Shown: positions 1-36,848 of the stretch, piece after piece
Position numbering within the stretch: the stretch's first letter is position 1
Layout: each line of letters opens with the position of its first letter
Origin: a virus
IMG/VR virus record: IMGVR_UViG_3300044710_000020
Span: 1-36,848 of that record
Strand: one strand, 5' to 3'
Length of the DNA: 36,848 nt
Program-made: the position numbers and the translations under genes
Notes under the pieces: generated by a model
Database searches by the model: none
Seen by the model: the letters and a program-made list of their open reading frames with translations, nothing else
What the model was told of the DNA's origin: nothing

Positions 1-276
1 CGCCGAGCCGACCGCCGAGCCGACCGCCGAGTCGACCGCCGAGCCGACCGCCGAGCCGACCGCCGAGTAGACCGCCGAGTAGACCGCCGAGCCGACCGCC
101 GAGCGGACCGCCGAGCGGACCGCCGAGCCGACCGCCGAGCGGACCGCCGAGCGGACCGCCGAGCCGACCGCCGAGTCGACCGCCGAGCCGACCGCCGAGT
201 AGACCGCCGAGTCGACCGCCGAGCCGACCGCCGAGTCGACCGCCGAGCCGACCGCCGAGTAGACCGCCGAGTCGAC
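1..276 (-). repeat. 12-bp tandem repeat array, 23 units, coding for X-Ser-Ala-Val
   Basis: Plus-strand unit CGCCGAGNNGAC, 23 units with no partial or deviant copy. NN is CC (10 units), TC (5), TA (4) or CG (4), giving codons GGC, GAC, TAC and CGC on the coding strand. Units 8-10 and 11-13 (85-120, 121-156) are identical 36-bp blocks. Units 14-18 and 19-23 (157-216, 217-276) are identical 60-bp blocks. The array starts exactly at base 1 on a unit boundary. The last three bases before unique sequence are at 274-276. Confidence 0.97.
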
Positions 277-537
277 CGGACGCGGCTCGCTTTGCTCGCC
301 GCGAAGAGCGCCCCTAACTTGCGTGTACACAAGGGCTGAGAGCGCGCCGGAAATGGGGCACGGCAGCCAGATGACGCGCGGCTGCTTGAGTTTGGCGAGC
401 GAGTAGAGGCCGGCGATCGCGCGCTCGCTACGTGCGCGGTCTGCTGGCTGCGTCGAGAGGCCGATCGCGGTCCATTTCGCGACGAACTCCGGGAAGCGGG
501 CCTTTTGCGCTTCCGAGATGTGAGTGATCAGGCCCAT
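1..537 (-). CDS. DUF6745-like tetrapeptide-repeat protein, N-terminal part (runs off left edge)
   Basis: The ATG at 537-535 overlaps the stop of the upstream gene (TAATG), so translation is probably coupled. The first 87 residues form a unique domain containing FVAKWTAIGLSTQPADRAR, a Tyr/Leu-rich helix and PRVIWLPCPISGALSALVY. This matches, from memory, the N-terminus of the family called DUF6745; no function is established for that family. From residue 88 the protein is 23 exact repeats X-Ser-Ala-Val up to the window edge, with no stop. The variable residues read D-Y-G-D-G twice, R-R-G twice, then Y-Y-G-G-D-G-G. The frame continues exactly into 36848-35916 if the ends are joined. No signal peptide is visible, so it is probably cytoplasmic. 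Family call is fairly sure; role unknown. Confidence 0.8.
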   Translation of the reverse strand, partial: MGLITHISEAQKARFPEFVAKWTAIGLSTQPADRARSERAIAGLYSLAKLKQPRVIWLPCPISGALSALVYTQVRGALRGEQSEPRPVDSAVYSAVGSAVDSAVGSAVDSAVYSAVGSAVDSAVGSAVRSAVRSAVGSAVRSAVRSAVGSAVYSAVYSAVGSAVGSAVDSAVGSAVGSA

Positions 538-863
538 TAGTCGGCAACCTGGCGCAGCTCCGCCGGCGTGTACTCAACCTGAGTCGGCAGCAGGTACTTG
601 CCGGCCGGCACCTTCACCGTGCTGTGTTCCTCGTGCAGAAGCTCAGACGGTGCGTCAACGGAAAGATACCGCGCGCCGCCATGCATCACGTGCAGCTTCA
701 CGTTATAGCTCGTGTCCAGAAACTCGAAGCGATGGTGATGCCCCGTCGCTTCGCCGAGCGCGAGGATGACCTTCTTGCCGGCGCGCTTGACCGGCTTCGC
801 CTCTGCCGGGATCTCACTGACGGCGATCAGCAGCACATCGCCCTGGCGGAATACGTTTTTCAT
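537..863 (-). CDS. Small partner protein of the DUF6745-like gene
   Basis: 108 aa, starting MKNVFRQGDVLLIAVSEIP and ending VEYTPAELRQVAD. A His-rich stretch GEATGHHHRFEF lies near residues 37-48 and HEEHS at about residues 77-81, which could bind metal; that is inference. The predicted shape is mostly beta strands. From memory, short proteins with RQGDVLL at the start, a TGHxH motif, a HEEH motif and YTPxExRxVAD at the end sit beside DUF6745 genes in bacteria and phages; I cannot check this here. The stop codon overlaps the start of the DUF6745-like gene by one base (TAATG), so the two are made together. GGAGAG lies 5-10 nt before the ATG. Function unknown. Confidence 0.85.
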   Translation of the reverse strand: MKNVFRQGDVLLIAVSEIPAEAKPVKRAGKKVILALGEATGHHHRFEFLDTSYNVKLHVMHGGARYLSVDAPSELLHEEHSTVKVPAGKYLLPTQVEYTPAELRQVAD

Positions 864-1016
864 TTAGCTCTCCGTGATGGTTTCAAAAGCGCTGCGGTTA
901 TTTCGGCAATGTTCCGCCGCAGCTCGGAGTGATCGACAGCAGGCAAGCGACCCGAGAAGGTGCCTGGTTGCCCAAGAGCTAAGCCCGCTGCTGCCAAAGC
1001 CTATTTTCATTTTCAT
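864..1016 (-). CDS. Hypothetical 50-aa protein
   Basis: Starts MKMKIGFGSSGLSSW; the ATG overlaps the previous stop (ATGA) and its TAA directly abuts the next ATG. This exact packing, shared with the whole operon, is the main reason to accept it. The product is basic with two Cys pairs and no recognised domain. A longer frame extends upstream to 1223, but that part is antisense-type shadow of the DUF551-like gene. Could be non-coding filler. Confidence 0.4.
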   Translation of the reverse strand: MKMKIGFGSSGLSSWATRHLLGSLACCRSLRAAAEHCRNNRSAFETITES

Positions 1017-1513
1017 CCCAGCGATGATCCGGGACCGACCGGCATCACCGCCCAGGCCAAGACCTCCGCAACCAGTTCCTCCTCGTTTCCGTATTCCGCA
1101 CCATCGACTGCGTACCAGGCTTCGCCATCGTGATAGCCGAGCCAAACAGGTTCGTCGGCTCCGGGCGCGCAGACCAAAACGGTAGTGTCGGAGTCTGGTA
1201 GTCGATCGGTCGCCGCAAACCACTGGACCGACTCGATATCCAAAATAGCGCCCTGTGACGAAGTCACCTCCGGGCCAGAGGCGGAAAGCTTGCGCAATCC
1301 TTCATGTAAGTCGTCACTCTTCTCGGCAGTTGCACCGAGCGGTGCGCGCTCGCCTGCCTCGCTGAACCTGTCCGTTTCAATTCCCAATCTGCGCGCTGAC
1401 TGCTCAGCGTCCGCGAGCTCGCAGCCGGCGGCGGCGGAATGCCGCGCCGCTTGGCATTCACGCACGGCTGCGCGTTCGCTATAGACCTGGCCGCAATCGC
1501 ACACAAAGCTCAT
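1013..1513 (-). CDS. Hypothetical protein with DUF551-like C-terminal domain
   Basis: 166 aa from the ATG at 1513, which overlaps the KTSC stop (ATGA). This start is preferred over an upstream in-frame Met at 1546 inside the previous gene. The N-terminus has a CDCGQVYSERAAVREC stretch that could form a small zinc site. The last about 70 residues (VQWFAATDRLPDSDTTVLVC, then GYHDGEAWYAVDG and AWAVMP) resemble DUF551, a phage domain of unknown function with W...LP...VLV...G.W motifs. The middle is low complexity and acidic. Member of the leftward early operon. Confidence 0.65.
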   Translation of the reverse strand: MSFVCDCGQVYSERAAVRECQAARHSAAAGCELADAEQSARRLGIETDRFSEAGERAPLGATAEKSDDLHEGLRKLSASGPEVTSSQGAILDIESVQWFAATDRLPDSDTTVLVCAPGADEPVWLGYHDGEAWYAVDGAEYGNEEELVAEVLAWAVMPVGPGSSLG

Positions 1514-1728
1514 GAATCGATCGCTTTGCAGCTGGTGTGCGGGCAATTGCGCACGTTCGCGCCGAAGTGCTTGCCGATCGATTGCGCGGACATCAGTTGG
1601 TTGTAGTGGCTCTCCACCTGCGGGCCGGTGTACGAATACACGCGGCCGTTGGAAAACTCGATGTGCATCTCGCCATTCTCATAGCCGATCGATTTGATCA
1701 GGCTTGAGGTCACAGGTTTGCGTTCCAT
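1510..1728 (-). CDS. KTSC domain protein
   Basis: 72 aa. It starts MERKPVTSSLIKSIGYENG, and continues with MHIEFSNGRVYSYTG and a C-terminal SAQSIGKHFGANVRN. The order 'S-x-I-x-x-I-x-Y', 'F-x-N-G-x-x-Y-x-Y' and 'S-x-G-x-x-F' is typical of the KTSC domain, a short phage and bacterial domain sometimes fused to lysyl-tRNA synthetases or nucleases; its role is not established. The ATG overlaps the preceding stop (TAATG) and its own stop overlaps the next gene (ATGA). Confidence 0.8.
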   Translation of the reverse strand: MERKPVTSSLIKSIGYENGEMHIEFSNGRVYSYTGPQVESHYNQLMSAQSIGKHFGANVRNCPHTSCKAIDS

Positions 1729-2498
1729 TAGGCAACTCCCGCGGCGATGCGCTTTTGCTCGAACACCCGCACGCCCGGGATCTTGGTATCGCCTTTCAGG
1801 GCGGTGACGACTTTGCGAATCCGTACCTCATCCACGATCAGATATTCGCGCGGGATTAGATCCTCATCGGTGATTTCAAACACCCACACCTTCGGAATCG
1901 AGACGCCAGTCACTTTTGGGGCAGCCTGCTGCGCCACCGGCGCCACGACCTGGGATGCGCGCGATTCGAAGGCCTCTACCTTATCGGCCGCCTTTTCCTC
2001 GACCCGATCAGCCTGGGCACGCAACTTGTCCGCCTCGGCCTGTCGCCCGGCAGCCTCTTCCTGCTCGGCCTGCCGGCGCTTCTCTTCCGCCTCGAGACGC
2101 GCCTTCGTGGCCGCCCGATCGGCGATCTCCTGCAGCCGCTCCTGTTCTTTGCGCGCCGCTTCATTGGCCCGGCGCTGCTCTTCCTGGCGCAGCCGATCCT
2201 GCTCATCGGAATAGGCGATCATCGCCCGCTTGATGGCGGTTTCATCCGCGAGGAATGGTGCCGCGGCCGCTTTAGCCTGGGCGTTTGTTTCGCGCAGCGC
2301 ATCGTTCAAGGGCTTGGTGATCCGCGTGCGCGCATCCTCGATCGTGGCGAGTGATCCCTTGACGCTTTTCAGCAGCGCCGCCGCGGCTTCGTACCCTTCA
2401 GCGGACTTGATCACGAGGTTCTTCGCGAACGCACGCAGTTTTTCGAGCGCCGGCGTGAGCGCTACGATCGAGGGATCTTGAGTCAGATTAGCCTGCAT
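1728..2498 (-). CDS. Coiled-coil phage protein of the recombination operon
   Basis: 256 aa. Residues about 1-90 are helical. Residues about 95-185 are a long Glu/Arg/Ala-rich coiled coil (QDRLRQEEQRRANEAARKEQ). The C-terminal 55 residues (VWVFEITDEDLIPREYLIVD onward) are a small mixed domain ending KIPGVRVFEQKRIAAGVA. Proteins of this shape commonly follow phage exonuclease/annealing genes; the closing motif resembles phage proteins annotated DUF1351-like or simply hypothetical. Its ATG lies 11 nt inside the exonuclease gene. It may bridge or regulate the recombination proteins, which is inference from position only. Confidence 0.7.
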   Translation of the reverse strand: MQANLTQDPSIVALTPALEKLRAFAKNLVIKSAEGYEAAAALLKSVKGSLATIEDARTRITKPLNDALRETNAQAKAAAAPFLADETAIKRAMIAYSDEQDRLRQEEQRRANEAARKEQERLQEIADRAATKARLEAEEKRRQAEQEEAAGRQAEADKLRAQADRVEEKAADKVEAFESRASQVVAPVAQQAAPKVTGVSIPKVWVFEITDEDLIPREYLIVDEVRIRKVVTALKGDTKIPGVRVFEQKRIAAGVA

Positions 2499-3066
2499 TT
2501 AAGTATCTCCAGATATTCAGGCACGAAGTGAAGATTGAAAAATCGGCCGCGTCCTTGAGTTCGCGCAACCGGTAGTTGTGATCGGTCAGCTGCAGGCACA
2601 GGCGCCGGCGCGGCTTGGGATTGAGCGCCTGCTGATAGGCTGCCGTTTGCGGGCCCACGGTGCGCGGCACGGCGCCGGTTTTGATATCGATTACCCAGTG
2701 CGCATCCTTCCAGATGCCGGTGTCGATCGTGCCGGCATAGCGCAGCGTCGGGTGATAGACACGCTGTTCGCTTGCCGTGACATTGAAGCCCGTGTCCTGA
2801 ATGAAAGCGCGCCACTGCGTGAGGTAGGGCAGCAGCTGCGGATCGAGAGCCTCCTCATCGAGTTCGCCGCGATTATCCAGATCAATCGCCGCATGCACGT
2901 GCTTGCCGCGCGAGCGCGCCGCCTCGAGCACATCGCCATCCACATAGGTGAAGTCATTGGCGCTGATGATCGAAAGCACCTGGGTGACGCTCGGCACCAC
3001 GCGCCCGTCATAACGGTATTCGTGCGTGCCGGCATCGAAGGTGAGCGCTTCAGCCGCTGACAGCAT
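2488..3066 (-). CDS. PD-(D/E)XK exonuclease-like protein
   Basis: About 192 aa from the ATG at 3066; an alternative ATG at 3090 adds eight residues and overlaps the annealing gene more. The core GTIDTGIW ... WVIDIKTGAVPRTVGPQTAA carries the D-x(n)-D-x-K nuclease signature and the downstream Gln found in lambda-exonuclease/RecB-type folds. VPSVTQVLSII near the N-terminus is common in the PDDEXK_1-like phage subfamily. It would resect double-stranded DNA to feed the annealing protein encoded just upstream. The two genes overlap by 17 nt. Confidence 0.75.
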   Translation of the reverse strand: MLSAAEALTFDAGTHEYRYDGRVVPSVTQVLSIISANDFTYVDGDVLEAARSRGKHVHAAIDLDNRGELDEEALDPQLLPYLTQWRAFIQDTGFNVTASEQRVYHPTLRYAGTIDTGIWKDAHWVIDIKTGAVPRTVGPQTAAYQQALNPKPRRRLCLQLTDHNYRLRELKDAADFSIFTSCLNIWRYLNAG

Positions 3067-3850
3067 TGGCGATCCAGTCAAGCGCCTCATTGACCTTGGC
3101 GAACGGGACTTCGCTTAAGGAGTTGATATCGAACTGCTCGAGGAACTCGCGCTGCTCGATGCCGGCATCACCCAACCGCCGCTCGATAAGTGCGAGCTGC
3201 TTTTCGGTGGCAAAGCCGCGACCGCCTGTGGATCTTGGCGCCTGAGTCGCTGGCTTGTTGGTTGCAGGGGCCGGAGCGCGTTGCTGGCGCGGTGCCGGGC
3301 GCTCGCTCTGTTGGCCGTCGAATTGCTGCGGCGGCATATCCTCCAGATCCTGGGTGAAGATCTCGGATAGGCCAGCCATGCGCAGCGTCGCATCGATGTG
3401 CGCGGACTTGCAGGCCATTTTCAAGGCCTTGTTCAGATCGCCATTGTCTTGCTTGAGTGAGCGCGCGCCGACTCCATCGGCTAGGACGTCGCCGGCGGCC
3501 GAGAGCAAATGGCACCGCAGGATGATCTGATCGATCGGGATGCCCTGCAGCGCCAGCTGCTCGTAATCCTTCAACGTCGGAAATGTCGGGATCACGCCCA
3601 GCATGCCGCAGATCTTCTCGGCGCCGGGCTTGCGAAGTGACGGCTTGGTCATCGAGCCGTTGCTGCGCTTGATGGCCCCGTAATCCGTGCCATCGACTAG
3701 GGCACTGCGCACCCATTCAATCATGGCGCCGCGATTCTCGCCGCGGCGGGCGAGGGCGCCCTTGAATTCCGCCACATTGCCATCGAAGGGAGAGGCGGAG
3801 CGAGTGGCGAGCGCAGTGCTTTCGCCGGCGGGAATGATGTCAGTGTTCAT
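3050..3850 (-). CDS. Probable single-strand annealing / recombination protein
   Basis: 266 aa from the ATG at 3850, which has AAAGGA seven bases upstream; the longer frame to 3943 has no support. Residues about 40-175 contain LVDGTDYGAIKRSNGSMTKP, RKPGAEKICGMLGV and LNKALKMACKSAHIDATLRM followed by IFTQDLEDM. This pattern is shared by phage proteins encoded beside exonucleases and thought to act as ssDNA annealing or Erf/RecT-like factors. A Pro/Gln-rich linker (about 180-215) leads to a C-terminal helical domain, FATEKQLALIERRLGDAGI..., like the tails of phage recombinases. Exact family not certain. Confidence 0.6.
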   Translation of the reverse strand: MNTDIIPAGESTALATRSASPFDGNVAEFKGALARRGENRGAMIEWVRSALVDGTDYGAIKRSNGSMTKPSLRKPGAEKICGMLGVIPTFPTLKDYEQLALQGIPIDQIILRCHLLSAAGDVLADGVGARSLKQDNGDLNKALKMACKSAHIDATLRMAGLSEIFTQDLEDMPPQQFDGQQSERPAPRQQRAPAPATNKPATQAPRSTGGRGFATEKQLALIERRLGDAGIEQREFLEQFDINSLSEVPFAKVNEALDWIANAVSG

Positions 3851-4034
3851 AGGATTTCCTTTGAGTTTGATCGCGTTTGAAAGGTGGAATGGATCGGCGC
3901 GCATGGCCCTCGAGTGCCGCGATTCGCCGGTCCCTAGCCTCAAGTTGAGCCTTAAGCGCCGCGATCTCGTTGTCCTTCTCGATCAGATCGATCGAGGCCT
4001 GCAGCAGCTTTCTCGTGTGCTCGGTGTTGATCAT
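3840..4034 (-). CDS. Small coiled-coil protein
   Basis: 64 aa from the ATG at 4034, which overlaps the previous stop (ATGA). MINTEHTRKLLQASIDLIEK is followed by a heptad-like stretch NEIAALKAQLEARDRRIAAL, so it is probably a short dimeric coiled coil with a basic tail. Its end overlaps the annealing gene's start by 11 nt, which suggests coupling. No known family. Confidence 0.6.
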   Translation of the reverse strand: MINTEHTRKLLQASIDLIEKDNEIAALKAQLEARDRRIAALEGHARRSIPPFKRDQTQRKSYEH

Positions 4035-4237
4035 CGCAGCCACTCCTCCGGGCGCCACTCTTTGGTGCCGCGGAACGGCTTGATGCCGTAGAGCTCCTGC
4101 TGGGCGTTGCGCTTTTCGACGGCTCTTTGGTAGCGCCAGGCGGCATACCTCTCGCAGCCTTTGAGAATCGCAAGCATCACGCCGGCCGCGATGAAGGGCG
4201 AGCAGATCATCAGGACCATGCCGAGCGTGCCGCTCAT
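4031..4237 (-). CDS. Small single-pass membrane protein
   Basis: 68 aa. A hydrophobic segment at residues about 4-25 (GMVLMICSPFIAAGVMLAIL) predicts one transmembrane helix, followed by a charged cytoplasmic tail ending KEWRPEEWLR. ATGA overlaps at both ends tie it to the operon. Function unknown; exclusion or host-takeover roles are common for such early membrane proteins but nothing here proves it. Confidence 0.6.
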   Translation of the reverse strand: MSGTLGMVLMICSPFIAAGVMLAILKGCERYAAWRYQRAVEKRNAQQELYGIKPFRGTKEWRPEEWLR

Positions 4238-4431
4238 GAAAGCACCCGATCGAGGAACCAGGAGGTCATGCGCGCTTGTGCGATGTCCATGAGCTCGCCC
4301 TCGGCGCGATCCTCGATGGCATCCAGGCGAGCCTCATCGGCCCAGGACTGCTCCTGGAGCTCGGCTTCGCGCTCCTCCGGTCCATCCGGGCCGTTCACTG
4401 TGGCACCATCGAGAAAACCATGTTGGCGCAC
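4234..4431 (-). CDS. Hypothetical acidic protein
   Basis: 65 aa, starting MRQHGFLDGATVNGPDG, then a strongly acidic helix (EEREAELQEQSWADEARLD). No recognised domain. It overlaps the 33-aa membrane peptide gene at its start and the next gene by ATGA at its end. Kept because of operon packing. Confidence 0.5.
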   Translation of the reverse strand: MRQHGFLDGATVNGPDGPEEREAELQEQSWADEARLDAIEDRAEGELMDIAQARMTSWFLDRVLS

Positions 4432-4496
4432 GTCAAAAGCCCTAGGCCTATCGTGATGATCAGCAGCTTGTCGTGCGTCGAAAGGCGGTGGTCCAT
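4395..4496 (-). CDS. 33-aa membrane peptide, first gene of the leftward operon
   Basis: Starts MDHRLSTHDKLLIITIGLGL, so a charged N-terminus precedes one hydrophobic helix (residues about 11-23). GGGAGCGAG sits just upstream of the ATG, the best ribosome site in this stretch, and the predicted leftward promoter lies about 20 nt further upstream. It overlaps the next gene by 37 nt in another frame. Too short to assign a family. Confidence 0.5.
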   Translation of the reverse strand: MDHRLSTHDKLLIITIGLGLLTCANMVFSMVPQ

Positions 4497-4523
4497 TGCT
4501 CGCTCCCTGTTACTTCAGAGGCG

Positions 4524-4552
4524 AGAGTACACCCATACATGGGTGGAAGCAA
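4524..4552 (-). promoter_or_regulatory. Leftward early promoter (pL-like)
   Basis: On the minus strand TTGCTT (4552-4547) and TACTCT (4529-4524) are separated by 17 bp. That spacer is almost entirely the operator palindrome. Transcription would start near 4517, leaving a short leader before the ATG at 4496. The same architecture is seen at the rightward promoter. Confidence 0.55.
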
Positions 4553-4566
4553 CCCTTAAATGGGTG
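4530..4566. promoter_or_regulatory. Left operator pair for the phage repressor
   Basis: CACCCATACATGGGTG at 4530-4545 has perfect 7-bp arms. A second, half-degenerate site AACCCTTAAATGGGTG lies at 4551-4566, exactly 21 bp further, so both sit on the same DNA face. The strong site fills the promoter spacer, so binding would block RNA polymerase. The same site and the same 21-bp spacing recur at 5003-5039. Confidence 0.75.
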
Positions 4567-4647
4567 CTACGTTATGGCAATGGCTTAACCGTGCTTTGGT
4601 TGAATCGAGGGAAGATTATGTTGCCCGACGAGGGGCAGGGCGAATGC

Positions 4648-4962
4648 CTACTTTTTGAGGCGCCGCTGAAGACTCTGCTTAGGAGCCGTCGCGCCAAGCA
4701 GTCCATCCTTAGACTCTTCGAGTAAATCCGCCACGCTGCAGCCGAGATTGCGGGCAATCGCCGCTATGGTGTCAATGGAGGGGCCGACCTTACCGTCGGC
4801 AATCCGTTGCAGGGTCGATAAGGATAGGCCGGTATCGGCGCTGATCTTCTCAAATCCATAGGTTTTGGTTTTATGGGGAAAGGCCTTGGTCAGCTCGCGC
4901 ATGAGGCCGCGGCCGAGGGTCTCGCGAGCCCTCCGTGCTTCCCAGGACACTACCTTCGGCAT
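4648..4962 (-). CDS. HTH (Cro/CI-type) repressor without a protease domain
   Basis: 104 aa from the ATG at 4962. An in-frame upstream Met at 5055 would put the operator and the divergent promoter inside the gene, so it is rejected. FEKISADTGLSLSTLQRIAD with GPSIDTIAAIARNLGCSVAD is a classic XRE helix-turn-helix with the following stabilising helices. There is no C-terminal LexA/S24-type peptidase domain, so RecA-triggered self-cleavage is not expected. It lies between two matching operator pairs, like lambda cI between OL and OR. GGGGA precedes the start. Confidence 0.8.
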   Translation of the reverse strand: MPKVVSWEARRARETLGRGLMRELTKAFPHKTKTYGFEKISADTGLSLSTLQRIADGKVGPSIDTIAAIARNLGCSVADLLEESKDGLLGATAPKQSLQRRLKK

Positions 4963-5002
4963 TTTTGGTTTCCCCACTCCGCCAAAGGTTAAATTCGAAA
5001 GA

Positions 5003-5039
5003 CGCCCATGTGCGGGTTGCGTCCACCCATAGATGGGTG
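5003..5039. promoter_or_regulatory. Right operator pair for the phage repressor
   Basis: CACCCATAGATGGGTG at 5024-5039 has perfect arms; a degenerate copy CGCCCATGTGCGGGTT sits at 5003-5018, again 21 bp away. The strong site fills the spacer of the rightward promoter and the weak one overlaps its -35 box and the upstream side, where it could affect the repressor's own promoter. Confidence 0.75.
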
Positions 5040-5045
5040 TATTTT
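5017..5045 (+). promoter_or_regulatory. Rightward early promoter (pR-like)
   Basis: TTGCGT (5017-5022), a 17-bp spacer, and TATTTT (5040-5045). The predicted start point, about 5052, almost coincides with the ATG at 5054, so the first message is probably leaderless. Confidence 0.6.
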
Positions 5046-5053
5046 CCGTGTCC

Positions 5054-5242
5054 ATGGAAGATTCGATTTACGACTATGTGATGGAGCAGCTCGAGGCGTC
5101 GAAGGGCAATTGGCCCTCGATCGCGGAGGAAGCCGGGGTGTCCCCACGGACGCTCGAAAAGATAGCTCGTCGCGAGATCATCGATCCGGGCGTCAGCCAT
5201 ATCGAAAAATTGGCCCGGTACTTCCGCGAACAAACGGTCTGA
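5054..5242 (+). CDS. Cro-like HTH protein
   Basis: 62 aa from the ATG at 5054. An upstream Met at 5033 lies inside the operator and upstream of the predicted transcription start. WPSIAEEAGVSPRTLEKIAR is a helix-turn-helix, followed by DPGVSHIEKLARYFRE, the usual third and fourth helices of small Cro/YdaS-type regulators. Divergent from the repressor across the shared right operator, so it probably competes with it during lytic development. No Shine-Dalgarno sequence is seen, in keeping with leaderless translation. Confidence 0.75.
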   Translation: MEDSIYDYVMEQLEASKGNWPSIAEEAGVSPRTLEKIARREIIDPGVSHIEKLARYFREQTV

Positions 5243-5274
5243 TTTTTTTTGACCTTGGGGATTTGAATTAATCC

Positions 5275-5496
5275 ATGAGCCTCGACCTGGTCGACCTGAA
5301 GCGGCTGAAGATCACCCCGGAAACCGCCGCTTGGCTCGAGGCCGAATCGCGAACGAGCGGTCGCACCAAGCAGGAGATCCTGCGCGAAGCGATGCACCAA
5401 CTGGCGGTCGAGAAAATTCATGCCGCAAAGGTACTGTCCGCCCTGGCCCCGGCGGAGGGAATCAGCAGGGACGCCCGGGGACGCCACCTCAAGTGA
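5275..5496 (+). CDS. Small phage regulator, ribbon-helix-helix-like
   Basis: 73 aa. LKRLKITPETAAWLEAESRT with SGRTKQEILREAMHQLAVEK is a pattern I recognise from short phage proteins between the cro and replication genes. The fold looks like a CopG/Arc-type ribbon-helix-helix, with strand 'RLKIT' then two helices. It may play a CII-like or early-gene control role, which is inference. Its stop overlaps the GTG of the DUF1376 gene (GTGA). Confidence 0.6.
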   Translation: MSLDLVDLKRLKITPETAAWLEAESRTSGRTKQEILREAMHQLAVEKIHAAKVLSALAPAEGISRDARGRHLK

Positions 5497-6134
5497 ATTA
5501 CTACGAGCACCACATCGGTGACTACCAGCGAAAGACCGCCCATCTGACCCTCGCCGAGCATGGCGCGTACATGCTGATGCTTCAGGTTTTTTACGCAACT
5601 GAGAAACCGCTGCCTGAAAACCGACAGCTTTTGTATCGAATTCTGCGCGTAAATCGTGCAGCCGATCGCAAAGCTGTTGATTCAGTTTGTGATCAGTTTT
5701 GGCAACTCACGGAAGGAGGAATTACAAATCAGCGTGCCGAGGAAGTGCTGGAGAAATATCGCAATTGGGTTGAGAAACAGAAACTTAACGGAAGCCTAGG
5801 GGGTAGGCCGCAAAAACCCAAACCAAACCCAAGCCTAACCCAAGGGTTATCTTTGGGTTTCGAAAAGCAAAACCCAAACGAAACCCAAACGAAACCCAAC
5901 GGGGGGTATCGCGCGCGCGTCCCACTTCCCACTTCCCACTTAGACTTAGATACCCACACACCTTCAGAGGCCGCGCCTAACGGCGCAGCCCGTGTGGGTG
6001 TGAAATCTAAATCGGGTTGGAAGCCTCCTAAAACCGCCGACGATTATGAGCGGGAAGAAGCAGCCCGGCGGGACGATGAGTCAGTCCGAAATTCCCATGA
6101 AGCTCAATCCCATGGAGGTCGCCGTGCAGGTTAA
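5493..6134 (+). CDS. DUF1376 replication protein (O-like)
   Basis: 213 aa from a GTG at 5493 that overlaps the previous stop. The first 90 residues (VNYYEHHIGDYQRKTAHLT, then EHGAYMLMLQVFYATEKPLP) are the DUF1376 domain, a phage domain found where lambda has its O replication initiator. After LGGRPQKPKPNPSLTQG the protein becomes Pro/Asn/Gln-rich because the DNA there carries an iteron array (5815-5899). The tail (KTADDYEREEAARR) is helical. By position it should recognise the origin inside its own gene. It overlaps the next gene in another frame. Confidence 0.75.
   Translation: MNYYEHHIGDYQRKTAHLTLAEHGAYMLMLQVFYATEKPLPENRQLLYRILRVNRAADRKAVDSVCDQFWQLTEGGITNQRAEEVLEKYRNWVEKQKLNGSLGGRPQKPKPNPSLTQGLSLGFEKQNPNETQTKPNGGYRARVPLPTSHLDLDTHTPSEAAPNGAARVGVKSKSGWKPPKTADDYEREEAARRDDESVRNSHEAQSHGGRRAG
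5815..5899. repeat. Iteron array, candidate phage replication origin
   Basis: AACCCAA occurs directly at 5815, 5826 and 5837, inverted (TTGGGTT) at 5853, and directly again at 5871, 5882 and 5893. Each triplet has an exact 11-bp period, which is not a multiple of three, so the pattern cannot come from protein repeats. Another inverted copy lies at 5765-5771. Lambda-type phages keep their origin iterons inside the O gene, the same position as here. Confidence 0.65.
5921..5941 (+). repeat. CCCACTT tandem triplication
   Basis: Three perfect copies of the 7-mer CCCACTT lie directly after the iteron array, inside the DUF1376 gene and followed by a more AT-rich stretch. It may belong to the origin region or be a slippage product. 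Confidence 0.6.
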
Positions 6135-6660
6135 TGACCTAGCCGAATTCGAGACTGTGCTCGGTAAGCTCTGCGCCGGCTTTGAGGTACCCGTCACAAA
6201 GGCACGGAAGGACGCGTATTGGACTGGGTTTCGCCAGACGCCCATGACCCAATTCGCCCGGCTCGTGGACCTCGCGCTGTCAGGATCCGCGTTTATTTCG
6301 ATGCCGACCGTGGGCGCGCTTCGAAAACTCATCCAGGAACCAGCGAGCAAATCCGCGGCACCAATCCATACCCAGCGCGGCCCAAGCCTGCAAGAGCAGC
6401 TCAGCGAGTACGTGATGCTCGCCCGCTTTCCTGCCGGCGAAGATTCGAAGTTCTCACCCGATCAGATGCGTCAGACGAGTCTTCCCTGGACGTATCTGTA
6501 TCGTGAATGGCGCGACGAGAAAGGCCACCAATCCGCCGAGTGCACCGGCGTGCTTGTACCGGCCGCGGGCAAACTCCCCGGCTTTCGCGTGACGGTTGCC
6601 GACATGCTCGGAGATCCGCCGCTGCACGATCGAGTGCTGAGGCGCCAAGCAGCCACATGA
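6046..6660 (+). CDS. Replication-associated hypothetical protein (possible helicase-loader position)
   Basis: 204 aa from 6046; an inner ATG at 6076 (MSQSEIPMKLNPMEV) is an equally good start. The first part, EFETVLGKLCAGFEVPVTKA then AYWTGFRQTPMTQFARLVDLAL and MPTVGALRKLI, resembles small phage proteins downstream of O-like genes, where P-type helicase loaders are found; the 'W...L...F...A......MP....LR' spacing is the basis. The rest has no recognised domain. It overlaps DUF1376 by about 90 nt and its TGA overlaps the next ATG. Confidence 0.5.
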   Translation: MSGKKQPGGTMSQSEIPMKLNPMEVAVQVNDLAEFETVLGKLCAGFEVPVTKARKDAYWTGFRQTPMTQFARLVDLALSGSAFISMPTVGALRKLIQEPASKSAAPIHTQRGPSLQEQLSEYVMLARFPAGEDSKFSPDQMRQTSLPWTYLYREWRDEKGHQSAECTGVLVPAAGKLPGFRVTVADMLGDPPLHDRVLRRQAAT

Positions 6661-6917
6661 ACGCCCAGTTCAAAACCATTGATGCGGAGATGTGGCTCTT
6701 GGGCCGGTTGCAACATCACTTGGCCCAAGTGTTCACCGGCGCAACCGATCCGGACGTGCGTCGCGAGCGTGTACGCCGCGCAATCATCCTTGGGGAACTT
6801 GATTCGATCATCCTCGGCAAGCGCGCCGGCGGTGGTTCTGAGACCTACGCGCAGGCCTTCGAGCGGCTCTACGGCCAACCACTTCACCCACCAAAACCTA
6901 AGGGTAAAAAACCATGA
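6657..6917 (+). CDS. Hypothetical early protein
   Basis: 86 aa from the ATG at 6657 (ATGA overlap); the frame open upstream to 6507 is shadow. MNAQFKTIDAEMWLLGRLQH begins a helical protein with ERVRRAIILGELDSIIL and a C-terminal basic Pro/Lys tail. No known family. Coupled at both ends. Confidence 0.55.
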   Translation: MNAQFKTIDAEMWLLGRLQHHLAQVFTGATDPDVRRERVRRAIILGELDSIILGKRAGGGSETYAQAFERLYGQPLHPPKPKGKKP

Positions 6918-7501
6918 AAACCTACAGCCAAGCGCCCGATGCGAGTGATTGCATCGAGAAGATCCAATCCGCACACCACGAGCATCTCGAGGACGTGACA
7001 GTCTCGGCGCTGTTCGTGTTCGACACCGAATCGAGCGATCCTGTGCTCAAGCACCAGGGATATCCCGCCGGCGCAGTCGTGCGCATCACGCCGCTCAAAG
7101 ATCGTGCCGTTGGGATTGCCGATGCCACGATCGTCATTGACCGGGCTGGATGGCTCGCGCTCTCGCAGCGCCAGCGCGATGCCCTGATCGATCATGAGCT
7201 CACGCACTTGACGCGCGTCACCGACAAGGAATCCGGCGATCCCGTGTTCGATGCGCTCGATCGGCCGAAACTTGCGATGCGCCGGCATGACCATCAGTTC
7301 GGCTGGTTCGACGAAGTTGCCCAGCGGCACGGCGAGGCAAGTCCGGAAGTGCGCCAGGCGCGTCACCTGATGGAATCCTCCGGGCAGCTGTATTTCGATT
7401 TCGAGCCGCGTGCCGAGATGTCCAACACCGGCCGGCAGATCCAGGCTACGGCCGTGAAGGCTGAGCGCAAGAAGCGTCGCGAAACCGCGCCGCTGAATTG
7501 A
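6914..7501 (+). CDS. Putative phage metallopeptidase
   Basis: 195 aa. ALIDHELTHL at residues about 90-99 holds a zincin HExxH motif (H94, E95, H98). It is preceded by a beta strand with DATIVIDRAGW and followed by RRHDHQFGWFDEVAQRHG, as in the 'putative phage metallopeptidase' family, which is linked to SprT/WLM-type proteases. Early position suggests action on host DNA-bound or regulatory proteins, but no substrate is known. ATGA overlap with the gene before. Confidence 0.75.
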   Translation: MKTYSQAPDASDCIEKIQSAHHEHLEDVTVSALFVFDTESSDPVLKHQGYPAGAVVRITPLKDRAVGIADATIVIDRAGWLALSQRQRDALIDHELTHLTRVTDKESGDPVFDALDRPKLAMRRHDHQFGWFDEVAQRHGEASPEVRQARHLMESSGQLYFDFEPRAEMSNTGRQIQATAVKAERKKRRETAPLN

Positions 7502-7525
7502 TCCAACCACCAAGGGAGAATTTCC

Positions 7526-7858
7526 ATGACGAACGATGCCATCGAAGCCGAGATCCAGGCCAAGGGATTGACCGCGCCGCGTGTAACGCCGCTGCACATT
7601 GAGTCGCTCATCAGCGCCGAGTATTGGTTCACCGCGTGGAATGCAGTGGGCGAGGGTGCGCCGCGGATGGAGGAGCTCAAGCTGCTCACGATTTGCGTAT
7701 TAGTGCTCAAGAATGGCTTCACGATCACCGGCGAGTCCGCATGCGCGAGCCCTGAGAACTTCGACGCTGAGCTCGGTCGCAAGATTGCCGGACAGAATGC
7801 GAGAGCCAAGATCTGGCCGCTCGAGGGATACCTGCTCAAGAGCCGCTTGGCAAGTTGA
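7526..7858 (+). CDS. Gp49-like phage protein
   Basis: 110 aa with AGGGAG upstream of the ATG. The motifs APRVTPLHIESLI, EYWFTAW, LTICVLVLKNGFTITGESAC and PENFDAELGRKIA follow the order of the phage 'Gp49-like' family, small proteins with an N-terminal beta domain and two helices. Function not established. Sits in the early region ahead of a nuclease gene. Confidence 0.8.
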   Translation: MTNDAIEAEIQAKGLTAPRVTPLHIESLISAEYWFTAWNAVGEGAPRMEELKLLTICVLVLKNGFTITGESACASPENFDAELGRKIAGQNARAKIWPLEGYLLKSRLAS

Positions 7859-7859
7859 C

Positions 7860-8171
7860 ATGAGCGGTCGCGATGGAGCGCGCGCGGCAATGGGTGCACG
7901 TGATGCGAATCACGCTGATGTGACGCGCTGGTACGAAGAGCTCTATTGCCGCGTGCAAGATACCCACGCTGTGGGCGGCGGATTTCCGGATCTTGTGGTG
8001 CGCATTCCGACACGACGCGGCGCAGTCGTGGCGATTGTCGAGGTGAAAACTCGCGATGGCACGCTATCGAAATCGCAGGAACGATTCATCGCGGAGTGGG
8101 GTGCATGCGTCACTATCGTACAGACTCGCGAGGACGTGTTTGCGCACGTAGAGCGGGTGAGGGGAGGGTGA
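7860..8171 (+). CDS. VRR-NUC-like / resolvase-like nuclease
   Basis: 103 aa from the ATG at 7860. GGGFPDLVVRIPTRR then VVAIVEVKTRDGTLSKSQER shows the D...E-V-K catalytic motif of the restriction-endonuclease fold, and SKSQERF...W fits phage VRR-NUC or Hjc-like proteins. Likely cuts branched DNA during replication and packaging. An upstream open stretch to 7713 is shadow of the Gp49 gene. Confidence 0.7.
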   Translation: MSGRDGARAAMGARDANHADVTRWYEELYCRVQDTHAVGGGFPDLVVRIPTRRGAVVAIVEVKTRDGTLSKSQERFIAEWGACVTIVQTREDVFAHVERVRGG

Positions 8172-8176
8172 AAAAA

Positions 8177-8317
8177 ATGGATAGGGACGAATGGATTAGG
8201 ATACCGCCGCGGGCACCGCGCCTGCCGCGAAAACGGATGCGCACCGATCGAACAGTCGCCTGGTGGCTATTAGGCTGCGCGTTTTTCTGGTTGTGTCTAT
8301 GGCTGGTGCTGCGGTGA
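8177..8317 (+). CDS. Small membrane protein
   Basis: 46 aa from the ATG at 8177, with GGGGAGGG about nine bases upstream; a GTG at 8168 is too close to that site. A basic N-terminus (PRAPRLPRKRMRTDR) precedes a transmembrane helix WWLLGCAFFWLCLWLVL. Its TGA overlaps the following ATG (TGATG). Function unknown. Confidence 0.6.
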   Translation: MDRDEWIRIPPRAPRLPRKRMRTDRTVAWWLLGCAFFWLCLWLVLR

Positions 8318-8739
8318 TGGCCATCGCGCATGACTGGCTGGAGCCGATTGAGACCAAGGATGCGCGCGAAACGCAGGATGTGGACCGGATCATGGAACAA
8401 TGGGGCCGCTGGCAGCGCGCTAACGGCGTGCACTTGCAGCCGACCGCCGCGGGGAATGTGCTCGGAATCAATGCCATTCAGCATCGGACCTGGGATCTTT
8501 CCATCACGGATGATCAGTTCACCTTCGTCGATCGGTGCGTCACGCGCCTGCCTAACCGATTGAATGCGATCGTGGTTCTTGAGTACGTGATCGACTGTGC
8601 GCAGGCAGATCGGTGGCGCCGGGCAGGCCTACTTCGCACCGCGTACTCCCAAAGGCTCAACGCCGCCCAGTGGGCCCTGGTCACACTGTTCGGATCGTTT
8701 CTTGACGAGTGCCGGCAGAAAAGTGTAAATAGCCGCTAA
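8317..8739 (+). CDS. Q-like late antiterminator (probable)
   Basis: 140 aa from the ATG at 8317. VDRIMEQWGRWQRANGVH is the 'W-G-x-W' opening of lambdoid antitermination proteins. Further on, SITDDQFTFVDRCVTRLP, VVLEYVIDC and RTAYSQRLNAAQWALVT follow the same helical plan. Position supports it: last early gene, followed at once by a promoter-like sequence and a strong terminator, then the terminase genes. It would let RNA polymerase read through into the late operon. Sequence similarity is weak, so the call rests partly on context. Confidence 0.55.
   Translation: MAIAHDWLEPIETKDARETQDVDRIMEQWGRWQRANGVHLQPTAAGNVLGINAIQHRTWDLSITDDQFTFVDRCVTRLPNRLNAIVVLEYVIDCAQADRWRRAGLLRTAYSQRLNAAQWALVTLFGSFLDECRQKSVNSR
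8702..8730 (+). promoter_or_regulatory. Candidate late promoter
   Basis: TTGACG (8702-8707), a 16-bp spacer and TGTAAA (8724-8729), at the end of the Q-like gene and about 40 bp before a terminator, which is the pR'/tR' arrangement. The -10 match is modest. Confidence 0.35.
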
Positions 8740-8770
8740 TCTTGTAGTTCCTTTCCTACAAATTCTTCCA

Positions 8771-8795
8771 AACCCAGCCCTCGCGCTGGGTTTTT
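8771..8795 (+). terminator. Rho-independent terminator ahead of the late genes
   Basis: Stem AACCCAGC / GCTGGGTT (8771-8778, 8785-8792) with a 6-nt loop, running into TTTTT. It would stop transcription before the late operon unless antitermination occurs. Confidence 0.85.
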
Positions 8796-8821
8796 GCGTT
8801 TCTAAGCCCAGGAGAACCCTG

Positions 8822-8953
8822 ATGAGCGGACCTATGCGCACCGACAAAGAACAGCGACGCGTCGGCGAAACTGTGGAGTTTCGCAATCGACGCACCAAGA
8901 GCCGAGCGAAGACTAAGGCGGCGCGAGCTGCCCGCAAGCGGAGCCGCCGATGA
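8822..8953 (+). CDS. Very basic 43-aa protein, first late gene
   Basis: MSGPMRTDKEQRRVGE is followed by a tail that is nearly half Arg/Lys (TKSRAKTKAARAARKRSRR). AGGAGA lies seven bases before the ATG, and its TGA overlaps the next ATG (ATGA). It could bind nucleic acid near the packaging start, but no family is recognised. Confidence 0.6.
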   Translation: MSGPMRTDKEQRRVGETVEFRNRRTKSRAKTKAARAARKRSRR

Positions 8954-9156
8954 GCGCCAGGTACGTGCTCCAGAATGCGATTGTCTTCGATTCGAGCGAG
9001 CCGGAGATCCTGCTGATCGAATACGGCGATGACGGCGTCGGCCGCATGATCGGCCAGTTCTTCAAGATCGAGGATGCCTTCGTGCACCTGCATGAACGGG
9101 TGCATGGCAAGAAACTCGACGCTGTCAGCGAAAAACGCATCGCACTGGTGCGCTGA
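8950..9156 (+). CDS. Hypothetical protein beside terminase
   Basis: 68 aa, MSARYVLQNAIVFDSSEPEI, with a compact alpha/beta pattern (ILLIEYGDDGVGRMIGQFF, then IEDAFVHLHERVHG). No known family. Coupled on both sides (ATGA before, TGATG after), so it is probably a real late gene. Confidence 0.6.
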   Translation: MSARYVLQNAIVFDSSEPEILLIEYGDDGVGRMIGQFFKIEDAFVHLHERVHGKKLDAVSEKRIALVR

Positions 9157-9446
9157 TGGCCGCCCGCAAAAACCTCGTGCACTCCGAGCTCGTGCGTGAG
9201 CGGATCAAGACGATGCAGCTCGTGAACAGGCTCACGAATTTCGCGTTGGGCAAGCTTAAGAAATCCATGGAGCCGCATCAGGTGACTGCGGCGTTGGGAT
9301 TGCTCAAGAAAACGATCCCAGACATCCAGTCGATCGAGCACTTGGGCGAGGTCGAGCATCGCCATCACGTCGTGTCGGCTGAGCCCTTGAGCGATGAGGC
9401 ATGGGCTGCGACCTATGGCAGCCAGGGCCAAGCCCTCAACGGCTGA
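9156..9446 (+). CDS. Terminase small subunit (probable)
   Basis: 96 aa. SELVRERIKTMQLVNRLTNF and SMEPHQVTAALGLLKKTIPD match the helical tail of small terminase-like proteins that I recall next to this TerL type. It would recognise the packaging site. The usual N-terminal HTH is short or missing, so it may be a truncated type. Overlaps the large subunit start by about 30 nt. Confidence 0.65.
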   Translation: MAARKNLVHSELVRERIKTMQLVNRLTNFALGKLKKSMEPHQVTAALGLLKKTIPDIQSIEHLGEVEHRHHVVSAEPLSDEAWAATYGSQGQALNG

Positions 9447-10875
9447 TCAGGCGCCAATCGCCTGGGCGCCGCAACCGGGTCCGCAGAAAGCGCTGATCGA
9501 TTGCCCGATCACCGAAGTGTTCTTCGGCGGAGCTCGAGGCGGCGGTAAGACCGATGGCGTGCTCGGCAAGTGGGCGATTAAATCGCAACGCTACGGCCGC
9601 GGCTTCAATGCCGTGTTCTTCCGCAAGGAGATGCCGCAGCAGGACGATTTGATCGATCGGGCCAAGGATATCTACTGCCGCATGGGCGGCGGATGGCAGG
9701 AACAGAAGCGCATGTTCCTAATGCCAGGCGGTGGGCGCGTTCGCTTCCGGCCGCTTGAGAATGTGCTCGATGCGGAAAAGTATCAGGGCCAAAACATCAG
9801 CGATGCGGCGGTCGAGGAGGCCGGCAACTATCCGCTAAGCGCGCCCATTGATCGGCTGTTCGGTTGCTTGCGTTCAAGTGTCGGCGTGCCGGTGCAGCTG
9901 ATATTGACAGGCAATCCCGGCGGCCCGGGGCACCAATGGATCCGCCAGCGCTACATTGATCCAGCCCCAGTCGGGATGCAGATCCTGGTGCGGGAGCTGA
10001 AAAACGGGAACCAGCACAAGGCTGTGTACATCCCATCGAAGCTCGAGCAGAACCGGATATTGCTCGCGCAAGATCCTGGCTATGCGAATCGGTTGTACCT
10101 GGTCGGCTCACCAAACCTGGTGCGCGCCTGGCTGGAGGGCGACTGGTCGGTTATTGAGGGTGCGTACTTTCCGGAATTCTCGATGGCGAAGCACGTGCTT
10201 CAGCCCTTCGAGATCCCCGCGCACTGGGCGCGGATCCGCGCGATGGACTGGGGCTCAGCGAAACCGTTCTGCGTGCTCTGGCTCGCAGTGTCAGATGGCA
10301 GCATCGAGGCGATCCCGCGCGGCGCGCTCGTGGTGTACCGCGAATGGTACGGCTGGAATGGCGAGCCCAATGTCGGCTGCAAGATGACCGCTGGCGCGGT
10401 GGGTGATGGCATCCGCAAAATCGAGGGATTTGATACCAATCATCGCGAGCCGATGAGTGACGAGGTCTTAGACCCGGCAGCCTTCAGCGAGGATGGCGGA
10501 CCGTCGCTCGCCGAGCGCATGAATTTGAATTTCCGCCGAGCCGACAATAAGCGCGTTGCGAAAGGCGGCGCGATGGGCGGCTGGGATCAGTTGCGCGAGC
10601 GTTTGAACGGTGTCGATGGCGTGCCGATGCTGTACCTGTTTTCGACCTGCACGCACACGATCCGCACCTTGCCGGCCCTGCAGCACGACCCTCACAAGGC
10701 CGAGGATGTGGACACTGAGGCCGAGGATCACGCACCCGACGCGCTGCGCTACGGCTGCATGTCCAGGCCCTATGTACGCGATAAACCGAATGCGAAGAGC
10801 GCGCGCTTTGAGACGCAGCTCACAGTGAATGAAATTCTGAAACGAGCCACGCAACGACGCCTGGCGGAGAATTAA
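9415..10875 (+). CDS. terL: Terminase large subunit
   Basis: 486 aa from the ATG at 9415. Walker A GGARGGGKT at residues 38-46; Walker B region ISDAAVEEAGN; coupling motif LILTGNPGGPGH. The C-terminal RNase-H-like nuclease half has MDWGSAKPF and the closing DHAPDALRYG. It is the ATP-driven packaging motor and headful or site-specific nuclease. Length and motifs fit a full-length protein. The upstream Met at 9394 is less likely because it lies deeper in the small-subunit gene. Confidence 0.95.
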   Translation: MAARAKPSTADQAPIAWAPQPGPQKALIDCPITEVFFGGARGGGKTDGVLGKWAIKSQRYGRGFNAVFFRKEMPQQDDLIDRAKDIYCRMGGGWQEQKRMFLMPGGGRVRFRPLENVLDAEKYQGQNISDAAVEEAGNYPLSAPIDRLFGCLRSSVGVPVQLILTGNPGGPGHQWIRQRYIDPAPVGMQILVRELKNGNQHKAVYIPSKLEQNRILLAQDPGYANRLYLVGSPNLVRAWLEGDWSVIEGAYFPEFSMAKHVLQPFEIPAHWARIRAMDWGSAKPFCVLWLAVSDGSIEAIPRGALVVYREWYGWNGEPNVGCKMTAGAVGDGIRKIEGFDTNHREPMSDEVLDPAAFSEDGGPSLAERMNLNFRRADNKRVAKGGAMGGWDQLRERLNGVDGVPMLYLFSTCTHTIRTLPALQHDPHKAEDVDTEAEDHAPDALRYGCMSRPYVRDKPNAKSARFETQLTVNEILKRATQRRLAEN

Positions 10876-10877
10876 CC

Positions 10878-11369
10878 ATGCAAAGTTGGCAAGGCGGGAC
10901 TTACTCGAGCTCGCAACCCGCGGTGGCGGCCGGCGCGATCGCATCCCTCAGCACGCTGGTCGGCGGCACGCTCTACACGAACGGAAGCTACCCGGCGGTT
11001 GCTCTGACTGGTGGCTCAGGAGCCAATGCGACCGCGAATATCGTGGTGGCAGGCGGGTCGGTGACGTCGGTCACCATCGTGAATCCCGGCAGCGGTTACA
11101 AGCAGGGCGATGTGCTCTCAGCCGCTGCTGCCAACATCGGCGGCACTGGTTCAGGCTTCACCATCACGGTTGCCGGTATTTCCTCCTTTGTCACGTGTCG
11201 CGCGATCTATTGCACGGCTCCCGGGACGATCACCTATCAGCAAGGTCCAATCGGTGCGCCGGGGCCTTCCACCGCGGTTGCGTTGCTCGCCGGACAGACG
11301 TTCCCCGTGGAACTGAACGACGGCATCATTTCGAGCCTCGGCGCCGGCTCCTACCTGCTGCTCGCTTAA
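10878..11369 (+). CDS. Virion-associated protein carrying a Gly-rich beta module
   Basis: 163 aa. Residues about 27-98 are a module (LVGGTLYTNGSY, LTGGSG, VTSVTIVNPGSGYKQGDVLS, IGGTGSGFTITV) that recurs in the adaptor at 18860 and the tail hub at 19859. The rest ends with a short beta domain (GQTFPVELNDGIISSLGAG). Probably a small structural protein, perhaps a decoration or head-fibre subunit. It lies between terminase and portal. Confidence 0.65.
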   Translation: MQSWQGGTYSSSQPAVAAGAIASLSTLVGGTLYTNGSYPAVALTGGSGANATANIVVAGGSVTSVTIVNPGSGYKQGDVLSAAAANIGGTGSGFTITVAGISSFVTCRAIYCTAPGTITYQQGPIGAPGPSTAVALLAGQTFPVELNDGIISSLGAGSYLLLA

Positions 11370-11372
11370 AAC

Positions 11373-13757
11373 ATGGCCAAAGATGATGCCGCGCCGACGT
11401 CGACTGAGACGAAGGATGCGCGTCGCTGGAAGCGCGAGCTGCAGCTTGCCAAGAAGCGCGAGAAGGATTGGTTCTCCGAAGCGGATAAGATCGTCAAGCG
11501 CTACCGCGGCGAGGAGAAGAAGCGCAATCGCTTCAACGTGCTGTGGTCGAATACCGAAATCCTGCGGCCCTCGATTTACAATTCGAGGCCGAATCCTGAT
11601 GTACGCCGACGCTTTCGCGATTCCGACTTAGTCGGCAAGGCGGTCTCGGAAGTCCTTGAACGCGCTCTCTCCGTGTTTGTCGACGGCGATGAAACGGACG
11701 ATGCGATCAAAAACGACGTGCTCGATTCGCTCCTCTGCGGACGCGGGATCTCACGTGTGCGCTACGTCCCGAAAATCGCGACTATGGAGTCCGACGATCC
11801 GGATGAGCCTCTCACCGATGATGCCGGCGGCGATGCGTCCAATGACGGCGAGCCGAAAAGTGCCGACACTTCGGACGCTGAAATCACGGACGAGAAGCCG
11901 CCCGACGAGGAGCTCGAATCCGAACTCGTCTGCCTCGAGCACTGCAGCTGGAAGGATTTTCGCCACGGCTATGGCCGCGTCTGGCCGGAAGTACCCTGGG
12001 TCGCCTTTCGCCACAAGCTCTCGCGTCCAGATGCCGAGGAGAAGTTCGGCAAGGAAGCCGTCAACACCGTTCAGTTCACGGTGCCGGATGCCGATGAGGA
12101 CCGAAAGGCGAGCGAACAGGTTGGCGAGACGCAAAAGGTCGCCGAATTCTGGGAGATTTGGGACAAGCTCGGCAATCAGGTGTTTTTCCTGCAGGACGAT
12201 CTGCAGGTGCTGCTCTTCCCGGAAGATAATCCGGACGGCGAGCCACCGCTAGAATTCGATGGTTTCTTCCCATGCCCGCGGCCGCTCGCCGTGGTGGAGA
12301 ACACCGACTCGCTGTTGCCGATCCCGCCATTTCGGCTCTATGAGGATCAGGCCAACCAGCTCGATAAGATCTCCGGACGCATCGACAAGATCGTCAACAC
12401 CATGCGCCTGCGCGGTATCTATGATGCGCGCATCGAGGAGATCGCGGATATCCTCTCGAGCGATGACAACGAGATGGTGCCGGTCAAGAACGCGCAGCAA
12501 TGGGCCGATGGCGGCCTCGACAAGGCCATCTCCTGGATGCCGGTCGAGAAGAATGCCGAGATCCTGACCTCACTTTACGATGCGCGCGATCGGCAGAAAG
12601 CCATCATCGATGAGCTCACGGGCATCGCGGACATCATGCGCGGCGCGACCGATCCCAACGAGACGCTGGGCGCCCAGGAGCTCAAGTCAACCTACGGCTC
12701 AGTGCGCCTGCAAAAAATGCAGAAGGAAGTGCAGCGCTATGCGCGGGACCTCATGCGGCTTGCCGCCGGCGCGATGGCGCAGAAATTCTCGCCTCAAACC
12801 TTCGAGGAGATGACGGAGCTTAAATTTCCGACCGCGCAGCAAAAGCAGCTGATGGTCTCGCTGTTCCAACAGCAACGAATGCAGCAAATGGCGCAACCAC
12901 AACCCGGAGCGCCGCCGGGGATGCCTCCCCATCCCGGAGTCCCCGGTGCTGCACCGCCACCCAATACAACGTCGCCGCCGCAGGCGGGGCCGGGCCCAGG
13001 AACACCCGGAGGACCAATGCCGGGGACCGCTTCACCCGTGCATCCTCCGATCCCTGGTGCATCCCCGGCCCCAGGACCCATGGCAGCGCCGACCGCGCCC
13101 CCTGGCCCACCGATTGATCCGGCGCTGCTGCAGGTGCCGACGTGGGAGGACATCTTAGGTTTGATGCGCTCGGAGAAGCGCCGGCAGTTCAAGATCGATG
13201 TGGAGACCGATTCGACCATCGCCGGCACGCTCTCTTCCGACATGGCCGGGCTCTCGCAAGTCTTAACCGCGATATCCCAAGCGATGCAGGAGCTCGCGCC
13301 AATGGTGCAAGAGGGCGTGCTCCCGGTCGATGCGGCGAAGGAAATCATCATGACGGTGATCCGCCGCGCCCGAATGGGCATGGCGGTCGAGGATGCGTTT
13401 GACAAGCTGCAGGCGCCGAAGCCGAAACCCGATCCGCATGCCGCGAAAGCCGCGGCCGATGCACAGAATGTGCAAGTGAAGGCGCAGGCCGATATCCACA
13501 TTGCGCAAGTCAGGGCGCAGCTCGATGAGCACATCGCGCAGGTTCAGCAGCAGGCCCAGGCGCAACAGAATGCGCAAGAGCAGGCGCTCGAGGCGCAGCG
13601 CACCGCTCACAAGGAACAGTTCGACACGATGCAGGCGAAGCTCGATGCGTTCGTGAAGATCATCGTCGCGACGATATCGGCGACCAAGCAACCGGATACC
13701 GCTGTTCAACCAATCGCGGATCGCACCGTCGCGGGTGCGCCGGCAGGTATGCAATGA
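11373..13757 (+). CDS. Portal protein (podovirus-type)
   Basis: 794 aa. The N-terminus, RRWKRELQLAKKREKDWFSE then VLWSNTEILRPSIYNSRPNP, is typical of large podoviral portals. A stem-type helical region and PVEKNAEILTSLYDARDRQK, IDELTGIADIMRGATDPNET, LGAQELKSTYGSVRLQKMQ follow. Residues about 507-582 are a Pro/Gly-rich, collagen-like linker. The C-terminal 150 residues are a Gln/Ala-rich coiled coil. It forms the dodecameric ring at one capsid vertex, through which DNA passes. An acidic insert lies around residues 130-180. Confidence 0.9.
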   Translation: MAKDDAAPTSTETKDARRWKRELQLAKKREKDWFSEADKIVKRYRGEEKKRNRFNVLWSNTEILRPSIYNSRPNPDVRRRFRDSDLVGKAVSEVLERALSVFVDGDETDDAIKNDVLDSLLCGRGISRVRYVPKIATMESDDPDEPLTDDAGGDASNDGEPKSADTSDAEITDEKPPDEELESELVCLEHCSWKDFRHGYGRVWPEVPWVAFRHKLSRPDAEEKFGKEAVNTVQFTVPDADEDRKASEQVGETQKVAEFWEIWDKLGNQVFFLQDDLQVLLFPEDNPDGEPPLEFDGFFPCPRPLAVVENTDSLLPIPPFRLYEDQANQLDKISGRIDKIVNTMRLRGIYDARIEEIADILSSDDNEMVPVKNAQQWADGGLDKAISWMPVEKNAEILTSLYDARDRQKAIIDELTGIADIMRGATDPNETLGAQELKSTYGSVRLQKMQKEVQRYARDLMRLAAGAMAQKFSPQTFEEMTELKFPTAQQKQLMVSLFQQQRMQQMAQPQPGAPPGMPPHPGVPGAAPPPNTTSPPQAGPGPGTPGGPMPGTASPVHPPIPGASPAPGPMAAPTAPPGPPIDPALLQVPTWEDILGLMRSEKRRQFKIDVETDSTIAGTLSSDMAGLSQVLTAISQAMQELAPMVQEGVLPVDAAKEIIMTVIRRARMGMAVEDAFDKLQAPKPKPDPHAAKAAADAQNVQVKAQADIHIAQVRAQLDEHIAQVQQQAQAQQNAQEQALEAQRTAHKEQFDTMQAKLDAFVKIIVATISATKQPDTAVQPIADRTVAGAPAGMQ

Positions 13758-14011
13758 ACTATCGCTGCCCCAATGGCGCAGCGCTTCCCGCCGGCGGCGA
13801 TGTTCCACAGCGGACCATGGCCGAAATATTTGGAGACGCGAATTCGATGAATTTGGAGATCGAGGACGATGGCTTCACGCCAAAGCAAGAACGCGACGTT
13901 ATGAAGGCCGACCTGCTCGCCAAGTTCTACCGCGCCGATTGGCATGGCGTCTCGGATGCGGCAAATGATCTGCGCGTTCTTGAAGCGCAACACCCGGAAC
14001 TCAAAGCTTAA
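13754..14011 (+). CDS. Hypothetical head-region protein
   Basis: 85 aa, ATGA overlap with the portal. MNYRCPNGAALPAGGDVPQR, then an acidic and helical part (KQERDVMKADLLAKFYRADW). No recognised family; conserved position between portal and scaffold suggests a head role. Confidence 0.55.
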   Translation: MNYRCPNGAALPAGGDVPQRTMAEIFGDANSMNLEIEDDGFTPKQERDVMKADLLAKFYRADWHGVSDAANDLRVLEAQHPELKA

Positions 14012-14359
14012 ATGCGTCGCCGCTATGTGTATGACCCGACCACGAAAGAGATGGTCGAGGTAAGCGCGCGCCGCTCCGAAGCGCTGCACTTCATCCAGCC
14101 CGACCTTCCTGGCTACGAGTCGCCAATCGATGGCCGCTGGATCGAGGGGCGCAAAGCCAGGCGCGATGATTTGCGGCGCTCCAACTCGCGCCCCTACGAG
14201 GGGTTCGCTGCAGAAAAGCGCGAGGCCGACAAGATCCGCGCCGCGGCGACCGAGCGATTGAACCAAATGGCGAATGAGCGCGTCGAGCGCGCGTGGGCAC
14301 AACTGCCGCCGCGCATGAAGCGAGTACTTGAAGGAAAAGCGAAGGGTTACGACCCTTGA
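14012..14359 (+). CDS. Hypothetical head-region protein
   Basis: 115 aa, abutting the previous gene. MRRRYVYDPTTKEMVEV, DLPGYESPIDGRWIEGRKAR, then a charged helix. The 'YVYD...K.MVEV....PDL..Y.SPIDGRWIEGR..RR.DL' pattern is one I recall beside podoviral scaffold genes, without a known role. Possibly a small scaffold cofactor. Confidence 0.6.
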   Translation: MRRRYVYDPTTKEMVEVSARRSEALHFIQPDLPGYESPIDGRWIEGRKARRDDLRRSNSRPYEGFAAEKREADKIRAAATERLNQMANERVERAWAQLPPRMKRVLEGKAKGYDP

Positions 14360-14377
14360 TTTAACCGGGAGAACCCC

Positions 14378-15583
14378 ATGGCCTTGAGCGATAAAGACGT
14401 CGATGAAACCATAGCTGCCGATTGGGCGAAAATTCAGGAGAAGTACACGCCCGAAGCGGACGATGCGCCCGCAGCGAATGCAGATGCGGGCAGTGACGTC
14501 GAGATCGATCCTAAGCCTGAGACCATCCCGGTCTCCCGCCGCGCCGATGGTAAGTTCAAGGCGCAGCAGGATGCTGACATCACGGAGAAGACGCCGAAAG
14601 TCGCTGACAAGGGCAAGCCAGCCGCGCAAGTGAAGGACAAAGCCGCGCCGGCCGCCGGCGCTGTCGATGATGCAGCCGCCCCGGCGAATGCCAATGCCAA
14701 CGGTGATCAGCCGCAAGGCCGCGACATCAATCGCGCGCCCTCGACCTGGAAGCCGACCGCCCGGGCGATGTGGGACAAGGTTGATCCGGCGATCCGCGCC
14801 GAGATTCATCGTCGCGAGGCGGATTTTCAGAACGGCCAGGCGCAACTGCTGCCCGATGCCACGCTCGGCCGAGAGCTGCGCCAGGTCATCACCCCCTATG
14901 AGGCGATGATTCAGGCCGAGGGCGGAACGCCTGCTCGAGCGGTTGCGGATCTCTTCCGTACCGCTGCGATTTTCCGTACCGGCACCGTGCAGCAGAAGTA
15001 TCAGGCGATCGCGCAAGTCGCCAACCAGTTCGGCATTGATTTGCGCCGCTTCGGTGGCCAACCGACACCGCAGCCTGGCGCACAGCCACAACCCGGGGCA
15101 CAGCCCACCGAGTTTCGAGATCCTCGCGTTGATCAGATCCTGGCCGCGCAAAACCGCGAACGGCAGGAAGCAGCCCATCGCGAGCAGCAGCAAACCGAAT
15201 CCACCGTTACCCGGTGGATGAATGAAGTCGATGCGCAAGGAAACCCCAAGCGCCAGTATTTAGGCGATGTGATCAACGAGATGTCGGCGTTGGTTCCGCA
15301 GATTCGCGCCTCTGATCCGACTTTGAGCCATACGCAGGCACTCGATGCCGCGTATGACCGCGCGATTTGGGCACACCCCGAAATTCGCACGCTGCTCGCG
15401 CAGAAGCAGCAAGCCGACCTCGATGCGCAACGCCGGACTGATAACCAGGCTCGTGTGCGTGATGCAAGGAGAGCGGGAAGCGTGAATGTCCCCAGGCGTG
15501 GTTCCAATCCAGCTCCCGGTAAGCCCGGGAAGATGGAAGACACCATTGCGGAGACGGCACGCGCACTCGGAATGATCTCTTAA
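14378..15583 (+). CDS. Scaffold protein
   Basis: 401 aa with GGGAGA before the ATG. The first 120 residues are acidic, Ala/Asp/Lys-rich and disordered. Then comes a helical body (RAMWDKVDPAIRAEIHRREA, FRTAAIFRTGTVQQKYQAIA) with a Pro/Gln-rich stretch near residues 228-245. The C-terminus is long, helical and basic. Composition, size and position directly before the capsid gene fit a scaffold that guides prohead assembly and is then lost. Confidence 0.75.
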   Translation: MALSDKDVDETIAADWAKIQEKYTPEADDAPAANADAGSDVEIDPKPETIPVSRRADGKFKAQQDADITEKTPKVADKGKPAAQVKDKAAPAAGAVDDAAAPANANANGDQPQGRDINRAPSTWKPTARAMWDKVDPAIRAEIHRREADFQNGQAQLLPDATLGRELRQVITPYEAMIQAEGGTPARAVADLFRTAAIFRTGTVQQKYQAIAQVANQFGIDLRRFGGQPTPQPGAQPQPGAQPTEFRDPRVDQILAAQNRERQEAAHREQQQTESTVTRWMNEVDAQGNPKRQYLGDVINEMSALVPQIRASDPTLSHTQALDAAYDRAIWAHPEIRTLLAQKQQADLDAQRRTDNQARVRDARRAGSVNVPRRGSNPAPGKPGKMEDTIAETARALGMIS

Positions 15584-15602
15584 ATCACCCAAGGAGCTAG
15601 CC

Positions 15603-16604
15603 ATGCCGCAAGGCATAACCAGTATTTTCCAGGCGTGGACGGAACTCGCCGCCACGACCTATCGCAAGCATGAGACGGAAGTAGCCGACGCCGTTTCGAA
15701 GCACAATGCATTATTCCGCCGGCTTGACAAAAAGGGGCGCAAGCGCACCGAGGATGGCGGTCTATCGATCGTCACGCCGCTCGAGTACGCGAACAATTCC
15801 ACCTATCAGCGCTACAGCGGCTACGATGCTTTGAACATCAACGCCGTCGACGTGCTGACCGCGGCGGAGTATCCGTGGCGCCAGGTCGCGGTGAACGTCG
15901 CAGCATCGGGCCTCGAGCTTCGCACCAATATGGGCGAGAGCCGCATCATCAACTTTACGAAGTCCAAAGTTCGTAATGCGATGAACTCGTTCAAGAACGG
16001 CATGGCCGGGGACATCTATTCGGACGGCACGGCCGCGAATCAGATCAACGGCCTGCAGGCTCTCATCGCGGACACGGGCACCGGCACGGTCGGGCAGATC
16101 AATTCCGCGAACTTCCCCTTCTGGCAGAACTTCGTGCAGTCGGCGGCCGCGCCCCTGCAGGGTGGATCTGCGCTCACCTTGGGGCCCTCCACGATCGAAT
16201 CCTTGATGCTGACCCTGTACATCAAGCTCACCCGCGGCACCGATCAGCCGGACATCATCGTGTTCTCGGATGATCTGTATACCTTCTTCGAGCAGAGCCA
16301 AACCTCCTTGAAGCGGTACACGGATGACTCGCGCGGCAATCCGGAAAACGATGCCACGGCCGGCTTTGTCACCATGAAGTACAAGAACGCGGATGTGTTC
16401 TTCGATTCATCGGGCGGCATTCCCGCGGTGCACGGGTATTTCGCCAACACGGATTACCTCGAGCTCGTGGTTCATCGCGATGCCGACATGACGATCATGG
16501 ATGAGCTGAAGAGCGTCAACCAGGATGCCGTCGTGATCCCGGTGCTGTGGATGGGCAATCTTGTTTGCAGCAATCGCTTCCTGCAAGGCGTTTTGAAGTC
16601 GTAA
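15603..16604 (+). CDS. Major capsid protein
   Basis: 333 aa with a strong AAGGAG site, as expected for the most expressed late gene. MPQGITSIFQAWTELAATTY, NALFRRLDKKGRKRTEDGG, TYQRYSGYDALN, IYSDGTAANQINGLQALIAD and IIVFSDDLYTFFEQSQTSL resemble HK97-fold capsid proteins of podovirus-like phages. It follows the scaffold gene and is followed by a hairpin. No cleaved N-terminal delta domain is evident. Confidence 0.85.
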   Translation: MPQGITSIFQAWTELAATTYRKHETEVADAVSKHNALFRRLDKKGRKRTEDGGLSIVTPLEYANNSTYQRYSGYDALNINAVDVLTAAEYPWRQVAVNVAASGLELRTNMGESRIINFTKSKVRNAMNSFKNGMAGDIYSDGTAANQINGLQALIADTGTGTVGQINSANFPFWQNFVQSAAAPLQGGSALTLGPSTIESLMLTLYIKLTRGTDQPDIIVFSDDLYTFFEQSQTSLKRYTDDSRGNPENDATAGFVTMKYKNADVFFDSSGGIPAVHGYFANTDYLELVVHRDADMTIMDELKSVNQDAVVIPVLWMGNLVCSNRFLQGVLKS

Positions 16605-16624
16605 ACCCTGTCTACCCCTGATCA

Positions 16625-16647
16625 GCCGGCGGCGAAGTGCCGCCGGC
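16625..16647 (+). terminator. Strong hairpin after the capsid gene
   Basis: GCCGGCGGC (16625-16633) pairs with GCCGCCGGC (16639-16647) around a 5-nt loop. No T-run follows, so it may protect the capsid message or cause partial termination instead of stopping transcription. Confidence 0.5.
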
Positions 16648-16679
16648 CTCTCGGATGACTCACTCAAGAGGAAATTCTC

Positions 16680-17486
16680 ATGCGTTACGGTCCATTGTTT
16701 CCGTATGTGGGCGCGCGCCCGCTGCAGGAATATTTTCAAGGCGCGAATGACACCGGCGGCGGCGTCACAGGCACCTCCAATCTCACCAACCCGCCCACCT
16801 TCATGCCGAACGGCTGCATCGTGCCGGGCTATGACAATTACTGGGGCGGTGTCGAATTCCAGTATTGCCTCTTCTCCACCACGGTTGCGGCCTGGGCGCC
16901 GGTCACGGTCAAGCCCGCGCTCGCAAACGGTCGCTTTGGCTTCGTCGCCGCGGCGGTTGCCAACACGGCGAACCAAGCGCGTCCCTTAGGTATTGCGATT
17001 CAGCAGATGGCTGCTGGCCAATACGGTTGGGTAGCTGTCTCCGGCTTGGTGCCGGTGCTTTGCACCGCTTCGGTCGCCGCAGATGCCGCACTCGGCATCA
17101 CGGGCGCTGGCACGCTGGGCGCCACTTCCGCCGGCAAAGAGATCGAGAATCTGGTCGGTGTGTTGCCAGCGACGACCACCGTCGTCAAGAACGCGCTCCT
17201 GATCTCCGGCTCTCCGATTGTGCAGTTCACCGGGAATAACACCATCGATGGTGTGTTCATCGGCTGCGCGCTGTCGGGCACCGGCATTCCGGCGAACGCG
17301 GTGGTGCAGACCATCGATCCGGATGGTCGGCGAGTCACCATGTCGACGGGCCCGGGTGTTGCCGGCGCGGCGCTCAATGCCACCGCATCTGGCGGTGTAG
17401 CGGTCACGGCCACCTATAACGATGGCACGAACTTCTACAACGTCGTCCAGTGCAATCGCCCGTTCTGTCAGGGACGCATCACCTGA
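16680..17486 (+). CDS. Head decoration / fibre-like protein
   Basis: 268 aa with AGAGGAAA upstream. MRYGPLFPYVGARPLQEYFQ starts a Gly/Ala/Thr/Val-rich beta protein with few charged residues (FGFVAAAVANTANQARPLGI; VGVLPATTTVVKNALLISGS). Position just after the capsid gene and its own bounding hairpins suggest a head decoration or structural protein produced in high amounts. Family not identified. Confidence 0.55.
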   Translation: MRYGPLFPYVGARPLQEYFQGANDTGGGVTGTSNLTNPPTFMPNGCIVPGYDNYWGGVEFQYCLFSTTVAAWAPVTVKPALANGRFGFVAAAVANTANQARPLGIAIQQMAAGQYGWVAVSGLVPVLCTASVAADAALGITGAGTLGATSAGKEIENLVGVLPATTTVVKNALLISGSPIVQFTGNNTIDGVFIGCALSGTGIPANAVVQTIDPDGRRVTMSTGPGVAGAALNATASGGVAVTATYNDGTNFYNVVQCNRPFCQGRIT

Positions 17487-17511
17487 TCCGACCTTTCATT
17501 GAGCTACGAAT

Positions 17512-17544
17512 GGCGGCCTCTCTCTGATAGCGAGAGGGGCCGCC
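17512..17544 (+). terminator. Long hairpin between head genes
   Basis: GGCGGCC-T-CTCTC (17512-17524) pairs with GAGAG-G-GGCCGCC (17532-17544), 13 bp including one G-T pair. No T-run follows. Like the hairpin after the capsid gene, it may act in mRNA processing or partial termination. Confidence 0.45.
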
Positions 17545-17570
17545 CACCACAAAACAGAATAGGGGCATTT

Positions 17571-17768
17571 ATGGACAAGAAGGACTTGAAGGTATTGGAA
17601 AAGCGCGAAAACAAATTGGTCGCTGCGATAGCTCGCGCTGTCGCCGTCGCCAATGGCCATTCGCATCCAGATGACTACGCCGATGCTGTCGTGCAGGCGT
17701 ACATCGATCCGAGCGATCTCGCTGAAGTGCGGCGCGAGGAAGCGGCCAAGCGAGAAGAGGAGGGTTAA
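17571..17768 (+). CDS. Small charged helical protein
   Basis: 65 aa from the ATG at 17571; the frame open upstream to 17499 crosses a hairpin and is rejected. MDKKDLKVLEKRENKLVAAI, then HPDDYADAVVQAYIDPSDLA and a Glu/Arg/Lys tail. Stop overlaps the next start (TAATG). No known family. Confidence 0.55.
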   Translation: MDKKDLKVLEKRENKLVAAIARAVAVANGHSHPDDYADAVVQAYIDPSDLAEVRREEAAKREEEG

Positions 17769-18136
17769 TGTCACAAGCCAACAACATGCTGACGGCGGGG
17801 CTTTCCGCCGTTCAATGCGCAGCGATTCAAGGCAGAGCCTCGAACAATCTCACGGCCACCGGCACCACGCAGGCCAATGCGCTGCCCCTGCCGGCGGATA
17901 TCTGCAAATTCACCACGGTCGCCGCAGGCACCGGTGCGGTCATTGGGCCATGCAATGGCGGCGATTGCGGCACCGTGTTCAATGGCGGCGCAAATGCGCT
18001 GCTGCTCTATCCGCCGCTCGGCGGAAAGATCAACGGACTGGGCGTCAATGCCGGTTATTCCATCGCCGCGGCAACACCGTACTGCGATTGGTACTGCGTC
18101 GATCCGTTGACTTACATCGCCTCGCAATCGGCTTAA
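17768..18136 (+). CDS. Small structural protein, decoration-like
   Basis: 122 aa, Gly/Ala/Asn-rich with six Cys. MSQANNMLTAGLSAVQCAAI, then VIGPCNGGDCGTVFNGGANA and LLLYPPLGGKINGLGVNAGY. 'LLYPP.GG.ING' with 'A......F......' is common in small beta-rich phage head proteins. Paired Cys could form cross-links in the finished virion; inference. Confidence 0.55.
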   Translation: MSQANNMLTAGLSAVQCAAIQGRASNNLTATGTTQANALPLPADICKFTTVAAGTGAVIGPCNGGDCGTVFNGGANALLLYPPLGGKINGLGVNAGYSIAAATPYCDWYCVDPLTYIASQSA

Positions 18137-18176
18137 GCGCTGCCAAACTCCCTTCAAAGCTCTTAAGTCAATCCTC

Positions 18177-18204
18177 GGGGCCGGCAGCGGCCCCATTTTA
18201 TTTG
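18177..18204 (+). terminator. Terminator-like hairpin after head genes
   Basis: GGGGCC (18177-18182) pairs with GGCCCC (18189-18194) and is followed by ATTTTATTT. It is the third hairpin in the head region and the only one with a T-rich tail. Confidence 0.65.
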
Positions 18205-18226
18205 GTTCTTCAGGAGACAACCTCCC

Positions 18227-18859
18227 ATGATCAGCGTATTCGATAAGCGTCCGCCCTTCGTTCGGTTTGAAGATCGAGAAATGGGCTTGAATGCCGAGGC
18301 CACCGAAAAGGAAGGCCGTCCGGTCCCGCGCGTCGTCAACATGGCGTGCATCACGCCGCACGGCTCGAAGGATGTGTTCGAGAAAATCGCCGAGGAGTGG
18401 CTCGATCAGATCAAGCGCCAGTCGCTCGCAGGCCAGTACCCAACCGAGTGGTATCAGCATTTCAAGCTGCAGTTCGAGGAATGGCAGAAGGGCAACGAGC
18501 TGCCGCGGGAAGGCACGCCGATCAAGACCTGGCAGATGACCACGCGCGATCAGGCCCGAAGGCTCATCGCCGGCGGTGTCACCACGGTCGAGGATCTGGC
18601 CGCGTTCCCGGACTCGAATCTATCGGTCATTGGCATGGATGGCCGGTATCTGCGCGATCTTGCGCGCAGCTGGATTACGGAGGCGAAGGATAAGGGCGCG
18701 AATGCGAAGGCGCTCGCCGATGCCAACGTCGAAATAGCCACTTTGAAGGAGACGATCGACCGGCAAACCGCGCGCATGAACCGACTCGAGCAGCGCCTCG
18801 AGGAGAAAGAGCAGGCGGAAGATGGCAAGCGCGGCAAGCGCAAGGACATCGCAGCCTAA
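18227..18859 (+). CDS. Virion-region protein with C-terminal coiled coil
   Basis: 210 aa with AGGAG upstream. MISVFDKRPPFVRFEDREMG, then EEWLDQIKRQSLAGQYPTEW and a helix-hairpin-helix-like part GVTTVEDLAAFPDSNLSVIG. The last 60 residues are coiled coil (IATLKETIDRQTARMNRLEQ). Probably a head or neck-associated protein; family not recognised. Confidence 0.55.
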   Translation: MISVFDKRPPFVRFEDREMGLNAEATEKEGRPVPRVVNMACITPHGSKDVFEKIAEEWLDQIKRQSLAGQYPTEWYQHFKLQFEEWQKGNELPREGTPIKTWQMTTRDQARRLIAGGVTTVEDLAAFPDSNLSVIGMDGRYLRDLARSWITEAKDKGANAKALADANVEIATLKETIDRQTARMNRLEQRLEEKEQAEDGKRGKRKDIAA

Positions 18860-19858
18860 ATGCCGCTTCTCGATGTCGTCCAAACGGTGTCAACCAAGGT
18901 CGGCTTAGGTAAGCCGACTGTCGCCGCGGCATCGATCGATGCGAACATTTTGCATATTGTCACCTTCGCGAGCGAGGCGGGGCAGGAGCTCGCCGCACGC
19001 TACGGCTTCCAGGAGTTGACCAAAGAGGCAACCTTCTCAACGCCGGGCCTGCCCGGCGGCATCCTGGCATTGAATGCCCTGGTCGGCGGCGCAGGCTACG
19101 CGAGCGGGCAATCGAGCACGTACAATCTGGTGCCGCTCACCGGCGGATCTGGGAGCGGCGCGCTCGCGACGATCTCGGTGACCAACGGCGTCGTCACCCA
19201 ATGCAACGTCGCGCAGTTCAATCAAGGCTCAGGCTACGCGGCCGGCAATGTACTCTCGGCCTCGGCCGCCAATCTGGGTGGAACCGGCGCAGGCTTCACG
19301 ATCACAGTGCAGACGATCGGCATCGTCGGCCAGGAGAGTCAGGGCACGATCCAGGGCCTCACCGGACCTGATTTCGGCTGGGTGTTGAACGAGACGATGT
19401 GGGATCGCACCGTGCGCAGGCCGGTGTATGGCCCTAAATATGCGGCTGAGTGGCAGCAGCTGAAAGCGCAACTCATGCAGGGGCCCTGGTGGCAGTACCG
19501 CATTCGAGGCAACCAGGTGCTTTTCATCCCGCCGCCGCCGGCTGGCGATGCGATCTTCTTTGAATGGGTGAGCAAATACTGGGTTGCAGTGACGGGGGCG
19601 CCCACTGTTGGCGCGCAAACGTCCTACCAGATCGACACGGATGTATCGCTCCTCGATGAGCGTGTCATCGCACTCGATACCCTCTGGCGTTACAAGCAAT
19701 CGAAGCGCTTGGAGTATTCCGAGGACTTCGACAAAGCCGAAGCGGCGATCGCGGATCTGATGGCACGCAATGCATCCAAGCCGCGGCTGAATCTCTCCGG
19801 AGCTCAGGCCGATATCTATCCTGGAGTGCTCGTCCCAGCCGGCAACTGGGGCCACTAA
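18860..19858 (+). CDS. Head-tail adaptor with inserted Gly-rich beta module
   Basis: 332 aa. The helical N-terminus (VVQTVSTKVGLGKPTVAAAS, then FASEAGQELAARYGFQELTK) and C-terminus (DTDVSLLDERVIALDTLWRY, then DFDKAEAAIADLMARNASKP) are the two halves of a podoviral adaptor that docks under the portal (P22 gp4-like role). Residues about 74-150 are a module shared with the proteins at 10878 and 19859, inserted between the halves. WVSKYWV in the middle is typical for this adaptor type. Fold assignment from memory. Confidence 0.65.
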   Translation: MPLLDVVQTVSTKVGLGKPTVAAASIDANILHIVTFASEAGQELAARYGFQELTKEATFSTPGLPGGILALNALVGGAGYASGQSSTYNLVPLTGGSGSGALATISVTNGVVTQCNVAQFNQGSGYAAGNVLSASAANLGGTGAGFTITVQTIGIVGQESQGTIQGLTGPDFGWVLNETMWDRTVRRPVYGPKYAAEWQQLKAQLMQGPWWQYRIRGNQVLFIPPPPAGDAIFFEWVSKYWVAVTGAPTVGAQTSYQIDTDVSLLDERVIALDTLWRYKQSKRLEYSEDFDKAEAAIADLMARNASKPRLNLSGAQADIYPGVLVPAGNWGH

Positions 19859-21697
19859 ATGGGCTTAGGAGTTACCAAGCGCGCGACAGTTCAGTCGCGC
19901 CAGCAGACAGCGATCGTCAAGTCGATCATGGCGCCCACGGGTGGCGTGAATGCCCGCGATGCCATTGCCGAGATGCCGCCGACTGATGCGCTCATTCTCG
20001 ACAACTGGTTCCCGACGCCATCCTATGTCGTGGTGCGCAACGGCTCACAGACCTGGGCGAGCGGAATGGCCGCTCCGGTGGAAACGTGCGCGGCCTACAA
20101 CGGCACCTCGGCGCGAAAGCTCTTTTCCTTCGCCGGCGGCAAGATCTTCGACACGACGGTGCAAGGCGCGGTCGGCGCCGCGGTGGTCTCGGCGCTCAAC
20201 AGCAGCCGCTGGCAGACTGCGATGTTCAACGCCGGCGGCGGCAATGTGCTGCTGTGTGTCGATGGCGCTGATTCGCCGCTCCGTTACGACGGCGCGGTGC
20301 AGGGCGGTGTCGAAATCACCGGCTCACTCGTCGGTGGCACGCTCTACACCAATGGAACGTACAACAACGTTCCCTTGACCGGTGGCACGGGTGCCGGCGC
20401 GCAGGCCACCATTGTAGTCGCAGGCGCCGCGGTGACCTCGGTCACTATTACGACGCCAGGCACGAACTACGTGGTCGGCGATGTGCTTTCGGCGAATGCG
20501 GCAAGCATAGGCGGCACCGGATCCGGTTTTACGACCACCGTGAAGCAGGTCGGCGGCTGGTCGATTACGACGATATCAGGGACCAACACACTCACCGGCG
20601 CCGCTTTAAGCCCCGTCAACTTGATCACGGTCACCGTGTTCAAGCAGCGCTGCTGGTACATCGAAAACAACACGATGAACGTGTGGTATTCGACGATCAG
20701 TGGCTTTCAGGGAGTCCTGACCCTTTTGCCGCTCGGGCAGATTTTCAAGATGGGCGGATCCTTGATGCAGATGGCCACATGGACCATCGACAATGCATCC
20801 GGGATCAACGATTACGCTGCTTTCATCACCACGGAAGGCGAGGTCGCGATTTATCAGGGCTATGACCCCTCGACGGTGGCAACCTGGTCGCTCGTTGGCA
20901 CCTTCAGGATCGGCCGCCCGATCGGGCGGCGCTGCACGGTCAAGTTCGGTTCCGATGTGCTCGTCATTTGCACCGATGGCTTGAATCCGCTCAGCAAATT
21001 GCTGCTGACGGATCGCACGCAGCCGGATGCGTTGCTGACGAATAAAATCATCAACGCCATCAACGCCGATGCTGCGCAATACGGCAACAATTTTGGGTGG
21101 CAGTGCATCGAGCACCCTCTCGGCAATAAGCTGATCTTGAATGTGCCGGAGGTCACCGATCAGGTCGCACACCAGTGGGTGATGAACACGGTCTCGACCT
21201 CGAACGCCTGGTGCCGGTTTCGGAATTGGAATGCGAACTGCTGGGAAGTGCAGCAGGACTCGCTCTATTTCGGCGGCGCAGGCTCGCTCTTCCTGGCCGA
21301 TGTGGGATTCAGCGATTCGGGCGCGGCCATCGTAGTCGATGGGAAGCCGGCATTCTCGTACTTCGATTCGATGGCCGAAAAGCGCTTCCTGATGGCGCGG
21401 CCGATCTTTCGCACCAGCGCCCAGATCAACATCGTGCCGATCACTTTGAACGTCGATTTCAACGATGTCTTCAATTCCGCACCGTCGTTCAACTTAGGTT
21501 TATCGGCGCCGTGGAACACGAGTCCATGGAACACCACGCCATGGGGCGGGCAGGTCCCAACCTTCACGCAGAAAAACTGGCTAGGAGTGACCGGCATTGG
21601 ATACGCAGCGAGCGGCAGAGTCTCCTTCTCGGTCAACAATATTGCCATTCAATGGCAGTCGATCGACTACATGTACGAAGAAGGCGGCCCCCTCTAG
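19859..21697 (+). CDS. Tail hub / nozzle protein with inserted Gly-rich beta module
   Basis: 612 aa. APTGGVNARDAIAEMPPTDA with LDNWFPTPSYVVVRNGSQTW is a start I recognise from podovirus-like prophages; the body looks like a beta-propeller (GGKIFDTT, DGADSPLRYDG, DYAAFITTEGEVAIYQGYDP). Residues about 157-228 are the shared module. The C-terminal YFDSMAEKRFLMARPIFRTS and DFNDV parts are also conserved. Likely the tail hub or nozzle below the adaptor; exact homology to P22 gp10 not proven. Confidence 0.65.
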   Translation: MGLGVTKRATVQSRQQTAIVKSIMAPTGGVNARDAIAEMPPTDALILDNWFPTPSYVVVRNGSQTWASGMAAPVETCAAYNGTSARKLFSFAGGKIFDTTVQGAVGAAVVSALNSSRWQTAMFNAGGGNVLLCVDGADSPLRYDGAVQGGVEITGSLVGGTLYTNGTYNNVPLTGGTGAGAQATIVVAGAAVTSVTITTPGTNYVVGDVLSANAASIGGTGSGFTTTVKQVGGWSITTISGTNTLTGAALSPVNLITVTVFKQRCWYIENNTMNVWYSTISGFQGVLTLLPLGQIFKMGGSLMQMATWTIDNASGINDYAAFITTEGEVAIYQGYDPSTVATWSLVGTFRIGRPIGRRCTVKFGSDVLVICTDGLNPLSKLLLTDRTQPDALLTNKIINAINADAAQYGNNFGWQCIEHPLGNKLILNVPEVTDQVAHQWVMNTVSTSNAWCRFRNWNANCWEVQQDSLYFGGAGSLFLADVGFSDSGAAIVVDGKPAFSYFDSMAEKRFLMARPIFRTSAQINIVPITLNVDFNDVFNSAPSFNLGLSAPWNTSPWNTTPWGGQVPTFTQKNWLGVTGIGYAASGRVSFSVNNIAIQWQSIDYMYEEGGPL

Positions 21698-21698
21698 G

Positions 21699-22115
21699 CT
21701 GATCTTTGACGATGCGCCGCGCGTCGCCAAATGGTGCCAGGAGCGCATCGTGCATTTTTCCGGCTGGGGCACCGAGCCTAAGGCAATCGGCTACGAAGTC
21801 GATGGCGAGCTTAAAGGCGGAGTCGTCTATACGAACTACTCCGGCGCGAATGTATTCGCATCGATTGTGCTCGATGCGCCGATTACGCGGCGCTTTGCTT
21901 TCGCGATGTTCTGGTGTCCGTTCGTGCAGTTTGGTGTGCGCCACATCACCTGCGCGATCGAGAAGAGCAATCGTAGCTCGCTGAAACTGTGCATGCATAT
22001 GGGATTTAAGCTTCGCGGCGTTTTGCCTGAATCCGCGATCAATGGCGAGGACATCATTGTCATGGGACTGCTGAAACGCGATTGCCGATTTCTTAACTGG
22101 GGGCCCAAGCCTTGA
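21699..22115 (+). CDS. GNAT-family acetyltransferase in the tail operon
   Basis: 138 aa if it starts at the CTG at 21699, two bases after the tail-hub stop, with GAAGAAGGCGG upstream. An in-frame ATG at 21597 would add 34 residues of shadow sequence. LIFDDAPRVAKWCQERI is the N-terminus I know from phage GNAT proteins. KAIGYEVDGELKGGVVYTNY and FGVRHITCAIEKSNRSSLKL, MGFKLRG give the acetyl-CoA fold with the Asn-x-x-(S)-x-x-L helix. Substrate unknown; perhaps it modifies a virion or host protein. Confidence 0.75.
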   Translation: MIFDDAPRVAKWCQERIVHFSGWGTEPKAIGYEVDGELKGGVVYTNYSGANVFASIVLDAPITRRFAFAMFWCPFVQFGVRHITCAIEKSNRSSLKLCMHMGFKLRGVLPESAINGEDIIVMGLLKRDCRFLNWGPKP

Positions 22116-23092
22116 AGATCATCACGCGCGCGGTCCTCGATTGGGATGGCAACGTCCTCGAGGAAGAGAGCTACGAATATTGCGGCAAAGTCGCCGAGTG
22201 CAAAGACTCCGGCTCCGCGCCGCAGCCCGTTGATCCCTATCAGCAAGCCGACGCGCAATACGGCCTTGCGACAGGCACGGCCAATTACAACGCAGCGCTC
22301 AATCGTACCGGCGTTGAAAACCCGTTAGGTTCGAGCGGTTGGAATGTCACCGGTTACTCTGGCGGCGCGCCCGCTGGAAGCAGCAGCGGAGGAAGCGGTA
22401 GTTACGGCCCCTATCCCATTCCCGCTGGCTTGGGCGGAGGCATGTACGGTTTCGGCGGTGGCATGCCATCCGCCGGCGGAGGTGTTCCGAACGGCAGCGG
22501 CGCGCCGCTTTACACGCAATCGACTTCGCTTGATCCCTGGGCTAACAATCTTCTCGAAAGCCCAATCGATACCTCGCAGATTCCCGGCATGCCTGGCGGC
22601 CCATCGCTCGAGGGGAACGTTGGGCAGGCCGAGAACGCGACTTTCGCCAATGAGATGCAGCTTCTGCAGCCGCAGGAGCAACAGCAGCAGGAGCAAACGA
22701 CCGCACAGCTGGAAAATGAAGGTGCGATGCCCGGTTCCGCCGCTTACGAGTACGGCCAGAAGATGCTGGGCTTGACGCAAGGCGCGGAGAACGTGAACGC
22801 CGCAAATACTGCGGTGACAACCGGTATGGGCGAACTACCGATGCTCTATGGCCTTGGAAGCACCAGCCTGCAGAACCAGCTGGCGGAACGGAATGCACCG
22901 ATCTCGGAATTCGAGGCTCTGCAGGGCAACACCGGTGGCAACGTATCAGCTGCGACGCCGGATATATCCGGTGCCTTCGGACAGCAGTACCAAGGCGCGC
23001 TCGCTGGCTACAACGCCAACACCGCGACCAACAATGCGAACACGCAGGCCGGTGTCGGACTTGCCGCGATGCTCGCTATGCTCTTAGCGTAA
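22112..23092 (+). CDS. Internal virion / ejection-type protein
   Basis: 326 aa from a TTG at 22112 that overlaps the GNAT stop (TTGA). MKIITRAVLDWDGNVLEEES leads into a Gly/Ser/Pro-rich half (residues about 85-140), a Gln-rich segment (LLQPQEQQQQEQTTAQLENE) and an Ala/Asn-rich helical tail ending AGVGLAAMLAMLLA. Proteins of this make-up at this place in podovirus-like genomes are injected with the DNA. Call rests on composition and context. Confidence 0.55.
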   Translation: MKIITRAVLDWDGNVLEEESYEYCGKVAECKDSGSAPQPVDPYQQADAQYGLATGTANYNAALNRTGVENPLGSSGWNVTGYSGGAPAGSSSGGSGSYGPYPIPAGLGGGMYGFGGGMPSAGGGVPNGSGAPLYTQSTSLDPWANNLLESPIDTSQIPGMPGGPSLEGNVGQAENATFANEMQLLQPQEQQQQEQTTAQLENEGAMPGSAAYEYGQKMLGLTQGAENVNAANTAVTTGMGELPMLYGLGSTSLQNQLAERNAPISEFEALQGNTGGNVSAATPDISGAFGQQYQGALAGYNANTATNNANTQAGVGLAAMLAMLLA

Positions 23093-23103
23093 GGAAAATC
23101 TCA

Positions 23104-23460
23104 ATGTCCATGCCACCCAATATGATGCAGTCGATGCTGATGCAGAAACTGCAGCAGAACCCCCAAACACAGAGCATCGGCGGAATGGAAGCTCGCACGA
23201 ATCCGATGCAGGGCGCCGCGCAGCTCGCGCAAAAGGTCATGCTGATGAGGGCGCTGCAAAATCCGCCTCCGACCATGGCCCAGCGGCAGGCGACAAATAT
23301 GATTCCGCAGACTCAAGCCATGAACAATCCAGCTCTGGCGCAAAATCCGCAGATTCAAGCGATGCAGCAGGGCATGCAGCAGCCGATGCCGCTCAACCTA
23401 AATGTACCGCCCATGGCCCAGCCCGATCCCTCACTGATGCCGACTCCCGGGTATTCTTGA
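23104..23460 (+). CDS. Met/Gln/Pro-rich hypothetical protein
   Basis: 118 aa with AAGGAA upstream. About one residue in six is Met, one in six Gln (MQSMLMQKLQQNPQTQSIGG; IQAMQQGMQQPMPL). Likely disordered. It sits between two ejection-type proteins; a role in virion assembly is possible. No family recognised. Confidence 0.5.
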   Translation: MSMPPNMMQSMLMQKLQQNPQTQSIGGMEARTNPMQGAAQLAQKVMLMRALQNPPPTMAQRQATNMIPQTQAMNNPALAQNPQIQAMQQGMQQPMPLNLNVPPMAQPDPSLMPTPGYS

Positions 23461-23461
23461 T

Positions 23462-25009
23462 ATGGCCGATCTTCCGCAACCGTACTTCGATCCGTCGCAG
23501 TATCCGAATTACCTCGACGCGCAGCGCAAACAGCAAATAGCGCAGATGCTGATGGGATCGCTGCAGAGCGCGAATCAGACGCCGAGCGATTGGAACTCCA
23601 TGAAGGTCGTACCGAAGCGCGGCATGGTGCAAAACTTATCGGTGCTGGCCGATGCGCTCATGGCCAAGAAGGGCTTAGACGCATCGAATGCCGCGACGTC
23701 GAACTATATGCAGGGCCTTTATGGCGGTGGCCAACAGCAGCCCGCAACTCCAGCGCCGCCGCCGCCAGATCAGAACGCCGTTGGCGCAGGCACAGTGCTC
23801 GCGCCGCCCGCTGCAGCGCCCAGCTCAGGACTCGTGCCGCAAGGCCCGACGCAGCCGACCGGGCAGAATCCTTTGATCCCCGCAGGCATGCCGCGCGGCC
23901 AGGCGCAAGGCTTGCTCAATATGATGGGTCCGGAGAAATACGCGGAGACTTTCCTTGCTCCAAATTGGAAAACGCCGGAGATAGTCGCGAACCTTCGCGC
24001 ATCCGGGATTGACCCGAATAGCCCGGAAGGTCAAGCGATCCAACAGGCAATCATCAGGAAGGGTGCAACCAATGTGCAGGACGTGCGCCCTGGCTCGACG
24101 CTGGTCGACATCAACGCCGGCGGCAAGCCGCTCTTCACCGGTCCGGACAACGGCGTCGACACTACGTGGGGACCGGACGGCAGGCCGCGGCAGGCAGTAA
24201 TCCCGGGTGCCGCGCCCGCTGTGCAGACCATGGCAGGAGCAAAAACAACCGGTACGCAAACCGCGACGCCAATCAAGCTCGGCACCGATGAGAACGGTAA
24301 GGATATCTACGGCTATCCAGCGCCTCCCGGGCAAGGCGCGCCCAATGCCACAGCGCCGGGACAGACCGCAAGCCCGGGATCCGTGCAGAGCCAGAAGAGC
24401 GGAGCGGAAGCGGGGCAGACCTATGCCAGCGAGCTCGCCAAGAATGCGACGGGCGCGACCGAGGTCCGCCGCAGTATTTCGGAGCTTAAGAACCTCTCGG
24501 CCCAGGCAACGCCGAGCGCCGCGAATGAATCGAAGGCCAAACTCGGCGCTTTCATGATCGCCGCCGGCGCGGATCCGGATCACGTGCAGCAGTGGCTCGG
24601 CGTCGACACGGGAGCGCTACAGGCTGCGCAGAAGCAAACCGCCACGCTCGCCGTGAACTCCATCCACAGCATGACGAGCCGCGGCACGAACTTCGATCTC
24701 GACACCTTCATGCGCAACAATCCGAACATGAACATGGCGGATCCGGCCGCGTTCGCGCGCGTTGCCGACTACATGAACAACAAGGCGAGCCAGGACATCG
24801 CCAAGCAAAAAGACTTCGCGCAGTGGAAGAAAACCAGCGGCGTGTCCCCCGATGACTGGGAGACGCAGCACACGGCGCATTGGCTTGATAGCCAAAACCA
24901 GGCCATCAATGCCGGGCAATCGAATTCCAGGGCGCCAGGGGCGAACACGCCGACGGCAAGTTTGCAGGAGCTGCAGGCAGAAGCGCGTAAGCGAGGACTC
25001 ATCAAGTGA
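23462..25009 (+). CDS. Internal virion / ejection-type protein
   Basis: 515 aa. MADLPQPYFDPSQYPNYLDA then QRKQQIAQMLMGSLQ; a Pro/Gln-rich stretch (about 90-150); a middle with MGPEKYAETFL; and a helical C-terminal part (ELAKNATGATEVRRSISELK, then FMIAAGADPDHVQQWLG, DFAQWKKTSGVSPDDWETQH). Shared podoviral layout suggests it is one of the proteins injected to form the trans-envelope channel. Its TGA overlaps the next start. Confidence 0.55.
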   Translation: MADLPQPYFDPSQYPNYLDAQRKQQIAQMLMGSLQSANQTPSDWNSMKVVPKRGMVQNLSVLADALMAKKGLDASNAATSNYMQGLYGGGQQQPATPAPPPPDQNAVGAGTVLAPPAAAPSSGLVPQGPTQPTGQNPLIPAGMPRGQAQGLLNMMGPEKYAETFLAPNWKTPEIVANLRASGIDPNSPEGQAIQQAIIRKGATNVQDVRPGSTLVDINAGGKPLFTGPDNGVDTTWGPDGRPRQAVIPGAAPAVQTMAGAKTTGTQTATPIKLGTDENGKDIYGYPAPPGQGAPNATAPGQTASPGSVQSQKSGAEAGQTYASELAKNATGATEVRRSISELKNLSAQATPSAANESKAKLGAFMIAAGADPDHVQQWLGVDTGALQAAQKQTATLAVNSIHSMTSRGTNFDLDTFMRNNPNMNMADPAAFARVADYMNNKASQDIAKQKDFAQWKKTSGVSPDDWETQHTAHWLDSQNQAINAGQSNSRAPGANTPTASLQELQAEARKRGLIK

Positions 25010-26736
25010 GCGATCCCAGCGCCCTTTCAGATGCAGATCTGATCGCGCAGATGCAGGCAGCGCAGCAGGCGCAGAACGCCGCGGCCGCCACCCATACCGG
25101 CACCGGCGGCTTCGATCCGGCCAACAATGCCTGGATGGATCAGTATGGCCCGACTTCAGGAATGAGCATCCCGGATAAGCTCGCGGCCGGCGCTGGGCGC
25201 GGCATCGTGCACACCGGGCGCTCCCTCGGCAATCTGGTTGGCCTGGTTCCTGACTCGGTCATGACCGATGAGAAGAAGATCGATGCGCCGCTCATGGCGA
25301 CTGGCGCTGGCAAGGTCGGGAATCTTATAGGCGAGAGCGCCGTGACGGCGCCCCTTGGCATGGGTGCATCGCAAGGCCTGAGCATGGCCGGCAAACTCGG
25401 CGCCTCGCTTGCCGCGAATCCGGTTGTGAACTCGGCCGTGCAAGGTGGTGTGCAGGGACTTGCGACTGCCGATCCCGGCGATCGCGGAATGAGCACAGGT
25501 ATCGGCACACTTACCGGCGGCGCGCTGGGAGTGAACCAGGCCCTGGTCAGTAAGCTCGTGAATGGCTTGAAGCGCACGCCGGATGCGCAATCTCTTCTCG
25601 ATAAAGGCGTCTCCCTCACGCCTGGCCAAATGAATCCGGGAGGAACCTGGAATCAATTCGAGAACGCGCTCGAGCACGCGCCGGTTGCAGGTCCGCTGGT
25701 CAAATCCGCGCGCGACAATGCCGAGCATCAATTTCAGGCAGTCGCCATCGGCCAGGGCGCAGCTCCCGGCTCAGCGCCACTGAAGCCCTCCGGCAATATC
25801 CAGGATCTGCTGCAGCAGGCCTACGATAGCTACAAGCCGCTCTATGATCAGGCGAAGGGCTTTCCGGTAGCGCCCAAAATCATGCGCACCAACGGCCCCG
25901 ATGTGCCGCTCAATGCCACTTTTGCGGCCGCCGCCAAGGCGCCAGGCGTGCCATCGAGTCTGCAGAAATCCGAGAACTCGTGGCTGCAGGATCGCTTGAC
26001 GCAATTGCCGCAGAACCCACAGAGCGAGGACCTCTTGCAATTGCGCTCCGATATTCGTCAGCGCGGCCGCATGGCGAATCTCAAAACGGATACCGATTCC
26101 GGGCACGTGGCCAACATCGCCGGCCGGGCCGAACAGGGAGTCACCGCTGCGCTCAACTCGCAGCTGCCGCCGGAGCCGTTGGCGGCGCTTGCGCGGGCGG
26201 ACTCGAACTACGGCAATTACAAGATCATCGAGAACGCGGTCGCAAAATCGAAGGACAATCTCGCCGGCCTCACGCCGCAGAAGTTGAGCCAATCGATTTA
26301 CGAAGCGACGCAAGATCCAAGCTATGCGCGCGGCGGCGGTGGCCCGCTACGCGAGCTCGCGCAACAGGGCACCAATGTTTTCCAGGAAGTGGTGCCGCCG
26401 AATGGCAAGAGCGTCGCGGCATTGAGTTTAGGCGCCGCGGGACTCGCACTTCATCCGGCGGTGACAGGAGTCGCAGGAACCGGGATGGGCGGCCTGGTGC
26501 TCACCCCGGCGGGACGTGCGCTCGCCGCGGGGCAAACCGGGCCGCAACAGACGGCGCAAAAACTGGTATCGGCGCTTCGCGCCTCGACGCCTGACTATGC
26601 GCGCAATGTCGGTGGGCAGCTCGCGTTGCGCGGCGCTACCGGTGCCGGGATGCCTTATACGCAAGCCGCGCTGCCTCAGGCGTTGAGTGCGGCACTGATG
26701 CTTGCTCCTCCGGCGGCACAGTCCGCGCAGCATTAA
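25006..26736 (+). CDS. Internal virion / ejection-type protein
   Basis: 576 aa from a GTG at 25006 (GTGA overlap). Early low-complexity part, then a Gly/Ala-rich amphipathic segment (GESAVTAPLGMGASQGLSMA; GIGTLTGGALGVNQ) and a helical domain with SLTPGQMNPGGTWNQFENAL, LLQQAYDSYKPLYDQAKGFP and RQRGRMANL. 'LTPGQ' followed by this helical pattern is common in podovirus ejection proteins. A further hydrophobic Gly/Ala stretch lies near residues 470-510. Its last 101 bp overlap a convergent gene. Confidence 0.6.
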   Translation: MSDPSALSDADLIAQMQAAQQAQNAAAATHTGTGGFDPANNAWMDQYGPTSGMSIPDKLAAGAGRGIVHTGRSLGNLVGLVPDSVMTDEKKIDAPLMATGAGKVGNLIGESAVTAPLGMGASQGLSMAGKLGASLAANPVVNSAVQGGVQGLATADPGDRGMSTGIGTLTGGALGVNQALVSKLVNGLKRTPDAQSLLDKGVSLTPGQMNPGGTWNQFENALEHAPVAGPLVKSARDNAEHQFQAVAIGQGAAPGSAPLKPSGNIQDLLQQAYDSYKPLYDQAKGFPVAPKIMRTNGPDVPLNATFAAAAKAPGVPSSLQKSENSWLQDRLTQLPQNPQSEDLLQLRSDIRQRGRMANLKTDTDSGHVANIAGRAEQGVTAALNSQLPPEPLAALARADSNYGNYKIIENAVAKSKDNLAGLTPQKLSQSIYEATQDPSYARGGGGPLRELAQQGTNVFQEVVPPNGKSVAALSLGAAGLALHPAVTGVAGTGMGGLVLTPAGRALAAGQTGPQQTAQKLVSALRASTPDYARNVGGQLALRGATGAGMPYTQAALPQALSAALMLAPPAAQSAQH

Positions 26737-26875
26737 CGCCGCGCGGTTTAAAGAGGAAGCGCTTCGCCGGCCCTTCCGGAATCAGGCGGTTCAATGTCTT
26801 GGCAATGCCGATGACGAGCAATCCGAAGACGAAGAGGATCAGCGGCTTCGCTGTCACCAGCCAAAAGGCGTGCAC
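26636..26875 (-). CDS. Membrane protein of inverted cassette
   Basis: 79 aa starting GTG right after the previous stop. AFWLVTAKPLILFVFGLLVI forms one transmembrane helix, then GIAKTLNRLIPEGPAKRFLF and a long hydrophilic tail. The end overlaps the converging late gene by 101 bp, so the true stop use is uncertain. Third gene of a leftward cassette with the lipoprotein at 27249. Confidence 0.5.
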   Translation of the reverse strand: MHAFWLVTAKPLILFVFGLLVIGIAKTLNRLIPEGPAKRFLFKPRGVNAARTVPPEEQASVPHSTPEAARLAYKASRHR

Positions 26876-26968
26876 CTATGACGCCTTTCGCTTGAAGAGT
26901 TGCGCGATCAAATGGCCAACGAAGAAGAATGCGGCCACGCCAAGGAAGAACAGGCCGACAGAATTCAC
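26876..26968 (-). CDS. 30-aa membrane peptide of inverted cassette
   Basis: The GTG at 26968 overlaps the lipoprotein stop (GTGA). VNSVGLFFLGVAAFFFVGHL continues into IAQLFKRKAS: a single hydrophobic helix with a basic tail, so the C-terminus probably faces the cytoplasm. The start/stop overlap supports it as real. Confidence 0.5.
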   Translation of the reverse strand: MNSVGLFFLGVAAFFFVGHLIAQLFKRKAS

Positions 26969-27249
26969 GAGGCACCGCAGCTGACGATCAGGGTGCGCTT
27001 GCGGCCTGCGGCGAATACGCCGCCATTGCCGACTGGAATAAACGCACCGCCGGTGCTCTCGCTGCCTTGATTGAGAATTTTGTACGGGCCGCCGCAAACG
27101 CGGGCGGCTTCGTTCATGCAATCGCTGATATCGCGCGCGGTCCCCGGGCAATTGATCGCGAGGCCCTGTTGACCGCTGGGGAGCGCGACCGGCTTAGTGG
27201 TGACGCAGCCGGCGAGAAAAAGAAGGCCAATCCCTAGACAAAGTTTCAT
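26965..27249 (-). CDS. Lipoprotein of inverted cassette
   Basis: 94 aa. MKLCLGIGLLFLAGCVTTKP is a lipoprotein signal with lipobox LAGC (Cys15). The mature part (LPSGQQGLAINCPGTARDIS, then CMNEAARVCGG and an aromatic-poor C-terminus) resembles small proteobacterial surface lipoproteins with conserved Cys. It is transcribed against the late operon, so it probably has its own promoter and is expressed in the lysogen, as morons are. It might alter the host surface or block superinfection; inference only. Confidence 0.7.
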   Translation of the reverse strand: MKLCLGIGLLFLAGCVTTKPVALPSGQQGLAINCPGTARDISDCMNEAARVCGGPYKILNQGSESTGGAFIPVGNGGVFAAGRKRTLIVSCGAS

Positions 27250-27313
27250 GAGGTTTTCTCATTCGCGGCTCACTACCGCAACACCGATTTTACGCTTTTG
27301 ACCGGAGATTTAG

Positions 27314-29242
27314 ATGGCATTTGACGGAAATGGGAACTTCGTCCGAGTCCACAATTGGACCCAGGATGCGGCCAACGGCGTCGATATAACCGCCTCCGAG
27401 ATGGATGCGGAGGACAACGGCTTCGCCGGGGGGTTGACGAACTGCGTCACGCGCGACGGCCAGGGCAAGCCCTCGGCTGATTTAACCCCGTCAGTTGACA
27501 ATAATTTCAACCTGGGAACGGCATCCCGCCGCTGGGCCACCTTAAATGGCGTGCCAGTGGCGAATCTGCCCGTCACGCAAGCGAACATAGGTCTCATTTT
27601 CCAGCCGCAGTCGGCCGCGGAGCTCGCCGCCATGGTCACGCCGACCAACTATTTCTATCAATATGGCGATGCGCGCCGCTACGGCGGGGATCCGACCGGC
27701 GCGACGGTTTCCGATGCCGCCTGGATTGCGGCAGTTGCCCAGGCCTCCCAGAGCGGCGGGGCGGAGATTACGGGTCCCGGCACATACCTGATGTCGACCG
27801 GCTTCATCATCTCGACCAATGGGGTGAAGCTGCGCACTTCCGGCATGGGCCCGACAACCTTCAAGGCGAATGCCAATAACATCATTCTGGTGAAGGTCGC
27901 GGCGAGTTTCTGCGACATCGGGTCCTTTGCTTGTAACGCCAACGGCCACACCGGCGTCGAGGGCCTGGTGCTCGCCCCCGCGAATGAAGCGCTTACGGGT
28001 GTCACCAGCCAGATCAACTTCAACCGGTTCGGATCGGTCTATTGCTTGAATGGCCTCCAAAACGGTGTGCGCTTACGCGCCGGCCCATCTGTGTCCGGTG
28101 TCGATTCGGGCGTCTTCTACAATGTCTTCGAGGCAGTGTGGGCGATCGATTGCATCCGCGGGATCTGGATGCAGGATGCCATCAATGCCGGCGCCGGCGG
28201 CCCGAATCGGAACACCTTCATGGGTGTGCGCTGTGGCGGCACGGCGCTCAATCTCATCAACACCGGCATCCAAATCGACTGCGGTTCGACCAATCACTTC
28301 TTCGCGACCGACATGGAGGGCATTGCGAATGGCGTGACCCCGAATACGACGCCAACCGCGTTTCAGGTCAAGAATCTCTCCGCGATCAGCGCGAACAACT
28401 CGGACAATCATTTCTTTTCGAGCGTCTGCGAAGCTAATACGCGCGATGTCGATAACACCTGCTCGAGCACGTGCTTCTTTGGCGGCAGCATCAGCTCCAC
28501 CAAGATCGCAAGCGGGATTGTCATCTCGACCATCACCAATGCGGTCCTGGTCGCGACAGTCACTACGGCAACGCCGCACGGATTACAAAGCGGGCAACGG
28601 GTTCGCATGATTGGGCAAACTCCAGCCGCCTATTCAGGGAACTTCGCCATCACCGTCACGGGTGCGAGCACTTTCACCTATTCGATGCTGAGCAACCCAG
28701 GTGGCAATGCCTCGGTGGTCGGGGGCTGGGATGTTCCGCCGCGCATCTCGCTCGGCATGGACCCCTCGCAGATGCCGACGCTGATCCCGGGCATGCAGTA
28801 CGGCGAAGGCGTTTCTGGATTCCCGTCTGGCTACTGGGGAATGCTCAAAGAGATTGCCGATTTCAATCTCAACTGGCAGCCGTACCCGCTCACGACCGGT
28901 TTGATGACGAACGTCGCCTCGATTCTGGGCGGCTCTCAGTCTCAATATCGGCAGCTTTCCAACATGGTCAGCTGGCACGCGGTTTTTCAGTTCGATGCCT
29001 CTGTCGCCGCCACTAACGTGACGATCACGCCGCCAGTTGTTCCCAATGCGGCGCTGTACAGCACAGTCGCTGCGACGAATGCCTTCTATTCCTTCTACGT
29101 TGAAGATGGCTCCGGCGTCCGCAAACCGGTCGAGGGCGGCTGGACGAGCACCGGCAAGCTCTACATCAAGGCGCCCTCTACCACATGGAACACGAGCGGC
29201 AACAATAACGTGATCTTCATCGCCATCGATTACCACATCTAG
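27314..29242 (+). CDS. Tailspike protein
   Basis: 642 aa with CGGAGA before the ATG. The N-terminal 70 residues (NGNFVRVHNWTQDAANGVDI, ASEMDAEDNGFAGGL, NFNLGTASRRWATLNGVPV) are a virion-anchoring domain. After FYQYGDARRYGGDPTGATVS the protein enters a right-handed beta-helix start (AWIAAVAQASQSGGAEITGP GTYL) like pectate-lyase-type tailspikes. Residues about 400-470 hold the TATPHGLQSGQRV ... AITVTGASTFTYSM module common in phage fibres. It should bind and perhaps cleave a host surface glycan. Confidence 0.8.
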   Translation: MAFDGNGNFVRVHNWTQDAANGVDITASEMDAEDNGFAGGLTNCVTRDGQGKPSADLTPSVDNNFNLGTASRRWATLNGVPVANLPVTQANIGLIFQPQSAAELAAMVTPTNYFYQYGDARRYGGDPTGATVSDAAWIAAVAQASQSGGAEITGPGTYLMSTGFIISTNGVKLRTSGMGPTTFKANANNIILVKVAASFCDIGSFACNANGHTGVEGLVLAPANEALTGVTSQINFNRFGSVYCLNGLQNGVRLRAGPSVSGVDSGVFYNVFEAVWAIDCIRGIWMQDAINAGAGGPNRNTFMGVRCGGTALNLINTGIQIDCGSTNHFFATDMEGIANGVTPNTTPTAFQVKNLSAISANNSDNHFFSSVCEANTRDVDNTCSSTCFFGGSISSTKIASGIVISTITNAVLVATVTTATPHGLQSGQRVRMIGQTPAAYSGNFAITVTGASTFTYSMLSNPGGNASVVGGWDVPPRISLGMDPSQMPTLIPGMQYGEGVSGFPSGYWGMLKEIADFNLNWQPYPLTTGLMTNVASILGGSQSQYRQLSNMVSWHAVFQFDASVAATNVTITPPVVPNAALYSTVAATNAFYSFYVEDGSGVRKPVEGGWTSTGKLYIKAPSTTWNTSGNNNVIFIAIDYHI

Positions 29243-29874
29243 TGGCTGGCAATCAGTACTACACAGGGGAAAGCGTCGCCCAGCTAGTGGTCGCGCTCTC
29301 GCAGGATATTCCGGCGCTCTATGCCTTAGCGCAGGGTGGGGCTGGCGCGAATCCTACCGCCAGTGTTGGCACCGCCGCGGTGAACGGCACCGCGCAAACC
29401 TACATGCGCTCGGATGCCGCGCCGCCGATCGACGTTTCGATCACCGTCACGTGGACCGGCGTGCATACCTTCAACCAGGCCGTGACGTTCAGTGCGGCAA
29501 GCGGGCCTGTATGGGCGGGGGCCCACGGCCAATTCGGCATCGGCATTGGCTTCGCTGGTGGTCAGACAGAACTTCTGACTGTCGGAGCCAACCCTCTCGG
29601 CATCGGAACCACCGGCGCTGCTGACCTTAATTTCTACACCGCCAGCACGCGCGCACTTAATTTCAACGCCTCGACGCAGAAGGCGACCTTCTCGGCTGCG
29701 GTCGGCGTCAACGGTAATGCGCCGCCGGCGCAAGTCGCTGGATGGGGAACTCCCACTGGCGGCGCGGCGGTCAGCAATTTCCCGGGCGGTGGCCCGGCAA
29801 CGCTGGCGCAGTGCTCCACAGCAATAGCGGAAATCATCGCCGTACTCAAAGCCTTCGGGTTACTCGGAACATAA
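29242..29874 (+). CDS. Tail fibre-like / structural protein
   Basis: 210 aa from a GTG at 29242 that overlaps the tailspike stop (TAGTG). Ala/Gly/Thr-rich beta sequence with NGTAQTYMRSDAAPPID and TWTGVHTFNQAVTFSAA, both common in fibre shafts. The C-terminal CSTAIAEIIAVLKAFGLLGT is a short trimerising-type helix. Likely accessory to the tailspike. Confidence 0.65.
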   Translation: MAGNQYYTGESVAQLVVALSQDIPALYALAQGGAGANPTASVGTAAVNGTAQTYMRSDAAPPIDVSITVTWTGVHTFNQAVTFSAASGPVWAGAHGQFGIGIGFAGGQTELLTVGANPLGIGTTGAADLNFYTASTRALNFNASTQKATFSAAVGVNGNAPPAQVAGWGTPTGGAAVSNFPGGGPATLAQCSTAIAEIIAVLKAFGLLGT

Positions 29875-29885
29875 GGGGAAATTTC

Positions 29886-30035
29886 ATGCTGACTCTGCTT
29901 TTCGTTTTCATCATCGCCGCGGCGGCGATTGCCATTTGGTCCGCGGTCAAGCCGCAGCCGATCCTTTGGATCGCGGTGATTCTGCTCTGCATTGTCGAAG
30001 CCATTCATTCTCTGCCATCAGGAGTAATTAGATGA
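29886..30035 (+). CDS. Small holin-like membrane protein
   Basis: 49 aa from the ATG at 29886 with AGGGGAA upstream. Two hydrophobic segments (LTLLFVFIIAAAAIAIWSAV and PILWIAVILLCIVEAI) separated by KPQ. Position at the head of the lysis block suggests a holin or pinholin; not provable from sequence alone. ATGA overlap with the next gene. Confidence 0.5.
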   Translation: MLTLLFVFIIAAAAIAIWSAVKPQPILWIAVILLCIVEAIHSLPSGVIR

Positions 30036-30217
30036 CCGATGAAGTAAAGGTTGTTGAGACCGACGCAAAGACGGCACTCGCAGATACCAAGTCGGCGATT
30101 GCCAAACTGGGCGCGGATGAGAAGTCAGCCACCGGATGGGTGAAGACGCACTATCTGATCATTGCAGCCGCGGCGGCGTTCATTCTCGGCTGGGCGACGC
30201 GATTCATCCATACGTGA
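30032..30217 (+). CDS. Holin-like single-pass membrane protein
   Basis: 61 aa. A charged helical N-terminus (TDEVKVVETDAKTALADTKS) precedes one transmembrane helix (HYLIIAAAAAFILGWATRF). This layout is common for small phage holins or holin partners encoded just before the endolysin. Its TGA overlaps the endolysin GTG. Confidence 0.6.
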   Translation: MTDEVKVVETDAKTALADTKSAIAKLGADEKSATGWVKTHYLIIAAAAAFILGWATRFIHT

Positions 30218-30630
30218 CCGCCGCCGATCTGATCGACAGTTTCGAGTCGTGCAAACTCGTCGCCTATTGGGACCCGTATGGAAAATGCTGGACGATCGGC
30301 TGGGGCCACACGGGCAAAGATGTCTACGAGGGCCTCGTATGGACGCAGGCCCAGGCTGATGAGGCGCGAGATCACGACATCATCGCGGCAGATGCCCTGA
30401 TCAGCATTTATAGTCCGGGGCTCACCGGCGGCGCCCTCGAGGCGATCACGGACTTCGTGTTCAACATCGGCATCGGCAACTACCGAACCAGCACGCTGTG
30501 CAAGCTGGTGAATGCGAACGCCTGGCCACAGGTGAAGACGGAGCTCTTGAAGTGGGATCACAGCAACGGCACGGCCGTGCCGGGCCTGTACCGCAGGCGT
30601 GAAGCGGAAGCGGAGTTGATACCGGCATGA
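30214..30630 (+). CDS. Endolysin, GH24 lysozyme
   Basis: 138 aa from a GTG at 30214 (GTGA overlap); the frame upstream to 30136 is shadow. The T4-lysozyme-type triad is visible: E11 in DSFESCKLVAYWD, D20, and T27 in KCWTIGWGHT. The rest (LTGGALEAITDFVFNIGIGN; WDHSNGTAVPGLYRRREAEA) matches the family. No signal or SAR sequence, so release depends on a holin. It cuts peptidoglycan between N-acetylmuramic acid and N-acetylglucosamine. Confidence 0.95.
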   Translation: MTAADLIDSFESCKLVAYWDPYGKCWTIGWGHTGKDVYEGLVWTQAQADEARDHDIIAADALISIYSPGLTGGALEAITDFVFNIGIGNYRTSTLCKLVNANAWPQVKTELLKWDHSNGTAVPGLYRRREAEAELIPA

Positions 30631-30839
30631 TGTCAGGCGAAGGGATTGCGGCCGTGATTGGCTCGCTCGCGACTCTCGTGGTGGCGGCCGGGAACTTCGC
30701 GCTGCAGTGGAAGCAATTGACTCTATCCAAGTCGAACACGCAGAAGCTTGACGCCAACTCGGACAAGCTGGATGACGTTCACGCGGCCACGGCCTCTATT
30801 GCGGAATCCACCGGCACGCACAAGACGTTGCCGCCGTGA
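30627..30839 (+). CDS. Membrane protein of lysis block
   Basis: 70 aa; ATGA overlap with the endolysin. GIAAVIGSLATLVVAAGNFA is a transmembrane helix, then LQWKQLTLSKSNTQKLDANS and a hydrophilic tail with VHAATASIAESTGTHKT. Small proteins with 'N-T-x-K-L-D-x-x-x...V.H..T' tails are frequent near phage endolysins; possible second holin. Confidence 0.55.
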   Translation: MMSGEGIAAVIGSLATLVVAAGNFALQWKQLTLSKSNTQKLDANSDKLDDVHAATASIAESTGTHKTLPP

Positions 30840-31208
30840 ATGCCGCGCGGAAACTACAAGCGCCCGTATCGACCGCCCTTTGATCCAACCATCACGCAGA
30901 CGGTTGAAACGGCATTGCGCGATGCCGGCCGCGATGACCTGGTCGATGCGCTTCGCAAGGCAGGAATGCGCGAGCTCGAGGAGGAGCTGCACAAGGCGAA
31001 AGAGCGCATTCACGCGCTAGAGCTTGAGAAAAAGAACTGGCTTACCGAGTCCGGAATGTTCCGGGCGCTCGACAAGAGGGCGGGGAAGGTGGCCGTTAGC
31101 TGGGGAAAGCGGGCATTGCATGCGGCCGCCGGCGCCGCGGGGTTGGGGTTAGTCAGCGGGGTGATTTGGGTCGCCAAACTGGCATGGAAAGGGTTTCACG
31201 CGAAATGA
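30840..31208 (+). CDS. Helical protein with C-terminal membrane segment
   Basis: 122 aa. Basic Pro-rich start (MPRGNYKRPYRPPFD), a helix with RELEEELHKAKERIHALELE (coiled coil) and a hydrophobic, Gly/Ala-rich stretch (HAAAGAAGLGLVSGVIWVAK). No known family. It directly abuts the previous gene and overlaps the next (ATGA). Confidence 0.5.
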   Translation: MPRGNYKRPYRPPFDPTITQTVETALRDAGRDDLVDALRKAGMRELEEELHKAKERIHALELEKKNWLTESGMFRALDKRAGKVAVSWGKRALHAAAGAAGLGLVSGVIWVAKLAWKGFHAK

Positions 31209-31450
31209 ACGAACCGGCAAGCAAGGAAGACATGAAGGTGTTGGTCGAAAAGCTGGATCAGCTCGGCGATTCGGTCAAAGGGATGCGGGATCAAAACTCC
31301 GCCGAGCACGGCTCGCTGTTTTTGAAAATGACCCATCTCGGCAATCTGATGGGCTGGCTTAAAGATGCGTGGCGCCGCTTCAGCATTCTGCCGCCGCCGC
31401 CTGAAGAGCGGCCCAAGCCCGGCGCAACACCAAAGGACGACACGCAATGA
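31205..31450 (+). CDS. Hypothetical lysis-block protein
   Basis: 81 aa from the ATG at 31205. MNEPASKEDMKVLVEKLDQL, then HGSLFLKMTHLGNLMGWLKD and a Pro-rich tail. Mostly amphipathic helices; no clear transmembrane segment. Overlaps on both sides (ATGA). Confidence 0.5.
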   Translation: MNEPASKEDMKVLVEKLDQLGDSVKGMRDQNSAEHGSLFLKMTHLGNLMGWLKDAWRRFSILPPPPEERPKPGATPKDDTQ

Positions 31451-31935
31451 ACTACCTGTACGCGGCACTCGCGGCACTCATCATCGGATTCGGCGGTGGT
31501 TTCTATCTTGGCGGATTGAAAGGAACGGCTAAGGCCGACACCGCCAAAACCGCTCAGGAGGCCCAGGGCGAGGCGATCGCGCAGACCAACGTCAAGGCAT
31601 TGCAAACCCAAGCCGCACACGAGGCGGCCGAGCAGATCAACGACAACACGGCGGAAATAGCACATGCGAAATCTATTGAGACTATCGACACCGGTGCTGC
31701 TCGCACTGATCCTTTGTTCGTGCAAAGCGGCGCCGCCGCAAAAGGAGTTTGTCGCCCAGCCGTGCCCAGCACCAAAACCACAGCCAGCTCTCTCGGAGCC
31801 GGTGCCGCAGCAGGGGGATCTGGCCCAAGCGTTGGAGACGGCGTTGACCGGCGACCCGAAATCGAAGCCCTGAAGAAGAAGCTCGAACGCATCGCCGCCG
31901 ATGAGCGCCTGCTGATTGCCGAATGGCCAAAATGA
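31447..31935 (+). CDS. Inner-membrane spanin (Rz-like)
   Basis: 162 aa. Residues 1-25 (NYLYAALAALIIGFGGGFYL) are an N-terminal anchor with small-residue packing; the periplasmic part is helical (KTAQEAQGEAIAQTNVKALQ; EALKKKLERIAADERLLIAE). A lipoprotein gene is nested in another frame at 31664-31873, the typical Rz/Rz1 arrangement. With its partner it fuses or disrupts the outer membrane at the end of lysis. Confidence 0.8.
   Translation: MNYLYAALAALIIGFGGGFYLGGLKGTAKADTAKTAQEAQGEAIAQTNVKALQTQAAHEAAEQINDNTAEIAHAKSIETIDTGAARTDPLFVQSGAAAKGVCRPAVPSTKTTASSLGAGAAAGGSGPSVGDGVDRRPEIEALKKKLERIAADERLLIAEWPK
31664..31873 (+). CDS. Outer-membrane spanin lipoprotein (Rz1-like), nested in Rz
   Basis: 69 aa. 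LLALILCSCKAAPPQKEFV has a lipobox ending at Cys20 (or the Cys at 18) and a Pro-rich mature part (PCPAPKPQPALSEPVPQQ), both typical of Rz1. It lies wholly inside the spanin gene in the +1 frame. Confidence 0.85.
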   Translation: MRNLLRLSTPVLLALILCSCKAAPPQKEFVAQPCPAPKPQPALSEPVPQQGDLAQALETALTGDPKSKP

Positions 31936-32117
31936 GATGGCCGTGGTCGAAACGTCGTCCGCCACCGCCGCAGATCCCGCCTTATCAAGTCCCGGTCGCA
32001 AAGCCGGCGGCGCCAAAAGAACCCAGCATCATCGTTGAAGAAGTCGACACCTCGGCCATGACTCGTACCGGAATACACCGAGCTTGGGATCGCTTGAGCG
32101 GAAAGTTCAAGGAATAG
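31932..32117 (+). CDS. Hypothetical Pro-rich basic protein
   Basis: 61 aa from the ATG at 31932 (ATGA overlap with Rz); an ATG at 31923 would add three residues. MRWPWSKRRPPPPQIPPYQV then IIVEEVDTSAMTRTGIHRAW. Pro-rich front, amphipathic end. No family. Last gene clearly part of the late operon. Confidence 0.5.
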   Translation: MRWPWSKRRPPPPQIPPYQVPVAKPAAPKEPSIIVEEVDTSAMTRTGIHRAWDRLSGKFKE

Positions 32118-32154
32118 TTCGGCAGCGAACAGACAACGCGACACGGCGTTTGGC

Positions 32155-32355
32155 ATGGTCCGGCGCATGGATGTCGATCACAGCACGCTACTGGACTACG
32201 CACGGGCGGAACTGAAGCTGCTGAATGCCGCCCAGCCTCTAAGCGACAATGCCAAACCATTGATTCTTGGAAGTCGATCTCTAAGGCTCTTAGAGGCGGT
32301 GCGCCATAAGTTGCTGATTTGGCTGCGACCAATTGACTGGGACCGGGGCTCTTAA
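32155..32355 (+). CDS. Hypothetical helical protein ending at attP
   Basis: 66 aa from the ATG at 32155, or 62 from 32167. MDVDHSTLLDYARAELKLLN then LGSRSLRLLEAVRHKLLIWL. Its last seven bases overlap the attP core, so integration would change its end only slightly. No promoter or strong ribosome site is seen. Plausible but unproven. Confidence 0.35.
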   Translation: MVRRMDVDHSTLLDYARAELKLLNAAQPLSDNAKPLILGSRSLRLLEAVRHKLLIWLRPIDWDRGS

Positions 32356-32393
32356 TCAATTGGTCGTAGGTTCGATCCCTACACGGCCCACCA
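32349..32393 (+). other. attP core: 3' half of a tRNA-Lys (CTT anticodon)
   Basis: The stretch runs from the anticodon loop CTCTTAA (anticodon CTT) through a perfect T-arm (GTAGG / CCTAC around TTCGATC, 32366-32382), the acceptor strand ACGGCCC, a discriminator A and an encoded CCA. The 5' half of the tRNA is missing, as expected for an attP that restores the 3' half of the host gene on integration. An 11-bp inverted repeat (CGACCAATTGA at 32326-32336 and TCAATTGGTCG at 32355-32365) brackets its start. The integrase gene points toward it from the other side. Confidence 0.85.
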
Positions 32394-32431
32394 ATTTCAA
32401 TAACTTACGTCACACTCTCTCCCACCACCCT

Positions 32432-32596
32432 CTAAGGAATAGGCTTTTCTCTAAGCTCAGGCAGGTAAGTTTCGCTGATTGGGACCACATCAGCAGCGTC
32501 GCCCCAATATTCGCGCGCCGCCTCAACCATGTTGTCAGCCACGACAAACCTAGGCTTGGCGTACTCCGGCGGAAACTTCGGACCGTCGTACTTCAT
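32432..32596 (-). CDS. 54-aa protein coupled to integrase
   Basis: The ATG at 32596 overlaps the integrase stop (ATGA). MKYDGPKFPPEYAKPRFVVA then EAAREYWGDAADVVPISE and a short tail; a mixed acidic protein without HTH. Its place between int and attP is where some phages keep an excisionase, but the sequence does not look DNA-binding, so that is not claimed. Confidence 0.55.
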   Translation of the reverse strand: MKYDGPKFPPEYAKPRFVVADNMVEAAREYWGDAADVVPISETYLPELREKPIP

Positions 32597-33558
32597 CGTA
32601 CCGGCACCAGCTTGCGCGCACGCGTGTACACCTCGCGCATCTGGCCCTGGTGGCCGATTACGTTGCGATCGCCGCCATCGGTCTGGGCTTTGGGGCGGAT
32701 CTTGCGAAACGAGAAACCTGCATCCAGGCGATGCATATTCGAGATGATGCCGCGCTCGGTGAGCGGCTTGCCGAAGCGATTGGTGAACAGGCGATCATGG
32801 CTGGGCAGCACCCGCGGCCGGTTCGGGTTCTGGTTTTGCCGACTCATCCGTTCGTGGCGCGCCTCCAAGATCTCGCGCACGAGCTCGCGCAGCGTGTCGG
32901 TCCACTCGATCGTCACGGGCTTGCCGGTCTTCGACTCGGTGAAGGCGATGCCTGCCGGCGTCACGGCCGACACTGGCATCAGGATGATGTCGCAGCCGCG
33001 CACGCCGGTGATGTAGCCGAACTGCATGACCTGAGCGAAGTGGCCAGGCGCCTTGTCGATCGCCGGCGCGAGCACAGCCGATGGCACGAGGGTCTTGTCG
33101 GGCCGCTCTTTGTTGCGCCTCACACCGCGGCAGGGATTGCGCCTGGCCCAGCCCTGGCGCATCGCGTACTCGAACACGGACGATAAACAGGCGCGTTCGC
33201 GATTGCCGCTCACCGCAGCTCCTGCCTTCTTTCTCGCCTCGAGGTACATGGCCACCGTCGAGTCGTCGATCTCCGCCGGCGTCATGTGGCCGAACACCTT
33301 GGTGAGAATGCCGAACAGGAAATAGGTGTACTGCTTTTGCGTCGGCGGTTTGAGTTCGAGCATCGCCGAGTCGGCGTAGGAAGCGAAGATCCCGGCAAGC
33401 GTGTTAGGCGGCTGGTCCGTGAGGATCGCGAGACGGCGGTGCAGCTCCCGAATCCCTTCGTCGATGCGGCTTAGGCCGATCCATTTGCCGCGGTCGACGT
33501 AGTAGTACCTGCCGTCCTTCGGATGGACCTTGGGTGGTCGCAGCTTTCTTGTTGTCAC
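32593..33558 (-). CDS. int: Tyrosine-recombinase integrase
   Basis: 321 aa from a GTG at 33558. Arm-type start (RPPKVHPKDGRYYYVDRGKW), a core-binding SAM-like domain (ASYADSAMLELKPPTQKQYT onward) and the catalytic domain: Arg in GYITGVRGCDIILM, FSFRKIRPKAQTD (Arg in place of the usual His at box II start, normal for this phage subfamily), IGHQGQMREVYTR with the nucleophile Tyr. It recombines attP with the tRNA-Lys gene. Confidence 0.95.
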   Translation of the reverse strand: MTTRKLRPPKVHPKDGRYYYVDRGKWIGLSRIDEGIRELHRRLAILTDQPPNTLAGIFASYADSAMLELKPPTQKQYTYFLFGILTKVFGHMTPAEIDDSTVAMYLEARKKAGAAVSGNRERACLSSVFEYAMRQGWARRNPCRGVRRNKERPDKTLVPSAVLAPAIDKAPGHFAQVMQFGYITGVRGCDIILMPVSAVTPAGIAFTESKTGKPVTIEWTDTLRELVREILEARHERMSRQNQNPNRPRVLPSHDRLFTNRFGKPLTERGIISNMHRLDAGFSFRKIRPKAQTDGGDRNVIGHQGQMREVYTRARKLVPVR

Positions 33559-33745
33559 AGGCGCTCCAATCTGGACCGGACTGTATGCCAGGGGTGAGGG
33601 CCCGGTCTAGGGCTTGAGGGGTGGTAACAGGCCAGCCATCGGCATTTTTGAAGAAACGGATGCCATTTGCGCGGCACCAGCGGGCAACGGAAGCCTTCTG
33701 GCTATAGCCTGACAGGGTGCGCAGCTGCTCCGCGTCGACAATCAC
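33404..33745 (-). CDS. DUF4224 protein with extended, possibly frameshifted C-terminus
   Basis: 113 aa from a GTG at 33745 (GTGA overlap). VIVDAEQLRTLSGYSQKASV, ARWCRANGIRFFKNADGWPV and TTPQALDRAL are the DUF4224 domain, a short protein almost always next to an integrase. The family is usually about 60-75 aa; here the frame runs another 50 residues into int in a different frame. A TGA overlapping the int GTG exists in a neighbouring frame, so a one-base indel may have lost the original stop. Confidence 0.75.
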   Translation of the reverse strand: MIVDAEQLRTLSGYSQKASVARWCRANGIRFFKNADGWPVTTPQALDRALTPGIQSGPDWSACDNKKAATTQGPSEGRQVLLRRPRQMDRPKPHRRRDSGAAPPSRDPHGPAA

Positions 33746-33909
33746 GCCGGTTCCTCCCGCCACTCATCCGCATCACCCGTCTCCCACACCGTGAAGTGCT
33801 CCGGCCGCAGAGATCGCACGAACTTGGCGAATGCCATCTCCTGCGCCGCCTTCTCGCTGTCAGCGTCCACGTCGATGAACTGATCGCCGAGCATGGCCCG
33901 GAATTTCAT
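33742..33909 (-). CDS. Hypothetical 55-aa protein
   Basis: From the ATG at 33909 (ATGA overlap). MKFRAMLGDQFIDVDADSEK, then AAQEMAFAKFVRSLRPEHFT; an acidic alpha/beta protein. An upstream extension to 33996 is shadow. No family recognised. Confidence 0.55.
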   Translation of the reverse strand: MKFRAMLGDQFIDVDADSEKAAQEMAFAKFVRSLRPEHFTVWETGDADEWREEPA

Positions 33910-34082
33910 GCTGGCTGCTTCAGGATTTTGAGCGCGAGCATGAGCTCCTCGACCGCATTCACGACCTTCTCTGGCGCCTGGCCCTCCCGCAACCACTCCT
34001 CGATCTCAATCGCTAGCGCCGTCTTCGCTGCGCGAATCCGCAAGCGATCATCGCTGTTAAAGCTGGGGCGATGTTTGCTCAA
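33906..34082 (-). CDS. Hypothetical 58-aa helical protein
   Basis: Starts with a TTG at 34082 that overlaps the ATPase stop (TTGA) and ends overlapping the next ATG (ATGA). Sequence after the start: SKHRPSFNSDDRLRIRAAKT, then AIEIEEWLREGQAPEKVVNA and an amphipathic end. Probably real because both ends couple. Confidence 0.5.
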   Translation of the reverse strand: MSKHRPSFNSDDRLRIRAAKTALAIEIEEWLREGQAPEKVVNAVEELMLALKILKQPA

Positions 34083-35758
34083 AACAGATCCTCGCTCGCC
34101 CGGATCTCGCCGCGGCCACTGATCAGTTCTAGCGAGCGCAGCTTGCCGAGTGCGTTATTAAACCCGCCGCCGTCCGCTTCGTAGCCAGCTCGATTCGCAA
34201 GCGCCTGTTTGGTAAGCGTGTGCGGATAGGCTTCCGCCAGGCATTCGAGCGCCTTGCGTTCAGCCTTGGAAAGCTGGCGCATCCAGTGCTGCAGCAGATC
34301 CGGCCCGCGCGGCAGCTCGTCAAATGAGCCCAGCCCTTTCAATCCCGCGGCGGTGATCGCCAGCCTGCTGGCATCCCCATCGATGAAGCCCTGCGATCGT
34401 AACGAACCCAATGCATTGTTGAACCCGCCGCCGGTGTGCGCGTAGCCGGCCAGGATCGCAACCTGGGTTTTCGAGCGGCCGTTCGGGTATTGCGCAAGCG
34501 CGGTGAGCACCAGGCGCTCGGCTTTCGATAGCGTGGCATTGCCATTTACTTTGACTTGCGACGCAGCTGTGCGCACCACCTCACGGATCGCGCGTTCCGT
34601 CGCAGGTGCCTTCGGGCCAGGAGGATGCACGGTGTATTTAACCGGCGCATCTGTCTTGAACACCGGCGGCCGCGGCATGGCGCCATGCCAGTGCTCGAGC
34701 GACCCGTAATAGACCTCGAGCTGGTCGATGATGCTCCGCTGCCCTTCTGTGAATCCTTCCTTGTGGGACTGGACGATATCCGCCTTCCATTGCTGCGGAT
34801 CGATGTCGGTCGCCGCCGGCGCGGCTTTCAGCTGTCGCTGCAGGTCCGCGATCTGCTTCTTGAGCTCGCGCGGATCGTTGCCCTTCACCTCCTCGAGCAC
34901 GGCGGCGAGCTTCGTTTTCACCGCATCAAGGTCGACCTCGGCCCAGCCGGCGAGCTTGGTGACATCGGCAGATTGCGGCTTGAATGAATCGTAGGTCTTG
35001 AACATCGGAAAGGCGATGCGCTCGGGCCCGTATTCAATCTCGGGCGACCAGATCCAGGCCTCGCCGCGTTTCATCTGCGCAAGCGTGGCGAGTACTTCGC
35101 GCCCCTTCGCTGGATCCGCGCACCCGTCAATCCAATCCTTGATCGAGTCGCGGTCCAGCTTGTGAATGACCCGCATCGCGATGAGCGTCTCGCAGCTCGT
35201 CACGAAATCCTTGTGCACCTTCTGCGGCCGCTGGCTCGCAGCGATGATGGTGATGCCCTTGCCGCGGCCCTCGCTCGCCAGGCGGTTCGCCCAGTGCAGC
35301 ATCTTGCCTGCGTCCGGATCTAATATCTTCCCCTGCGGCGCAAAGTTGTGGACCTCATCGATAACTAGATGGCGCGCGCCGCGGGTGAGCTTGAATAGCG
35401 TGGACGCAAAGGCAATGAAGAAACGCGTGCGTTCGCCCACCATCCAGCCGCCTAAATCTATGAGCGCTGATCGATTGCCGGTGGCGATGAGCTCGGCGAC
35501 CGCGGCGCCGGAATGCTCGTTGATCGGCACATCGGCGTGCTCGCCACCGAACACCACCACCGGGAATCCCGCCTTCTTGCCGTCGGCTGAGGATTTGATT
35601 CCCCACCAGTCACCCTTCGGATCGATGATGCAGACCGGCTTATCCGCCTCGAGCAGACCCTCAACCAGCACGCGCAGCGCCGAGCTCTTGCCGGCGCCGG
35701 TTTTGCCGAGCGCAATGACGTGCTGCGCGAGCACGCCGGCGGAAAGCTTGAGCGTCAC
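34079..35758 (-). CDS. HerA-like ATPase with two C-terminal winged-helix-like repeats
   Basis: 559 aa. Walker A GKTGAGKS (18-25), CIIDPKGDWWG (43-53), Walker B LVIDE (131-135) and the sensor-like IIAASQRPQ (171-179) place it in the HerA/FtsK superfamily (DUF87 type). These are ring motors acting on DNA. Residues about 280-312 are coiled coil. Two repeats, about 410-459 and 496-546, both with LSKAER, GY and GGGFNNALGxLRS, look like winged helices. It lacks the NurA or nuclease partners of HerA repair and defence pairs. Lies directly downstream of the DUF6745-like gene, separated by one small gene. Confidence 0.8.
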   Translation of the reverse strand: MTLKLSAGVLAQHVIALGKTGAGKSSALRVLVEGLLEADKPVCIIDPKGDWWGIKSSADGKKAGFPVVVFGGEHADVPINEHSGAAVAELIATGNRSALIDLGGWMVGERTRFFIAFASTLFKLTRGARHLVIDEVHNFAPQGKILDPDAGKMLHWANRLASEGRGKGITIIAASQRPQKVHKDFVTSCETLIAMRVIHKLDRDSIKDWIDGCADPAKGREVLATLAQMKRGEAWIWSPEIEYGPERIAFPMFKTYDSFKPQSADVTKLAGWAEVDLDAVKTKLAAVLEEVKGNDPRELKKQIADLQRQLKAAPAATDIDPQQWKADIVQSHKEGFTEGQRSIIDQLEVYYGSLEHWHGAMPRPPVFKTDAPVKYTVHPPGPKAPATERAIREVVRTAASQVKVNGNATLSKAERLVLTALAQYPNGRSKTQVAILAGYAHTGGGFNNALGSLRSQGFIDGDASRLAITAAGLKGLGSFDELPRGPDLLQHWMRQLSKAERKALECLAEAYPHTLTKQALANRAGYEADGGGFNNALGKLRSLELISGRGEIRASEDLF

Positions 35759-35919
35759 TTCGAATCCTTTTGCTCAATGGGATCGTGCGGTTTTGAGAGC
35801 TTGATGGCCGCGCGATTCTTCCTTGGCTTAGCGATAGCCTTATCCCGACGCGCGCGCCACGCTCCCCATTCCTTGCGTGGACCCAATGGTGCGCCCCCGG
35901 GATTGAGCCTGTTCTTCAC
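35755..35919 (-). CDS. Basic 54-aa protein between repeat protein and ATPase
   Basis: The GTG at 35919 overlaps the DUF6745-like stop (GTGA), and its TGA overlaps the ATPase ATG (ATGA). After the start: KNRLNPGGAPLGPRKEWGAW, then RARRDKAIAKPRKNRAAIKL and a hydrophilic end. About one third Lys/Arg, so it may bind nucleic acid. It physically links the repeat gene to the ATPase in one message. Confidence 0.6.
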   Translation of the reverse strand: MKNRLNPGGAPLGPRKEWGAWRARRDKAIAKPRKNRAAIKLSKPHDPIEQKDSK

Positions 35920-36848
35920 GACTCGAACACCGGCGCGTAATCCTGCGGCCGCTTGAACGCGAGCGATCCATCCGGCATGCGCCAGGTCGACGCCGCTGCG
36001 GCGTGGCAATCTCTCGAGGCGAGGCCGCCATAAGCCTTCGGATCAACGCGAAGCTGGTAACGCTTCGTGGTGCCATCCGGCTCCGGCGTCGAATTGAGCA
36101 GATCGACCATGACGATATCCTCATCGCCCGGCACTCCAATCCATAGCAGGCGCGCGGTGCGCAGCCCCTTGATCGGATGATCCGCCGGCAACTCCTGCAC
36201 GACCTTGGCGCCGGCGTCTTTCAGGTACCGCGCCGTACCGTAGCGATCGATCATCACGCGCCGGACCTCGGCGTTGCCTTGATCCTTGATGTCACGCACG
36301 GTGATGCGTTCGGGGTGCTCGATCACGTCCTGCGTGACCTGCACGCCGTGCCAGTGCCATAAGCCCCAGCCGGAGCCATACCCGATTGATTGGCCCGTTG
36401 CGCTGTGCAGCCGGCCGCGATCGTCTCGATTCAGCGTGGTCGGCCGCTCCACCGCGAAACACACATCATCGAGCGTCCAGAAAAATCCGCACGATTCGGT
36501 GAGATCCAGGAAGTTGCGATCGATGGAGACCGAAAAGACTTCATTGAAGTAGTCCGCCCAGGCAGAATATCCTGCTGCCCACTGCGCCCAGAAAAACGCC
36601 CGGCCGGCCTCATCCATCGCGCTCCGCAGCGCATCGGTGATCCGGAATTTTTGATCCGCCGAGCGGACCGCCGAGCCGACCGCCGAGTCGACCGCCGAGT
36701 AGACCGCCGAGCCGACCGCCGAGCGGACCGCCGAGCGGACCGCCGAGCCGACCGCCGAGCCGACCGCCGAGTCGACCGCCGAGCCGACCGCCGAGCGGAC
36801 CGCCGAGCGGACCGCCGAGCCGACCGCCGAGCCGACCGCCGAGTCGAC
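35916..36848 (-). CDS. DUF6745-like tetrapeptide-repeat protein, C-terminal part (enters from right edge)
   Basis: Reading leftward from the right edge there are 16 more X-Ser-Ala-Val repeats (D-G-G-R-R-G twice, then Y-D-G-R). A unique domain of 246 residues follows, starting DQKFRITDALRSAMDEAG. Recognisable family motifs follow in order: ERPTTLNRDDRGRLHSATG, GLWHWHGVQV, NAEVRRVMIDRYG, DLLNSTPEPDGTTKRYQL, and a C-terminus ending PQDYAPVFES. These are hallmarks of DUF6745 as I recall it. The internal Met at 36617 is not a real start, because the frame is open back through the repeats. The stop overlaps the GTG start of the next leftward gene (GTGA). With the left part, the joined protein is 489 aa (87 + 156 + 246). 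Function unknown; sited in a lysogeny-side operon, not among virion genes. Confidence 0.8.
   Translation of the reverse strand, partial: VDSAVGSAVGSAVRSAVRSAVGSAVDSAVGSAVGSAVRSAVRSAVGSAVYSAVDSAVGSAVRSADQKFRITDALRSAMDEAGRAFFWAQWAAGYSAWADYFNEVFSVSIDRNFLDLTESCGFFWTLDDVCFAVERPTTLNRDDRGRLHSATGQSIGYGSGWGLWHWHGVQVTQDVIEHPERITVRDIKDQGNAEVRRVMIDRYGTARYLKDAGAKVVQELPADHPIKGLRTARLLWIGVPGDEDIVMVDLLNSTPEPDGTTKRYQLRVDPKAYGGLASRDCHAAAASTWRMPDGSLAFKRPQDYAPVFES
36657..36848 (-). repeat. 12-bp tandem repeat array, 16 units, same register as the left-end array
   Basis: Sixteen exact units CGCCGAGNNGAC, ending on a unit boundary at the last base. NN is CC (7), CG (5), TC (3) or TA (1). A 6-unit block CG-CG-CC-CC-TC-CC at 36717-36788 is repeated at 36789-36848 minus its last unit. 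That missing unit is supplied by bases 1-12 if the ends are joined. The final 36 bp equal the first 36 bp of the window, so the true unit count across the junction is 39 or 36, or more if assembly collapsed copies. Confidence 0.97.

Follow-up and report, generated by a model that had tools for sequence, protein, structure and literature searches.

An array of 11-bp-spaced repeats inside a phage DUF1376 gene as a candidate lambda-style replication origin

A regularly spaced array of short DNA repeats in the middle of a protein-coding gene raises the question of whether it is kept for the protein or for the DNA and, if for the DNA, what it does there. Such an array is found in the IMG/VR virus record IMGVR_UViG_3300044710_000020, which was analysed over its full length of 36,848 bases (the window) and which, by Pfam and PHROG matches, carries an integrase gene; the phage is temperate. 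The array sits inside a gene of the DUF1376 family, about 320 bp past the gene start. DUF1376 genes are common in phages and prophages, where they are annotated only as unknown or as 'primosomal protein'. From sequence and comparative analyses, we propose that the array is probably a lambda-style replication origin placed inside the disordered linker of its own initiator gene. The elements concerned are the following.

5493-6134, plus strand: DUF1376 gene with a GTG start, encoding a putative replication initiator of 213 aa; the N-terminal domain of its product (about residues 1-90) is a predicted winged helix
5765-5771, minus strand: outlying inverted AACCCAA copy
5815-5843, plus strand: upstream iteron triplet, AACCCAA at 5815, 5826 and 5837, exact 11-bp step
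5853-5859, minus strand: central inverted iteron, read as TTGGGTT on the plus strand, at an identical gene position in the relatives L002 and L003
5871-5899, plus strand: downstream iteron triplet, AACCCAA at 5871, 5882 and 5893, 11-bp step, the conserved core
5900-5919, plus strand: GC-rich block CGGGGGGTATCGCGCGCGCG, which L002 and L003 share without change
5920-5941, plus strand: three 7-bp repeats TCCCACT, a candidate strand-opening or single-strand-binding element
5952-5999, no strand assigned: hairpin arms ACCCACAC / GTGTGGGT flanking the array (inverted repeat I22)
6046-6660, plus strand: downstream gene for a 204-aa protein that matches neither Pfam nor PHROG

The original prediction had described six direct AACCCAA copies in two 11-bp triplets, two inverted copies and a TCCCACT triplication, all of which were found in their places, the three TCCCACT copies at 5920-5940. 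The window contains 10 AACCCAA copies, eight of them in the array, where shuffled sequences are expected to hold 2.4 per 36.8 kb; the spaced form AACCCAA-N4-AACCCAA-N4-AACCCAA, present at two places, was absent from all shuffles. Tandem Repeats Finder reports 11 rows in the window, in which the two 11-bp rows (5814-5844 and 5870-5899) and the 7-bp row (5920-5941) are the clear cases of a period that is not a multiple of three; the remaining rows have periods of 12, 15 or 33, essentially codon multiples, one of them with 6% indels. Counted per 150 bp over the whole record, repeat pairs out of codon phase are most numerous at 5799-5948 (23 pairs; runner-up 12, mean 2). The null model for the gene itself consisted of 20,000 within-gene synonymous codon shuffles, which never reached the six AACCCAA copies (maximum five) or the four pairs at 11 bp (maximum three).

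An alternative is that the repeats have no function as DNA and arose as a side effect of a disordered N/P/T/Q/K-rich protein linker or through neutral slippage within it. The linker of the DUF1376 protein receives a low-confidence structure prediction, as if disordered, and low-complexity linkers drift easily. This explanation is nonetheless strongly disfavoured and very unlikely to be correct, since the codon shuffles never reproduce the array, neither the inverted copies nor the 7-bp and 11-bp periods track codons, and, as described below, synonymous codons are constrained, one homologue keeps the DNA in another frame and other phages retain the array after a stop codon.

The two closest relatives (L002 and L003) retain only part of the array, namely the downstream triplet, the inverted copy at 5853 and, of the upstream triplet, the copy at 5815; the other two upstream copies have degenerated there, and the outlying inverted copy (5765) is without an exact counterpart. 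Between the window and L003, codons for identical amino acids are also identical in DNA in 22 of 23 cases within the element versus 42 of 83 upstream of it (Fisher p 3e-5); between L002 and L003, the corresponding fractions are 20/21 in the element versus 43/91 (p 2e-5). The DUF1376 homologue in L448 carries AACCCATGGGGGGGTATCGCGCGCGCGTCCCACTTCCCACTTCCCA, translated as VSRARPTSHF instead of YRARVPLPTSH, and TATCGCGCGCGCG from the GC-rich block is likewise found there in the other reading frame. The downstream half of the element is almost unchanged in L448, where one extra G before TATCGCGCGCGCGTCCCACTTCCCACTTCCCA leads to the frame change. Because both the N-terminal DUF1376 domain of L448 and the C-terminal domain that it has in common with L002 and L003 are in frame, the change is not a single sequencing error. 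Synonymous conservation, the frame change in L448 and the occurrence of the array outside coding sequence in other phages strongly support the earlier suggestion that selection acts on the DNA of the array.

The gene that hosts the array matches Pfam PF07120 (DUF1376) over residues 2-86 (E 6.5e-28; 97.4 bits versus a cut-off of 30.1), and its PHROG match is 'primosomal protein'. No Pfam match other than DUF1376 was obtained for the protein, neither to lambda O nor to Rep. The AlphaFold model has the order helix-helix-helix-helix-strand-strand-helix, with a block of pLDDT 90 or more over residues 11-90. Winged-helix structures in the PDB match the model only weakly, with a best Foldseek E of 0.17 and a best Z of 6.7; among them are ORC2, plasmid Rep and DnaD N-domains at Z 4.3-6.1. 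The predicted topology fits a winged helix, and a sequence search of solved structures returned no matches. The window gene is without the C-terminal domain that is common to L002, L003 and L448, and that of L192 is also without it. As for the downstream gene, L192 and L448 each have a homologue of it behind the DUF1376 gene; the viral-contig scan yielded no relatives of the 204-aa protein, and tblastn in the fetched loci yielded two. Judged from position only, its product is a possible partner such as a helicase loader. Neither a helicase nor a polymerase gene was recognised among the scanned genes of this phage.

The original prediction had suggested a search for iterons at the same place in other DUF1376 genes, and such periodicity does recur in the linker. 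We compared 39 non-redundant DUF1376 genes with their synonymous shuffles at periods of 5-30 bp. For about 33 of the 39, the best period, located in the linker behind the domain, was 7 bp, 11 bp or a multiple of either; p<0.01 was reached by 41% of DUF1376 genes and by 3% of the 106 genes next to them that were also tested (Mann-Whitney p 1e-10). Linkers of the beta-proteobacterial branch have, as DNA, GCAATGCGAACGCAT-like iterons directly followed by (CACCAGA)n, an order that matches the AACCCAA iterons and (TCCCACT)n of the window. For instance, the linkers of L061, L070, L104 and L042, from beta-proteobacterial and related phages, contain GCAATGCGAACGCAT iterons and (CACCAGA)n heptamers that are translated as NANAMRTH...HQTPDTRHQTPDT. 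On the DUF1376 tree, AACCCAA appears across deep branches, but the rows were partly chosen by motif and the distribution was given no weight. The GCAATGCGAACGCAT-like arrays also bear on the idea that the G-rich strand, with its TTGGG repeats, acts in replication or regulation as a G-quadruplex or R-loop. The minus strand of the array has several separate GGG runs, which would suit such a structure; the equivalent arrays in other DUF1376 genes are without G-runs, so that it is not the shared mechanism, and we regard it as highly improbable.

A blind scan, in which viral contigs were searched with the 11-bp DNA motif alone, gave a second view of the gene context, which is the only independent evidence from these loci because they were selected for AACCCAA itself. 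Among the matches listed, 47 long sense ORFs host the 11-bp triple, 19 of which are DUF1376 and 24 of which match PHROG 9327 'primosomal protein'; the others, again among the matches listed, are O-like, DnaD-like, DnaB_2 and related families. Among the 48 listed matches in short ORFs or intergenic regions, a truncated initiator lies within 400 bp in 40, usually 5-8 bp off, and in 33 it is accompanied by a nearby DnaB-like helicase gene. The order at those loci is the initiator stop codon, the array 5-8 bp on and the DnaB-like helicase gene usually 120-160 bp further. These truncated initiators, with the PHROG annotation 'replication initiation protein', end in NGKKGGRPK..., and the NG-K-GGRPK motif precedes the linker in full-length genes, whereas in the intergenic group the initiator stops soon after it. 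At L159 (6340-6540) and about 33 similar loci, a truncated initiator gene has directly behind it four AACCCAA copies, an AT-rich AGATAGATAG palindrome and a GC hairpin, after which comes a DnaB-like helicase gene, and this arrangement is a probable intergenic origin of a phage group.

Motif versions with control spacings of 10 and 12 bp are also common in viral contigs, with totals that are not comparable between spacings and with 11-bp and 12-bp counts that are to be read as 'at least'. The 12-bp, codon-phase matches are, among those listed, mostly generic proline-rich repeats of the PKPEPKP type. Many 10-bp matches also occur in initiator-like genes, and 11 bp is therefore not the sole spacing in use. 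In 10-bp loci such as L353, L407 and L424, AACCCAA repeats lie behind GGRPK in initiator-like genes, and another 10-bp group translates its AACCCAA repeats as NPTQPNPTQPN. A uniform 7-bp repeat behind all AACCCAA arrays was considered and rejected; short-period repeats of several lengths are found there, those of 5-7 bp being the clearest.

Two further explanations can be weighed against this context. The array could be an operator to which the DUF1376 protein or a repressor binds, controlling transcription of its own or of downstream genes; iteron-binding initiators often autoregulate, and an operator could well have such repeats with one copy inverted. However, the array lies about 320 bp inside the gene, no sigma-70-like promoter was found at 4600-7000, the same array is elsewhere tied to replication initiator and helicase genes, and the adjoining short-period repeats are an origin-like feature, all of which makes an operator unlikely. 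It could also be a recombination junction for swapping the N- and C-terminal domains of initiators, conserved as homology, given that it sits exactly at the domain junction and that the window gene is without the C-terminal domain of L002, L003 and L448. Such a junction leaves the conserved spacing, the inverted copy and the intergenic retention beside a helicase gene unexplained, and mosaicism at this place is also expected from an origin; we consider it quite unlikely. Both account for less than an origin does.

In a nearest-neighbour stability scan, the least stable 200 bp of the whole record are 5674-5873 (z -3.7, rank 1), a stretch that overlaps the iterons, extends upstream rather than downstream and is a candidate unwinding region. 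On the other side, which carries the 7-bp repeats, GC content is 0.65 at 5900-5999. The single-strand fold of 5800-6010 has a z of -4.4. GC skew, which had been suggested as a check on the origin, lends the array no support: the cumulative skew has its minimum at 2207 and its maximum at 22926, without a change at the array, and it was discarded as an uninformative marker confounded by gene direction. No exact match to a DnaA box was found within the window; like the GC skew and the GC-rich flank, this counts against an origin here.

Taken with the replication-gene context and the recurrent DUF1376 architecture, the position of the least stable 200 bp makes an origin recognised by the product of the surrounding gene, as originally predicted, the best-supported reading. 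We propose that the DUF1376 protein may bind the 11-bp-spaced AACCCAA copies through its winged-helix domain, each helical turn taking up one molecule and all molecules lying on the same face of the helix, and the inverted copy and the hairpin might perhaps help to wrap or bend the complex. The DNA of low computed stability over the array, the C-rich 7-bp repeats or both would then open and offer single-stranded DNA, onto which the host DnaB helicase would be loaded, perhaps together with the protein from gene 6046-6660. A broader and more tentative idea, which we think may well not hold, is that many phages share a two-part replicator in which 11-bp AACCCAA-type iterons are followed by short-period, strand-biased tandem repeats, that it is retained in distantly related initiator families and in different reading frames and can leave the gene, and that the initiator reads the 5-7-bp repeats as a general element for single-strand opening, in a role comparable to that of DnaA-trios.

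An origin inside an initiator gene is a mechanism class already known from lambda, in which the central part of gene O contains iterons and an AT-rich, easily unwound tract, as also reported for its Stx-phage relatives (PMC7466680; PMC6022878). Like the lambda origin, the window has tandem iterons in the central linker of an initiator gene, constrained as DNA, and an easily unwound region adjoining them; with regard to a helicase-loader neighbour, gene 6046-6660 matches no family, and a DnaB-like helicase gene adjoins the array in the intergenic class. Unlike lambda, the initiator is a DUF1376 protein without a lambda O match in Pfam, the array has an 11-bp step, a 7-bp core and inverted copies where lambda iterons are longer (about 18 bp), GC-rich 7-bp repeats stand where lambda has its flanking AT-rich tract, and the lowest stability is upstream of and over the array. 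Iterons followed by short direct repeats as an opening region also recall iteron plasmid origins and P1 oriR, whose short repeats are heptamers. The origin in those plasmids and P1 is, however, typically outside the rep gene, whereas the window array is inside the initiator gene, and the window has no Pfam Rep match and a heptamer sequence unrelated to that of P1 oriR.

An active origin, oriJ, has been reported in the Rac prophage of E. coli (PMC3945230). The Rac ydaU gene of E. coli K-12 is, like the window gene, a DUF1376 gene with linker repeats (L450, 9612-9677), namely two direct copies and one inverted copy of TGTTCAAACA, the only exact ones in 21 kb, and it is followed by ydaV, which encodes a putative ATP-binding protein; the sequence and spacing of its iterons differ from those of the window. 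Judged by sequence, the TGTTCAAACA repeats in ydaU are a candidate core of oriJ. In the portions of the literature available to our search, no paper was found that places oriJ inside ydaU, and those on DUF1376 and ydaU do not describe an origin inside the gene. Within the same partial coverage, the extension to DUF1376, with an 11-bp and 7-bp layout that is kept when the reading frame changes or the array is relocated, appears to be new.

If the proposed origin is real, DUF1376 genes would locate the origin of many phages to within about 150 bp, the location of oriJ in the Rac prophage would be suggested, and the odd N-P-x-E-T-Q-T-K-P and H-Q-T-P-D-T-R linkers would be translated DNA repeats. 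DUF1376 genes would also provide a simple test system for DNA opening by phage initiators.

Other repeats in the record include 12-bp tandem repeats CGCCGAGCCGAC at both of its ends, at 1-278 (about 23 copies) and 36656-36848 (about 16 copies). Across the record ends, the ORFs 537..1 and 36848..35916 of the minus strand continue into each other in frame, and the record therefore looks circular, having been cut inside an array that codes for a protein with a four-residue (x-S-A-V) repeat.
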